Shown here piece after piece: positions 1 to 64,000 of a stretch of DNA of 64,000 nucleotides (position 1 is its first letter; every line of letters begins with the position of its first letter). A program made the position numbers and the translations under genes. The DNA comes from Thermomicrobiales bacterium (lineage in GTDB: Bacteria > Chloroflexota > Chloroflexia > Thermomicrobiales > UBA6265): positions 444,023 through 508,022 of the forward strand of contig JAHBVL010000002.1 in NCBI GenBank assembly GCA_019637585.1. The letters are read 5' to 3'. Below the pieces are notes generated by a model, which made no database searches, was not told the origin of the DNA, and worked only from the letters and a program-made list of their open reading frames with translations.

Positions 1-517
1 CATCAGCGGGCTCCGGGGTCGCGTTACAGATGACCGGGATGTCTCTCGCCGCAGCTTCCCGCCACAGCGCCTCGAGTGTTGCCGGTCGGTGCTCCAGCGT
101 CGCCAGAATCACATCAGGGTTCCACCGCTCGATGGCGCTGGTCGCCAGTTCCGGGGTCACACCCCATGTCGCACCCGGCACATACGCGATGCGATTCTCT
201 CCACCCGGTTCGACGAGAATGATGGCGACGCCGGACGGCAGGTCATCGAACACCGATACGGTTTCCGTGGCGATCCCCTCATGCTGCAGGTCGAGCAGCC
301 GTTGCTGGCCAAACGCGTCTTTGCCCAATCCACCGAGCATGGCCACCTGCGCGCCCGACCGGGCAGCCGATACCGCCTGATTGGCGCCCTTGCCTCCCCC
401 AAAGGTGGCGAATGACTGGCCGGTCACCGTTTCCCCAGCCTCCGGCGCAGCAGTCACCTGCATGACCAGATCGGTGTTGATCGAACCGGCAACGAGGATT
501 CGGGGACTGTCGGTCAC
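1..517 (-). CDS. rbsK: Ribokinase, N-terminal part (runs off the window)
   Basis: Sugar kinase of the PfkB/ribokinase family, expected to phosphorylate D-ribose at O5 in the cytoplasm. About 172 residues are visible, from a GTG start at 515-517 to the window edge. The N-terminus reads LVAGSINTDLVMQV followed by GGGKGANQAV, the substrate-binding signature of ribokinases, with the usual lid region after it. The catalytic C-terminal GAGD motif lies outside the window. The start codon abuts the stop of the transglutaminase gene (TAAGTG), which indicates translational coupling at the distal end of the moxR operon. Sugar specificity cannot be fixed from half a protein; a related PfkB kinase is the alternative. 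Confidence 0.85.
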   Translation of the reverse strand, partial: MTDSPRILVAGSINTDLVMQVTAAPEAGETVTGQSFATFGGGKGANQAVSAARSGAQVAMLGGLGKDAFGQQRLLDLQHEGIATETVSVFDDLPSGVAIILVEPGGENRIAYVPGATWGVTPELATSAIERWNPDVILATLEHRPATLEALWREAAARDIPVICNATPEPAD

Positions 518-3088
518 TTACCTGCCCTTTCGTCTCCACGGGCGCCACGAATAGAACGCCTTGCGCGCTTCCAGCCATCCGGCCAGGCCCCGCTCACCGC
601 CGCCATCTTCTGGAGGACCGTAGCGCTCGTCGGTGTATGCCTCGGCAATCGATGCCGCGGCGCCTTGATGGCGGGGACTGACTGTTCCGTACTGGGCAGC
701 ATACTCCGCCGGCGTCATGGTGCCATCCGGTTTCACGCCGAAGAACTTGCCCAACCGCTGCAGGCGGTAATAGAACGAAGCCGCCGGTCGCAAATGCCGC
801 AACGGCCACTTCCACAGGAGGAGCAATCCGCCGATGGCCGCGGCCAATGCCAGCAGGATCGGGAACAGCACACCGGGAAAGGAGGTGAGTGAGATCCCAT
901 TCCCCGTGCCTCCCTGCGTCGGCGGCGGCTGGAGCGCTACTGGTCCGGGCGAAGCGTCCGGCGCTGCCGTTGGCGTCTGCTCGGCGTCTGGCTGCTCCGG
1001 CTGAGGAGTCGGCGTCGGCTGAATCGGTCCCTGCTGCGATGTCGCATCCTGATCGAGATCGATGACGTCCTGCGACGGCGTTGGCTCGAACGGAATCCAT
1101 CCGTACTCCGAAAAGTAGACCTCGACCCAGGCGTGCGCGTCTTTCGATCGGTACTGAAACGCGCCGGCGGCAGCATCGAACGACACAGGCGCCAACCCGG
1201 TGACGATTCTGGCCGGAACGCCCAATGCCCGCAGCATCACCACCATCGACGAGGCGAAGTGGTCGCACCGGCCAATGCCAGACTCGAAGAGGAAATAGTC
1301 GACGATGTCCTCGCCATCGGGAGCCGGTCCCGCCTGGAGCAGATAGCTGAAGTTCGATCGCAGATAGGTTTCGATCGCTTTGGCCATGGTGTAGGGATCG
1401 GTTGCCCCTGCATCGGCGACAATCTCAGCGGCCAGCGACCGGGTTCGGTCGGAAACCGTATCGGGCAGCTGGAGATAGGAGCTCGTGATGGAGTCGGGAT
1501 ATGTCCGCGCCGACGCCTGGAGCGTGGCCGCATCGACGTTCGGAACCAGGCCGGTCGCGGAATAGGTATCGAACGACTGGCGTTGCGCCGCGAACACCGC
1601 CTCGATATCGGTGTAGATGGGGAGCCTGCCCCGCACGGAAAGCACGATACCGAGGCTCTCATCCCAGCCGATCTCTGCCACGACCGGGTAGCGCATCAGA
1701 CTCTCGATTTCCTCGTCGATCATCCCTCGCATGCCCGCGTCGGCAATGGTCACGACGCCTGACGCCAGGTCGTCCTCATCGAACCGCGCCAGTCGCAGCA
1801 ATCCGACGAGCGACTGCAGATCGAGCGGCACCTGGCTGATGTCGACATCGTTGATCGCGAACTGCATATCCACCGGTTGCCAGGCGACCTGTATGGCCGT
1901 CGGACCGGAAATCGAGAGATGGGTCTCCAGCGTGAGGAGCAGCCCTCCTGAAGCGCCATAGAGCTGGATCTCGCCGCTGACCGGATTGCGCGACAAAATC
2001 ACGCTGTCGGGCAGATGCATTTCCTGATCGGCCCCAAACGCGATACGGGGCGGAGCGTCGAGGATCTCAGCGCCATCCAGTTCAGGCGGAACACCAAACG
2101 TCGACGACCATCCGGCGCCGTCGTAGTTGTCGAATTTGCGAGCAGCGAGATAGTGCTGATCGGCCGCCCGCAAACTGGCAATCAGCGTTTCTCCGGAAGC
2201 GATGCCGTCCCCAACTTTGAACTCGTCGGCGAACTCACCATAGTTTCCGGCCAGCGTCGACCCGCTCCCCTTGTTCGGCAATCGGTCGATCTGCTCGGTG
2301 ACGGTGTCCGCCAACTCCTGGGCGTGCTGGGAAACCCAATCCTGCGCGTTCGGGGGAATGGTCAATGCTGCGTAGGTTGCGCTGGCCACAACAATGCCGG
2401 CGAGGGCAAGGCCCGCCAACGCCGCGATCCGTTGGACATTCCGGGGTCCGGCCAATCCACGGTCCGACCACTGGGCGGTTCGGGCTGTGGCTGTTGCGCT
2501 GGCTCCCTGGGCGATGGCCAATCCGGCAAAGACCAGGGCCGGCCAGACATCCTGGTCGCGGTCCAGCGCCAGGCTGGTCAGCATGACGCATGCTGGAAGC
2601 GCCATCGACCAGACATACCAACCCCGCCGAAAGAGCATCCAGGCGGCGCCATACCCCACCAGCCAGATCGTGAGCGCAATACCGATACTGGCCACATCGT
2701 CCGGCAGCGGATCGCCCCGGCCGAAGGCATCGATCATGACCTGTCCGCGATCGACGTTCCGTCTGGCAAGCTCGACGATCGCTCCCGTTCGAACGTCGTT
2801 CCACGTGGCTCTCGGCTCGACAGCAACAAGCGCCGCCGCAAATCCCATCACCAGACTGATCAGGTGCGCCAGCAAATCGCTGGCCCGCAACTCGCCCAGC
2901 ACGAACCCAAGCAGGTATCCCAGCCCCGCGATAACACCGAGCGTCTGAGGTTCGATCACGTCATTGGCAGGATCGATGACCAATCCGACCATCGTCATCA
3001 TCCCGACGCCCGCAAAGAGCGAGACCCAGTCGGGAACGCGATGGTGGGAAGGAGTAGCCGTCGTTGCCGTAGCGGTCGATGAGGTCAT
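518..3088 (-). CDS. Membrane transglutaminase-like protein (TgpA type)
   Basis: 856 residues. The N-terminal third is a run of hydrophobic segments (about six membrane helices up to residue 250). A large extracytoplasmic part follows, holding a transglutaminase core: Cys608 in GRCDHFASS, His in DAHAWVEVYF and the third position in WIPFEPTPS, where Glu replaces Asp as is common in TgpA relatives. After a Pro/Gln/Thr-rich linker comes one more membrane helix (FPILLALAAAIGGLLLLW) and a DUF4129-like tail. The gene overlaps the upstream DUF58 gene by four bases (ATGA). MoxR, DUF58 and transglutaminase genes commonly occur together; their physiological substrate is generally unknown, and cell-envelope protein processing is a reasonable inference. 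Confidence 0.9.
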   Translation of the reverse strand: MTSSTATATTATPSHHRVPDWVSLFAGVGMMTMVGLVIDPANDVIEPQTLGVIAGLGYLLGFVLGELRASDLLAHLISLVMGFAAALVAVEPRATWNDVRTGAIVELARRNVDRGQVMIDAFGRGDPLPDDVASIGIALTIWLVGYGAAWMLFRRGWYVWSMALPACVMLTSLALDRDQDVWPALVFAGLAIAQGASATATARTAQWSDRGLAGPRNVQRIAALAGLALAGIVVASATYAALTIPPNAQDWVSQHAQELADTVTEQIDRLPNKGSGSTLAGNYGEFADEFKVGDGIASGETLIASLRAADQHYLAARKFDNYDGAGWSSTFGVPPELDGAEILDAPPRIAFGADQEMHLPDSVILSRNPVSGEIQLYGASGGLLLTLETHLSISGPTAIQVAWQPVDMQFAINDVDISQVPLDLQSLVGLLRLARFDEDDLASGVVTIADAGMRGMIDEEIESLMRYPVVAEIGWDESLGIVLSVRGRLPIYTDIEAVFAAQRQSFDTYSATGLVPNVDAATLQASARTYPDSITSSYLQLPDTVSDRTRSLAAEIVADAGATDPYTMAKAIETYLRSNFSYLLQAGPAPDGEDIVDYFLFESGIGRCDHFASSMVVMLRALGVPARIVTGLAPVSFDAAAGAFQYRSKDAHAWVEVYFSEYGWIPFEPTPSQDVIDLDQDATSQQGPIQPTPTPQPEQPDAEQTPTAAPDASPGPVALQPPPTQGGTGNGISLTSFPGVLFPILLALAAAIGGLLLLWKWPLRHLRPAASFYYRLQRLGKFFGVKPDGTMTPAEYAAQYGTVSPRHQGAAASIAEAYTDERYGPPEDGGGERGLAGWLEARKAFYSWRPWRRKGR

Positions 3089-4389
3089 GCAATCAGGGAG
3101 ACGTGCTGGGATGCTGCTCTGAGCGAGTGGTCGATCGGCGCGTCATGGAGCGCGAAGCCCGAGCCTATTCCGGCTGCAAAGTCTACGACGAAAACGGGAA
3201 AGGGCATTTCCCGGATCCGTTCGTGAATTTCTGTGCTCTCGCGGGCCGGATCGAGCGTTGCCGGATCGAGAAAAATCGCGATCGGCCGGATACCCCTATC
3301 GGTCATCGCCTGCAACGCCTCGATCCATCTGGGATCAGCGCTCGAGGAAATGACGATCGGGGTGCGGTTGCGATCGAACCGGCGGACCTCGGCGATGATC
3401 ACATCGGCCACCGTTTCGCTTCCCGAAGGCTGCGCCACCGCCAGTTCAGTGAGGATTCGGTGATACTGCCGGTCTCCGATATCGGCGGTCAGCACCGTCC
3501 GCCCACCGGACGATCCGATGTATCCGGCGGCTCGTTTCCGGTCGAGCACCAGCTTCACCGCCGATGCGGCGATTGCGGCGATGGCATCTTCGCTACTGTC
3601 GAGCCAGGCTTCGGCGAATTCGAACCGTTCGCCGCGGCCGGCCAGCACCGTGCGAGCCGCAGGGAGATTCGACACGGATGAAAAGTCGGCCACGATCCAG
3701 ATCTCGGCAGTCGGATCGAGATCGAATTCCTTGACCATGAGCGACCCCATACGCGCCGTCAGCGCCCACGAGATGCGGTTCATCGGGTCGCCGGCCACAT
3801 AGTCCCGCACCGTCGCCACCGACGGCGTGGCCATCAATGCCCGGCGTTCGATCTCGCGCCGGCCAGTTGCATCGGCAAATGGCAACCGGAGCGCCGGCAA
3901 GTCGAACACGGGGGGATAAACCGTCAGGTCACCGTGCAGCCGTATCCGCCTGGTTCGCTGAAACACGCCCAACGGATCGCCACTGCGCAGTTCGACCGGA
4001 CCGGCCGCGAACACGCCGCGCCGCACCGCAATCGACCTGGCCAGCCATGAAGCGCTGCCCTTGCGCCGCAACGACACCACATTGCTGCCGTCGTGACCCG
4101 GCAAATGGGCGAGGTCGCGGACTTCGACCCAGAGTTTCGGCAGCTGGCTTTTGCTGCGCACCTCGACCGTATCGACCAGCACATCGCCGACCTGGAGTTT
4201 TTCGGGAGTCACCGACCGGGCGACCGTCAACCCACTGAGCGACGAGCGAGCCCAGAGCCAGCACACCGCCAGGAGCACCAGCAGCCCCATGGCCAGTTGT
4301 GAAAGAAGTTCCCAGTCGGCCACTTCGCCGCCGATGGCGAATCCGGCGATCAGTGCGATGAGTCCTGTGGCCCGGGAGGTCAACGCCAC
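3085..4389 (-). CDS. DUF58 domain protein
   Basis: About 434 residues from the GTG at 4387-4389 (VALTSRATGLIALIAGF). The reading frame stays open further upstream into moxR, but that part would be an antisense-like extension overlapping moxR by over 80 bases, so I reject it. Two hydrophobic helices occur in the first 60 residues. The DUF58 core follows, with the block YVAGDPMNRISWALTARMG (family consensus Y..GD..R.I.W..sar). The C-terminal part resembles a von Willebrand A-like fold. It lies between moxR (10 bases upstream) and the transglutaminase (4-base overlap). DUF58 proteins are thought to act with MoxR ATPases in assembly or activation of envelope proteins. Confidence 0.85.
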   Translation of the reverse strand: MALTSRATGLIALIAGFAIGGEVADWELLSQLAMGLLVLLAVCWLWARSSLSGLTVARSVTPEKLQVGDVLVDTVEVRSKSQLPKLWVEVRDLAHLPGHDGSNVVSLRRKGSASWLARSIAVRRGVFAAGPVELRSGDPLGVFQRTRRIRLHGDLTVYPPVFDLPALRLPFADATGRREIERRALMATPSVATVRDYVAGDPMNRISWALTARMGSLMVKEFDLDPTAEIWIVADFSSVSNLPAARTVLAGRGERFEFAEAWLDSSEDAIAAIAASAVKLVLDRKRAAGYIGSSGGRTVLTADIGDRQYHRILTELAVAQPSGSETVADVIIAEVRRFDRNRTPIVISSSADPRWIEALQAMTDRGIRPIAIFLDPATLDPARESTEIHERIREMPFPVFVVDFAAGIGSGFALHDAPIDHSLRAASQHVSLIA

Positions 4390-4399
4390 ACCCAGCCGG

Positions 4400-5371
4400 T
4401 CAGATGGCCGCCGCCGCGCTACGCGGCTGAGCGCCGGGCACCGGCGTCGATGCCAGCACCTGACGGACGATCTCCGTACCACTGGCGCCGCGCAAGCGGG
4501 CGGCGGGGGTCGGAATGATGCGGTGAGAGAGGGTAAACGGCGCCAGCACCTTCACGTCGTCCGGTGTGACGTACTGCCGGCCGGCCATCGCCGCCCTGGC
4601 CCGTGACGCGTTGTAGAGCGCCAGCGACCCACGCGGACTCGCCCCCAGCAGGACATCCGGATGCCGCCGCGTCGCTTCGGTGAGCGTGACGGCGTACTCC
4701 GCAACCAACGGGCTGACGTGAATCGACCGAACGGTGGCCTGGGCATCGACCAGATCGGAAGCGGCGATCACCTGGGTCAGTTCGTCGAGGGGGTGAATGC
4801 GATGCTGGCGAGCCAGCATCTCGATCTCGTTCTCACGCCCCGGATAGCCGATGGCGATGCGCAGCAGAAATCGGTCGAGCTGCGCTTCGGGCAGGGGAAA
4901 GGTTCCTTCATAGTCGATCGGGTTCTCGGTCGCCAGCACGATAAACGGCTCGGGCAACATGTGCGTGACGCCGTCGACCGTCACCTGCCCTTCCTCCATG
5001 GCCTCCAGGAGCGCCGATTGCGTTTTCGGCGTGGCGCGGTTGATTTCATCGGCCAGCACCATCTGAGCCACGATGGGACCCGGGCGAAACTCGAAACGAC
5101 CCGACTGGGCGTTGTAGATGCTCACCCCGGTGACATCACTGGGCAGGAGATCGGGGGTGAACTGAATTCGCTTGAACGACGCGCCGACGCTTTTGGCAAC
5201 GGCCTTGGCCAAAACCGTCTTCCCTACACCGGGCACATCCTCGATCAGCACATGCCCGCGGCAGAGCAACGCCACGAGAATCAGCTCGACCTCGGAGCGC
5301 TTGCCCACAACGACCCGCTCGACGTTCTGCGCGATTCGGCCGGCGAGATGCTGGATGTCGTTCAGCTGCAT
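4400..5371 (-). CDS. MoxR-family AAA+ ATPase
   Basis: 323 residues from the ATG at 5369-5371 ([11 protein letters not shown]); the longer open frame adds a non-conserved Arg/Ser-rich tail and is unlikely. Walker A is [14 protein letters not shown] and Walker B is [14 protein letters not shown], followed by the typical [16 protein letters not shown] and the sensor-1 region [20 protein letters not shown]. The length matches the MoxR family. MoxR proteins are chaperone-like ATPases that activate or assemble partner complexes, usually the neighbouring DUF58 or VWA proteins. It heads the minus-strand operon. A TATACT -10-like hexamer lies upstream at 5482-5487 on this strand, with no convincing -35. 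Confidence 0.93.
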
Positions 5372-5615
5372 GGAAAAAGGAGATCCCCTTCGGTCAGAGA
5401 CTGATGGACCACAACCAGCAATCGAACCGCGGGAGAACAACCTGATCGCGCGCAATCACTCTTGCGTCCACGGTGGGGCAAAGTATAGCAACCAGCTTCG
5501 CTTTTCCATGAGAAACGCCGCATCATCTGACGAATGGGGCTGATCGTCCTTATATACTCAGAGGGCAATACCGGTTTCGGCGAGCGAAACGACCATCGGT
5601 CGCATTCGCAGCATT

Positions 5616-8390
5616 GTGAGTGAGCGAGTGACCGAACAATCCCATCAACCTGAATCCGACTCCCCCCGTCCGACGATCATGCTGGTCGACGGCTATGGCC
5701 TGATTTTCCGGGCTTACTATGCCATCCAGAGCTCGATGTCGACCGCCAGCGGCGAGGTGACCAACGCCGTCTACGGCTTCGCCTCCATGCTCTTCAATCT
5801 GCTGAACAATATGAAACCCGACTACGCCGTCGTCGCCATGGAGAGCGGGCAGACGTTCCGGCACGAAGAATTCACCGACTACAAAGCGACGCGGGCCGAA
5901 TTCCCGCAGGAATTGCGGGGCCAGGTCGTCCGCATTCGCCAGATGATCGATGCGCTCAACATTCCCATCATCGAACGGGAGCGATACGAGGCCGATGACG
6001 TCATAGGCAGCCTCTCCCTGCAATACGCGCAGCAGGGACTGCAGGTGGCGATTCTGACCGGCGACACCGATCTGCTGCAGCTGGTTGGAGAGAACATCGA
6101 CGTCTATCTGCCGGGCGTCAAGCAGTTCGATCAGCTACGACGCTACGACCGTGACGCCGTGGTGGAACGCTACACCTTCGGTCCGGAGCTCGTTCCCGAC
6201 TACAAGGCGCTCGTCGGCGATACCTCGGACAACATCCCCGGCGTGCCTGGCATCGGCGAGAAAACCGCCAAAGCATTGATCACCCAGTTCGGCACGATCG
6301 AGTCGATTTTCGAGCGTGTTGATGAAATCGCCCCCACCCGGGCGCAAAACGCCCTGCGGGGCAACGACGAGCTGGCCACGAAGAGCAAACGGCTGGCGAC
6401 GATCGTCCGCGATCTGGATATCGATCTGCCGGCCGACCAGGCGCGGGTTCGCAATTTCGACCGGCAGAAGCTCGTGGCACTCCTGCAGGAGCTGGGATTC
6501 CGCACACTGCTCAACCGGCTCCCCGATACCGAGGTCGAGCCAGAAGTTGTCGAAGACACGCGCGACGCGATCAAGCGCCAGCTGATCGCCACGGAACGCG
6601 AACTGGTCGCCTTTCTCGATGCCGTTCGGGCCGCCGGCACTCTGGCCATCGACGTGGAAACGACCTCTCAGGACCCGATGCGAGCGGTTTTGGTCGGCAT
6701 CGCCATGGCCTGGTCGCCGTCGGAAAGCGCTTACGTGCCGGTCGGTCATGGCACTGCCGGGCAGGTTCCTCTGGAGACCGTCCGCCCCTTGCTGCAAGCG
6801 GTTCTCGACGATCCGGCGGTCACGATCGTCGCGCATCACGCCAAATACGACATCACCGTTCTCGAGCGGGCCGGCTTTCGCGTGCCGCGCCTGCAATTCG
6901 ATACGATGATTGCCGCCTATCTCCTGGGGGAGACCTCGGTCGGATTGAAAGATCTGGCTTTCCGCAGACTCGGTTTCGAAATGACGGAGATCTCGGAGCT
7001 GATCGGCAGCGGCCGCAATCAACTCTCGATGGATCTCGTCCCGGCCGACGAAGCCGGCGACTATGCCTGCCGTGACGTGGAAGCAACGCTCGGACTACAG
7101 GACAAACTCGCGCCGGAGCTCGCTGAACGGGAGATGATGCATCTCTTCTCCGATGTCGAGCTGCCTCTGGTGCCGGTGCTCTGTTCGATGGAACAAACCG
7201 GCGTTTCGATCGATGTCGACTACCTGAATGAGTTCGGCTCCGAAGTCCGCCAGAAGATGCACGAGGCCGAGCTGGCGATCTACGGATACGCCGGGCAGAC
7301 GTTCAACATCAACTCGACCAAGAAACTGGCGTCCGTGCTCTTCGAGGAGATGGGTCTCTCTTCCGGCCGAAAAACGAAAACGGGCTACTCGGTCGATCAA
7401 CAGGTGCTGGAAAATCTCAAGAACGAGCACCCGATCATCGACCAGATTCTCGACTACCGGTCGATGGGCAAGCTCCTCTCGACCTATATCGACGCGCTGC
7501 CTGGTCAGGTTTTGCCGGAAACGGGCCGGGTTCACACGTCGTACAACCAGACCGTTGCCGCCACCGGCCGCCTATCCTCGCAAAACCCGAATCTGCAGAA
7601 CATCCCTATCCGCACCGAAATGGGGCGACGGGTGCGCAAGGCATTTGTGGCGGATACCCGGGACGGCTACCGTATTTTCGAGGACTCGATGTTGCTGGCA
7701 GCCGACTACTCGCAGATCGAGCTTCGGTTGATGGCTCACCTGAGCCAGGAGCCATTTCTCCTCGATGCCTTCAATCGCGGCGAGGACATCCATCGCGCCA
7801 CAGCCAGTCTCGTTTACGGTGTGCCGCCCGATGCGGTGACCAGCGACATGCGGCGCGTGGCCAAAACAGTGAACTTCGGGCTGCTGTACGGCATGCAGGC
7901 GTACGGTCTCTCCCGGGACACTGGTCTCAGCCGTGCCGAATCGCAGCAGTTCATCCAAGAGTACTGGGCTCGCCTGCCGCGGGTGAGGCAGTATCTCGAT
8001 CAGACGATCAGCTTTGGCGTTCAACATGGTTATGTCCAGACGGTGAATGGCCGCCGGCGCCTCCTGCCCGATCTCACCTCGTCCAATCCAGCCCGGCGTG
8101 GCGCTGCCGAGCGGATGGCCATCAACATGCCCGTTCAGGGCACGGCGGCTGACATCATGAAAGTGGCCATGATCGCGGCGCACACGCGTCTCCAGGACGC
8201 GAAACTCCCCGCCCGTCTCATCCTGCAGGTGCACGACGAACTCGTTGTCGAGCTGGAGCGGTCGGCCCTGCCGGAAACCTGCGCGATTCTCCGGGAGTCG
8301 ATGGAATCGGCGATGGAGCTCTCCGTTCCCCTGCTGACAGAGATGAAATCGGGGCTGGACTGGATGGACATGGACGAGCTATCCGATTGA
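5616..8390 (+). CDS. polA: DNA polymerase I
   Basis: 924 residues with all three activities. The 5' nuclease domain (about 20-300) begins IMLVDGYGLIFRAYYA and includes YEADDVIGSL and DTSDNIPGVPGIGEKTA. The 3'-5' exonuclease domain (about 320-510) keeps its acidic residues (LAIDVETTSQ, AHHAKYDI, YACRDVEATLG), so proofreading looks intact, unlike many bacterial PolA proteins. The polymerase domain has motif A LLAADYSQIELR (Asp697), motif B RRVAKTVNFGLLYGM and motif C LQVHDELVVE (H873-D874-E875). The start is GTG; another GTG lies 12 bases on and no strong ribosome site separates them. A TATACT hexamer at 5553-5558 could be the -10. It acts in Okazaki-fragment processing and repair. Confidence 0.97.
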   Translation: MSERVTEQSHQPESDSPRPTIMLVDGYGLIFRAYYAIQSSMSTASGEVTNAVYGFASMLFNLLNNMKPDYAVVAMESGQTFRHEEFTDYKATRAEFPQELRGQVVRIRQMIDALNIPIIERERYEADDVIGSLSLQYAQQGLQVAILTGDTDLLQLVGENIDVYLPGVKQFDQLRRYDRDAVVERYTFGPELVPDYKALVGDTSDNIPGVPGIGEKTAKALITQFGTIESIFERVDEIAPTRAQNALRGNDELATKSKRLATIVRDLDIDLPADQARVRNFDRQKLVALLQELGFRTLLNRLPDTEVEPEVVEDTRDAIKRQLIATERELVAFLDAVRAAGTLAIDVETTSQDPMRAVLVGIAMAWSPSESAYVPVGHGTAGQVPLETVRPLLQAVLDDPAVTIVAHHAKYDITVLERAGFRVPRLQFDTMIAAYLLGETSVGLKDLAFRRLGFEMTEISELIGSGRNQLSMDLVPADEAGDYACRDVEATLGLQDKLAPELAEREMMHLFSDVELPLVPVLCSMEQTGVSIDVDYLNEFGSEVRQKMHEAELAIYGYAGQTFNINSTKKLASVLFEEMGLSSGRKTKTGYSVDQQVLENLKNEHPIIDQILDYRSMGKLLSTYIDALPGQVLPETGRVHTSYNQTVAATGRLSSQNPNLQNIPIRTEMGRRVRKAFVADTRDGYRIFEDSMLLAADYSQIELRLMAHLSQEPFLLDAFNRGEDIHRATASLVYGVPPDAVTSDMRRVAKTVNFGLLYGMQAYGLSRDTGLSRAESQQFIQEYWARLPRVRQYLDQTISFGVQHGYVQTVNGRRRLLPDLTSSNPARRGAAERMAINMPVQGTAADIMKVAMIAAHTRLQDAKLPARLILQVHDELVVELERSALPETCAILRESMESAMELSVPLLTEMKSGLDWMDMDELSD

Positions 8391-8481
8391 CGTATCAGAG
8401 CGAATTGAGCAAAGTGACCATTTGTACGTAGAATTGCGTCATTGCGGACGTTCGCTCGTAGCGTGACGGGGTCACTTTTCC

Positions 8482-8796
8482 ATGCCGACATATCACTATC
8501 GCTGCACCGAGTGCAATTACTCTTTCGACCAGTTCCAGAAGTTCAGCGAAGACGCGCTGACCGTTTGCCCGGAATGCCAGGGTTTGATCAAGCGTGTCGT
8601 GCAACCAGTGGGCATTGTTTTCAAAGGCTCGGGTTGGTACATCACCGACAGCCGGAAGTCCGGCTCAGGCGAGTCGAAATCGACCTCATCGACCAACGGC
8701 AGCACCAGTCAGTCCTCGAAATCCGAATCGAAACCGGCGGCCAGCGAGACCAAGACCGCCGAGCCAGCCAAAGCCGCGGCGGCATCGGAAAGCTGA
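8482..8796 (+). CDS. FmdB-family zinc-ribbon protein
   Basis: 104 residues. The first 55 form the regulatory FmdB zinc ribbon: MPTYHYRCTECNYSF, then VCPECQGLIKRVVQPVG and the KGSGWYITD block typical of the family. The four cysteines form two CxxC pairs expected to bind zinc. The rest is a low-complexity Ser/Lys/Glu/Ala tail, normal for the family. The family name comes from a putative regulator of formamide/acetamide operons, but the role is unknown in most bacteria. It stands alone between polA (91-base gap) and cysE (166-base gap). Confidence 0.9.
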   Translation: MPTYHYRCTECNYSFDQFQKFSEDALTVCPECQGLIKRVVQPVGIVFKGSGWYITDSRKSGSGESKSTSSTNGSTSQSSKSESKPAASETKTAEPAKAAAASES

Positions 8797-8874
8797 TGCG
8801 CGTCGAGGCTCCACTTCTCCGACTTCGTGTCCGGCGGATCGACCCCGGCCGGCGAGGCTATTGCTCCTGTATCA

Positions 8875-8897
8875 GGGGCGTCTGAGTCAGGCGCCCC
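8875..8897 (+). terminator. Hairpin after the FmdB gene, possible terminator
   Basis: GGGGCGTC at 8875-8882 pairs with GGCGCCCC at 8890-8897 (8 bp, one G-U) around a 7-base loop. The sequence after it is C/T-rich (acctttcccctt) rather than a true T run, so termination is plausible but weak. It would separate the FmdB transcript from cysE. Confidence 0.45.
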
Positions 8898-8935
8898 ACC
8901 TTTCCCCTTCGCCCAGAAGGTAGTGTGATCTTCGT

Positions 8936-8957
8936 CCCAGGCAAGGGCGTGCCTGGG
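8936..8957 (+). promoter_or_regulatory. Perfect hairpin just upstream of cysE
   Basis: CCCAGGCA (8936-8943) and TGCCTGGG (8950-8957) form a perfect 8-bp stem with a six-base loop AGGGCG. It ends five bases before the cysE ATG, where a ribosome site should be; no Shine-Dalgarno sequence is obvious outside the stem. It could restrain cysE translation. No T-box consensus is present in the leader. Confidence 0.4.
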
Positions 8958-8962
8958 CTCCG

Positions 8963-9640
8963 ATGGAACACAACATGAGCATTGCCGAAGAAATTCAGAC
9001 AATCAAACAGCGCGACCCTGCCGCCAGATCGACCCTGGAGATCATCCTGGTCTATCCGGGCTTCCACGCGCTCCAGCTGCACAAGGTCGCGTCGAGACTA
9101 CACCGCGCTGGGTTCAAGCTCCCCGCCAGGATGATCAGTCACCTGGGGCGCTTTTTGACCGGAATCGAAATCCATCCGGGCGCTCAGATCGGTGATCGTT
9201 TTTTCATCGACCACGGGATGGGCGTGGTCATTGGTGAGACATCGATCATTGGGGATGACGTCATGCTCTATCAGGGCGTGACATTGGGAGGAACCGGCAA
9301 AGCGCGCGGCAAACGCCATCCTACCCTGGGCAATGGCGTCATCGTCGGCGTCGGGGCCAAGATCCTTGGCGATGTCACCATCGGCGACAACGCGCGCATC
9401 GGCGGCGGCGCCGTCGTGCTTCGCGATGTCCCGGCGGATACGACGGCAGTCGGGATTCCGGCCCGGGCGGTCGCCTGGACCGACCCGAAATCGGGCGAGA
9501 TTCGGCGAGTGGAAACACTCCCCGACCCGCAGCGCGACGCCGTTTTCGCGTTGACGCAGCGTGTCGAAGAACTGGAAGAAGCGATCAGGCAACTGAAACT
9601 GGCCGGCGAAACGCGGGCGATCGATGAGGGAACCCAGTGA
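8963..9640 (+). CDS. cysE: Serine O-acetyltransferase
   Basis: 225 residues. It transfers acetyl from acetyl-CoA to L-serine, giving O-acetylserine, the precursor of cysteine. The left-handed beta-helix of hexapeptide repeats runs from about residue 75 to 165. It includes [20 protein letters not shown] with the catalytic His/Asp region, [18 protein letters not shown] and VGIPARAV. The N-terminal helical domain is the short form. The start could also be the ATG at 8975 (MSIAEE). Its end overlaps cysS by four bases (GTGA), so cysteine synthesis and cysteine charging are co-expressed, a common pairing. Confidence 0.95.
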
Positions 9641-11049
9641 GCGAAGGCAACATACGCATCTACAGCACGCTGAGCCGCACGGTCGAGCCGTTCGAGACGA
9701 TCGAACCGGGCGTCGTCCGCATGTACGTCTGCGGCGTGACCCCCTATGCCAGCGCGCATATCGGACACGGTATGTCGGTGATCGTCTTCGACATGATCCG
9801 CAGGTATCTCGAACACTCGGGATATCGGGTCCGGCATGTCCAGAATTTCACCGATATCGACGACAAGATCATCGACCGCGCCAATCGCGAGGGAATCACG
9901 GCCAGCGACCTGACGGAATCCCTCATCGCCACCTGGCATGAGGAGACAGCCGCCCTCAACGTGCTGCCGGCCACCATCTACCCTCAGGCGACGCTGGAGA
10001 TTCCTCAGATCGTCGCCATGATCGAGGGGCTGATCGCAAAAGGGCACGCCTACGAGCAGGATGGTGACGTCTACTTCCGGGTTCGGTCGTTCAAGGGGTA
10101 TGGCAAACTCTCCCGCCGCTCGGTCGATGAGATGATCTCCGGAGCACGGATCGACATCGACGAACGGAAAGAAGACCCACTCGATTTCGCTCTCTGGAAA
10201 TCGGCCAAACCAGGCGAGCCCCACTGGCCCAGCCCCTGGAGCGATGGGCGCCCGGGCTGGCATATCGAGTGCTCGGCCATGTGCTCACACCATCTGGACG
10301 GCGTGGTCGACATTCACGGCGGCGGCACCGACCTGATCTTCCCGCACCACGAAAACGAAATCGCCCAGTCCGAGGCATTTCTGGGTCTGGCGCCATTCGC
10401 TCGCTACTGGCTGCACAACGGTCTGCTGCAGCTGGGCGGCGACAAGATGTCGAAGTCGATCGGCAACATCGTCAGCATCAGGGAGCTGCTCGAGCGAGGC
10501 GTCGCCGACGCGTTCCGGTTGATGGTGCTCCAGTCGCACTACCGGTCGCCGCTGACCTACACCGAGGAATCGCTCATGGCCGCCCAGAAGGGTCTGGAGC
10601 GGTTGCGTGGCGCAGCCACAGCGAGTGCCCAACCCTCGAGTTCGGCGGGAGAAACGGTCGCGTCCGAGCTCGCCACCGCGGTATCAACGGCGGATGCGCT
10701 CTTCCACGAGGCGATGAACGACGACTTCGACTCGCCTCGTGCTATCGCGGCGCTTTTCGACCTCGGCCGCGCCATCAACCGGGCGCGCGATGCCGGCGCC
10801 GGCGAGGACGCCCTGTCCGCCAGCCAGGAGCGTCTGATCGAGCTGGGGGCGGTGCTCGGTTTGCGTCTCGATGTCGCGGCCGGCGACCTCGGGGAGGCAG
10901 GGCCATACATCGATCTGCTGGTCAGCATCCGGGACGAGCTCAGGGTGGCCAAACAGTGGGCTTTGTCGGATCGCATCCGTGACGAGCTGATGGCGCGAGG
11001 AGTCGAGATTGCGGACGGACCACAGGCGTCGACCTGGCGCAAAGCCTGA
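9637..11049 (+). CDS. cysS: Cysteinyl-tRNA synthetase
   Basis: 470 residues, class I synthetase that charges tRNA-Cys. Visible features are the zinc-ligand cysteine in MYVCGVTPY, the HIGH motif as AHIGHG, the second zinc-ligand group [11 protein letters not shown] with HHENEIAQ, and the KMSKS loop [11 protein letters not shown]. The C-terminal helical anticodon-binding part (about 330-470) is complete. The GTG start sits inside the cysE stop (GTGA), so translation is coupled. The final 41 bases overlap the start of rlmB. Confidence 0.97.
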
Positions 11050-11812
11050 GCGGAAACACATCGCGCCAGCCGGATCGGAGCTGCTCTTTGGCCGCAACGC
11101 TGTTGCTGAAGCGCTGCGGGGCCGGAGATCGCACCAGAAGCTGATCGTTGCCGAGGGTGTCAAATGGGACGCCCGCATGCAGGAGATCCGGCAGGCGGCC
11201 GAATCGGCTGGACTGGCGCTCGACATCGTGCCGCGACAACTGCTGGATGACGAGATTCGGGGAGCGCGCCACCAGGGCGTGGCGCTGGTCACGTCAGCCT
11301 ATCCGTACGTCGACGGCGACGCTCTGATCTCCAATGGCTGGTCGATCCTGGTTCTCGACCACATTCAGGACCCGCAGAATGTCGGCTCGCTGCTGCGGGC
11401 GGCCGAGGCGTTCGGCGTGCGAGGTGTCGCGCTCCCCCGGGATCGGTCCGCCGCCATCACCCCGGCGGTTGTCAACGCCTCCGCCGGTGCGGTCGAGCAT
11501 CTGCACGTTGCACAAGTGACGAATGTCGGCCGCCTCCTCGAACAGATGAAGTCATCGGGATACTGGATCGTCGGGCTGGACAACGACGAACGAGCCCAAT
11601 CGCTCGAATTCCTCTCTGTCCCCCTGCCGTTCGGCCTTGTGGTGGGCTCCGAGGGCAAGGGCATGGCCCAGTCGACCGCATCCCGGTGCGACTTCCTGGC
11701 CAGGATCGACCAAATCGGCTCGATTGAGTCGCTCAACGCGGCCATCGCTGGCTCCATTGCGCTGTTCTGGCTGACCCAATCCGCCAGATTGGCCAAAGTT
11801 GCCGGGAAATAG
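11009..11812 (+). CDS. rlmB: SpoU/TrmH-family RNA 2'-O-methyltransferase, RlmB-like
   Basis: 267 residues. An N-terminal substrate-binding domain starts LLFGRNAVAEALRGRRSH, followed by the SPOUT knot: motif 1 DHIQDPQNVGSLLRAAEAFG, motif 2 VVGSEGKGM and motif 3 IGSIESLNAAIAGSIALFW. Members methylate ribose in rRNA or tRNA; RlmB acts on 23S G2251, and the cysS-rlmB adjacency supports that assignment. The TTG start at 11009 overlaps cysS by 41 bases, so the true start may be a little further in. Confidence 0.88.
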   Translation: MRTDHRRRPGAKPERKHIAPAGSELLFGRNAVAEALRGRRSHQKLIVAEGVKWDARMQEIRQAAESAGLALDIVPRQLLDDEIRGARHQGVALVTSAYPYVDGDALISNGWSILVLDHIQDPQNVGSLLRAAEAFGVRGVALPRDRSAAITPAVVNASAGAVEHLHVAQVTNVGRLLEQMKSSGYWIVGLDNDERAQSLEFLSVPLPFGLVVGSEGKGMAQSTASRCDFLARIDQIGSIESLNAAIAGSIALFWLTQSARLAKVAGK

Positions 11813-11828
11813 CCGGAAAGCGTATAGT
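11799..11828 (+). promoter_or_regulatory. Probable promoter of rplI
   Basis: TTGCCG at 11799-11804, an 18-base spacer, and TATAGT at 11823-11828. It overlaps the rlmB stop codon and would start transcription about 75 bases before rplI. Confidence 0.5.
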
Positions 11829-11844
11829 TACACAGGTTATCTTG

Positions 11845-11858
11845 TGTGTACGTACACA
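11845..11858. promoter_or_regulatory. 14-bp perfect palindrome in the rplI leader
   Basis: TGTGTACGTACACA is self-complementary and lies just after the predicted rplI transcription start and about 50 bases before the start codon. It could be a protein-binding site; nothing in the window identifies the protein. Confidence 0.4.
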
Positions 11859-11906
11859 ATGCCCTGCTTGGGTTTCCCACTGTGAATGCGATATGGAAGG
11901 CATCCG

Positions 11907-12413
11907 ATGAAGGTCATTTTGCGCCAAGATGTAGAGAGCCTCGGCGAAGCCGGCGACGTCAAGAATGTTTCCGATGGATACGCTCGCAATTATCTGATTC
12001 CCAAAGGCTACGCCATCATCGCCACACCGGGTGAGCTGAAGGTCCTGGCTGAGAACCAGAAGGTCAAGGATCGCAAGATCGCCTACCAGGAGCAGGATCT
12101 CAAAGAGCTGGCCGATCGCATCAGCACCGTCACCCTCGAATTCGAGGCGCGGGCGGGCGATCAGGGACGGCTCTTCGGATCGGTCACCGCTGGAGATATC
12201 GCCGACAAGCTGACCACCACCATCAAGCACGAGATCGATCGCCGCAAGGTGCATCTGGATGAGCCCATCCGCACATCCGGCTCCCACAAGGTGACGATCA
12301 ATCTGGTCGGCAAGCTGAAACCGGAGATCACCGTTGTCGTCAACGGTCTGGTCGACGAAGAAGCCGCCGAAGCGGTGGAGACCGAAGAAGCCGCCGCCGA
12401 AGCAGTCGCCTAG
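11907..12413 (+). CDS. rplI: Ribosomal protein bL9
   Basis: 168 residues from the ATG at 11907, preceded by GGAAGG; the longer open frame adds seven non-conserved residues. The N-terminal RNA-binding domain is MKVILRQDVESLGEAGDVKN with the L9 signature GYARNYLIPKGYA. A central helix links to the C-terminal domain (FGSVTAGDIADKL). The end is an acidic Glu/Ala-rich tail of about 20 residues, longer than in most L9. Part of the large ribosomal subunit, near the L1 stalk. It precedes dnaB, an order seen in many bacteria. Confidence 0.96.
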   Translation: MKVILRQDVESLGEAGDVKNVSDGYARNYLIPKGYAIIATPGELKVLAENQKVKDRKIAYQEQDLKELADRISTVTLEFEARAGDQGRLFGSVTAGDIADKLTTTIKHEIDRRKVHLDEPIRTSGSHKVTINLVGKLKPEITVVVNGLVDEEAAEAVETEEAAAEAVA

Positions 12414-12529
12414 CACATACGCGCTCAGTCTCGCTCCTGCTAGACTCTACAACGAACCGGTCAACGAACAGTCCGTCGGTGCACATGCGCTGGCCGGTCG
12501 TCGCTCCTTCCCGCATCGGAGCCTGATCC

Positions 12530-13873
12530 ATGGTATCCGCAGTCGATCGGTTACCCCCTCACAACATCGAAGCAGAGCAGTCGGTTCTGGGCAGTATCCT
12601 GCTCGACCGGGACGCCATTATCGGCGTGGCGACGTCGCTCAAGTCGGATGACTTCTACCATCCGGCCAACGGCACCGTCTATCAGGCGATTCGCGATCTC
12701 TACGAACGCCGCGAACCGACGGACATCCTGACCCTTTCCGACGAACTCACCCGCCGGGGTCAGATCGATCAGGTGGGCGGTCTCGCCTATCTGGCATCCC
12801 TGATGGACGTGGTGCCGACCGCGGTGCACGTCGAGTACTACGCAAAAATCGTCGAACGCACCGCGACGATGCGACGGTTGATCGATGCCGGAGCCTTCAT
12901 TGTCGGACTTGGCTTCCGCGAAGACCTGGAGGTGCAGGAAGCGCTCGACTCCGCCGAACGGCGCGTGTTCGATGTCGCACAGCGACGTTCGACCACCGAG
13001 TTCGTGCAGATTCAAACCGTTCTGGAGGAGCTGTTCGATCGACTCGACGCCATTCAGCACGATCGGGGCTCGCTGGTTGGCGTGCCCACCGGTTTCCTCG
13101 ATCTCGATCGGCTGACCGGCGGGCTGCAACGGTCCGATTTGATCATCGTGGCGGCTCGGCCGAGCTTCGGCAAATCATCACTGGCCCTCGGTCTCGCGCA
13201 CACCGCGGCCGTCCTGCACAACCGGACCGTGGGCATCTTCTCGCTGGAGATGCAGGCGGAACAGGTCGTGCAGCGCATCCTGTCGATCGAAACATCGGTC
13301 GATATCCACAAGCTGCGAACCGGCAGTATTTCCGATAGGGAATGGGGCGCCCTGTCCCGCGCACTGGGCCGAGTCGGGGAGTCTCCCATTTTCATCGACG
13401 ACTCGCCGACGTTGTCCGTCATGGATATCAAGTCGAAATCGCGCCGGCTGCAGGCCGAGCATGGCCTCGACCTGATCGTCGTCGATTACCTGCAGCTGAT
13501 GACCGGACAGCGCTCCGAGAACCGGGTGCAGCAGATCGCGGAGATTTCCCGGGGGCTCAAATCGCTGGCCCGAGAGCTGAACGTGCCGGTCATCGCCCTG
13601 TCGCAGCTTTCCCGCGCGATCGAAAATCGCCCGAATCACCGGCCAATGCTCTCCGACCTTCGCGAATCGGGATCGATCGAACAGGATGCCGACATCGTGC
13701 TGTTTATCCATCGCGAGGACAAGTTCAATCCGGAGTACGAGAAGAAGAATGTCGCCGAGCTGATTCTGGCCAAGCATCGCAATGGCCCGACGGCCTCGTT
13801 CGAGGTCCACTTCTTCGACAAGACCGCCCGCTTCTCGTCGATGGAAACGATCAAAGATCCTGGACTCTCGTGA
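12530..13873 (+). CDS. dnaB: Replicative DNA helicase
   Basis: 447 residues. The N-terminal domain begins LPPHNIEAEQSVLGSILLD. The RecA-like C-terminal domain has Walker A ARPSFGKSSLAL (Phe where many have Met, and Ser-Ser after Lys), Walker B LIVVDYLQLMTG, and LSQLSRAIENRPNHRPMLSDLRESGSIEQDAD with the arginine-finger region. No intein is present. This hexameric 5'-3' helicase unwinds DNA at the fork. Its stop overlaps the next start (TGATG), placing it in one operon with its likely loader proteins. Confidence 0.97.
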   Translation: MVSAVDRLPPHNIEAEQSVLGSILLDRDAIIGVATSLKSDDFYHPANGTVYQAIRDLYERREPTDILTLSDELTRRGQIDQVGGLAYLASLMDVVPTAVHVEYYAKIVERTATMRRLIDAGAFIVGLGFREDLEVQEALDSAERRVFDVAQRRSTTEFVQIQTVLEELFDRLDAIQHDRGSLVGVPTGFLDLDRLTGGLQRSDLIIVAARPSFGKSSLALGLAHTAAVLHNRTVGIFSLEMQAEQVVQRILSIETSVDIHKLRTGSISDREWGALSRALGRVGESPIFIDDSPTLSVMDIKSKSRRLQAEHGLDLIVVDYLQLMTGQRSENRVQQIAEISRGLKSLARELNVPVIALSQLSRAIENRPNHRPMLSDLRESGSIEQDADIVLFIHREDKFNPEYEKKNVAELILAKHRNGPTASFEVHFFDKTARFSSMETIKDPGLS

Positions 13874-14643
13874 TGCAACCGGCGTTTGGCGAAAGCAGAA
13901 ACGAACCGGATGCAGCCGCACTGGCGCCGGAGATGGTGTGTATTCCGGCCGCCTGGTTCGATGCATTCATACTCTCCGCAGGGTCACAGGACGAGGCCAT
14001 CGTTCTGGCGGCTTGTATGCGAATGTGCAGGGATGAACAGGGCGTTCTCGTCGTCGAAGAGCACGATCTGCTGTCGAACGATGCGTTGATCGCGGGAGTC
14101 GGCAGCACCGGTTCGCAAACCGCGACGTCGAAGATTCTGCGCGCGCTCAATCGGGCCGTGCGGCGCGGCGCGCTGGTCCGCATGTGGGTTGGCGAAGGCG
14201 ACGCGCAGCGAACCCGCTACGCGTTGCCGGTCGTTTCGGCCGAGCAGAAGCGGCAGGCGACGGCGGTTGCGGATGATCCTGATGACGGTGCGCGCGTGCG
14301 GAGCTATGATCCGACCGCTCCTTCCGTGTTCACGGCCTACGAGGACGCCATCGGCATGCTGACGCCGCTCGTCGCCGACCAGATCCAGCAGGCACTGGAA
14401 CGCCATCCGGCCGAACAGCTTCTCGACGCTATTCGCGAGGCTGTTCGGGTCAACCGGCGGAGTTGGCGGTACATTCAGCACATCCTTCAGAATTGGTCAG
14501 GTCCGGGCCGGGAGAGCGTCGCGGACATCGAGGTCAACCATGAAACGCATCAGCGACGTGATCAAGAACGTCTCGATCCCGATCAATACCGGGGAGAGCG
14601 ACACCTCGAGCGAGCTCGAGACCTACAAGTGCGCGATCTGTAA
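13873..14643 (+). CDS. DnaD-like replication initiation / primosome protein
   Basis: 256 residues from the ATG in the TGATG overlap with dnaB; the longer open frame upstream lies inside dnaB and is spurious. Residues about 15-115 look like a winged-helix N-terminal domain (PAAWFDAFILSAGSQDEAIV...ALNRAVRRGALV). Residues about 150-210 match the DnaD/DnaB_2 C-terminal domain, ending in the characteristic AVRVNRRSWRYIQHILQNW. In Firmicutes DnaD and DnaB help load the replicative helicase. The last 34 codons overlap the next gene in another frame, leaving a charged tail (HETHQRRDQERLDP) that probably has no fold of its own. Confidence 0.8.
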   Translation: MQPAFGESRNEPDAAALAPEMVCIPAAWFDAFILSAGSQDEAIVLAACMRMCRDEQGVLVVEEHDLLSNDALIAGVGSTGSQTATSKILRALNRAVRRGALVRMWVGEGDAQRTRYALPVVSAEQKRQATAVADDPDDGARVRSYDPTAPSVFTAYEDAIGMLTPLVADQIQQALERHPAEQLLDAIREAVRVNRRSWRYIQHILQNWSGPGRESVADIEVNHETHQRRDQERLDPDQYRGERHLERARDLQVRDL

Positions 14644-15304
14644 AGACCGCCAGTGGCTCCGAGTCGACGCCGAGCCCGGTCACCCGAATTTCGGCCGGCT
14701 CTTCCCCTGCGAGTGCTACGTTCGCGAACGGGAGGACCGCCTCGCGGGCGAGCTCTTCGACCTCTCCCAGCTCCAGGCGCTCTCGGACATGACCTTTGCC
14801 AATTTCGATGAATCGGTCCCCGGCATTCGTCCGGCGTATGACGCCGCGGTGACGTTCGCTCGCAATCCGGCCGGCTGGATCTTCTTCCACGGTTCATACG
14901 GCGTCGGGAAAACCCATCTTGCGGTGGCCATCGCCAACGAAGTCCTGCGCAGCAACACGATGGGGGTCTACTTCAGGGTGGTGCCGGATTTGCTCGATCA
15001 GCTTCGGGCGACATTCGACCCGGAACATGGCGTGGCGTACGATGAACGATTCCAGCAAATCCGCAACGCGCACCTCCTGATTCTCGACGATCTCGGCACG
15101 GAGCAGACGACGCCCTGGGCTCGCGAGAAGCTCTATCAGCTCTTCAATCACCGCTACAACGAGCAGCTTCCCACGGTTGTCACATCAAACCAGGACTACA
15201 AGCACATCGATCAGCGCATCCTCTCCCGCATGCTGGATACGCGCCTTTCTCAACGATTATTCATCGAGGCGGAAGATTACCGGCTCACTCCGGGTCCCCG
15301 ATAG
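14540..15304 (+). CDS. DnaC/DnaI-type helicase loader ATPase
   Basis: 254 residues. The start at 14540 has a GAGG site and precedes a putative zinc-binding region (YKCAICKDRQW ... PCECYV), so the 104-base overlap with the previous gene appears genuine. The AAA+ core has Walker A FFHGSYGVGKTHLAVA, Walker B LLILDDLGTEQTTPWA and sensor-1 PTVVTSNQDYK, with an arginine-finger region RILSRMLDTRLSQR. These are the hallmarks of DnaC/DnaI loaders, which open or assemble the DnaB ring on DNA. The position directly after dnaB and the dnaD-like gene supports this. Confidence 0.9.
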   Translation: MKRISDVIKNVSIPINTGESDTSSELETYKCAICKDRQWLRVDAEPGHPNFGRLFPCECYVREREDRLAGELFDLSQLQALSDMTFANFDESVPGIRPAYDAAVTFARNPAGWIFFHGSYGVGKTHLAVAIANEVLRSNTMGVYFRVVPDLLDQLRATFDPEHGVAYDERFQQIRNAHLLILDDLGTEQTTPWAREKLYQLFNHRYNEQLPTVVTSNQDYKHIDQRILSRMLDTRLSQRLFIEAEDYRLTPGPR

Positions 15305-15396
15305 TCCCGGCACCGGAATTCGGTACTTTCTGAAAGCAAGATCGATGATAGAATCACTTCGGCTCACCCGGTCGACGTGAACGGAAATCTCATTTC

Positions 15397-16317
15397 ATGG
15401 CCGAACTCGAGTGGCTCCTATCGCAGCTTGGGAGCTTTCGGGCGTTTCTTGATATCGCCGTCGTATCCCTGATCATCTACTGGCTGCTCAGTGTGGCGCA
15501 GGGCACCCGGGCGACCCTGTTGATCCGTGGCGCCATCAGCTTTCTCGCCATTGCCTACATTCTGGCGACCGTTTTCGACCTCTCGACACTCAACTGGCTT
15601 CTGGCTCGCACCTGGCCGGCCCTGGTCATTGCCATTCCGGTCATCTTCCAGCCCGAACTGCGGCGCGCGCTCGAACAGCTCGGCCATACCGGGCAGTGGC
15701 TGCGCACTCCGTTGTCATCGAGCGATGAGTTCTTCTCCGAAGACGCAATCGACGAAATCGTGCGGGCGGCCGGTCAGCTGGCCAGGCAGCGATATGGCGC
15801 CCTGATGGTGCTGGAACGGGAAACCGGGCTGCAGGACTATGCCGAAACCGGGGTGCCGGTCGATTCCGTTCTGACGAGGCAGCTCCTGATCAATATCTTC
15901 TTCCCGAATACGCCCCTTCACGACGGAGCGACCTTGATCCGCGGCAGCCGCATTCTTGCGTCGAGCGTTGTGTTGCCACTGACCGACAACATCTCGGCGT
16001 CCAGTCAACTGGGCACGCGGCATCGCGCGGGCATCGGCGTGACCGAAGACTCCGACGCGCTGGCGGTCATTGTTTCCGAAGAAACGGGGCAGATCGCCGT
16101 GGCCCATAGTGGCCGCCTGATCAGAGGGCTCGATCAGGACCGGCTCCGGCGCGTGCTGAGAACCCTCACCCATCTCGATCGGGAGGAAACCCGGCCGCAG
16201 CGTTCCAACGGCAAGTTCCATTTCCCGACCGGCGAGCTCGTTCGCACGCGACGATCCCGCACCACACAGAAACCAGCCAACGACGCGGCCCATCACGGCG
16301 CGCAGGGATCGCACTAG
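15397..16317 (+). CDS. cdaA: Diadenylate cyclase CdaA (c-di-AMP synthase)
   Basis: 306 residues. Three membrane helices occupy the first 95 residues, then the DAC catalytic domain with the DGA motif in TPLHDGATLIRG and the RHR motif in LGTRHRAGIGV. It condenses two ATP to cyclic di-AMP, which controls potassium and osmolyte transport and wall homeostasis. The C-terminal tail after about residue 265 is basic and low in complexity. A TAGAAT hexamer at 15349-15354 could be its -10 box. The YbbR-type regulator gene follows after six bases, the usual pairing; glmM, often third, is absent. Confidence 0.95.
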   Translation: MAELEWLLSQLGSFRAFLDIAVVSLIIYWLLSVAQGTRATLLIRGAISFLAIAYILATVFDLSTLNWLLARTWPALVIAIPVIFQPELRRALEQLGHTGQWLRTPLSSSDEFFSEDAIDEIVRAAGQLARQRYGALMVLERETGLQDYAETGVPVDSVLTRQLLINIFFPNTPLHDGATLIRGSRILASSVVLPLTDNISASSQLGTRHRAGIGVTEDSDALAVIVSEETGQIAVAHSGRLIRGLDQDRLRRVLRTLTHLDREETRPQRSNGKFHFPTGELVRTRRSRTTQKPANDAAHHGAQGSH

Positions 16318-16323
16318 AGCCTT

Positions 16324-17559
16324 ATGCTGAATCGACTCCTGGGAAGCACAACACGCGGATCCCTGATGCGACTGGCCGCATCGGTCGGTCTGGCGCTCAT
16401 TCTATGGGCGTGGGTCACGACTCTGCGCGATCCGGAAACCACACGATCGTTCAGCGGCGTGCCATTGCAGGTCGCCGATTTGCAGGACGACCTGGTGGCC
16501 CTCGATCCGCCAGATGAAGTGCAGGTGCGAGCAACCGGACCCCGGTCAGCGATCGAAACCATGCCCAGCAGCTCCGTCAGCGCCTCGCTGGACATGTCGA
16601 AGGTCACCGAACCGGGAACCTACGAGATCGAGGTTGAGGTCAATGCTCCCGAGAGCGTCTGGCGAACGCGGTCCAGCCCGGCGACAGTCGATATCATCGT
16701 GGAAGCCGCCATCACAACGTCCTTCCCGCTGGATGTCGATGTCCACGATCTCGACGCCTCCAGCCTGCGGACGGTAAACGTTGAACCAGATCTCGATGAG
16801 GTCACCGTGGCAGGCCCCTCCTCACTGATCGACCAGGTCGACCGGGTCGTCATGACAATCGAAACGTCAGGGGGATCGCGCACCTATCAGACCACGGCCC
16901 CGCCTGTGGCTTTCGATGCTGCCGGAGTCGCGATCGAGGGTGTGACCGTCCAACCCGGTGTGGTTGCGGCCACCGTCACCGTCGCCGCCCGGGGCAAGAG
17001 CGTCGCCGTGCTGGTGTCGACCGAAGGTTCGCCGGCGTCCGGGTTCGAAGTGGTGAACAGGACCGCGAATCCCGTGTCGGTCATCGTCGAGGGCCCCGAA
17101 GAGGTCATCGATCAGATGATTGCGGTCTCGACCGAATCGATTGACATCTCGGGCGCGTCATCAAGCGTGAGCGCCACGGTGCCGATTGTCGGGCTGCCTG
17201 CGGGCGTGACCGTTATCCAGCCGCAATCCGGACAAGTGGATGTGCTCATTCAGATTGGGCAGCAGGGCGTGCGGCAGTCGCTGACTGGCTTGGAGATCGA
17301 CATCAGCAACCTTGGGCCAGGTCTGCAAGGTGAGGTCAATCCGACTGAGCTGACGATCGAAGTCGTCGCGCCTGAAGAGGTGCTCTCGGCGCTGACGGTG
17401 GAGAGCATCCAGGTCATCGTCGATGCCAATGGTCTGGGCGAAGGAGTCCACACGGTAACGCCGATGGTGATCGTGCCGGCGCAGGTTCAGTGGATTTCCG
17501 CCAACCCGATCGAAGTGGAACTGACGATCAGCGCAGCGTCGACGCCGGCCGGCGCCTAG
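16324..17559 (+). CDS. cdaR: YbbR-domain protein CdaR, regulator of CdaA
   Basis: 411 residues. One N-terminal membrane anchor (LMRLAASVGLALILWAWV) is followed by about four YbbR repeats of roughly 80 residues, recognisable from recurring F.GVPL, P..V.V..P and V...ID.S patterns. The bulk would be outside the membrane. In Firmicutes CdaR binds CdaA and modulates its activity. Its stop codon shares the palindrome CTAG with the stop of the convergent response-regulator gene. Confidence 0.9.
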   Translation: MLNRLLGSTTRGSLMRLAASVGLALILWAWVTTLRDPETTRSFSGVPLQVADLQDDLVALDPPDEVQVRATGPRSAIETMPSSSVSASLDMSKVTEPGTYEIEVEVNAPESVWRTRSSPATVDIIVEAAITTSFPLDVDVHDLDASSLRTVNVEPDLDEVTVAGPSSLIDQVDRVVMTIETSGGSRTYQTTAPPVAFDAAGVAIEGVTVQPGVVAATVTVAARGKSVAVLVSTEGSPASGFEVVNRTANPVSVIVEGPEEVIDQMIAVSTESIDISGASSSVSATVPIVGLPAGVTVIQPQSGQVDVLIQIGQQGVRQSLTGLEIDISNLGPGLQGEVNPTELTIEVVAPEEVLSALTVESIQVIVDANGLGEGVHTVTPMVIVPAQVQWISANPIEVELTISAASTPAGA

Positions 17560-18209
17560 CCGGACGCCGGATCGTTCTGGTTCTCGGCGGTGCGTTCCAT
17601 GTCGTAGGTGAGCAGGATCGCTTCCGCGACCTCCTTCATCGACTTTCGCGCGTCCATGCTGGTCTTGCGAATCCGGCGAAATGCCTCAGCCTCGCTCATG
17701 CCATGGGTGTCCATGAGCACGCCCTTGGCCCGCTCGACCACTTTTCGCGACTCCAGCGCCTCTTTGAGGTCGCCGACTTCGCTTCTGAGCGCCGTGAATT
17801 CCGCGAAGCGGGTCAGACTGAGTTCGATGACCGGCAAGAGTTCCGCTTCCCGGAATGGTTTCACCAGATACCCCACCACACCGGCACTCTTGGCTCGCTC
17901 GACCAATTGCTGGTCGGAATAGGCCGTAAGGAGCACGACCGGCGCGATCTGCTCACTGGTCAGAACGCCGGCAGCGGTGATGCCGTCGATTTCCGGCATC
18001 TGGATATCCATGATGACGATGTCTGGTCTGATCTTGCGCGCCAGGTCGAGCGCACTCTGACCATCGCCAACATCAGCCACGACCTCGTAGCCAAGATGGA
18101 CCAGCATCTCGCGCAGATCGAGCCGGATCAATGACTCGTCATCCGCAATCAGAATGCGACAGGGCGTGCGGTGACTCAACGAATCGCTCCACAACTGCGA
18201 ATCAGACAC
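17556..18209 (-). CDS. ANTAR-domain response regulator
   Basis: About 217 residues from a GTG at 18207-18209; the longer open frame runs through the tRNA-Pro gene and is rejected, and a TTG slightly downstream is also possible. The receiver domain has the acidic pair IADDES, the phospho-acceptor in [13 protein letters not shown], the Thr in LLTAYSD and the Lys in YLVKPFRE. The C-terminal ANTAR domain ([21 protein letters not shown] ... VAEAILL) binds hairpin pairs in leader RNAs to prevent termination. No histidine kinase gene is adjacent. Interest is raised by the many leader hairpins in this window, but none was matched to the ANTAR dual-hexaloop motif. Confidence 0.93.
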
Positions 18210-18263
18210 AAAAAACCACGAAACAGGCGACTGGCATACTGCCGGCACTTCCGTTTCGCGGCC

Positions 18264-18340
<77 letters not shown>

Positions 18341-18367
18341 CGCAGGCGAGTATAGCATCCGTTATCG

Positions 18368-20698
18368 TCAGGATCGCGGACCGCTGTCCATCATCATGCC
18401 CCGCTCCGCCAGGAGCTTCCGCAACGTCCTGGAAGCTCCATCAACAACCAGGGCCAGGGTTTGTGATCCGGCAAGCCGGGTCAGGCATGGTCCCGTTTCC
18501 GGATCGCTCAGAAGATCATTCAGCGTCTCTGGTTGATCGACCTGCAGAATCGTGGCATCGAAAAGGGCTCCGCTCCCCCAATCCTTGGTCCACCGGCGCA
18601 CAAAAGCCGCCGCCTCGGGTGGCAGAGGGCCACCATGCAGTTGCTCGAGAATTGCGAGAACGGCTTCGGCGCCCAATCCTGATTTCGCGCTCCGGCGCAA
18701 ACTGCTTTCCGTCATCCGGAGGGAGCTGGCGTCCGGGTCAACCAGTGGCGTGATGAGCCTGACGTCGTAGATGCTCGGTACTGACTGCAGAAATGTCAGC
18801 CGACCATCCCCGTCCACGTCGATCCGGCGGCGTGAACTCTCTTCAGCACCTTCGGTCAATGCCGGGAAACGGCCTGTGGAGATGAGCCGTTCGGAGAACT
18901 TGACGAGCGATTCCTCAGGCACCAGCGCGATCGTCGGCCCCAATCGCCCACCCAGGAGCGGAGTGAATTCTCTATCCGCATAGAGCGCATCCAGAGTCGC
19001 CTCGTCGGCGACCTGCAACAGGGGCGTTTTCGAGCGAACGGTGATCCTTTCGGTCTGGCTCCCCCACTCCTCCAACGTCCGCCGCACATTCTGCGGCAAG
19101 TCGACGTTGCTGACACTGGCAAGGAACGCAATGATCCCGGCAGTGTCGTATCCGGCCCGAAGGCCACGATTGAATGCCCGGCGCGTCAGCTCGTACTCGA
19201 CCGCCTGATCCGTACGGATTCGGTCCGCCATCTGGTCGAGGGCGAAAAGAACGTCATCGCCCGTCGGCTGGAAGGCGAATATCTGGAAGTTCGGTTGGAT
19301 GACAACGTTCGATTCGGCCGGAATATCTGGTAGCGGTTCGTCACGCAGCAGTCTCAGCCCGTCATTGGTCAGGCGAATCGCGAGCGCGCCGTTCTCCTGG
19401 CGCCCCAGATCGACGACGCCAAACGCCGGCAGAACGTCGATGGCGAGAACCCGGATGAATCCGGCCTCGACCCGCTCCCATCCTTGTCCTTCGTCCCGAA
19501 TCCCCTCGAATGTCCAGCCGGCCTCGTTGATGCCATTGTACGGATTCGGCAAGTCTGTCGCGTCGGAACTGCCATAGTAGCCACCATAGCCATAGTTGTA
19601 ACTTCCCATCTGTCTGGACAGGAGGAACTCGTACGACGCGGCGCCAACACGATCGATCAGATGGTCAACTGCCACCCACTCGCCCATCGGCAACGAAGCG
19701 ATCTCCTCCAGGACTCGGCGGCGCGCATCGACGGCAAAGTCTGGCGACACGCGAATCGACGCGCCGGGCGCCCGGATTGTCAAACCGGGAACCCGGAAAA
19801 CCTCGCACCAACGCTGGGTCGTGCGGTATGCGGCGAAGAGCATCGATCGGCGTACACCTGGAGGAAGACGCAGAAAGTCCCCGGCGCGAGGATCGGCCAG
19901 CAACTCACCGGCCGTGGGCGCCAGGAGCTTCACCTCTTGCGCCAGCGCCCTGAGAAGAGAGAGCCATCCGGTGTCATCCTCACCCCGGGCCTCAGAGACA
20001 TCCTCCTGTCGCGTCAATTCCTGATTGATGCGGAGCATGCTCCTCTTGTTGATCGAGCCTCGATTGGTGAGGACGATCTTCTCTCGCGCGGCGAGGCTCA
20101 CAAAGAGATAGAGATCGCGCAACAGCGTTGACGGGTCCGAGGACCCGACATCGACAACGTTCCCCACCGTCTCGATCGTCAATTCGACGGGTGGCAGATG
20201 CTTCAGAATCTGCGGCGGTATGAAGAGAAGTTGGCCCGGGCTGAAGATCTCGACCGTGCCTCGACTCGACCGTGCCGGTCGCGATGTGAAGACCAGTCCG
20301 GCCATGCCCAGCCAGGCCACAACGTCCTCGAACTTCCGCGATTTGGGGTTCCGCGTTGAACCCCTGGCTGGCTGCGCGTAGGAGTAGTAGCCGCCGTGCA
20401 CCGGTTTGGGCCGAGGATCAATCGCGCCGGCCCGTTCGAGCTTCCGGCGAATCACACCCGACGAGGCCGATCCGCCGGCCTGGATCAGACAGTCGAGGAG
20501 AGCCTGGGCTGGATCGGAGAGCTCATTCAGCGTATTGGTGATAAGACGAGGGTCGACGATCACCGGAGCAAGAGCCGCCACCATTCTGGCCTTCGTCTTC
20601 TCGGTGATCGGCAATGAGTGAAATCGGATCATCTGGGTGAGCGACGGGTTGTCGTAGGTGGTGAGGATATCCTTCACAGACCGGGGCATCGACATCAC
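18368..20698 (-). CDS. Helicase-associated domain protein A (Helicase_C_3-like)
   Basis: 776 residues with no Walker motifs. The middle-to-C-terminal part (about 460-560) matches the helicase-associated XPB/Ssl2-like domain: [40 protein letters not shown] and [13 protein letters not shown]. The N-terminal half is rich in winged-helix-like segments ([26 protein letters not shown]). It contains an odd Tyr/Gly-rich patch near residue 365 ([11 protein letters not shown]). It overlaps the next upstream gene by four bases and is third in an operon with XPB. Relatives occur next to XPB in actinobacteria and are proposed to assist DNA repair. Function inferred from context only. Confidence 0.75.
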
Positions 20699-22899
20699 TC
20701 CGGGTCGATGACGCGGGGCGCGTGGCCCCGCTCGGTGAGCATGGTCACCACATCCGCGACGTGGACCGGGTCGAGGGCCAGGAGCCGGGGCGAGAACGCG
20801 TGTACGACACCCTCCGCAAGTCGTGTCGCCGCCAGCAATTCGGGCCCGATCACATCGTCGGCGAGCTCAATGAGCGCCAACTCGTCATAGAGCCGCACAC
20901 CACCGTACCCTTCCCAATAGCGCTGGATGGCATGCGTCACCGGTTGGGACGGCGCTTGGCCCGTCAAATCGGCAATGAGATCAATGATCTGCGAACCGGT
21001 CATTCCGGTGTCGATCGCACCGTGGAGCGCCTTTGGCGTCATCTGATACCGCAATCCGTCGGGAGACGCGCCAACCAGCTCGGCGATCCTGGTCACCTGG
21101 CTATGCAGCGTCATATCGGTCGTTCCGGAAGGAATCAGAATCGTCAGATCGTCCTCAACCGCGATGCGCCCACTCCCTCGATGCACGCGATCAGCGATCT
21201 CACGACCCGAGAGGATTCCTGCCGGAGGAAGCGCCCTGACTTGTGTCGCTCCATCCTCTCCCTCAGCCAGGTCGATCAACCCCAACCATCGCAGCGGACC
21301 CTGCATAGTCGCCGTCACGATCTCTTCGAAGATCAAACGCCAGTCGTTTTCATCAGTCACGGAGAGTCGCCGCGAACGACCATTGGCGCCGACGTGGCTG
21401 ATCTCGAGGTTGCGCTGCGCGGCCAGGCGCATGAGAAGCTGATCGTATCCCGGAAAGGCAGCATACGAGAGTTGCCAAACGATGCGGGTCATCGCGTCGC
21501 AATTCTGCCAGCGATACGGCTCCAGTCTGCTGATCAGTTTCGCCACCAACCGTGCAATCGGATGCACGCCGAGATCGAAGGGATAGCTCCATGCCCGATC
21601 GTCCCGCTTCCACGCAATCCGCAGCTGCGTCCCCAACTCCGGTAGGTATCCAATCTCGATCTCGCCGGCGTTCATCAGCCAGGCATCGATGAGACGAGAC
21701 GCGCGGTCGCCAGGTGCGAGCTCGAGAAATCTCCGCAGATGCTCACTGCGAAGAAATGTCTCCGGCCCCACTCGCAGGATGTTGAGGCGCGACATCAACC
21801 GAGCAGCGAAATGAACATGGGCGCGGGAGGCTTGGGTTATCTCCTCCAGAGCGGCAAGGGATGCCTCCGCAAGGATTGGTTGGGCAACGATCCGGAAGGT
21901 TTGGTCGCTGACTTCCTCGCCCAGGGAGAGCCCAGTGGGTAGGGCGGGCGGGCGATCGCGCGGCATGACCTCGGCTTGTTCGATATCACCAGAGAGGACC
22001 GAGAGTGCAATGACCTGGAACAGCTCAACAATGCCCAGCGCCCCCGATTCCCGCCTTTCGGGAAGGACATCCCGACCGGAGATGGGCGCCCACAGATAAT
22101 CAATGGCTGGCAATCTGGCCGAGACTGCGAGCGGTACGACGTAGCCCGGCCAGCTTTCATCGTACGCGTGGTCAACAAGCGCGAGTCCTGCGCCGACCAC
22201 CCCGTCGATCGCAATCCTGTCAGGTCCTCCCATTGCCTCGTATGCCTGGACGACAGATGCTCGTTCCGCCACGTGCTGAAAGCCCGTGAGGTCGATGGCA
22301 TCGGCTGTCAGCCGTTCTGCCGCGGACATTTCGGCGATGGCCGAATCGAGTCGTGCCTCATCGGCGAACACGGCAACGACGCTGGACAGCACATCCGACT
22401 TCTTCGAACCGGAAGCGCGAAATCCGAAACGCCGCGCGAGGGCCCTGAGCTCATCGGTCGTAGAGCCGGAGAGAAATTCAGCGATTTCGGCCATCAGAAG
22501 GGCCGGACGGTCCGCGCCCCATCCACGATCGGCGTTCCTTGCTGGTTGTGGGAAGTCGTCTGCAAGCAGGTAATCCGCGTTCCCCTGGGCAAAGAAGACC
22601 GACGGAGACCGGAGCCAGTGCAGCAGCAATGCCCCAACATGGCAACAATACCCCGTGCCATGCCGGGTGCAGTTGGGGCTCATCTTCCGGGCCCGGGCGG
22701 TGATCGAGACCTTGTCGGCTCTTCTCCAAACACCTCGTACGGTGCCGGTCAACGCGTCTGTCTGCAAAGTGGCCAGGAGCACGTGACCGCCGCGCTCCAT
22801 GGCATCGGCTCGGGCAAAGGTGGCTGGACCGCAGAGTCTGCGCAGCACATCCTCGTCGATATCTACCGGAAAGTAGTCGGCCAGTTGGACGTTGAGCAC
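20695..22899 (-). CDS. SWIM-like zinc finger plus helicase-associated domain protein B
   Basis: 734 residues from a GTG. Near residues 76-88 lies a degenerate SWIM zinc finger (C77, then C85-C86-H87) followed by the typical GALLLHWL helix. A SAP-like segment (ELRALARRFGF..GSKKSDVL) occurs around residue 150. The last 180 residues carry a second helicase-associated domain (LTILIPSGTTDMTLHSQV ... IIDLIADLTGQAPSQPVTHAI). No ATPase motif is seen. It sits five bases downstream of the XPB gene and overlaps protein A by four bases. A DNA-binding partner of the XPB helicase is the likely role. SWIM domains occur in several DNA-repair and recombination proteins. Confidence 0.75.
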   Translation of the reverse strand: MLNVQLADYFPVDIDEDVLRRLCGPATFARADAMERGGHVLLATLQTDALTGTVRGVWRRADKVSITARARKMSPNCTRHGTGYCCHVGALLLHWLRSPSVFFAQGNADYLLADDFPQPARNADRGWGADRPALLMAEIAEFLSGSTTDELRALARRFGFRASGSKKSDVLSSVVAVFADEARLDSAIAEMSAAERLTADAIDLTGFQHVAERASVVQAYEAMGGPDRIAIDGVVGAGLALVDHAYDESWPGYVVPLAVSARLPAIDYLWAPISGRDVLPERRESGALGIVELFQVIALSVLSGDIEQAEVMPRDRPPALPTGLSLGEEVSDQTFRIVAQPILAEASLAALEEITQASRAHVHFAARLMSRLNILRVGPETFLRSEHLRRFLELAPGDRASRLIDAWLMNAGEIEIGYLPELGTQLRIAWKRDDRAWSYPFDLGVHPIARLVAKLISRLEPYRWQNCDAMTRIVWQLSYAAFPGYDQLLMRLAAQRNLEISHVGANGRSRRLSVTDENDWRLIFEEIVTATMQGPLRWLGLIDLAEGEDGATQVRALPPAGILSGREIADRVHRGSGRIAVEDDLTILIPSGTTDMTLHSQVTRIAELVGASPDGLRYQMTPKALHGAIDTGMTGSQIIDLIADLTGQAPSQPVTHAIQRYWEGYGGVRLYDELALIELADDVIGPELLAATRLAEGVVHAFSPRLLALDPVHVADVVTMLTERGHAPRVIDPE

Positions 22900-22904
22900 G
22901 CTGG

Positions 22905-24644
22905 CTATCCTGTCCGAATCGCAGATACGGACACGCCATTGGCGGGACCATTCGGCGTGGCGGCGTTCTCGAGTTCGTCCTCATAGAGAATCTCGTATCG
23001 ATAGCCTTGTTCGGTCAGGAATTTCTGGCGATTCGCGGCGAATTCCTGATCACGCGTTTCTCTGGTAACGAGCGAGTAGAAATGCGCCAGCTGCCCATCG
23101 CCCTTTGGCCGCAGGATACGTCCCAGTCGCTGTGCTTCTTCCTGGCGCGAACCGAACGTCCCCGAAATCTGAATGGCAACGCTGGCATCGGGCAGATCGA
23201 TCGAGAAATTCGCGACCTTCGATACGACCAGGAGGGACTGCTCCCCACGGCGGAAAGCGTCGAACAGCATCTCGCGCTCGCGTGTTGACGTCTTGCCGGT
23301 GATCAGCGGCGCGCCGTAACGGTCTGCGACCTTCTGCAATTGATCGAGATACATGCCGATGATCAACACCAACTCGCCCTTGTGCCGCGCGACGAGCTGA
23401 TCGAGCAGATCGAACTTCCGCGGGTTTTCCGCCGAGATCCGGTACTTCTCACGTTCCTCGGCCACCGCGTATTCGAGACGCAGCTGGTCGGGGAGTTTGA
23501 CGCGGATCTCGTGACACTCCGCCGTGGCGATCCATCCCTGCCGTTCAAGATCCTTCCATGGCACATCGAATCGCTTGGGACCAATGAGCGAAAAGACATC
23601 GGTTTCCCGTTCATCCTCCCGGATCAGGGTGGCGGTAAGTCCCAGGCGGCGACGCGCCTGGATTTCCGCGGTGATGCGGAAAACCGGCGCGGGAAGGAGG
23701 TGCACCTCATCGTAGACGATCAGCCCCCAATCGGCCCGGTTGAAGAGATCGAAATGTGGGTACTCGTCACTCTTCCGGGGTCGATAGGTGAGCACCTGAT
23801 AGGTCGTCACGGTGATCGGCTTGATTTCCTTGACCTCACCGGTGTACTCGCCGATCGCCTCGGCAGGCACGGTCGTCTTATCAATGATCTCGCGTATCCA
23901 CTGGCGGGCGGCGACGATAGAGGGAGTCAGGATAAGTGTCTCACTCTGGATTTCGCTCAGAACCCCCAGACCGACGACCGTTTTCCCCGCTCCGCAAGGC
24001 ATGACAATGACGCCGCTGCCTCCCCGGCTGGAGCCGGCGGCGTGAAATATCTCCACGGCCTGCAGCTGGTACTCGCGGAGAATGAACTCGTCGCCACCAA
24101 GGGCAGTTTGCCGGAGTGCGACCTCAAGTGGAGCGCCCGGAGCATACCCGGCCAGATCCTCCGCCGGATACCCAAACTGGACCAGCGCCTGCTTGACATG
24201 CCCTCGCCGTGCGGCATCGACCACGAGACCACCGTTGATGTGCGGCGCGACGATATACGGCTTCAGATGGCGGTGGTGCTGGATCTCTTTGATCAACGCA
24301 GGGTCTTCGGAAACGAGCAGCAACTGCTCGTCCTCCCTGACTAGCTTGACGCGACCGTAACGGGAGATGTAGTCGATGATATCGGTTCGGACATTGCCGG
24401 GGAGGTCGTATCTGCCAAGCCTGTCCAGGGCATCAAGGATGAAGTCCGATCCATGTCCCGCCGATGCGGCATTCCAGAGCGAAAGGGGTGTGATCCGGTA
24501 GGTGTGGATATGCTCGGGACTCTTCTCCAGCTCGGCAAACCGGGCAAGCGCATCCCGGGCCTCGTCGTAACGAGGATTGCTGACTTCGACGAGAATCGAC
24601 TTGTCGCTCTGAACGATGAGCGGGTTCGCGGGATCGTAGCTCAT
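22905..24644 (-). CDS. XPB-type DNA repair helicase
   Basis: About 579 residues from the ATG at 24642-24644 (MSYDPANPLIVQSDKS); an upstream in-frame extension is not conserved-looking. The N-terminal damage-recognition-like region carries a helicase-associated block (LIVQSDKSILVEVSNPRYDEA). The superfamily 2 motor has Walker A VIVMPCGAGKTVVGLG, DEVH box GLIVYDEVHLL, motif III RRLGLTATLIRED, motif V FSIDLPDASVAIQ and motif VI EAQRLGRILRPKGD. Bacterial XPB unwinds 3'-5' and is linked to nucleotide excision repair. It leads the three-gene minus-strand operon. Confidence 0.92.
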   Translation of the reverse strand: MSYDPANPLIVQSDKSILVEVSNPRYDEARDALARFAELEKSPEHIHTYRITPLSLWNAASAGHGSDFILDALDRLGRYDLPGNVRTDIIDYISRYGRVKLVREDEQLLLVSEDPALIKEIQHHRHLKPYIVAPHINGGLVVDAARRGHVKQALVQFGYPAEDLAGYAPGAPLEVALRQTALGGDEFILREYQLQAVEIFHAAGSSRGGSGVIVMPCGAGKTVVGLGVLSEIQSETLILTPSIVAARQWIREIIDKTTVPAEAIGEYTGEVKEIKPITVTTYQVLTYRPRKSDEYPHFDLFNRADWGLIVYDEVHLLPAPVFRITAEIQARRRLGLTATLIREDERETDVFSLIGPKRFDVPWKDLERQGWIATAECHEIRVKLPDQLRLEYAVAEEREKYRISAENPRKFDLLDQLVARHKGELVLIIGMYLDQLQKVADRYGAPLITGKTSTREREMLFDAFRRGEQSLLVVSKVANFSIDLPDASVAIQISGTFGSRQEEAQRLGRILRPKGDGQLAHFYSLVTRETRDQEFAANRQKFLTEQGYRYEILYEDELENAATPNGPANGVSVSAIRTG

Positions 24645-24795
24645 AGTATGAAAGTGCAGCCATCTCGGATTGCGGGAGCCGGTGCCGCCACTCTGAGCCA
24701 ATCATGAACGGGTGATGAGCGAAACGTCAAATGCGTCGGAGATCCCGGTCCGGTTTGCACTATCAAAACAGCATCGTGAACTGAAATGGCACGAC

Positions 24796-24823
24796 AAAGG
24801 GGCGGCCATGTGGCCACCCCTTT
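24796..24823 (-). terminator. Terminator of the rpl operon after rplL
   Basis: AAAGGGG and GGCCA pair with TGGCC and CCCCTTT across one C-A mismatch; the loop is two bases. On the minus strand the stem ends in CCCCTTT and is followed by GTCGTGCC, so the T run is short. It lies 22 bases after the rplL stop. Confidence 0.7.
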
Positions 24824-24844
24824 GAATCTCGCTGTTGAGGATGA

Positions 24845-25228
24845 CTACTTGACGTCGGCCTTCGCGCCAGCCTCTTCGAGCTTGGCTTTGGCGGCCTGGG
24901 CCTCATCCTTGGAGACGGCTTCCTTGACGGCCTTCGGCGCGGCCTCGACGAGATCCTTGGCCTCCTTGAGACCGAGGCTGGTCAGCTCGCGGACGGCCTT
25001 GATGACCTGAATCTTGTTCGCCCCGGCATCGACGAGGACGACGTCGAACTCGGTCTGCTCTTCGGCAGCCGCCGCAGCATCGCCGCCACCACCGCCAGCG
25101 GCGGGTGCAACGCCAACCGCAACCGGCGCAGCAGCTGAAACACCCCAGCGCTCCTCGAGCGCCTTCACCAGCTCATTGATCTCGAGGACAGTCATGCCCT
25201 CAAGCTGCTCGATCAACTTCTCGCTCAT
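24845..25228 (-). CDS. rplL: Ribosomal protein bL12 (L7/L12)
   Basis: 127 residues. The N-terminal dimerisation helix region ([26 protein letters not shown] shape) leads into an Ala/Gly-rich hinge and the conserved C-terminal domain ([20 protein letters not shown] ... [13 protein letters not shown]). Forms the stalk that recruits translational GTPases. A good ribosome site (AGGGAG) precedes the ATG. Last gene of the operon, 45 bases after rplJ. Confidence 0.97.
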
Positions 25229-25273
25229 TGGATACTCCCTTGAATTTCAGAAAAACAAACAGACCATCGACTG

Positions 25274-25804
25274 CTAATCGGCGGCCACGCCACCGAGCTG
25301 CTCCGCACGCGCGTTGAGCACGTATGCAACCGACCGGCTCGGACCATTGAGCACCGAGACCAGATTGCGCTGCGGCGCCTTGAGCATTCCCAGCAACTGC
25401 GCCTGAAGCGTTTCCTTGCTCGCCAGCGATGCGATTCCTTCCACCTGTGTGGCGTTGATGAATCGCTTGTCGAGCACGCCCCCCTTGATCGTCAGGATGC
25501 GCGACGTTCGAACGAAATCATTCATCGCCTTGGCAAAACCAACGATATCGCCGTTGGCAAAGCCAATGGCCAGCGGACCTTCCAGTGCCGGCTCCAGCCC
25601 TTCGATCCCGGCCCGTTCAGCCGCGATGCGCGTCAGAGTGTTCTTCGCGATGCGAAACTCGCCGTCGAATGGGCGAAGCGACGCTCGCAATCCCTGCAGA
25701 TCGGTGACATTCAAACCACGATAGTCGGTCAGCACCACCAGATTCGCGTTGCCCAGCTGTTCTGTAAGCTCGTCGATTGTTTTCGCCTTTAATGCTGTCG
25801 GCAT
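25274..25804 (-). CDS. rplJ: Ribosomal protein uL10
   Basis: 176 residues with the normal L10 layout: an rRNA-binding domain (LTEQLGNANLVVLTDYRGLNV, RIAKNTLTRIA) and a C-terminal helix that binds the L12 dimers. The ATG is preceded by the purine-rich GGGAGGTGAGAGAGGA. The 236-base gap upstream holds a strong hairpin and is the place where an autogenous L10 site would be expected. Confidence 0.97.
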   Translation of the reverse strand: MPTALKAKTIDELTEQLGNANLVVLTDYRGLNVTDLQGLRASLRPFDGEFRIAKNTLTRIAAERAGIEGLEPALEGPLAIGFANGDIVGFAKAMNDFVRTSRILTIKGGVLDKRFINATQVEGIASLASKETLQAQLLGMLKAPQRNLVSVLNGPSRSVAYVLNARAEQLGGVAAD

Positions 25805-25875
25805 TCCTCTCTCACCTCCCTTCGATGCCTGTTACGAACGAATAGGTCGACACTTCTCACTCATTGCACGAAAAC

Positions 25876-25901
25876 GCCCTGGGTCGACATCGACCCAGGG
25901 C
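25876..25901 (-). terminator. Strong hairpin in the rplA-rplJ gap, terminator or attenuator
   Basis: GCCCTGGGTCGA (25876-25887) and TCGACCCAGGGC (25890-25901) form a perfect 12-bp stem with a two-base loop. On the minus strand it is followed by GTTTTCGTGC. It sits 72 bases before the rplJ start, in the leader that in many bacteria controls L10-L12 dosage. Confidence 0.7.
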
Positions 25902-26015
25902 ATGCGCCAGACGTGCACCGTCTGTTCTTCTCGCAGAACTGGGCCTCGGTCGGACATTAAGCGCTCTGTCGAACGCACCGGCTGTCTTCGGCCTCGAATG
26001 ATTCGATTGTGGTTC

Positions 26016-26033
26016 CCGGTCACGCGTGACCGG
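26016..26033. repeat. 18-bp perfect palindrome just after rplA
   Basis: CCGGTCACGCGTGACCGG lies eight bases past the rplA stop codon. As RNA it could form a stem only with a few central bases unpaired; as DNA it could bind a dimeric protein. No T run follows. Confidence 0.5.
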
Positions 26034-26040
26034 ATGGCAA

Positions 26041-26766
26041 CTAGCTCGCCGCCTCCGACGCCGACGCCAGAGCTTCGGCAACATTGACGCGGATGCCGGG
26101 GGCCATCGTACTCGTGATGGCCAGATTCTTCAAATAGATGCCCTTGACGCCGCTCGGTTTGGCCCGGTTGAGCGCATCGACAAAGGTCAGGAAATTCTCG
26201 AGAATCTGCTCAGCGGAAAAGCTCTTCCGACCGATGACGGTATGGACGATGCCCAGGCGATCGTTGCGGAATTCGACGCGACCACCTTTGAGATCCTTGA
26301 TCACTCCCGGCAGGTCCTCGACATTCCGCACAACCGTGCCAGACCGAGGGTTGGGCATGAGACCGCGGCGTCCGAGCACACGTCCCAAACCGCCGACCTT
26401 GCCCATCATCTCGGCGGTGGCGATAGCGGCGTCGAAATCGACCCAGCCGTCGTTGATCTGCTTGATCAGGTCATCCGAGCCGACGAAATCCGCGCCGGCT
26501 TCCCGGGCGGCGCGCTCCGCTTCGCCCTCGGCGAACACGAGCACACGAACCGACTTGCCGGTGCCATGCGGCAGCGCCACGGTGGTCCGCACCGCCTGAT
26601 CGGCCTGGCGAGGGTCAATACCCAGTCTCGCATGCACTTCGATGGCTTCATCGAAGTTGGCGTACATGACTTCCTTGAGGAGATTGACGGCGTCACTGGG
26701 GGAATAGAGCGTATCCCGGTCGACTCTGGCTCGAGAGGCAGCCTGTTTCTTCGGCATCTTCGCCAT
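26041..26766 (-). CDS. rplA: Ribosomal protein uL1
   Basis: 241 residues. Shows the L1 signature RRGLMPNPRSGTVV, the opening YSPSDAVNLLKE and ATAEMMGKVGGLGRVLG. A short lysine/arginine-rich N-terminus and an Ala-rich tail are family-typical. Binds 23S rRNA at the L1 stalk and in many bacteria represses its own mRNA. It lies 57 bases downstream of rplK. Confidence 0.97.
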   Translation of the reverse strand: MAKMPKKQAASRARVDRDTLYSPSDAVNLLKEVMYANFDEAIEVHARLGIDPRQADQAVRTTVALPHGTGKSVRVLVFAEGEAERAAREAGADFVGSDDLIKQINDGWVDFDAAIATAEMMGKVGGLGRVLGRRGLMPNPRSGTVVRNVEDLPGVIKDLKGGRVEFRNDRLGIVHTVIGRKSFSAEQILENFLTFVDALNRAKPSGVKGIYLKNLAITSTMAPGIRVNVAEALASASEAAS

Positions 26767-26823
26767 GTGTGAACTCCCTGTGGTGCGAACGGGGACTGGA
26801 ATCCCCTCCCACGACTACGTCGC

Positions 26824-27249
26824 CTAGCTGGCGATCTCGATTCCCATCGAACGAGCGGTGCCTTCGATCTGGCGCATGGCGCCTTCGACATCGATCGCGT
26901 TCAGGTCCTTCATTTTCAGCTCGGCGATCTCCCGCACCTGATCGGTCGTGACCTTGCCGACCTTGACCGCGGGAGCCCTGTCCGAGCCCTTGTCGATGCC
27001 AGCGGCACGCCGGAGCAGGTCCGAGGCGGGAGGCGTCTTGGTGACAAAGGTGAACGAGCGATCCTCATAGACGGTGATCACGACCGGGATGGTCTGACCC
27101 GCCTGCGCAGCGGTGCGCTCGTTGTACTCCTTGACGAAGTTCATAATGGCCACGCCATGCTGACCGAGGGCGGGACCCACCGGAGGCGCTGGCGTTGCTT
27201 TGCCTGCTTCGATCTGCAGCTTGATGTACGCACGAACTCTCTTAGCCAA
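26824..27249 (-). CDS. rplK: Ribosomal protein uL11
   Basis: 141 residues with [20 protein letters not shown] at the N-terminal domain and the C-terminal rRNA-binding part ending [12 protein letters not shown]. The start codon is TTG at 27247-27249, preceded by GGGAGGATAGAGTCG, so the ribosome site fixes it. Located in the GTPase-associated centre of the ribosome. Confidence 0.97.
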
Positions 27250-27302
27250 CGACTCTATCCTCCCAAGAAGCGACGGTTCGACAGCTCGTCGCCATCTCCA
27301 CG

Positions 27303-27920
27303 CTACGCTTCGCGCTCTGCCTGTAGAAAATCGAGTTCCACCGGTGTCTCGCGTCCAAAGAAGGAAACGAGCACGCGAATTTTGCCTTTTTCCTGATTGA
27401 TTTCGTCGATTTCGCCCCGGAAGTCCGCAAACGGTCCCTCGACGATCCGCACCGTGTCGCCCAGCTGGAAGGAGATCTTGACCTTCGGAGCCTCGGCCGT
27501 CATGCCCGTCATGATCGACTGCACTTCGGCTTCGGAGAGCGCCACTGGTTCATTGTTGATCCCGACGAATCCAGTCACGCTTGGCGTATTGCGCAGCGTG
27601 TACCAGGTTTCATCATCACGAATCATGCGGACGAGCACATAGCCCGGAAAGACTTTGCGCTGCACCGTATGTCGCTGGCTGTTGCGAATCTCGATTTCGT
27701 CCTGGGTGGGTACAACGACCTCGAAGACGCGATCGTGCAGGTCGAGTGCGTCGACCCGGCTCTCGATCGTCTTCTTCACCTTGTTCTCGTACCCGGAATA
27801 GGTATGGAGGACGAACCACTCACCTTTTTCGGTCTGCGTCGTCTCGCCTGTCTCTTCGGCTCGCTTCAGGGCGAGTTTTTCCCTCAGGGAAAGGCGGCTC
27901 TTCGTTGCTGTTTCACTCAT
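27303..27920 (-). CDS. nusG: Transcription termination/antitermination factor NusG
   Basis: 205 residues. A charged N-terminal extension of about 30 residues precedes the NGN domain ([16 protein letters not shown] ... [10 protein letters not shown]). The C-terminal KOW domain is [21 protein letters not shown]. It links RNA polymerase with Rho or with the ribosome and affects pausing. Order secE-nusG-rplK is the usual one. Confidence 0.97.
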
Positions 27921-27956
27921 ACCAATGCAACCCTTAATGCAACCGGAACTGCTGCC

Positions 27957-28340
27957 CTAGAAGATCTCGAAGAGCCTGAGCAGAAGGTAGTCGATACCAC
28001 CGAGCAACAGACCGAGCACCACCGACATGGCGATCACGAGCGCCGTCAGGTTTCTCGTCGTCTCGGAGTCCGGCCAGGTGACCTTCTTGATCTCGGAAAC
28101 CGTATTCTGGAATGCCTTGCGCAGGCTCTCCCAGCGGGTCCGAAACCTGCTGACCTGTTGGGTCTGCTGGCTGGTCGTCTGCTTTGCCGCCGAGGTTTTG
28201 CTACTGGCAACCGCCTGCTTTTTCGGCTCTGCAACCTGCGCAGCCGGTTCGACAGCCGCAGTTGCCGCTGCATCGCCTGCAGGGGCTGTCTGCGTACCGC
28301 GTCTCCGCTGTTTTGTTGCTGATCTCCGCTGAGCAGCCAT
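27957..28340 (-). CDS. secE: Preprotein translocase subunit SecE
   Basis: 127 residues. The conserved SecE part is the last 60 residues (EIKKVTWPDSETTRNL) with one membrane helix (ALVIAMSVVLGLLLGGIDYLLL). The first 65 residues are a Gln/Ala/Thr/Lys-rich extension without predicted structure, unusual in length for a single-helix SecE. Forms the SecYEG channel. Confidence 0.95.
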   Translation of the reverse strand: MAAQRRSATKQRRRGTQTAPAGDAAATAAVEPAAQVAEPKKQAVASSKTSAAKQTTSQQTQQVSRFRTRWESLRKAFQNTVSEIKKVTWPDSETTRNLTALVIAMSVVLGLLLGGIDYLLLRLFEIF

Positions 28341-28417
28341 ACATCGTACTCGCTTTGATATCTGATCCGATCGTCAGATCAGCTGTGTGGTTTGCCTGGT
28401 GCTTCCGGCACACCAAC

Positions 28418-28444
28418 GGGGCGGTCTTTGTAAGACGCCGCCCC
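28418..28444 (-). terminator. Hairpin between tRNA-Trp and secE
   Basis: GGGGCGG (28418-28424) pairs with CCGCCCC (28438-28444), with an inner TCTT/AAGA helix and a small bulge. No T run follows on the minus strand, so it may be a processing or pause structure between the tRNA and the secE message. Confidence 0.35.
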
Positions 28445-28468
28445 TTCCGGTGCGCTTTCGCTGTCTGG

Positions 28469-28541
<73 letters not shown>

Positions 28542-28569
28542 AAGAGCTTCCCCTCTCGGGAAAGCGCCC

Positions 28570-28740
28570 CTACCGGGTTTCCCGATGCAACTGGTGACTC
28601 CGGCAACGGGGGCAGAACTTTTTCAACTCGATCCGGCCGGGATCATTCCGCCGGTTCTTCTCGCTGGTGTAATTCCGCTCTCGACAGACGGTGCACTCCA
28701 GGGTGATCGTATGTCGGTCGGCTTTACCCTTCTTTGCCAT
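28570..28740 (-). CDS. rpmG: Ribosomal protein bL33
   Basis: 56 residues: begins [19 protein letters not shown] and ends SHQLHRETR. Two CxxC pairs (CTVC and CPRC) make it the zinc-binding form of L33. Start ATG at 28738-28740, stop TAG at 28570-28572, 28 bases before tRNA-Trp on the same strand. Small basic protein of the large subunit. Confidence 0.95.
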
Positions 28741-28794
28741 TGTACATCATCCTTTGCGCCATTCCGGCTGATTCCGCAGCCTCAGCGCTGGACT

Positions 28795-28821
28795 GCGGGG
28801 AGCGAAGTATACGCTCCCCGC
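28795..28821 (-). terminator. Hairpin after tuf
   Basis: GCGGGGAGCG and CGCTCCCCGC make a perfect 10-bp stem with loop of seven. It starts nine bases past the tuf stop. There is no T run, so it may be a processing site or mRNA 3' stabiliser between tuf and rpmG rather than a full terminator. Confidence 0.5.
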
Positions 28822-28830
28822 CTCGACTTC

Positions 28831-30030
<1,200 letters not shown>

Positions 30031-30102
30031 TTCGTTAACCCTTTCTTCTCTCGACCAGGTCCTGACGACGGTTGTTCTTCCTCAGCGGCCAATCGACCCG
30101 CG

Positions 30103-32208
<2,106 letters not shown>

Positions 32209-32283
32209 GAACCTCTCGTGACCTTCCTCACGCTCCGATCCGGTCGCCATGCCGGTCTGGAGCCAATGTTTCTCTGCCTACAC

Positions 32284-32754
32284 CTAGTACCGATAGTGGG
32301 CAAATGCGCGGTTCGCTTCTGCCATGCGGTGCGTGTCTTCCCGCCGCTTGATCGTGGCGCCGACACCATTCGCGGCATCGAGCAGCTCTCCGGCCAGCTT
32401 TTCCTGCATCGTTTTGCCGTTCCGCGCCTTTGCGGAGGTGAGCAACCAGCGAATCGCCAGCGACTGCCGCCGCCGGCCCTCGATCTGAACGGGCACCTGG
32501 TAGGTGGCGCCACCAACACGCCGCGGCTTGACTTCGAGAACCGGCGTGGCATTGGCCACCGCCTGCTCGAACACCTCCAGCGGATCGCGTCCGGAGCGTT
32601 CGCCGACGAGGGTCATCGCGCCATACACGATGTTCTCAGCCAGACCCTTCTTGCCCCGCTCCATCACCTTGTTGATGAACCGGGCCACCAGCTCGCTGTT
32701 GTACTGAGCGTCTGGCATCGGAACGCGTGGCTCGATTTTTGTCCGTCGCGGCAT
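32284..32754 (-). CDS. rpsG: Ribosomal protein uS7
   Basis: 156 residues, the usual length, with LVARFINKVMERGKKGLAENIVY and the C-terminal AHYRY. Primary assembly protein of the 30S head and in E. coli the translational repressor of the str operon. The rpsL-rpsG gap of 255 bases is long and holds a terminator-like hairpin. Confidence 0.98.
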   Translation of the reverse strand: MPRRTKIEPRVPMPDAQYNSELVARFINKVMERGKKGLAENIVYGAMTLVGERSGRDPLEVFEQAVANATPVLEVKPRRVGGATYQVPVQIEGRRRQSLAIRWLLTSAKARNGKTMQEKLAGELLDAANGVGATIKRREDTHRMAEANRAFAHYRY

Positions 32755-32907
32755 CGTTTCCTACCTGCTTTCCCTGCTCGACTTCCGTTCGAAGCGTTGC
32801 TTGCTCTTTTTGTCACAGCCGGACCGGATAGTTGCCCGTCTGCGCCCGAATTCCATCCGATATGCCCGTCGAGACCGCCTTGATTGCGAACCCTTCAGGC
32901 AGACGAA

Positions 32908-32943
32908 AAAGCGGGTGATGCCTCACGGGCACCGTTCCGCTTT
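32908..32943 (-). terminator. Terminator-like hairpin between rpsL and rpsG
   Basis: On the minus strand AAAGCGG pairs with CCGCTTT around an inner GGTGCC/GGCATC helix, and five T residues follow (complement of 32906-32910). This is a complete intrinsic terminator in the middle of the str operon, so it is probably a partial terminator or attenuator. Confidence 0.6.
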
Positions 32944-33009
32944 CTCCGTCGTGCTTCTCAGTTCCGCTCTCGGCGGACGCAGCGCCCGCGCTTCACACGC
33001 GGGAAGGGA

Positions 33010-33441
33010 TCAACCCTTCTTCGGCGCTTTCGTTCCGTACTTCGAGCGCGCTTTCTTGCGGTTGTCAACACCGCGGGCATCCAGCGTGCCCCGGACGATG
33101 TGGTACCGAACGCCAGGGAGATCTTTCACCCTGCCGCCGCGGACCAGCACCACCGAGTGCTCCTGCAGGTTGTGCCCCTCGCCCGGGATGTACGCCGTCA
33201 CTTCCATTCCATTGGAAAGGCGAACGCGGGCGATCTTGCGCAGCGCGGAGTTGGGCTTCTTGGGCGTCATCGTCTTGACCTGGGTGCAGACGCCGCGTTT
33301 CTGGGGGGCTCCCCCCTGCGAACGGCGCGTCCGACCCGCATATCGACCCAGCGCGTTGTTGGTAAACCCAAGCGCAGGCGATTTGGTCTTCTTCTGAGCG
33401 CTCTTCCGGCCCTTCCGGACTAACTGATTGATCGTCGGCAC
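33010..33441 (-). CDS. rpsL: Ribosomal protein uS12
   Basis: 143 residues from a GTG with AGGAG ahead of it. Conserved streptomycin-site segments [12 protein letters not shown] and [28 protein letters not shown] are wild-type in appearance. The segment [11 protein letters not shown] carries a Cys in place of the more usual Val/Thr. First gene of the minus-strand translation block. Confidence 0.98.
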
Positions 33442-33600
33442 GACTAACTCCTAATGAGACGAGAGGCCCGATCCGTGCTCTGCGGAAGCCAATCTCCCGC
33501 AGCTGCGGAGCCGCTCGCTCTGCAAGGTTCGAAGCCTGGATTGATAACCGGGCAGCAAATCCTCACGATGTGGTCCACCTTTCGGCAGTCACAGCGGGAG
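33442..33600 (-). other. rpsL leader region, no gene seen
   Basis: About 160 bases between the predicted promoter and rpsL. It contains a small palindrome CCGCAGCTGCGG near 33500 but no open frame with a ribosome site, RNA gene or T-run hairpin that I can support. Confidence 0.5.
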
Positions 33601-33630
33601 ATTCTACCGTGGTTACGGTATGGACGTCAA
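33601..33630 (-). promoter_or_regulatory. Promoter of the rpsL (str-rpl) operon
   Basis: On the minus strand TTGACG (complement of 33625-33630), 18 bases, then TAGAAT (complement of 33601-33606). Nearly the same hexamers and spacing as the rpoBC promoter, including CGGTA just before the -10. Confidence 0.75.
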
Positions 33631-33729
33631 GGAAATGCGCGATCACCTGACGGCATTTGGGACCAATCGGACTCTCTCACGACCAGTCGACGCCCTGCTG
33701 CGGATCCCTCATTGGGACCCGTGCTATAT

Positions 33730-33744
33730 TGATACCTTGTATCA
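33730..33744. promoter_or_regulatory. Inverted repeat upstream of the methyltransferase gene
   Basis: TGATAC and GTATCA separated by CTT form an operator-like site 66 bases before the start codon, inside an AT-rich stretch (33725-33750) that is the likely promoter region. Confidence 0.4.
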
Positions 33745-33809
33745 TTATACGACATGGGAGCTTGGCTCCAGCTGAATCGAATACTGCGACGCGTGCAATG
33801 GAGGTAGCG

Positions 33810-34595
33810 ATGAACACCGGGACGGCGCAACAAATCGATTGGAAAACCTGGCTCGACCGCTGGGATCGGCAGCAGGAAGGGTATCTCCCCGACCGGGAAG
33901 CGCGATTCGCGATGATGCTCGACATTTGCTCCGATTTGCTTCCCGCTTCATTCCTGGCGATCGATCTCGCCTGTGGACCGGGAGCCATCAGCGCTCGTCT
34001 CCTGCACCGCTTTCCCGGGGCACGGGCGATCGCCGTCGACTACGACCCCGTTTTGTTGTTGATGGGCGAGAGCGCTCTTGGGGATCAGGATGGTCGCCTG
34101 CAATGGGTCTCGGCCGATCTGGAATCGGCCGACTGGCATACATCTCTCCGTATCGATCAGGTCGACGCGGTGCTCAGCACGACCGCACTCCATTGGCTCG
34201 ATGAGGGCTCGCTGCGCCGTCTCTATCGCGACCTGGCCGCGTTGATTCGGCCGGGCGGGATCTTCCTGAACGGCGACAACATGGCCTTTCCAGCCGAATT
34301 GCCAACCTTCCAGCGTCTCGCGTCACTCGACGATGAGCGCCAGCAGGCGGAAGCATTCAGAGCGCGGGGTCAGGAAGACTGGAAGCAGTGGTGGGAGGCG
34401 ATCGGTCGGGAGCCCGGAATGGCCGAGCTACTGAAAGAGCGCGACCGGCGCTTCATAAGCCACAACAGTCGCAATGGCGTCATCCCGCCTCCAGGCTTCG
34501 ACGTTCATGTCGACGCATTGCGGCAGGCAGGGTTTTCCGAGGTAGGGACGATTTGGCAGAATCGCGACAATCGCATTCTGCTCGCGGTGCGGTGA
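33810..34595 (+). CDS. SAM-dependent class I methyltransferase
   Basis: 261 residues from the ATG at 33810, preceded by GGAGGTAGCG; a longer open frame upstream has no ribosome site. Motif I is FLAIDLACGPGAISARLL, the acidic loop AIAVDYDP and motif IV VDAVLSTTALHWLDEGSL, followed by LIRPGGIFLNGDN. This is a Methyltransf_11/25-like fold; the substrate is unknown. It sits in the accessory patch between rpsL and rpoC and transcribes away from rpsL. Confidence 0.85.
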   Translation: MNTGTAQQIDWKTWLDRWDRQQEGYLPDREARFAMMLDICSDLLPASFLAIDLACGPGAISARLLHRFPGARAIAVDYDPVLLLMGESALGDQDGRLQWVSADLESADWHTSLRIDQVDAVLSTTALHWLDEGSLRRLYRDLAALIRPGGIFLNGDNMAFPAELPTFQRLASLDDERQQAEAFRARGQEDWKQWWEAIGREPGMAELLKERDRRFISHNSRNGVIPPPGFDVHVDALRQAGFSEVGTIWQNRDNRILLAVR

Positions 34596-34725
34596 CGCCA
34601 TCGCTCCTCTTGTCTCGTCTCTCTTCTCTTCCCACCGAACACCTTCCTTACGATTCACAGGAGTGGCGTTCACATCGAACACGCTACAATCGAAGCAATG
34701 TCCTAGCGAAACTGGAGTTCCTTCA

Positions 34726-34950
34726 ATGTCCTCGATCACACTCACCGTCCAACTGGACTTGCAACTCGGCCAGGAGCTTGAGGCGGCGGCCCGCGACGCT
34801 GGTCAAAGCACAAGCGACCTTGTGATCCGGGCAATTGAAGAATGGCTCGAGGATCGAGAAGACGAGCGAGAGGTGCTCGGCATCCTGGCTCGCAACGAAC
34901 CGTCGAGCAGCAGCAGCGACGTCAGGAGGCGACTTGGCCTGGAAGGTTGA
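34726..34950 (+). CDS. Ribbon-helix-helix antitoxin of a RelBE-type pair
   Basis: 74 residues from the ATG at 34726 with GGAG at 34714-34717. The N-terminus (SITLTVQLDLQLGQELEAAARDA) and STSDLVIRAIEEWLED fit a ribbon-helix-helix DNA-binding fold. The C-terminal tail (VLGILARNEPSSSSSDVRRRLG) is the expected toxin-binding, flexible part. The last 17 bases overlap the toxin gene. A TACAAT hexamer about 40 bases upstream may be its -10. Confidence 0.8.
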   Translation: MSSITLTVQLDLQLGQELEAAARDAGQSTSDLVIRAIEEWLEDREDEREVLGILARNEPSSSSSDVRRRLGLEG

Positions 34951-35200
34951 GTACGTAAGAACGGCCGAGAAGCAACTGGGACGTCTCGACAAAGTGTGGC
35001 AACGCCGCATCCTCGACTACCTGGACCACGAAATCGCTGCGCTCGACGATCCCCGTGTGCGCGGCAAGCCATTGTCAGGCGAGCTGGCTGGATTCTGGAG
35101 ATATCGGGTCGGCGACTATCGTGTCATTTGTCAGGTTGCCGAGACGATACATGTCATCACAGTCTATCGGATTGGTCATCGCAGGTCCGTCTATCAATGA
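34934..35200 (+). CDS. RelE/ParE-family toxin
   Basis: 88 residues starting with TTG at 34934, seven bases after AGGAGG. The sequence AWKVEYVRTAEKQLGRLDKV, then LSGELAGFWRYRVGDYRVICQV and VYRIGHRRSVYQ is the complete RelE fold, with the basic and tyrosine residues expected near the active site. Members cut mRNA on the ribosome or act on gyrase. The overlap with the antitoxin gene ties their translation together. Confidence 0.9.
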   Translation: MAWKVEYVRTAEKQLGRLDKVWQRRILDYLDHEIAALDDPRVRGKPLSGELAGFWRYRVGDYRVICQVAETIHVITVYRIGHRRSVYQ

Positions 35201-35311
35201 GCTGGCTTACTGAAAGGCTCTCGACGCATCGACTGTCTCCGACCGCTGAGCATGCAACGAGCAGCATAGCGACGACCTGATACCGGATTTTCCTGCTGTC
35301 TTCCCGCCGCA

Positions 35312-35623
35312 TTATTTGGGCTGAGCGGCGATGTAACTCTTCAGGACCGCGTTGATTTTCGTCTGGTACCCCGGTCCCTGACCACGAAACCACTCCAGGA
35401 CATCCTGGTCGTAGCGCATCGTGAAGGCAACCTTTGGCCGAGGCAGCTCGACCAGAATCGTGCTCCAGTCGAACTCGCCTTCATCCTCGTGGTCGATCGA
35501 GGCTTCGAGTTCTTCCTCGGTCATTGCCTTTACCGCCTCGACGTCGGTCCGATCCTCCCCGCGGCGACGCATCGCTTCAAGCTCTTCAGCTGTGTATCGA
35601 ACGATAGTCCCTTCTTTCCGCAT
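35312..35623 (-). CDS. brnA: BrnA antitoxin
   Basis: 103 residues from the ATG at 35621-35623 (MRKEGTIVRYTAEELEAMRRR) with GGAG upstream. The C-terminal ribbon-helix-helix AFTMRYDQDVLEWFRGQGPG followed by YQTKINAVLKSYI is diagnostic for BrnA. Binds BrnT and represses the operon. It overlaps the toxin gene by 38 bases, the standard toxin-first arrangement of this family. Confidence 0.92.
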   Translation of the reverse strand: MRKEGTIVRYTAEELEAMRRRGEDRTDVEAVKAMTEEELEASIDHEDEGEFDWSTILVELPRPKVAFTMRYDQDVLEWFRGQGPGYQTKINAVLKSYIAAQPK

Positions 35624-35855
35624 CACGTGATCTCCGTGCTGAAATGATTCGAACTGCCCCTCCCCGCCAAGTCCACACCACTGTGTAGAAGACGCCATCG
35701 ATTTCGCCGGTGGTCAGGAAGCGCGGTTCGCTACTGCTAACACTCTTCGTCGAGATCTGGGGACGACCGTCGAACAGAAGCTGCATCCTCAGAAAGTCGA
35801 TCTGATGCTTCCTCAGATTGCTTTGACGCTTGGCTTCGTCCCACTCGAACTCCAT
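35586..35855 (-). CDS. brnT: BrnT toxin
   Basis: 89 residues. MEFEWDEAKRQSNLRKHQIDF and the terminal RIISARRSRDAERRDY are BrnT hallmarks. BrnT is a RelE-fold ribonuclease that halts translation under stress. No clear ribosome site precedes the ATG; an operator-like inverted repeat lies 12 bases upstream. Confidence 0.92.
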   Translation of the reverse strand: MEFEWDEAKRQSNLRKHQIDFLRMQLLFDGRPQISTKSVSSSEPRFLTTGEIDGVFYTVVWTWRGGAVRIISARRSRDAERRDYRSIHS

Positions 35856-35866
35856 GTCGATATCGT

Positions 35867-35881
35867 ACTACATTGTGTAGT
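35867..35881. promoter_or_regulatory. Operator-like inverted repeat of brnTA
   Basis: ACTACA and TGTAGT around a TTG centre, directly upstream of brnT. Fits autoregulation by the BrnA ribbon-helix-helix domain. The left arm recurs in the control region of the mini-island toxin pair. Confidence 0.6.
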
Positions 35882-35917
35882 TCGCCATCTCGCCGGAACG
35901 CTCGTTTTCCGGCGCCA

Positions 35918-37237
35918 CTAGTTCACACGCCGAACCGCCGGCAATCGATATGTCCCGTCGATGAACTCCGGTTCAGGCATGTAGGCACGGACATTGAGGT
36001 AGAACCGACCCACAGGACTCGGTAGCCAGTTCGATTCGCGCTCGAGGCCCGGTGTCACGTGCTGAATGTAGATGGTCAGTGATCCGTCGTCGCCGTAGAC
36101 GAGACCCGGGGTTCGGTCGCCGATCGAGTAGCGTGCGATCGGATTGTGAATCATGAGGCGGGTCACAGAGTCATACAGTGTGATCGACCAGAACGCACCG
36201 ACCGGAGGCAGCTGACCCGGAGGAAAATGGAGAACATAGCCGTGCTTTCCGGAGAGCGGCTTCCCATCGGCATCGGTCTCGGCGATCGGATAGATCGCCT
36301 CCTCCGGAGAGTTGGTGTAGATAAATTTCCAGGCAACGGCCGACCGGAAGAGGAAGTCGTCGCCGAAGCTCCCCATTGGCGGAATCTCCTGCCATCCCTC
36401 CACGACCTTGCCCAGATTGTTCCCCTTCTCCTCGATTGCCGCATGCGCGTCCTTCACGCCTTCGCGGATCGCATTGCGGACATCTTCTGAGTAGGCGTCG
36501 ATGTCGAACGTCCGGAACGGGCCGACATCGATCGGATCGAGCTGCTTGACAAGCTCCTGCTCGTAGTCAGGCAATGTGTGAAACGGCAGCAGGAAGTTGA
36601 GAAGTGGGAGGAGGTTCGGCGATCCGTAGACATCTTTCGAGAACGCGGGGAACTCGACGGGGATGGCTTCCCCGGCCTCGGTTCCCAGAAACTCGGAGAG
36701 AGCGGCAATCCGGAGTCCCTCTTGCACCACAACTACTCCGTCGAGGTCGTCCTGGCCATTGATGGCGGTTCTGGTGGCCAGCGCGACGAACCTGCTCGGC
36801 GCCTTGATGACGGCAGTGAACTCGCCGTCGGGCACCACCCCGTTGAACGAAGGTCCCAGAAAGAGGAATTCACCCCCGTCGGTCCCCGTCGTGCGGGTGC
36901 CGATGTACGCAAAATTGTCGGTGCCCATGTCGACAAGCTGGATGACAAAGTAGCGGTCGCCCGTTGGTGGCACGGTGACCACTCGCGGCTCGGGACCGAG
37001 GTCGAGAAATGTCGTCGAGTAGAGCGTGTCGTTGTTGGCATTGACGACGAGCTCGAAGTCGGGGCCATAGAGCTCCCGGCCATGGAGGTAGTTGTTGAAA
37101 CCTGAAAACTGCGGTGAGTCTTCCCAAATGCACATGCCGTAGAACGTCTTGTAGTTCTCGACCATGGCAAAGCCGTAGACATACGCGTCATACGCGAGCT
37201 TCTTCGCAGCCGCAGGTGAAAGCTCCCCGGAATTCAT
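35918..37237 (-). CDS. DUF1254/DUF1214 domain protein
   Basis: 439 residues from the ATG at 37235-37237, preceded by GGAGG. The N-terminal DUF1254 part has AYDAYVYGFAMVENYK and VNANNDTLYSTTFLDLG; the C-terminal DUF1214 part has FWSITLYDSVTRLMIHNPIARY and the ending SNWLPSP.GRFYLNVRAY. The pair is widespread in bacteria without an assigned reaction. No signal peptide is seen. It lies downstream of the rpoC terminator region on the same strand but with its own ribosome site, so it is likely an independent gene. Confidence 0.85.
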   Translation of the reverse strand: MNSGELSPAAAKKLAYDAYVYGFAMVENYKTFYGMCIWEDSPQFSGFNNYLHGRELYGPDFELVVNANNDTLYSTTFLDLGPEPRVVTVPPTGDRYFVIQLVDMGTDNFAYIGTRTTGTDGGEFLFLGPSFNGVVPDGEFTAVIKAPSRFVALATRTAINGQDDLDGVVVVQEGLRIAALSEFLGTEAGEAIPVEFPAFSKDVYGSPNLLPLLNFLLPFHTLPDYEQELVKQLDPIDVGPFRTFDIDAYSEDVRNAIREGVKDAHAAIEEKGNNLGKVVEGWQEIPPMGSFGDDFLFRSAVAWKFIYTNSPEEAIYPIAETDADGKPLSGKHGYVLHFPPGQLPPVGAFWSITLYDSVTRLMIHNPIARYSIGDRTPGLVYGDDGSLTIYIQHVTPGLERESNWLPSPVGRFYLNVRAYMPEPEFIDGTYRLPAVRRVN

Positions 37238-37340
37238 GCGCCATCCTCCACGCTTCTCGACACGATCGTGATCCCATCCTCCCACAAGTCAACGCGACCC
37301 AGTATTCCTCCAAAGGAGTACGTTCGCATCACGGACAAGA

Positions 37341-37372
37341 AATCCCCGGTGCTGGAACCAGCACCGGGGATT
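37341..37372 (-). terminator. Terminator of the rpoBC operon
   Basis: A perfect 15-bp stem (37341-37355 with 37358-37372) and a two-base loop, 28 bases after the rpoC stop. On the minus strand it is followed by TTTCTTGTCC, a T-rich tail. Confidence 0.85.
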
Positions 37373-37399
37373 CGCTTCGATCTTCTCTGGACTGGAAAT

Positions 37400-41920
<4,521 letters not shown>

Positions 41921-42025
41921 TGTAATTCCTCCAGGTCGGTGGATGACCAGTCGATCGTGATGAGCGGTCGTGATCCGCCCGCGGAGTGGCCGGGAGCGCG
42001 CTTAGGGCCGCTCCCGGCCGTCCGC

Positions 42026-45000
42026 CTATTCTTCGGTGCGTTCGAACCCGCTCAGATTGATCCTGTCCAGATTGGAGAGGAGATCGCGCGTGGTGTCCTC
42101 GGTAAAGTCGATCGTTTCTTCGTTGTCGTTGATGACTTCGATGGACAATCCGAGGCTTCGCAGTTCTTTGACGAGAACCTTGAACGACTCCGGCACGCCG
42201 GCTTCGCCGATTTCGTCGCCCTTCACGATCGCTTCGTATGTCTTGACGCGGCCGATCGTGTCGTCCGATTTCACCGTCAGCATTTCCTGCAGCGTGTACG
42301 CCGCTCCGTACGCTTCCAGCGCCCAGACTTCCATTTCACCGAACCGCTGTCCGCCGAACTGCGCCTTGCCGCCCAGCGGTTGCTGGGTGACGAGCGAGTA
42401 CGGACCAGTCGACCGGGCGTGGATCTTGTCCTCCACAAGGTGAGCCAGCTTCAGCATGTAGATCACGCCGACGGTCACCGGCCGGTCGAATTTCTCGCCG
42501 GACCGGCCATCGTAGAGATCGACCTTGCCATCTTCCGGCAATCCCGCCTCCCGCAGGGCGATCCGAATCTCTTCCTCGTGAGCGCCGTCGAAGACGGGGG
42601 TCGCCACGCGGAAACCGAGCTTCAGGGCAGCCCAACCAAGGTGCGTTTCCAGCACCTGACCGAGGTTCATTCGTGAAGGAACGCCGATCGGGTTCAGGAT
42701 GATGTCGACCGGAGTGCCGTCGGGGAGATAGGGCATGTCTTCAATAGGAAGAATGCGGCTGATCACACCCTTATTGCCGTGGCGGCCGGCCATCTTGTCG
42801 CCTTCGGAGATCTTCCGCTTCTGGGCGATGCTGACGCGCACCATCTGCAGCACGCCAGCCGGCAGTTCGTGATCGCTGCTCTCGTCCCGCCGGAAGGTCT
42901 TGACGTCGATGATCTTGCCGTGAACACCGTGAGGCACGCGCAGCGAGGTGTCCTTCACCTCACGGGCCTTCTCACCAAAGATCGCCCGGAGCAGGCGCTC
43001 CTCCGCGCTCAGCTCAGTCTCACCGCGAGGTGTGACTTTGCCGACGAGAATGTCGTTGGGCTGCACTTCGGCGCCGATGCGGATGATGCCGTTCTCGTCC
43101 AGGTTGGCCAGCGACTCCTCACCGACGTTCGGAATATCGCGGGTGATCTCTTCCGGACCGAGCTTGGTGTCCCGCGCTTCGGTTTCGTACTTCTCGATAT
43201 GAATCGAGGTGAAGACGTCGTCCCGAACCAATCGCTCACTGATCAGGATGGCGTCTTCGAAGTTGCCACCCTCCCAGGGCATGAACGCGACGATCACGTT
43301 CTGGCCAAGCGCGAGTTCGCCCCGCTCCGTCGACGAGGAATCGGCCAGGATGTCGCCGACCTCGATTCGCTGTCCGGGCCGGACACTCGGCCGCTGATTG
43401 ATGCAGGTGTCCTGATTCGACCGGACGAATTTCTGCAGGTTGTAGAGATGGTCGCGACCATCGTCACCCTTGATGCCGATGGCCCGGGCCGACACCGAGG
43501 TGATGGTCCCGGCGTGTCGCGACACCAGCACCTGGCCGGAATCGCGCGCCGCCTGCAGCTCCACACCCGTTCCGATGATCGGCGCTTTCGGCTGGACCAG
43601 CGGCACAGCCTGCCGCTGCATGTTCGCGCCCATCAGGGCGCGGTTGGCGTCGTCATGCTCCAGGAACGGAATCAACGCCGTCGCCACCGAGACAACCTGT
43701 TTTGGCGAGATATCGAGATACTGCACGGTTTCCGCCGGAATGACCGGGAAGCGGTGCCCACCACCCTGCCGAACCGTCACCTGGTCGGACACGATGCGAT
43801 CGTCCTCATCCAGCACGGTGTTCGCCTGGGCGATGTTCAGCTGCTCTTCCCGATCGGCCGACAGGTAATCGATGATCTTCGAGGCCACCGGCTTGATCGC
43901 AACACGCTCCACACCGGCCTTCTCGAACGACTTCCACATCGCTGCGTCGATGACGGCGCCCTTTTCGGCAAGAACCTTGCCCGACTCGCCAACCTTGACA
44001 TCCTCGCGCAGGATCTGGCCGATCTGGTCGATCGCCGGTTCCTTGACAGTCAGCCATGGAATGACCCGCCGGTAGGGCGTTTCGATGAAGCCGTACTCGT
44101 TGATCTTCCCGTAGGTCGCCAGCGAACCGATCAGGCCGATGTTCGGACCTTCCGGTGTTTCGATCGGGCAGATGCGTCCGTAGTGAGACGGGTGAACGTC
44201 GCGAACGTCGAACCCGGCCCGGTCGCGGCTCAAACCACCCGGTCCCAGCGCCGACAGACGGCGCTTGTGCGTCAGCTCGGCCAGCGGATTGGTCTGGTCC
44301 ATGAACTGTGACAACTGACTGCCGCCAAAGAACTCACGGACCGCCGCCATCACCGGCCGCGTCGTGCTGATCAGCGACTGCGGCGTCACGGTTTCCTGGT
44401 CGATGATCGTCATGCGCTCCCGGATACCCCGCTCGAGGCGCTGGAAACCGGTGCGGACGTGCATCTGGATCAACTCGCCGACCGCGCGAATGCGCCGGTT
44501 GCCGAGGTGGTCGATATCGTCCGGCCGGCCGATCCCGTTGTTCAGCCGGATCATCTCCCGAATGATCTCGACGAGATCTTCGTTGGTCAGAATGCGGCTG
44601 GTGATCTGCGCCGGCGTACCGACATCTTCGGGATGCAGTCGCTGGTTGAGCTTGAAGCGTCCAACGCGGGCCAGATCGTAGCGCCGGTCGTTGAAGAAGA
44701 GGTTTTCGAGCATCGTCGACGCATTCTCGCGGGTCGGCGGATCACCGGGCCGCAGCCGTCGATAGAGCTCGATCAGCGCTTCCTCACGGGTGGAGGTGTT
44801 TTCCTTTTCAACAGTCGACTGGATGTACTGCCGGTCGGGATTCGTGTCGACGTCGGCGAAAAGCTCGAAGAGCTGGTCGTTCGTCTCGTACCCGATCGCT
44901 CGCAGCAGAATCGACACCGGCATCTTGCGCTTGCGGTCGACCTTCACCGACAGCACATCGCGATTCGAGGTCTCGAACTCGAGCCAGGCGCCCCGGTTGG

Positions 45001-45598
45001 GGATCAGCTTGGCCGACGTGACCAGCTTGCCGGCCGACTGGTCGGCTTCGCGGTCGAAATAGACACCGGGCGACCGGACAAGCTGCGACACAACGACGCG
45101 CTCTGCGCCGTTGATCACAAAGGTGCCATCGGTCGTCATCATCGGGAAATCGCCCAGGAAGATGCCGTCCGGACCCGTTTCCTTGATCTCGCCGGTTTCG
45201 TTCATCACGAGCCGGGCCGAGACACGCAGCGGCGCCGCGTAGGTCATGTCCCGTTCACGGCACCACACCTCGCACACACGCGGATCATTCTTGGCTCGAT
45301 CCTGCTCCTCGCCCGGCTGCATCCGGCTCCAGGGCGGATCGAAGCGTGGATCGAAGATGGAGAGTTCCATTTTCTTGTGGTGATCGGTAATCGGAGAGAT
45401 TTCGTCGAGGAGCTCTTTGAGGCCCTCCCGAACGAACCAATCGAACGATTCGATCTGCACCTGCACCAGATTGGGCATTTCCAGCGCGGTGGGGATGCGT
45501 GAGTAGGTTCGGCGGTCTACGCCGATGTTGGACTGAACCTGACGGTCTGTGTCGACCACCGGAGGAATATCAAGCACAACGCCATTTCCACTCGCCAT
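42026..45598 (-). CDS. rpoB: RNA polymerase subunit beta
   Basis: 1190 residues from the ATG at 45596-45598 ([13 protein letters not shown]), with GGAGGAG a little upstream; a 14-residue extension is rejected. The rifampicin region reads [20 protein letters not shown] and LSALGPGGL, matching sensitive enzymes at the main resistance positions. The catalytic segments [19 protein letters not shown] and [11 protein letters not shown] are intact. The C-terminus holds [19 protein letters not shown]. Expressed with rpoC from its own promoter about 310 bases upstream. Confidence 0.98.
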
Positions 45599-45804
45599 AG
45601 ATTCAAACTCCTCCAATGCTCGGTCGCGTTTCAGCAGCACTCACATCGAAACGCGTGACACCTGGAATGTTTCGGGAAATCAGTGGGACAACCTCCTCGC
45701 CAGGACTGTTGCGCCGGTTTTGTGAGCAACTCCGGCGCCACATTGCTGGTGCCCGGCTAGCGTTGGGCGGTCATTCGCTTGTACACTGCAAGGCACGACA
45801 AAAG

Positions 45805-45827
45805 GGGAGGGCCAACTGATCCCTCCC
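45805..45827 (-). terminator. Terminator-like hairpin in the rpoB leader (attenuator candidate)
   Basis: GGGAGGG and CCCTCCC pair with a nine-base loop; on the minus strand CTTTTGTCGTGCC follows. It lies between the predicted rpoBC promoter and the rpoB start, about 207 bases before the start codon, so it would act as an attenuator unless read through. Confidence 0.6.
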
Positions 45828-45917
45828 GCGACTGTGAAGTTGAGTGGGTGCGTACCGGCACTCCTGATCCCAGGTTACAACTCTGGGGTGCGGCCAAAGC
45901 GCGCACCGCAAGAGGGT

Positions 45918-45947
45918 ATTCTATACCGGGCGGGGGTGTTCTGTCAA
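45918..45947 (-). promoter_or_regulatory. Promoter of rpoBC
   Basis: On the minus strand TTGACA (complement of 45942-45947), 18 bases, TAGAAT (complement of 45918-45923); TATAGA with a 16-base spacer overlaps it. The predicted transcript has a leader of about 310 bases before rpoB. Confidence 0.75.
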
Positions 45948-45951
45948 ATTT

Positions 45952-46000
45952 GGCAAATGGCAAATGGCAAATGGCAAATGGCAAATGGCAAATGGCAAAT
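45952..46000. repeat. Seven perfect tandem copies of the heptamer GGCAAAT
   Basis: Units run without a mismatch from 45952 to 46000. The block begins four bases upstream of the -35 box of the rpoBC promoter. On the promoter strand the unit reads ATTTGCC, giving an AT patch every seven bases. Replication slippage would change copy number. Confidence 0.9.
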
Positions 46001-46129
46001 GAACGGTAGGTCATCCTGCCGCCGGTAGCTTCCGTTTCATCTCTCACCGTTTCCCGTCTTCGAACTCTCCTCTCCTTTTCGCTCTTCCGCCTCGCCGGGC
46101 TACAGGTGCCCGAACTACGATCCTCGTCT

Positions 46130-46177
46130 CCTCTTCGCCTTTCCGCCTCTTCGCCTCTTCGCCTCTTCGCCTCACCA
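46130..46177. repeat. Six copies of an 8-bp repeat, consensus CCTCTTCG
   Basis: Four perfect units (46130-46137, 46146-46169) and two degenerate ones (46138-46145, 46170-46177). It lies in the non-coding stretch between the rpoBC promoter and the tRNA cluster, which is otherwise C/T-rich on this strand and has no supportable gene. Confidence 0.75.
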
Positions 46178-46240
46178 GACCATAAGCGTCGAACTACGAC
46201 TCTCCGCCTAGCCGTCTAGCCGACTCGCGGTCTCTCCGTC

Positions 46241-46246
46241 TATAAT
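46241..46246 (+). promoter_or_regulatory. -10 box of the tRNA cluster
   Basis: A consensus TATAAT, 22 bases before tRNA-Leu. No good -35 hexamer is seen at normal spacing. Confidence 0.55.
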
Positions 46247-46267
46247 CTGCTGGCTGTTCGACGACCT

Positions 46268-46352
46268 GCCCAGGTGGCGGAACTGGCAGACGCGCTAGCT
46301 TGAGGGGCTAGTGCCCGATTAGGGCGTGGGGGTTCAAATCCCTTCCTGGGCA
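46268..46352 (+). tRNA. tRNA-Leu (anticodon GAG)
   Basis: Acceptor GCCCAGG/CCTGGGC, anticodon stem CTAGC/GCTAG with loop TTGAGGG, a long variable arm (class II) and T loop TTCAAAT. 85 nt, followed by CC then G, so CCA is not encoded. Confidence 0.96.
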
Positions 46353-46367
46353 CCGAACAGACAGCAC

Positions 46368-46444
46368 GGGCGATTAGCTCAGCTGGTCAGAGCGCCACGT
46401 TTACACCGTGGAAGTCAGAGGTTCGAACCCTCTATCGCCCACCA
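46368..46444 (+). tRNA. tRNA-Val (anticodon TAC)
   Basis: Acceptor GGGCGAT/ATCGCCC, anticodon stem CCACG/CGTGG with loop TTTACAC, T loop TTCGAAC. 77 nt including the encoded CCA. Fifteen bases after tRNA-Leu, so co-transcribed. Confidence 0.96.
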
Positions 46445-46468
46445 GCACCGCACCCCGTGCGAACGCTT

Positions 46469-46544
46469 GCCAAGGTAGCTCAGTTGGTAGAGCTCACGAC
46501 TGAAAATCGTGCGGTCCGCGGTTCGAGTCCGCGCCTTGGCACCA
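46469..46544 (+). tRNA. tRNA-Phe (anticodon GAA)
   Basis: Acceptor GCCAAGG/CCTTGGC, anticodon stem CACGA/TCGTG with loop CTGAAAA, T loop TTCGAGT, CCA encoded. 76 nt. Its 3' half (46494-46540) is repeated exactly at 47697-47743, making it the probable attachment site of the mini-island that follows. Confidence 0.97.
46494..46540 (+). repeat. Left attachment-type direct repeat (in tRNA-Phe)
   Basis: 47 bp identical to 47697-47743, covering the tRNA-Phe anticodon arm, T arm and 3' acceptor strand. The match resumes for CCAG after one mismatch. Half-tRNA duplication is the classic footprint of a tyrosine recombinase. Confidence 0.85.
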
Positions 46545-46601
46545 GTCCCTCTCAACCGTTCGCTCGCCTGGACATCATCACGGGGATATGGGCCTCAGGA
46601 T

Positions 46602-47000
46602 CTACCCCGGAAAAGCCTGACCCCGCTCCACATGGAACGGCAGCCTCTTTGACTCACGGCCGTCGACGGTTGCAACGATACTGTGCCCCCCGAAACTCTT
46701 GAAGGTCACTGACACGTTCACAGCCAACTGCGCCAAGCGCGAAGGGCCGTTCGCAAGCAGGTCGACCTCTGCCTTGACTTGCAGCAATTCTTCGTCCAAC
46801 ACATCGTCAATGATCTTCAGCACGACGGAGTGCAGTTGGTCGTCGGCGTCTGGAAGACCCGACCATGCTGCCGCGATGCCGAACGCATGGGTCATGTCTG
46901 CCCGGTTGATGATCACCGCTTCCCAGGCCCCTCCCATCAGATACAAGCGGCCGCGGACGACTTCGACATAGTCGGCCAGGATGATCCACTCGGTTTGCAT
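46602..47000 (-). CDS. Hypothetical protein, DUF6941-like
   Basis: 132 residues with a good ribosome site (AGGAAAG) before the ATG. The start MQTEWIILADYVEVVRGRLY followed by LMGGAW resembles small proteins of the DUF6941 type, which have no known function. No signal peptide or membrane segment. It is read divergently from the toxin gene at 47069, with which it shares a control region of 68 bases containing direct repeats. It lies inside the tRNA-Phe-bounded mini-island. Confidence 0.6.
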   Translation of the reverse strand: MQTEWIILADYVEVVRGRLYLMGGAWEAVIINRADMTHAFGIAAAWSGLPDADDQLHSVVLKIIDDVLDEELLQVKAEVDLLANGPSRLAQLAVNVSVTFKSFGGHSIVATVDGRESKRLPFHVERGQAFPG

Positions 47001-47019
47001 GGCACTTTCCTGCGGAGAT

Positions 47020-47046
47020 CACTACAATTCCACTACAATAAGTAGT
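47020..47046. promoter_or_regulatory. Repeats in the divergent control region of the mini-island
   Basis: CACTACAAT occurs at 47020 and again at 47031 (one helical turn apart), and ACTAC/GTAGT form an inverted repeat at 47032-47046. The layout fits autoregulation by a ribbon-helix-helix antitoxin. Confidence 0.5.
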
Positions 47047-47068
47047 TCAAGGATGGAGCGCGGAGTCA

Positions 47069-47350
47069 GTGAAGTCAAGCGTCCAGATCCTGGAGTTTCA
47101 GTTTGACGACGTCAACGTCGAAAAGCTTTGGACGCATGGACTTCGGCCGGACGATCTGGTCGCGATGCTGGAGGGACCCATCGCCATCGCTCGAAATCGC
47201 AAGAACCGACGTGCAACACACCTAGTTATCGGTCGGGACGCGCAGGGCCGGTGCATCGCAGCTCCGATCGAGCCAACGCACAATCCGGCCCATTGGCGTC
47301 CGGTCACTGCCTGGTTCTGCAAGCCGCAGGAGGAAGCGAAATGTCCATAA
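47069..47350 (+). CDS. BrnT/DUF4258-like toxin
   Basis: 93 residues from a GTG with GGAG ahead. The pattern LEFQFDDVNVEKLWTHGLRP, ATHLVIGRDAQGRCIAAPIE and WRPVTAW parallels BrnT-like RelE-fold toxins (E/D..N..K...HG, GR, R/T..A). It overlaps the downstream antitoxin gene by 10 bases, the toxin-first order of BrnTA. I infer a toxin from fold-like pattern and context; no catalytic proof is visible. Confidence 0.65.
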   Translation: MKSSVQILEFQFDDVNVEKLWTHGLRPDDLVAMLEGPIAIARNRKNRRATHLVIGRDAQGRCIAAPIEPTHNPAHWRPVTAWFCKPQEEAKCP

Positions 47351-47691
47351 CAAGCAAGAACAATGCTCGACAAGATGAAATGACGTTGGAGGAACTGCAA
47401 GATCCCGACACGTGGGAGGATGCATTTGAGATTCAGCCCCCTGTGAAATCGCCACGGGGCATTGTCTCGGTGGGATTCTCGCGAGATGAACTGAGCCTCG
47501 TCACGGATGCGGCCGACAACCAGAACATGAAGCTCTCCGCGTTCATTCGCGCGGCCGCGCTCGAGAAATCGCGCGATGTGTCGGAGAATGCGGAATGCAC
47601 GACGTCTCTCTCGGCTACCCCCGGTACGGTCGCGGACCTCCGACTCAATCGCACCCGCAGCTCGGCGGCCAAGACCGCCGTTGGCCAGTAG
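47341..47691 (+). CDS. Ribbon-helix-helix antitoxin-like protein
   Basis: 116 residues from the ATG at 47341, which overlaps the toxin stop. The middle (GIVSVGFSRDELSLVTDAADN then MKLSAFIRAAALEKS) fits a CopG/DUF1778-like DNA-binding domain. The N-terminal 40 residues are acidic and could cover the toxin. The stop is only five bases before the tRNA-Phe fragment, so the gene ends right at the island boundary; the last residues may have been reshaped by integration. Confidence 0.7.
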   Translation: MSITSKNNARQDEMTLEELQDPDTWEDAFEIQPPVKSPRGIVSVGFSRDELSLVTDAADNQNMKLSAFIRAAALEKSRDVSENAECTTSLSATPGTVADLRLNRTRSSAAKTAVGQ

Positions 47692-47696
47692 TACGA

Positions 47697-47743
47697 TCAC
47701 GACTGAAAATCGTGCGGTCCGCGGTTCGAGTCCGCGCCTTGGC
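47697..47743 (+). pseudogene. tRNA-Phe 3'-half fragment, right attachment-type repeat
   Basis: Exact 47-bp copy of the 3' half of tRNA-Phe, lacking the acceptor 5' strand and D arm, so not a functional tRNA. It marks the right edge of the 1.2-kb mini-island. Confidence 0.88.
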
Positions 47744-47861
47744 GCCAGCCCGGACTATGAAATCAAAAGCTCGAACGTCGGACTCCGCCCTCCTGCACCT
47801 GTCCGCTTCCACGGCGGCGAGATGCAGGGGACGGAGCCCGGAATCGACGATCGATGTGCGG

Positions 47862-48881
47862 CTAGTTCAGATTGAGCACAACTCGACCCGCGATCTTGCC
47901 GTGTTCCAGTCGCTCGAAGACGTCGTTGATCGCTTCCAGCGGTTGTTCTTCGATGACGCTGCGGATCTGACCGGCGGCAGCGAAGTCGAGCGCCTCCTTC
48001 AGATCGGCACGCGTCCCCACGATCGATCCACGGATGGTCAGCCGCTTCAACACGACGTCGAAAATCGGTGTCTCGAACGATCCGGGAGGCAAACCCACCA
48101 GCGCGCAGGTGCCACCCCGCCGCAACATGCCAATCGCCTGCTTGAACGCCACCGGAGAAACGGCCGTGACCAGCGCTCCGTGCACGCCACCGATCAGCTT
48201 GTCGATTTCGGCGGCCGGATCGACATTCATCGGGTTGATCGTGATCTCTGCTCCCAGATCCCGCGCTTCATCGAGCTTCTGCGGATTGATGTCGACCGCC
48301 GCAACGTGCATGCCCATCGCTTTCGCGTACTGGACTGCCGCCTGACCGAGGCCACCGACTCCGCTGATGGCCACCCACTCGCCCGGGCGCACCTCTGTTT
48401 CCTTCAATCCTTTGTAGGTCGTCACACCGGCGCAGAGAATCGGCGCGGCTTGCACGAAGCCAATACCGGCCGGGAGGGGTGTCGCAAACGCCGCCGGAGC
48501 GAGCACATACTCAGCGTAGCCGCCGTCGACGGAGTAGCCCGTGTTCTGCTGCTTGGGGCAGAGCGTCTCCCAACCTGTCAGGCAGTACTCGCAGACGCCA
48601 CAGGCGCTATGAAGCCACGGCACGCCGACATGGTCTCCCTCTTTGAGGATCGTCACGCCTGACCCGACCGCCGCGACCACTCCAGCCCCTTCGTGCCCCG
48701 GAATGAACGGCAATTTCGGCTTGACTGGCCAGTCGCCATTCGCGGCGTGGAGATCGGTGTGGCACACACCAGACGCCATCACCTTGACCAAAACCTGCCC
48801 AGCGCCCGGCTCGGGCACCGGAACGGTGTCGAGCGCCAAGGGCTTCCCAAATTCATGAACCACTGCAGCGCGCATTTCCAT
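47862..48881 (-). CDS. Zinc-dependent alcohol dehydrogenase
   Basis: 339 residues from the ATG at 48879-48881, preceded by AAAGGTGGGA; the longer frame is spurious. Catalytic zinc ligands are in [10 protein letters not shown] and GHEGAG, structural zinc cysteines in [16 protein letters not shown], and the NAD-binding Rossmann loop is [16 protein letters not shown]. This is the class of propanol-preferring bacterial ADHs that oxidise primary alcohols with NAD+. Monocistronic by spacing. Confidence 0.93.
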
Positions 48882-49032
48882 GGTGTCCCACCTTTCACGC
48901 GTTCTGCCTGCTCGCGGCGAGCGCCGCGCTCCTGCTATCAGGATCGAACAGACCGCATGCCAGGGAAGTCCAACCACATTGGGGGATGCGACAGCAATGC
49001 AACAGTTGCGCTCGTACGTGGATTGGCGATGG

Positions 49033-49932
49033 TCAACTCGCCTTAGATTCGACTGGAAGCTCAGGGCGTTCGGCCCATTCGTTCCAGGATCCATCGTAGT
49101 TGGCGTAGTTCGTATACCCGATGCGATCGAGGGCGAAGAGGACCGCGGTGGCGGTCACACCTCCATTGCAGTAGGCGATGACTCTGTCGCCCGTCGCCAG
49201 TCCGTTGCCGGCGAGGATATCTTTCAGTTCCCCGGCGCTTCGCCAGAGACCGTTTTCATCGAGGAACTGCCCAACCGGCGCGTTCACCGCACTGGCGATG
49301 TGACCACGTCGTGATCCGCGGTATGTCTCGCCGCTGAAGACTTTGGCGTCCCTGGCGTCGACGATCGTCGTTCCCTGCTGGCCAACGGCCGCCAGGACAT
49401 CGTCGACCGATGCGATGATCTCCGGTCGAGCATTCGGTGTGAACGTTGCTTCTCCGACGGCTGGCGGTTCCGTCGAGAGCGACCGTCCTTCGCCGATCCA
49501 TGCCTTGTATCCCCCGTCGAGAATAGCCGCGTTGTCATGCCCGTAGTACTTCAATGCCCACCATAGGCGGGTGGCGAAGTGTCCGCCGGCGTGATCGGCG
49601 ATGACGACTGCGGTCCCGTCGCCAATGCCCGTCGCTTCCATCGCGGCGGCGAACCGCTCCGGAGGAGCGATCTGGGCGGGAACGGGATCGTCGGGATCGA
49701 TGATGTCCTGCGTCCAGTCGACGAACACCGAACCGGGAATATGCCCAGCCGCATACTCGTCGGGAGCGCCAGTGTAGGTGGCCACCTGGTGACCATCCTC
49801 GTCGGGCTGCGTCGAGTTCACATAGCCCCGGATATCGACCACGACCAGACCTGGCTTGCCGAGGTTGCCGGCGAGCCAGGTGGTTGAGACCAGCGTTCCC
49901 GGGAGATCGAAGCGGTTGTTCATGCGTCGCAT
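49033..49932 (-). CDS. Thiosulfate/3-mercaptopyruvate sulfurtransferase
   Basis: 299 residues with two rhodanese domains. The N-terminal one is inactive-looking ([34 protein letters not shown]). The C-terminal one carries the active cysteine in [18 protein letters not shown]. The loop CNGGVT has a neutral residue after Cys, nearer thiosulfate/mercaptopyruvate variants than classic CRKGVT rhodanese, so donor specificity is open. The ATG nine bases further in (MNNRFD) is an alternative start. Confidence 0.9.
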
Positions 49933-50078
49933 TCCATTTCGTATTCTGGTGACCAGTTTTCGCCGACGAGCTCAGGGTGCCGGTTCGTGCGGACCGGCTG
50001 ATACACACTACCATTTGCGATCTGAACACTGCCGGCATGCGCCGGCGCCCGCAAGGCGGGATGTCACGACCACACCGC

Positions 50079-53000
50079 ATGGAGTCTGCCGTGCCTCTTA
50101 CCTATCAGCAACGGAGTCTCGAACGTCTGCAACGCCGCATCGAAGAACTCCGCTCCTGGCGCAATGCGCGAGAAGTGACCATCCCGGACTGGCTGCTCAT
50201 CGGCGACGATGGCCACAGCCACATCGTGCAGCTCGGCGATCGGTGGCCGGTCATCGCTGAACCGGTCCACCTGACTGCGACGGCCCCCGTTCCCGAAGGA
50301 TGGGAGGGGCAGGAAGTCGAGCTCGAGCTGGCGCTGGGCGGTGAAGGACTCGTGAAGCTCTCGACTGGCTATCAGTCCGGGCTCAACCCCTTCCATCACC
50401 GCTTCCCGGTCTGGTCCTCGGCCACCGCCGGCGATCTCCTGACCATCGATGCCGAAGTCATGCCCAAGGGATTGATGGGAAGTCACATCAATCGCCCCAC
50501 CATCGACCGGGCCATGCTCGTCGTCCCCCATCGCGAAATCCGGGCGTTCGAGCGCGACCTGACCATGCTCCGGGAAGCCGTGATCCAGCTCAGCGATCAC
50601 GACGTGGCGCCGCTCCTGCTCGACGCCGCCGCGGACGCCATTTCCGAGTTGACCGACGGTTGGCCATCGGCCAGCGAAGTTCTGGTCAGCCGCTATGTTC
50701 TCGGCTACGAAGACGGGATCGGCGGCGACATTTCCTTCGAGGAAGACGACGACTGGATTCCGGAAGCGTCGGACATCAGACGTCCCAAACGACGCACATG
50801 GAGCTATCCGCAAACCGCTCCCCTCACGCCCATGCCTTCCGAAGGCGTGGCGGCCGTGGTGCGGGCTCGGGAATCGCTGCAGGCATCGCTGAAAGCGATC
50901 AGCCAGACCTATCCAGCCGTGGGAAGTCTCTGCCTGACCGGCCATGCCCATATCGATCTGGCCTGGCTCTGGCCACTGGCCGAAACACGCCGCAAGACGC
51001 GCCGGACATTCTCGTCAGTTCTCGATCTGATGGAACGTTATGACGACTTCACCTTCAATCAGTCGTCGGCGCAGGTCTACGAGTGGATCGCGGACGACGA
51101 TCCCGCCGTGTTCGAGCGGATTCGCCAGCGCATCGCCGAGGGCCGCTGGGAACCGATCGGCGGCATGTGGGTGGAGTCGGACGCCAACATCCCCAGCGGC
51201 GAATCGTTCGCCCGGCAGCTGGCGTATGGTCAGCGCTACTTCGAGGAAACGTTCGGGATTCGCAACAAGACGGTCTGGCTCCCCGATGTCTTCGGCTATT
51301 CGGGCGGGCTGCCGCAAATCATGCGCGGCGCCGGCATCACCGGATTCTTCACCACCAAGCTCAACTGGAGCGAGAACAATCAGTTCCCGTACGACCTCTT
51401 CACCTGGGAGGGGATCGACGGCAGCACCATCACCGTCCATACCTTTTTCAATCCCGGTCATGGGTACAACGGCAACATCGCCCCGCTCGACACCCTCGGC
51501 ACCTGGAAGAACTTTCGGGGCAAAACGCTGCATGGCGAGAGTCTGCTCTCCTTCGGCTGGGGAGACGGCGCCGGCGGCCCATCGGAGAAAATGCTGGAGA
51601 ACTATCTCCGCCTCCGCGATTTCCCCGTTCTGCCGAGGCTGCATATGGGACGCATCGAGGAGTACTTCGCCTCTCTGCCGGAAACAGGCTTGCCACGCTT
51701 CACCGGCGAGCTCTATCTGGAACTGCATCGCGGCACATTGACCTCGCAAGCCCGCACCAAACAGCTCAACCGCCATTCCGAACATCGTCTCCTCGAAGCC
51801 GAAGCGTTCGGCGCCATCGCCTCGATGCACGGCTTCGACTATGCCGGACTGGCTATCGAACGTGCCTGGAAGGACCTGCTGCTCAACCAGTTCCACGACA
51901 TCCTCCCCGGGTCGTCGATCAACGAGGTCTACCAGGACACCCATCGAATGCTCGACGCGGTCGTCGAAACCGCGACTGCCGAGCGAAACAGAGCCCTGGA
52001 GTCGCTTCCTGGCGAAGCGGGCGCGGGCTGGGTGGTGGCCAATCCATCGATCAATGCGCGGCCTTTCGTCACCCTGTTGCCAGACGCACCCGCGGACGCG
52101 ACGCTCGTCGACGCGTCAGGGAGCGCGCTGATCAGCCAGCCGGCCGAGGGTGGCGTCCTGGTGGCGTCCACTTCCGAGGTTGCGCCCGGACTCGGTTGGA
52201 AAACGGTGCGATCGGGCAGCGGAGCCACCTCGGGCAACGAATTCCCAGCGGTCACCGCCAGAACGCTTCGTTCCGGCCTGATCGCACTGGAAAACGAGCA
52301 CCTACGCGTCGATATCGGCAAAGACGGCACGATCGAACAGATCGCTGACAAGCAAGCCGAACGGGATGTTCTGTCGGCGCCCGGCAATCAGCTCTGGCTC
52401 TACATTGATCGCCCCTACACCTACGACGCCTGGGATATCGACGAAACCTACGAGCGGGACGGGTGGCAACTGACCGATGCCGAATCCGTCGAGGTCATCG
52501 AGTCGGGACCGATTCGGGCGTCGGTGCGAGTCGTCCGCAAATACGAAGGGTCGACGATCGAGCAGGTCTATTCGCTCTGGAGCGGATCGCGGCGGATCGA
52601 CATCGAAACCAGTATTGACTGGCGCCAACGACAGCTCCTGCTCAAAGCCCGCATGCCGCTGGCCATCCGCACCCATGAAGCGACCTACGAAACGATGTAT
52701 GGAGCGATACGGCGTCCGACGCACCGCAATACGTCATGGGATGCGGCCAAGTTCGAAGTCGCGGGTCACCGCTTCGCCGATATGTCTGAGCCGGGCTATG
52801 GTGTTGCACTGCTCAACGACGCCAAGTATGGCTACGAAGCGAATGGCAACGTGCTGTCGCTGACCCTGTTGCGCAGTCCGCTCTTCCCCGATCCGATGGC
52901 CGACGAAGGGCATCACCACTTCACCTACAGCCTCTATCCGCATATTGGCGACTGGACTGAGGCAGGTGTCTCCGAGGAAGCGTTCCGGCTGAACAGCCCG

Positions 53001-53315
53001 CTCGTCGCCAGACCGGCGGACGCATTGCCTGCCGACCAGCATTTCGTCGAGGTTTCCGGATTGCCGGTTGGTCTGGGAGCCCTGAAACCGGCGTTCGACG
53101 GGGATGGTCTCGTCCTGCGTATCTACGAACCGAATGGCGCACGGGGCCGCGCCCGCCTGACCTTCACCAGCGTGGTCAGCAATGTCGGTATCGTCAATCT
53201 GCTGGAAGAACCGGATACGCGGAAGGACTCGGTTGCCCAGATCAATCCGGTGACGCTCGATGTCGATCTGCAGCCATTCGAGATCGTCACCCTGCGGCTC
53301 GGCTTCGGCTCATGA
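50079..53315 (+). CDS. Alpha-mannosidase, glycoside hydrolase family 38
   Basis: About 1078 residues from the ATG at 50079; ATG codons at 50061 and further upstream give a non-conserved extension and no clear ribosome site settles it. The catalytic domain begins LTGHAHIDLAWLWPLAETRR with zinc-binding His/Asp. The nucleophile Asp is in VWLPDVFGYSGGLPQIM and another zinc His region follows near LNQFHDILPGSSI. The C-terminal beta domains run to the end. No signal peptide, so cytoplasmic, trimming mannose from imported or internal glycans. Its last six bases overlap the convergent modB. Confidence 0.93.
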   Translation: MESAVPLTYQQRSLERLQRRIEELRSWRNAREVTIPDWLLIGDDGHSHIVQLGDRWPVIAEPVHLTATAPVPEGWEGQEVELELALGGEGLVKLSTGYQSGLNPFHHRFPVWSSATAGDLLTIDAEVMPKGLMGSHINRPTIDRAMLVVPHREIRAFERDLTMLREAVIQLSDHDVAPLLLDAAADAISELTDGWPSASEVLVSRYVLGYEDGIGGDISFEEDDDWIPEASDIRRPKRRTWSYPQTAPLTPMPSEGVAAVVRARESLQASLKAISQTYPAVGSLCLTGHAHIDLAWLWPLAETRRKTRRTFSSVLDLMERYDDFTFNQSSAQVYEWIADDDPAVFERIRQRIAEGRWEPIGGMWVESDANIPSGESFARQLAYGQRYFEETFGIRNKTVWLPDVFGYSGGLPQIMRGAGITGFFTTKLNWSENNQFPYDLFTWEGIDGSTITVHTFFNPGHGYNGNIAPLDTLGTWKNFRGKTLHGESLLSFGWGDGAGGPSEKMLENYLRLRDFPVLPRLHMGRIEEYFASLPETGLPRFTGELYLELHRGTLTSQARTKQLNRHSEHRLLEAEAFGAIASMHGFDYAGLAIERAWKDLLLNQFHDILPGSSINEVYQDTHRMLDAVVETATAERNRALESLPGEAGAGWVVANPSINARPFVTLLPDAPADATLVDASGSALISQPAEGGVLVASTSEVAPGLGWKTVRSGSGATSGNEFPAVTARTLRSGLIALENEHLRVDIGKDGTIEQIADKQAERDVLSAPGNQLWLYIDRPYTYDAWDIDETYERDGWQLTDAESVEVIESGPIRASVRVVRKYEGSTIEQVYSLWSGSRRIDIETSIDWRQRQLLLKARMPLAIRTHEATYETMYGAIRRPTHRNTSWDAAKFEVAGHRFADMSEPGYGVALLNDAKYGYEANGNVLSLTLLRSPLFPDPMADEGHHHFTYSLYPHIGDWTEAGVSEEAFRLNSPLVARPADALPADQHFVEVSGLPVGLGALKPAFDGDGLVLRIYEPNGARGRARLTFTSVVSNVGIVNLLEEPDTRKDSVAQINPVTLDVDLQPFEIVTLRLGFGS

Positions 53316-54167
53316 TGGGCCGGACTCGGAGGGCATTCTGACGAAGACTCTGACGAGCACAAGAACGGCGAACGAAATCACCAGCAGGACACTGGAGATC
53401 GCCAGCGCCGTAGGCAGATCGCCGGAGATGTAGTTGGCGTAGATCGCCAGCGGCATGGTTTGTGTTTTGCCGACGAAGTTGCCAGCGAAGAGGATCGTGG
53501 CGCCGAATTCCCCAACGGCCCGGGTCCAGGCGAGAACCGCACCGGCAGAGAGCGCCGGAAAAGCGAGGGGTAACGTCACGTCGCGAGTAATCTGAAGCCG
53601 GCTGGCGCCATCGACGCTGGCCGCTTCCTCGACGTCTCGCTGATAAGACGCAAACCCGGCGCGCGCCGAGCGAATGTAGAAGGGCGCCGCCACAAAACAC
53701 TGGGCAAGCACAACGGCCAGGGTCGTGAAGCTGATCGTAATACCGGCGTCGTAGAGATAGCCGCCCAGCAGACCTCGCCTGCCAAACGCCATCAGCAACC
53801 CGATGCCGGCCACGGACGGAGGCAGCACGACCGGAACGTCGATCAGCGCTTCCAGCACGCGCGATCCCCGGAAGCGATACCGGGCCAGCAGAAAGGCGAC
53901 GGGGGTTCCCAGCACGAGGATGAACGCGAGACTGGCGGCGGTGGTCACAATGGTCAACCGCAGCGCTTGCCAGGTTGTCCGCCGGGTATCGCTATCGATG
54001 TCCGAGAGGGTTCCGGCGGTCCGCCAGAGTATCGAGACGAGGGGCAGCGCCAGAAAGACAACGACCGCCAGAACACCGGCCAGAAAGAGCACACCGGTGA
54101 GCGACGGCCGCAAATGAGATGAAGATTGCGCCGTCGCCCGGGTCGACGGCGCATCGAATGGATGCAT
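53310..54167 (-). CDS. modB: Molybdate ABC transporter permease
   Basis: 285 residues with about six membrane helices. The EAA loop is present as DVEEAASVDGASRLQITRDVTLPLAFP, and AVGEFGATILFAGNF and VVLPPSVAGIGLL are ModB signatures. Twenty bases downstream of modA. The ATPase gene modC is not found on either side, so the transporter must use an ATPase encoded elsewhere. Confidence 0.93.
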   Translation of the reverse strand: MHPFDAPSTRATAQSSSHLRPSLTGVLFLAGVLAVVVFLALPLVSILWRTAGTLSDIDSDTRRTTWQALRLTIVTTAASLAFILVLGTPVAFLLARYRFRGSRVLEALIDVPVVLPPSVAGIGLLMAFGRRGLLGGYLYDAGITISFTTLAVVLAQCFVAAPFYIRSARAGFASYQRDVEEAASVDGASRLQITRDVTLPLAFPALSAGAVLAWTRAVGEFGATILFAGNFVGKTQTMPLAIYANYISGDLPTALAISSVLLVISFAVLVLVRVFVRMPSESGPS

Positions 54168-54187
54168 TGCTTCTCGCGATGCGCGGA

Positions 54188-55126
54188 TTACTCAGGACTG
54201 GGCAGGAACCCGAAGTCCTCCAGCGTGGCCTGTCCATCGGGACCGAGCACATAGCCGACGAATGCTGCACCGAGTTCGGCACTGCCCCCTTCGACCAGGG
54301 CAATAGGATACTCAGCATAGATGTTGAACTGCGGCTCGATCGGAATCACGATAACCGAATCGGCAACATCCGCAGTGACATCGGTTTCGTAGACGATTCC
54401 GGCATCAGCTTCGCCAAGTGAGATCTTGGTCACGATCGCCGTGACATTCTCTTCTTCCGAGACGATGTTTCCGGCGAACCCGTCGACGAACGCATCGCCG
54501 AAGTTGTCCGTGTCCTCACCCATGGCGCACACCGACTGGCGGGTGTACTGGCCAATCGGCACATCCTGCAGCGCGGTCACGAACTCCACACCGTCGTTGT
54601 CGAGATCCGCCGCGGTGGTGATTCCGGCCGGATTGTCGGCAGGAACGATGATGACGAGCTGATTCTGGGCGAAAACATCGCCATCATCGACGACCAGGCC
54701 GGCTTCCAGCGCAGCGTTCATCTGCGACAGATTCGCGGAGGCGAAGACATCGGCTTCGGCCCCTTCGGTCAACTGCGTCACCAGCGCCTGGGATCCGGCA
54801 AAGTTGAGCGTGACGGACACGCCGGGGTTGGACGCCTCGATATCAGCAGCGATCTGCTCAAACGCGGCGGTCAGCGACGCCGCAGCGAAGACCGTGATTT
54901 CACCGCCATCGGCGGGGAACTCGACTGTGGATTCGCTGGTCGCATCTTCGGCCTCAGGTGTTGCCGCGTCAGCTGTCGCGGCAGCGGCCGGCATCGGAAA
55001 TTCCGCGCAATCGATCGATACCTGGGCAGAGACAGAACTCCCCCCGCCCCCGTTTACCGTGACCAGCAACGCCACCGCCAGCATCAACGCCATCGCGGCG
55101 AAGCCAAATCTGAACCGCCTGACCAT
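54188..55126 (-). CDS. modA: Molybdate-binding periplasmic protein
   Basis: 312 residues from the ATG at 55124-55126 with GGAGGAATCGGC ahead. A signal peptide (MVRRFRFGFAAMALMLAVAL) is followed by an Ala/Thr/Glu-rich linker of about 60 residues. The binding domain follows: ITVFAAASLTAAFEQIA, LNFAGSQALVTQL, ADVFASANLSQM and GEADAGIVYETDV. The SBP fold is complete. In a monoderm-like cell it would be membrane-tethered or released; a lipobox cysteine is not obvious. Pairs with modB. Confidence 0.92.
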   Translation of the reverse strand: MVRRFRFGFAAMALMLAVALLVTVNGGGGSSVSAQVSIDCAEFPMPAAAATADAATPEAEDATSESTVEFPADGGEITVFAAASLTAAFEQIAADIEASNPGVSVTLNFAGSQALVTQLTEGAEADVFASANLSQMNAALEAGLVVDDGDVFAQNQLVIIVPADNPAGITTAADLDNDGVEFVTALQDVPIGQYTRQSVCAMGEDTDNFGDAFVDGFAGNIVSEEENVTAIVTKISLGEADAGIVYETDVTADVADSVIVIPIEPQFNIYAEYPIALVEGGSAELGAAFVGYVLGPDGQATLEDFGFLPSPE

Positions 55127-55198
55127 GCCGATTCCTCCCTTGTACACAGTTGCCTTTCGGATCGAACTGTGAATAATCAATACTTGAGTACCACCGGC

Positions 55199-55228
55199 AG
55201 TCTAGTGATTGACGGCAATCGGTGTCAA
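55199..55228 (-). promoter_or_regulatory. Promoter of modAB
   Basis: On the minus strand TTGACA (complement of 55223-55228), 18 bases, TAGACT (complement of 55199-55204). The -35 lies only 24 bases from the mop start codon on the other strand, so the two units share control DNA. Confidence 0.65.
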
Positions 55229-55251
55229 GCGGTCGGTCTGGAGGTCAAACA

Positions 55252-55464
55252 ATGGAAATCAGCGCGAGAAATCAACTCACCGGGAAGGTCACCAACATTG
55301 TCTTGGGCGGTGTCATGGCCGAGGTGACCATTCAGCTGGCAGGGGGCCAGGAAGTCGTAGCGGCGATCACCCGCTCCTCTGTCGAGCGCATGGGGATCGC
55401 AGTGGGTGATGAAGTGACCGCGTTCATCAAGGCAACCGAAGTGATGGTGGGGAAAAACGCATGA
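55252..55464 (+). CDS. Mop/TOBE-domain molybdate-binding protein (molbindin)
   Basis: 70 residues from the ATG at 55252, preceded by GGAGG. ISARNQLTGKVTNIVLGGVM, then VAAITRSSVERMGIAVGDEV and TAFIKATEVMV is a single complete Mop domain. Free Mop proteins form hexamers that bind molybdate or tungstate in the cytoplasm and are thought to store or buffer it. Divergent from modAB and four bases overlapped with the next gene (ATGA). Confidence 0.92.
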   Translation: MEISARNQLTGKVTNIVLGGVMAEVTIQLAGGQEVVAAITRSSVERMGIAVGDEVTAFIKATEVMVGKNA

Positions 55465-56030
55465 ACATTCACATATCGCGACGCGTGTTCTCATTCGCAC
55501 TGGCGCTGGTGCTCGGGATCCTCTCGATCGGCGGACTCACGACAGTCGCACAGGAGGCAACACCGGAAGCAAGTCCCGTTGCCGGCGGCTCCATCGAGAT
55601 GCTGGGACTGGTTGAGAGTGCCGGCCCGCTCACCCTGGAAGCACTCCAGGCACTGCCCCAGCAGAGCGTCGACGTGACCTACCAGTCCGGCAATGGGGAA
55701 CAGCAGCACTCCTACACCGGCGTTCTTCTTTCAGATGCGCTGGATCTCGTCGGTGTTGCGGTCGATCCCGATGTCCGAAACGACCAACTCCATCTGGTCG
55801 CCCTCTTCACGGCAAATGACGGCTATCAGGTCGTCATCTCCCTTGGAGAGATCGATCCCGGCTTCGGAGGCGCGCCAATGCTCCTCGCCTGGGAAGAGGA
55901 TGGCGCGCTGCTGGAAGGCGAGGATGGTCCACTCCGGTTGATCGTGCCGGGGGATGTTCGCGGCGGACGGTATATCTCCGGCATCGTCTCGATCGAGATC
56001 ATTCGCGTCGCCGAGGCGGGAGCGCATTGA
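55461..56030 (+). CDS. Exported SUOX-fold (molybdopterin-binding-like) protein without cysteine
   Basis: 189 residues. The first 30 are a signal peptide (VFSFALALVLGILSIGGLTTVA) followed by the QEATPEASPVAGG linker. The rest resembles the compact oxidoreductase molybdopterin-binding domain: TLEALQALPQQSVDV, YTGVLLSDALDLVGV, DGYQVVISLGEIDPGF and LRLIVPGDVRGGRYISGI. True sulfite-oxidase-family enzymes ligate molybdenum through a conserved cysteine; this protein contains no cysteine at all, so it is probably not a redox enzyme. A binding role is inferred from the operon. Confidence 0.7.
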   Translation: MNIHISRRVFSFALALVLGILSIGGLTTVAQEATPEASPVAGGSIEMLGLVESAGPLTLEALQALPQQSVDVTYQSGNGEQQHSYTGVLLSDALDLVGVAVDPDVRNDQLHLVALFTANDGYQVVISLGEIDPGFGGAPMLLAWEEDGALLEGEDGPLRLIVPGDVRGGRYISGIVSIEIIRVAEAGAH

Positions 56031-56785
56031 GCGCTGACCGCCTGAGGCTCTTCATGCCGGGCGCATTCGCGGGCCTGCCGGAGTCGCTCCGGCAGGCTTT
56101 CGCCATGCTGCACCCTGGCGTCGACCTGGAATTCCACGACTTCGTCCCGTCGGGGATGCTCGCTCAGGAGCTATTGGACGGGGCCGGGGCCGACATTTTC
56201 GTTTCGGCGAACATCCGGTACATGACCGATCTCTGGCGAGCAGGAAGGGTTCCCAGCCCGCGGCTGCTGGCGGGCAACAGGCTCTGCATCATCGTCGAGC
56301 CATCGTATGGCCAGCGCGTTGCGTCGCTCCAGGATCTGCTCCATCCTGGTCTCGTCCTGGTCACACCCCAGCCGCAGACCGACCCGTGCGGACAGTACAT
56401 CGTGCAGATGTGGGCTGCCGCCGGCATGGAGCGAGAGATCGCGGCCAAGCAATCCAGTGGTGAACTGGTGCACAGCAGAGGGTCGGGAGACCTGCCGGGA
56501 TTTCTGGTGGATGGACGGGCACACGCCGGCGTGTTCTATGCGTCGGAGGCGAAAAGCCTGGGTTCAACCGTTGTCGAGGTGGCCATTCCAGCGAACCTGG
56601 ATGCCCACGAGCGCATAGCATTTGCCATCGGGGCGGTGCAGAATGGCCAATCCGGTCCATCCGCGGTGGCCGGCGAGTTCGTGGCGTTCATGACCGGCCC
56701 CGCTGGACAATCGCTCCTCGTCGATCATGGATTCGTTGCCGCGGAGAGCGTCGATCCCGAGCTCGGAGAAGACTGGCGGCGCTAA
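56027..56785 (+). CDS. ModA-like substrate-binding protein lacking a signal peptide
   Basis: 252 residues from a TTG that overlaps the previous stop (TTGA). The sequence begins almost directly with the binding fold: LRLFMPGAFAGLPESLRQAF, FVPSGMLAQELLDGAGADIF, VSANIRYMTDLWRAG, ending VAFMTGPAGQSLLVDHGF. This parallels ModA closely in order of motifs. No hydrophobic leader exists at this start or just upstream. It would remain in the cytoplasm, unusual for this family, suggesting sensing or buffering of an oxyanion rather than uptake. Confidence 0.75.
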   Translation: MSADRLRLFMPGAFAGLPESLRQAFAMLHPGVDLEFHDFVPSGMLAQELLDGAGADIFVSANIRYMTDLWRAGRVPSPRLLAGNRLCIIVEPSYGQRVASLQDLLHPGLVLVTPQPQTDPCGQYIVQMWAAAGMEREIAAKQSSGELVHSRGSGDLPGFLVDGRAHAGVFYASEAKSLGSTVVEVAIPANLDAHERIAFAIGAVQNGQSGPSAVAGEFVAFMTGPAGQSLLVDHGFVAAESVDPELGEDWRR

Positions 56786-56827
56786 CCGTTATTTGTATGG
56801 CGACCCGTCGTCCTCTGGATCGATCGA

Positions 56828-57439
56828 ATGTCGAGACCGCCGGCAACTAAAGCCTCCAGCGAGCCAGTCGACGAGCAACCCGGCTCCTACGCCCTGCTTG
56901 GGTTGATCGAGCAGGCTGGCGGGAGCTCGCATGGCTACTCGCTGCTCCAGGAATTCGTTCCCGGCAAACCGCTGGCCGACATCATCCAGCTCAACCCGTC
57001 GATGCTCTACCACCTCCTCAAACGGCTGGCTGCTCGCGAGTGGATCGTCATCGAGCAAACCGCCGGCGGCGCGCCACGATCGCGACAGCGCTGTCGCATC
57101 ACGCCGGCCGGCCGTGACGAGCTCACCCGCTGGATTCGCACCCCCGTCGCCCATACGCGGGAGCTGCGACTGGAATTTCTGGTCAAACTCGCGGTCGCGC
57201 GGATGATCTGTCCCGATCTGGAACCGGATCTGGTCGATGAGCAGATCACGCTCTGCCACTCCTGGCGGGATTCGATGGTCGTCGAGCTCGAGCAGCTGGG
57301 CGAGAAACCCGAAAGCTCGGCGGGATTCAAACCACTGGTGCTCTCATTGCGGCTCAATCAAACCGAATCAGCCTGCAGGTGGCTCGAAGATCTACTCCCC
57401 CAAAGAACCCTCTCCCGCGGTCGGGAGAGGGCAGGGTGA
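56828..57439 (+). CDS. PadR-family transcriptional regulator
   Basis: 203 residues. The winged-helix domain is YALLGLIEQAGGSSHGYSLLQEF, LNPSMLYHLLKRLAAREWIV and RRCRITPAGRDELTRWI-like; the helical C-terminal dimerisation half reaches about residue 190. The last dozen codons (TLSRGRERAG) and the stop lie inside the 34-bp repeat block, so the tail is repeat-derived. It follows the molybdate-linked operon after 42 bases on the same strand and may regulate it, but no operator was identified. Confidence 0.85.
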   Translation: MSRPPATKASSEPVDEQPGSYALLGLIEQAGGSSHGYSLLQEFVPGKPLADIIQLNPSMLYHLLKRLAAREWIVIEQTAGGAPRSRQRCRITPAGRDELTRWIRTPVAHTRELRLEFLVKLAVARMICPDLEPDLVDEQITLCHSWRDSMVVELEQLGEKPESSAGFKPLVLSLRLNQTESACRWLEDLLPQRTLSRGRERAG

Positions 57440-57503
57440 GGGATATTCCCGCGGTCGGGAGAGGGCAGGGTGAGGGATATTCCCGACCGCGGGAGAGGGT
57501 TCT
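57404..57503. repeat. Composite repeat element: 34-bp tandem units within a 23-bp inverted repeat
   Basis: Two 34-bp direct copies (57413-57446 and 57447-57480) are followed by a partial inverted unit. The outer 23 bases, 57404-57426, are the exact reverse complement of 57481-57503. The core CTCCCGCGGTCGGGAG is a strong hairpin. This looks like a REP/MITE-type element inserted at the 3' end of the PadR gene. Confidence 0.85.
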
Positions 57504-57515
57504 GGGGACTTGCGC

Positions 57516-57544
57516 TTGACAACAATTCCGCATTCGTTCATTAT
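57516..57544 (+). promoter_or_regulatory. Promoter of the ilvB operon
   Basis: TTGACA at 57516-57521, a 17-base spacer and CATTAT at 57539-57544. Predicted start near 57551, leaving a leader of about 250 bases before ilvB. Confidence 0.8.
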
Positions 57545-57599
57545 CCAACCATGCAGGGATTCACCTCTTTGCGACGCATTGTTGAGGATTTTTTTCGCT

Positions 57600-57695
57600 G
57601 TGGCGCATGTCTCATTGATTACCGGCCTCGTACTTATTGCGCTCCCCGACGGGAGCGTATGCGGTGCTGGAGGCCAGGAGTCCAGTGAGAAGTAG
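57600..57695 (+). CDS. ilvB leader peptide rich in Val, Leu and Ile
   Basis: 31 residues from GTG at 57600 (VAHVSLITGLVLIALPDGSV ...), or 38 from TTG at 57579. GAGG at 57584-57587 is the only ribosome-site-like sequence. Twelve consecutive residues starting at the fourth hold eight branched-chain residues. The stop TAG at 57693-57695 precedes a complete intrinsic terminator. This is the classic layout of an amino-acid attenuator; the exact start is uncertain. Confidence 0.65.
   Translation: MAHVSLITGLVLIALPDGSVCGAGGQESSEK
57640..57657 (+). promoter_or_regulatory. Attenuator stem 1 in the ilvB leader
   Basis: CGCTCCC (57640-57646) pairs with GGGAGCG (57651-57657), loop CGAC. The stem begins right after the branched-chain codons, so a ribosome stalled on them would cover its left arm. 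Confidence 0.55.
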
Positions 57696-57723
57696 ACAAC
57701 CGAGTTAACTGAGATTCTGATTG

Positions 57724-57750
57724 GCCTCCCGACGACTGGGAGGCTTTTTT
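57724..57750 (+). terminator. Intrinsic terminator of the ilvB attenuator
   Basis: GCCTCCC (57724-57730) and GGGAGGC (57738-57744) with a seven-base loop, followed by six T residues. It ends 50 bases before the ilvB start. GGAGGCC at 57669-57675 can pair with GGCCTCC at 57723-57729 and so act as an antiterminator. Confidence 0.88.
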
Positions 57751-57800
57751 AATGTCCGGCGTTCCCTGTGCAGGGAGCGGAGTTCCTGAGGAGGAGCGAT

Positions 57801-59579
57801 ATGTCCACCACCAAGACCGCGAGTTCTTCGGTGCTGCCCGGCAAGGCAGTGACGAATGGCAACTCCAACGGCACTGTATCGCCCCGGACCTCTCCGGAGA
57901 CTCTCACTGGCAGCCAGATCACCTGCCGGGCGCTCGAAGCCGAGGGTGTGGACGTCGTCTTTGGCTATCCCGGCGGTGCGGTGATCCCGCTCTACGATGC
58001 ATTGCCATCGGCCGGATTCCATCATGTGTTGACCCGGTTCGAGCAGTGGGCGGCGCTGGCTGCCGACGGGTATGCCCGCGCCACCGGCAAGGTCGGGGTT
58101 TGCATCGCCACCTCCGGACCGGGGGCGACAAACCTGGTCACCGGTCTGGCGAATTCGCAGCTCGATTCGATCCCGGTTGTGGCCATCACCGGTCAGGTCG
58201 GCCAGGCCATGATCGGTCTCGATGCCTTCCAGGAAACCGACATCACCGGCATCACCCTGCCGATCACCAAGCACAACTACCTGGTGCAATCGGTCGAGGA
58301 CATCGCCCCGACGATTCGGGAAGCCTTCTACCTGGCACGGTCGGGACGACCGGGACCAGTGCTGGTCGATATCCCCAAGAATCTCTTCCAGGCGTCGGGC
58401 AAGTACGTGCCCGCGGCGGTTCGGGAGCGACGGGGATACCAGCCGACGACCACCCCCAACCAGCGCCAGGTGCGGATGGCGGCGGAATTGCTGAACAACG
58501 CCAAGCGGCCATTGATCATGGCCGGACACGGCATTCTGATCTCAGGCGCCGAGGATTCCTTCGCCAAGCTGGTCGATCAGACCGGCGTGCCAGTGATCTT
58601 CACCCTGCTGGGACAGGGCTCCCTGCCCGAATCACATCCGCAGGCACTCGGTTTGATGGGCATGCACGGTCATCGCCACGTCAACCGGGCGCTGGAAGAA
58701 TGTGACGTGCTGGTCAATATCGGCGCCAGATTCGACGATCGGGCCACTGGCAAGGTCGCCGAGTTCGCACCGAAAGCGAAGGTCGTTCATGTCGACATCG
58801 ATCCGGCCGAGATCGGCAAGAATGTCCACACCGACGTTCCCGTGGTTGGCGACGCCCGCCAGGTGATCAATGTCATGCTGCAGGAGGTCGAGCCCCGGTC
58901 GCATGACGCCTGGCTGGCCTGGATCGACAGCCAGCGGGACACCGCACTGGAAGCGGCGCTGGAGGACCGGCCCGACTGGCCCGAGCCTTACACAATCATC
59001 AAAGCGCTCGGCCAGGCGACCAGTCACGATGCAATCTTCACCACAGACGTCGGTCAGCATCAGATGTGGGCAGCTCAGCACCTCGGTCTCGAGCGACCGA
59101 ACCGCTGGCTCACCTCCGGTGGTCTGGGCACGATGGGCTACGGTCTGCCATCGGCGGTCGGAGCCAAGATCGGCCGCCCGGATCTGGAGGTCTGGACGAT
59201 CGTCGGCGACGGCGGATTCCAGATGTCGCTCAACGAGCTGGCCACCTGCGTTCAGGAGAAGCTCGATGTTCGCATCGCCGTTATCAACAACGGCTATCTG
59301 GGCATGGTCCGGCAGTGGCAGGATCTCTTCCACGCCAAGAACTATTCGGAAGTCGAGATCTATGGACCCGACTTCGTGAAGCTGGCCGAAGCCTATGGCG
59401 CCACGGGCTTTCGCGTGACCAAGGATTCGGAGATACTGCCGACAATCCAGAAGGCGCGGGAAACTGCGGGACCGGTGGTCATCGACTTCGTCATCGAACC
59501 AGAGGCGAATGTCTGGCCCATCGTTCCGCCGGGAGCGAGCAATTCCGACATGATGCTGCACCGCTTCGAGGACCACTGA
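57801..59579 (+). CDS. ilvB: Acetolactate synthase, catalytic subunit
   Basis: 592 residues from the ATG at 57801, preceded by GAGGAGGAGCG; an 11-residue longer frame is rejected. Condenses two pyruvates, or pyruvate and 2-oxobutyrate, using thiamine diphosphate and FAD. The N-terminal GYPGGAVIPLYDAL holds the oxyanion region; the catalytic Glu is in TRFEQWAALAADGYARA; SGPGATNLVTGLA follows; the thiamine-binding segment is GDGGFQMSLNELATC. The residues around the Glu (FEQWAAL) differ from the common HEQ.A.H. A 25-residue Ser/Thr-rich N-terminal tail is present. First structural gene of the operon. Confidence 0.96.
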   Translation: MSTTKTASSSVLPGKAVTNGNSNGTVSPRTSPETLTGSQITCRALEAEGVDVVFGYPGGAVIPLYDALPSAGFHHVLTRFEQWAALAADGYARATGKVGVCIATSGPGATNLVTGLANSQLDSIPVVAITGQVGQAMIGLDAFQETDITGITLPITKHNYLVQSVEDIAPTIREAFYLARSGRPGPVLVDIPKNLFQASGKYVPAAVRERRGYQPTTTPNQRQVRMAAELLNNAKRPLIMAGHGILISGAEDSFAKLVDQTGVPVIFTLLGQGSLPESHPQALGLMGMHGHRHVNRALEECDVLVNIGARFDDRATGKVAEFAPKAKVVHVDIDPAEIGKNVHTDVPVVGDARQVINVMLQEVEPRSHDAWLAWIDSQRDTALEAALEDRPDWPEPYTIIKALGQATSHDAIFTTDVGQHQMWAAQHLGLERPNRWLTSGGLGTMGYGLPSAVGAKIGRPDLEVWTIVGDGGFQMSLNELATCVQEKLDVRIAVINNGYLGMVRQWQDLFHAKNYSEVEIYGPDFVKLAEAYGATGFRVTKDSEILPTIQKARETAGPVVIDFVIEPEANVWPIVPPGASNSDMMLHRFEDH

Positions 59580-59605
59580 TGTCGAACCAAAACCCGTACG
59601 GCATC

Positions 59606-59707
59606 CGTCATCCTGAGCGCAGCGAAGGATCTCCTGCCGCAGCAGTTCTCTTGGAGGCGACGTTCTCTGAAGCCAACGAGAGATTCATCACGTCATTCAG
59701 AATGACG
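59606..59707. repeat. REP-like sequence between ilvB and ilvN
   Basis: Left part CGTCATCCTGAGCGCAGCGA at 59606 and right part CGTCATTCAGAATGACG at 59691-59707 (a perfect palindrome apart from its odd centre) share the CGTCATYC end. The left sequence resembles a dispersed repeat found in many bacterial genomes. It fills most of the 151-base gap inside the operon. Confidence 0.6.
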
Positions 59708-59730
59708 AACACGAACATCAGGAGCCGAAC

Positions 59731-60276
59731 ATGAACCGTCCACATCTGCTGGTTGTCATGGTGGAAGACCATCCCGGCGTTCTGAACAGGGTTGTCTCCC
59801 TGCTACGGCGGCGATCGATCAATATCGATTCGATCACCGTCGGGCATTCCGAGCAGCCGGGTGTTTCCCGGATCACCCTCGTCGTGCCGGGGACCGACGA
59901 CGATATCGAGCAGGCGACCAAGCAGCTCTACAAGCTGCTGGAGGTGCTCAAAGTCACCGACGTGACCGACCTGCCGGTGGTCTCCCACGAGATGGCGCTG
60001 ATCAAAGTGTCGGCCAAAGCGCAGCACCGGCAGGAGATTCTGCTGATCGCCCAGATGTTCAACGCTCGCGTCATCGACGCCAGCCCGAACACCCTGCTGC
60101 TGGAAATGACCGGCCCGGAGGACCAGGTCGACTCGCTGCTGGCAATGCTGCGATCATTCGGCATCCGGGAGCTGGTCCGTACCGGGTCGATTGCCATGAC
60201 GCGGGGAAATCAGCAGATTTCCGGCAAGGGATTGCACAATGGTGTAGCGCCCACCGTAGCAGTAGGCGCCAACTGA
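59731..60276 (+). CDS. ilvN: Acetolactate synthase, regulatory subunit
   Basis: 181 residues with an AGGAG site. The ACT domain is [44 protein letters not shown], followed by the C-terminal acetolactate synthase small-subunit domain ([21 protein letters not shown]). The last 20 residues are a Gly/Ala tail. Binds IlvB, stimulates it and confers valine feedback inhibition. Confidence 0.95.
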
Positions 60277-60284
60277 GTGTTCTC

Positions 60285-60313
60285 AAACGACCGGCGACGG
60301 ACGCCGGTCGTTT
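60285..60313 (+). terminator. Hairpin between ilvN and ilvC
   Basis: A perfect 12-bp stem (60285-60296 with 60302-60313) and loop ACGGA, whose right arm ends TTT before CGTTCG. It may be a partial terminator or an mRNA-stability element that separates ilvBN from ilvC-leuA. Confidence 0.5.
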
Positions 60314-60346
60314 CGTTCGAGTAGCAAGTACAGGAAGGATCTGCAC

Positions 60347-61357
60347 GTGCCGGCAACCATCTACTACGATTCTGACGCCAGTCTCGCCACACTTCAGGGC
60401 AAAACAGTCGCCGTCATCGGATACGGAAGTCAGGGCCACGCCCATGCCCAGAACCTGCGCGATTCCGGGGTCAAGGTCGTCGTTGGTCTTCATGAAGGAA
60501 GCAAGAGCAAGGCGAAAGCCGAGGCCGACGGCTTCGAAGTGTTGGCCGTTGCTGATGCCGCCAAAGCCGCCGACATCATCATGATCGTGATTCCCGACCA
60601 GACACAGGGCAAGGTCTACCGCGATGAGATCGCCCCGAATCTGACGGCCGGCAAAACGCTGATGTTTGCCCACGGTTTCAACATCCACTTCGGGCAGGTG
60701 CAACCACCCGCCAATGTCGACGTTGTCATGATCGCTCCCAAGAGCCCGGGCCACCGCCTGCGAGAGCTCTACACCGAGGGAGTTGGCGTTCCCGCCTTGA
60801 TCGCGGTCCACCAGGACGCGAGCGGGCATGCAAAGGAGACCGGGCTGGCGTATGCGAAGGGCCTCGGCTCGACGCGCGCCGGCGTTCTTGAGACCACCTT
60901 CAAGGAAGAGACCGAAACCGACCTCTTCGGCGAACAGGCGATTCTCTGTGGAGGCGTCTCCGCCCTCGTCGAAGCGGGATTCGACACTCTCGTCGCCGCC
61001 GGTTATCAGCCGGAAGTGGCCTATTTCGAATGCCTGCACGAACTGAAGCTGATCGTCGACCTCTTCTATACCGGTGGCCTGTCGTACATGCGCTACTCGG
61101 TGAGCGACACCGCGGAGTATGGGGACTACACCGCCGGTCCGAAGATCGTCGATGATCACACGCGAGAGGCCATGAAGGGTCTGCTCGCCGACATTCAGAG
61201 CGGCAAGTGGGCGAAGGAATGGATCGACGAGAACGAGTCGGGACGGGGGAACTTCCTTTCCCAGCGCGATCAGCACGCCTCCACCGAAATCGAAACCGTC
61301 GGCAAGGGCCTGCGCGACATGATGCCGTTCCTGCATCCCGGCAAGGCCCCTGCCTGA
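60347..61357 (+). CDS. ilvC: Ketol-acid reductoisomerase
   Basis: 336 residues from a GTG preceded by AGGAAGG. Class I (short) enzyme: Rossmann motif [21 protein letters not shown], then [27 protein letters not shown], and the metal-binding [12 protein letters not shown] and [12 protein letters not shown]. Converts acetolactate to dihydroxyisovalerate with magnesium and NAD(P)H. Gap to leuA only 25 bases. Confidence 0.97.
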
Positions 61358-61382
61358 TCCTCAGGCACGGAGCACGCGAACC

Positions 61383-62954
61383 ATGACTACGGAGTCAGAC
61401 GTAAAGAACCGAATCTGGATTTTCGACACGACGTTGCGTGACGGCGAGCAATCGCCGGGCGCAACGATGACGGTCGAGGAAAAACTCGAAGTCGCCGACG
61501 CGCTGGTCGAGCTGGGTGTCGACATCATCGAAGCCGGTTTTCCGGCGGCATCGCCCGGCGACTTCGAAGCGGTCAAGCTCATCGCCGCGCGCGTGAAGGG
61601 AGCCCGGGTCGCCGGGCTCGCTCGCGCCAACCGGTCCGATATCGAGCAGTGCGCGAAAGCCATCGAACCCGCCGAGCAATCGCGGATTCACACCTTTATC
61701 GCCACGTCGGACATTCATCTCCAGCACAAACTCCGGATGAGCCGGGAAGAAGTGCTGGAGCGGGTGTCGGAAATGGTCGCGCTGGCCCGGTCGTTCACCG
61801 ACAATGTCGAGTTCTCGGCCGAGGATGCCACGCGTTCCGATTGGGACTACCTCGTGGAGGTCTTTTCCCGCGCGATCGAATCGGGCGCGACCACGCTGAA
61901 TGTGCCGGACACCGTCGGATACACGACGCCGGCCGAGTACGCGGCACTGATGGCGCATTTGCAGGAGCACACGCCGGGTATCGAGAACGTGATCATCTCG
62001 GTCCACTGCCACAACGACCTGGGCATGGGAACGGCGAATACGCTGGCCGCCATCGCTGCCGGCGCCCGCCAGGCCGAGGTAACGATCAATGGCATCGGTG
62101 AACGGGCCGGCAACACGGCTCTCGAAGAAGTGGTGATGGCTCTGGCCACGCGGGGCGACAAGTTCGGCGGCGCCTGGACGAATGTCCGCAAGGACCGGAT
62201 CGTCCCCAGCAGCCGGCTCGTTTCCGGCATCACCGGACTCAATGTCCAGGTGAACAAAGCGATCGTTGGCGAAAACGCTTTCGCCCACGAAGCCGGCATC
62301 CATCAGGATGGCATGCTCAAGGAGCGCACCACGTACGAGATCATGAATCCGGAAGATGTCGGCTGGGAGGGAACCAAGCTCGTGCTCGGCAAGCACTCCG
62401 GCCGGGCCGGATTCCGCAACGCCCTCGCCGAACTGGGATTCAAGCTCGACGACGAGGAGATGCAGGCAGCCTACGAGAGCTTCCTGCTCCTCGCCGACAA
62501 GAAGAAGCGCGTCACCGCCGCCGACCTGATCGCCCTCGTGCGCAATCAGCAGCAAACGCGGGACGATGTCTATCACCTGCGCCAGTGGCGGGTCGATATC
62601 GCCAGTGGCGAACCGGCCAATGCCTCGGTAGTGCTCTCCTATGGAGACGTCCAACTCGCTGGCGACGCCGAAGGGAATGGACCAGTCGATGCCCTCCTGC
62701 AGGCCATCGATGCGGCCACGAGCATTCAGACGACGCTCGAGTACTACCAGGTCGAAGCAGTGACCCCCGGCGAAGACGCGCAGGGCCAGGTGCATGTGCG
62801 CATCCGGTCGGAGGGCCAGCTCTTCACCGGGCATGGACTCGCCACCGACATCGTCGAAGCAAGCGCTCGCGCCTATCTCGACGCGCTGGGCAAGCTGAGA
62901 GCAGGCGATGCGTCGACAGTCCTGGCGGGATCATCCGTCTCTCGCTGGGGATAG
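61383..62954 (+). CDS. leuA: 2-Isopropylmalate synthase
   Basis: 523 residues. TIM-barrel part: WIFDTTLRDGEQSPGATMTV with catalytic Arg-Asp, EFSAEDATRSD, VHCHNDLGMGTANTLAA with metal-binding His residues, and NGIGERAGNTALEEV. The linker FAHEAGIHQDGMLKE and the C-terminal LeuA dimer domain (about 390-515), the site of leucine feedback, are present. First step of leucine synthesis from 2-oxoisovalerate and acetyl-CoA. Confidence 0.97.
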   Translation: MTTESDVKNRIWIFDTTLRDGEQSPGATMTVEEKLEVADALVELGVDIIEAGFPAASPGDFEAVKLIAARVKGARVAGLARANRSDIEQCAKAIEPAEQSRIHTFIATSDIHLQHKLRMSREEVLERVSEMVALARSFTDNVEFSAEDATRSDWDYLVEVFSRAIESGATTLNVPDTVGYTTPAEYAALMAHLQEHTPGIENVIISVHCHNDLGMGTANTLAAIAAGARQAEVTINGIGERAGNTALEEVVMALATRGDKFGGAWTNVRKDRIVPSSRLVSGITGLNVQVNKAIVGENAFAHEAGIHQDGMLKERTTYEIMNPEDVGWEGTKLVLGKHSGRAGFRNALAELGFKLDDEEMQAAYESFLLLADKKKRVTAADLIALVRNQQQTRDDVYHLRQWRVDIASGEPANASVVLSYGDVQLAGDAEGNGPVDALLQAIDAATSIQTTLEYYQVEAVTPGEDAQGQVHVRIRSEGQLFTGHGLATDIVEASARAYLDALGKLRAGDASTVLAGSSVSRWG

Positions 62955-63038
62955 CAGCATGACTCCGCGGACCTCGCATTCGGGCAGGTCCGCACACTTC
63001 GGAATGTATTGGTGGAGAGCCTTCGAAGGAATAATCGC

Positions 63039-64000
63039 GTGACCGCCACACCACGAACGCTCAGTGACAAACTCTGGGAACGACACATCGTCCATTCGGC
63101 CCCGGGGGAGCCAGATCTCCTCTACATCGACCTGCATCTCGTTCATGAGGTGACCTCCCCCCAGGCATTCGACGGTCTGCGCATGCACGGCCGGCAGGTC
63201 CGCCGTCCCGATCTGACGGTCGCCACCGCCGACCACAATGTGCCGACCATCCACATCGACCAGCCGATCGTCGATCCGATTTCGGCGAAGCAGGTGTCGG
63301 CACTGTCGAAGAATTGCACGGAGTTCGGCATCACCCTCTACCCGATGGGACACCAGCGACAGGGGATCGTGCACGTCATCGGCCCCGAACAGGGTCTGAC
63401 GCAACCGGGGATGACGATCGTCTGCGGCGACAGCCACACCTCGACCCACGGCGCGTTCGGAGCACTGGCATTTGGCATTGGCACCAGTGAGGTCGAGCAC
63501 GTCCTGGCCACCCAGACCCTTCCCTCGATGCGGCCGAAAACGATGTCGATCGAGGTCAACGGCGATCTGTCGCCCGGTGTCACGGCCAAGGATGTCATCC
63601 TGGCCATCATCGGCAAGATCGGCACCGGCGGCGGGATTGGACACACCATCGAGTACCGTGGCTCGACGATCAGGTCCCTCTCGATGGAGGGGCGGATGAC
63701 GATCTGCAATATGTCGATCGAAGCCGGCGCACGAGCGGGGATGATCGCCCCGGACGATAGCACGTTCGCCTACGTCGAAGGTCGTCCCCATGCGCCGAAG
63801 GGACGAGATTGGGAGAAAGCTCTCGATGACTGGCGCTCCCTGCCCACCGACGAGGGAGCGACATTCGACACCTACGTCGAGCTCGATGGAGCGGCACTGC
63901 GGCCCTATGTGTCGTGGGGAACAAACCCGGGACAGGTCGTGTCGATCGATGGCGTCGTGCCCGATCCAGGCTCGATCGATGACCCGAGAACCCGCGATGC
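63039..64000 (+). CDS. leuC: 3-Isopropylmalate dehydratase large subunit (truncated by the window)
   Basis: About 320 residues visible from a GTG at 63039 with AAGGA upstream. [50 protein letters not shown], and [20 protein letters not shown] are LeuC blocks. The first iron-sulfur region is included only in part; the cysteines near residues 350-410 are beyond the window. Isomerises isopropylmalate with LeuD, expected just downstream. Confidence 0.95.

Follow-up and report, generated by a model that had tools for sequence, protein, structure and literature searches.

The window analysed here, a 64,000-nucleotide stretch of DNA from a Thermomicrobiales bacterium (phylum Chloroflexota), ends in a branched-chain amino acid operon, and the question that this locus raises is how the leader in front of the operon (57516-57800) might control its transcription. 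The operon consists, on the plus strand, of ilvB (57801..59579) and ilvN (59731..60276), for the large and small subunits of acetolactate synthase, ilvC (ketol-acid reductoisomerase, 60347..61357), leuA (2-isopropylmalate synthase, 61383..62954) and leuC (3-isopropylmalate dehydratase large subunit, 63009..63998, continuing past the window end); the gene order given in the initial annotation was checked and is right. The 150 nt gap between ilvB and ilvN (59580-59730) includes a stretch that reads HPERSEGS and resembles an intergenic repeat. Judging from its sequence and modelled folds, the leader is very probably a ribosome-mediated transcription attenuator of ilvBNC-leuAC that would sense charged branched-chain tRNAs, chiefly those of leucine and valine. 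What is seen comprises the elements in the sequence, how well these are conserved, a bias in codon use and, in thermodynamic folds, mutually exclusive pairings that depend on the position of the ribosome.

Architecture of the leader

The leader opens with a predicted sigma-70-type promoter on the plus strand, TTGACA-17-CATTAT (57516..57544; TTGACA at 57516, CATTAT at 57544), which has 10 of 12 consensus matches, bearing out the near-consensus promoter of the initial annotation, and is the sole promoter-like site in 1.6 kb, compared to 0.3 sites in shuffles. Just 5' of the promoter, the 57406-57504 segment contains copies of CCCGCGGTCGGGAGAGGGCAGGGTGAGGGATATT in both tandem and inverted arrangement.

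The leader peptide frame, MAHVSLITGLVLIALPDGSVCGAGGQESSEK, occupies 57600..57695 (plus strand; 31 codons, GTG start, TAG stop) and translates from GTG57600 as M(V)AHVSLITGLVLIALPDGSVCGAGGQESSEK; counted from GTC57609, 8 of 12 codons specify Val, Leu or Ile, exactly the density claimed previously. GAGG at 57584..57587 (plus strand), 12 nt 5' of the GTG, is a possible Shine-Dalgarno sequence. Short frames in which Leu, Ile or Val take up 7 or more of 12 codons and a terminator follows are found a single time in the window and in 0 of 30 dinucleotide shuffles, and the leader folds with a z-score of -4.2 relative to shuffles.

The remaining parts, all on the plus strand, are three segments that can pair with one another and a terminator. 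Segment 1, GGCCTC (57624..57629), is the Gly-Leu codon pair inside the run itself; segment 2, GGAGGCC (57669..57675), is the antiterminator arm; segment 3, GGCCTCCC (57723..57730), is both the 5' arm of the terminator and the alternative partner of segment 2. The intrinsic terminator hairpin (57723..57750, with the stem at 57723-57745 and six T residues at 57745-57750) has a predicted energy of -15.6 kcal/mol; arm and terminator thus lie where they had been placed initially. Segment 1 pairs with GAGGCC (57670-57675), and this pairing surrounds a GUACU:GGUGC helix and a hairpin (57638..57659) that belong to the same 1:2 structure; alternatively, GGAGGCC pairs with GGCCTCC (57723-57729) of the terminator. 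The hairpin was the element initially proposed as stem 1: it is indeed present, but the segment that would sequester the arm is GGCCTC, which encloses that hairpin. Segments 1 and 3 are near-copies of each other, in keeping with a trp-type scheme, and in the folds of the window leader the 1:2, 2:3 and 3:4 pairings are mutually exclusive, 3:4 being the intrinsic terminator. No Rfam 15 family matches this leader in covariance model searches at gathering and permissive thresholds; in particular, a T-box was considered and rejected, RF00230 being without a match there.

Conservation of the leader in the family

IlvB was found in 29 of the 32 genomes of the family, and a covariance model of the leader (R1) matches all 29; because R1 was trained on 24 of these, only G003, G008, G021, G026 and G029 are outside its training set. 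The three family genomes without IlvB have no R1 match or a weak one. The leader frame is open in all aligned leaders, with a peptide core of LVL(I) followed by LPxGS, and these leaders have in common an invariant GTACTTA, a GCTCCC..GGGAGC hairpin, the arm and the terminator; in the window, the combined motif GTACTTA-N4-GCTCCC-N4-GGGAGC spans 57630..57656 (plus strand). The initial annotation had named loss of the Val/Leu/Ile run or of the alternative stems in relatives as the outcome that would speak against an attenuator; the aligned leaders retain both.

Among the aligned family leaders, the fraction of paired cells is 98.8% for the terminator, 93.5% for the hairpin, 78.5% for the basal 1:2 helix and 92.3% for the antiterminator, the latter dropping to 40-71% after sliding; in relatives, pairing of the GUACU helix is weak (55%). 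A test of covariation had been suggested for the three stems. Covariation exceeds expectation for the 1:2 and terminator stems taken together (13 cells with changes on both sides, compared to 5.9 in shuffles) but is almost nil for the antiterminator, with one both-side change, as is expected of three segments that share one sequence. At the sequence level, then, the antiterminator is supported by conservation, not by covariation.

The GTG start, initially regarded as the weakest part of the leader, gains support from the nearest relative (L002), in which a GTG is located exactly 10 codons 5' of the GTA, as in the window, and a GGAG-type site lies upstream of it at a distance similar to that of GAGG. 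Nearly all other relatives have an in-frame ATG 11-16 codons 5' of the GTA.

Predicted switching with ribosome position

In the mechanism that we infer, transcription would start at the predicted promoter, the frame would be translated in coupling with transcription, and the outcome would depend on amino acids as follows. With ample Leu-, Val- and Ile-tRNA, the ribosome would pass the control codons and reach the stop; segment 1 would then pair with GAGGCC, GGCCTCCC would stay free, and the terminator would halt transcription ahead of ilvB. When charged tRNA is scarce, the ribosome would stall on TTG-ATT, CTC-GTA-CTT-ATT or CTC, covering segment 1, so that GGAGGCC, left free, could capture GGCCTCC while the terminator's 3' arm has yet to be transcribed, and the polymerase would read through.

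We folded the transcript at the point where the polymerase has just left the terminator's 5' arm behind, with positions -15 to +15 relative to the ribosomal P site masked; such folds represent the equilibrium of a truncated RNA under an assumed footprint, not kinetics. For the window leader, the modelled probability of the antiterminator is 0.02 without a ribosome and 0.03 with the ribosome at the stop; it is 0.88-1.0 for every A-site codon in 57612-57648 and at most 0.5 from 57651 onward. The control region delimited in this manner, that is, the stretch of A-site codons where stalling yields the antiterminator in the folds, is TCA TTG ATT ACC GGC CTC GTA CTT ATT GCG CTC CCC GAC (57612..57650, plus strand) and coincides with the branched-chain run. 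In the masked folds, the window leader accordingly switches as initially predicted, with stalling on branched-chain codons favouring the antiterminator.

When the same calculation was applied to 24 family leaders, a ribosome placed at the CTT position gave a mean antiterminator probability of 0.85 (above 0.5 in 23 of 24) and one at the stop a mean of 0.03 (above 0.5 in one of 24); in most relatives, although not in the window leader, the mask at the stop hides segment 2, so that the latter value is partly geometric. Without a ribosome, the mean is 0.49 and the picture is mixed: the antiterminator forms in 12 of the 24, which suggests that termination in these relatives requires a ribosome at the stop. 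In 28 of 41 leaders outside the family, a ribosome on the run gave greater predicted sequestration of the terminator arm than a ribosome at the stop; a single leader showed the opposite trend. In the modelled folds, the contrast between stalled and stop-positioned ribosomes thus holds in relatives, with a mixed ribosome-free state.

Control codon bias and alternative explanations

The codons of the run are strongly biased. In 26 family leaders, Val is encoded by GTA in 35 of 39 cases, compared to 3.9% in the window genes; Leu by CTC or CTT in 82 of 91 (45% in the window genes) and by CTG in only 7 of 91 (43%); and Ile by ATT in 31 of 47 (21%), where the reference is the 34 window genes and the leader counts are non-independent through shared ancestry. 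In two relatives (L015 and L019), the register is shifted and the run reads GTA GTA GTA/GTC CTC CTT ATT, with the GTA, CTC, CTT and ATT codons as well as both stems retained, suggesting that it is the choice of codons that is favoured over a fixed base motif. Selective charging of isoacceptors is an established cause of such bias (PMC1183508), and the GTA and CTC/CTT preference in a high-GC genome offers a test case for selective charging beyond enterobacteria.

An alternative is that a translation-independent RNA element, namely, an aptamer for a small molecule or a protein formed by GTACTTA and the hairpin, drives the terminator, the frame being incidental. Indeed, at the base level, GTACTTA-N4-GCTCCC..GGGAGC is near-invariant over 24 leaders, beyond what the amino acids, the codons or the pairs alone demand, and a scan of 84,980 species genomes for this motif yielded 19 Chloroflexota records, the three other matches all lying within CRISPR repeats. 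However, every leader keeps the frame open and has a start some 10-16 codons upstream; the two shifted-register leaders lose the base motif and retain the rare codons; what distant leaders retain is limited to the codons, the arm and the terminator; which amino acid the run contains follows the gene (Leu with leuA, Phe with pheS); and no Rfam family matches. We therefore regard an aptamer as improbable. Conservation of the LVL(I)xLPxGS core could also be taken to mean that the nascent peptide (LVLI.LPxGS) arrests the ribosome, rather than a lack of charged tRNA; but the hairpin is built from the LP codons on one side and the GS codons on the other, so that pairing accounts for them, the GTA and CTC/CTT bias would be superfluous, and other families have runs of different sequence, all of which makes such arrest very unlikely. 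A constitutive leader, in which a chance hydrophobic frame precedes a plain terminator that fixes the basal level, deserves hardly any credence given the absence of the combination from the 30 shuffles and the retention of the element in 29 of 29 genomes and across the phylum. Attenuation by a ribosome stalled for lack of charged tRNA is the reading adopted below.

Related leaders across Chloroflexota

With an E-value threshold of 0.01 per genome, 79 of the 158 genomes searched at class level contain an R1 match, and 83 of 400 do at phylum level; a few false matches are to be expected at this threshold, some are evident, and about 80 matches were inspected. Among these, leaders with branched-chain runs most often precede ilvB. 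Others precede ilvD (L079, L080, L082, L114, L133, L136, L137), ilvE-type aminotransferase genes (L075, L119), cimA-like synthase genes (L074, L089, L100), leuS (L110) and, with Leu-only runs, leuA (L113, L125). In two genomes of family f8, runs of Phe with a terminator precede pheS (L083, AFFARSFFGF; L091, YGFFAFSFFGF). Four leaders precede a gene for an acetolactate-synthase-like TPP enzyme (FAGVNGGGVVHVAK; L063, L064, L067, L124); these come from family f43, with 4-5 branched-chain leaders per genome. In f43 and elsewhere, leaders also precede genes for PucR-type regulators (L061, L069, L072, L115).

Several weak R1 matches outside the family look false or are unexplained (L099, L102, L111, L112, L134, L135, L139), among them one in front of gltB (L118) and those in front of a methyltransferase gene in genus g96 (L077, L078, L121, L129). 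The g96 leader is strongly conserved and has a terminator, but an amino acid run is not evident in it.

Tandem arrangements with T-boxes

Of the 158 class genomes, 152 contain T-boxes (RF00230, E-value 0.001), and at ten Chloroflexia loci, a T-box lies directly 5' of a peptide attenuator: ahead of ilvB in five f8 genomes (L157-L161) and ahead of leuA in four genomes of family f3 (L152, L153, L155, L156). The tenth locus, L154, concerns leuS, and its peptide is unconvincing. Examination by eye of the RF00230 alignment and its neighbours placed GAA-CUC (leucine) at the specifier position in all ten, and at most of these loci, an obvious terminator closes the T-box ahead of the leader frame. In L157, the frame (..AILSLLVLGLIVLLRVANILGG) and the terminator are present but were missed by R1; they were sought because of the position of the T-box. 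In 20 relatives, Rfam searches returned only T-box, SAM, tRNA and RNase P matches, located elsewhere.

For the genome of the window itself, inspection of the ilvD-like gene, ileS, leuS and the other synthetase candidates revealed no comparable leader. T-boxes occur in this genome before thrS-like and ileS-like genes (L162, L171). This genome employs both types of sensors, each on different genes.

It appears likely that peptide attenuation is an old, phylum-wide layer of regulation in Chloroflexota that covers branched-chain, leucine and phenylalanine genes and that, in Chloroflexia, is arranged in series with leucine (CUC) T-boxes, each with its own terminator, so that one leader tests one tRNA twice. 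At such serial gates, the T-box would first sense uncharged tRNA, and the ribosome would then sense charged tRNA. The tandem arrangement in relatives is more surprising than the attenuator itself.

Comparison with known systems

The window leader is very probably a complete leader-peptide attenuator of a known mechanism in a lineage for which no description was found, and part of a phylum-wide set. It resembles the enterobacterial ilv, leu and trp attenuators in its frame of control codons, the 1:2, 2:3 and 3:4 segments, the intrinsic terminator and the matching biosynthetic operon, and, like Salmonella leu, has rare control codons (discussed in PMC1183508). Unlike in the enterobacterial attenuators, segment 1 consists of the control codons themselves, copied as segment 3 (GGCCTC(C)), and the leader uses GTA, CTC and CTT, comes from Chloroflexota and has no Rfam match.

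Also comparable are the ilvB leader-peptide motifs of Actinobacteria (PMC1262725) and those of Corynebacterium (ilvB-II), ilvB-OMG (41 examples), Leptospira ilvB and assorted phyla (PMC10272879): they likewise combine a short frame rich in Ile, Val and Leu with a choice between terminator and antiterminator before ilvB. As described, these belong to other lineages and are other motifs; the main descriptions in PMC10272879 and PMC1262725 name no Chloroflexota. In Streptomyces, altering the ilvB leader codons left regulation unchanged (PMC1262725), an observation that counts against an attenuator reading.

Published surveys record leader-peptide systems from Proteobacteria and Actinobacteria as well as from some Firmicutes (PMC2965389, PMC9413887, PMC1262725). 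A gamma-proteobacterial origin has been suggested for the known motifs (PMC3766115, PMC2965389), and T-boxes and leader peptides have been portrayed as mutually replacing systems; for Chloroflexi, surveys list T-boxes, not peptide attenuators (PMC2494555, PMC3766115). We found no earlier description of a peptide attenuator in Chloroflexota in the open-access literature, in agreement with the initial annotation. The wide use of such leaders in Chloroflexota, their matching specificity and the tandems argue for an older or repeated origin.

To our knowledge, the only precedent for a T-box combined with a leader peptide is rtpA (anti-TRAP) of B. subtilis, the leader of which, as reportedly described by Chen and Yanofsky in 2003 and 2004 (cited in PMC11255114), has a T-box and, after it, a Trp leader peptide that is said to act on translation initiation. 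Like rtpA, the ten tandem loci combine in a single leader two devices that sense the same tRNA; in contrast to rtpA, they have a transcription terminator for each gate and belong to leucine and ilv genes, and the window leader is without a T-box. The tandems are a natural system for comparing two sensors within one transcript.
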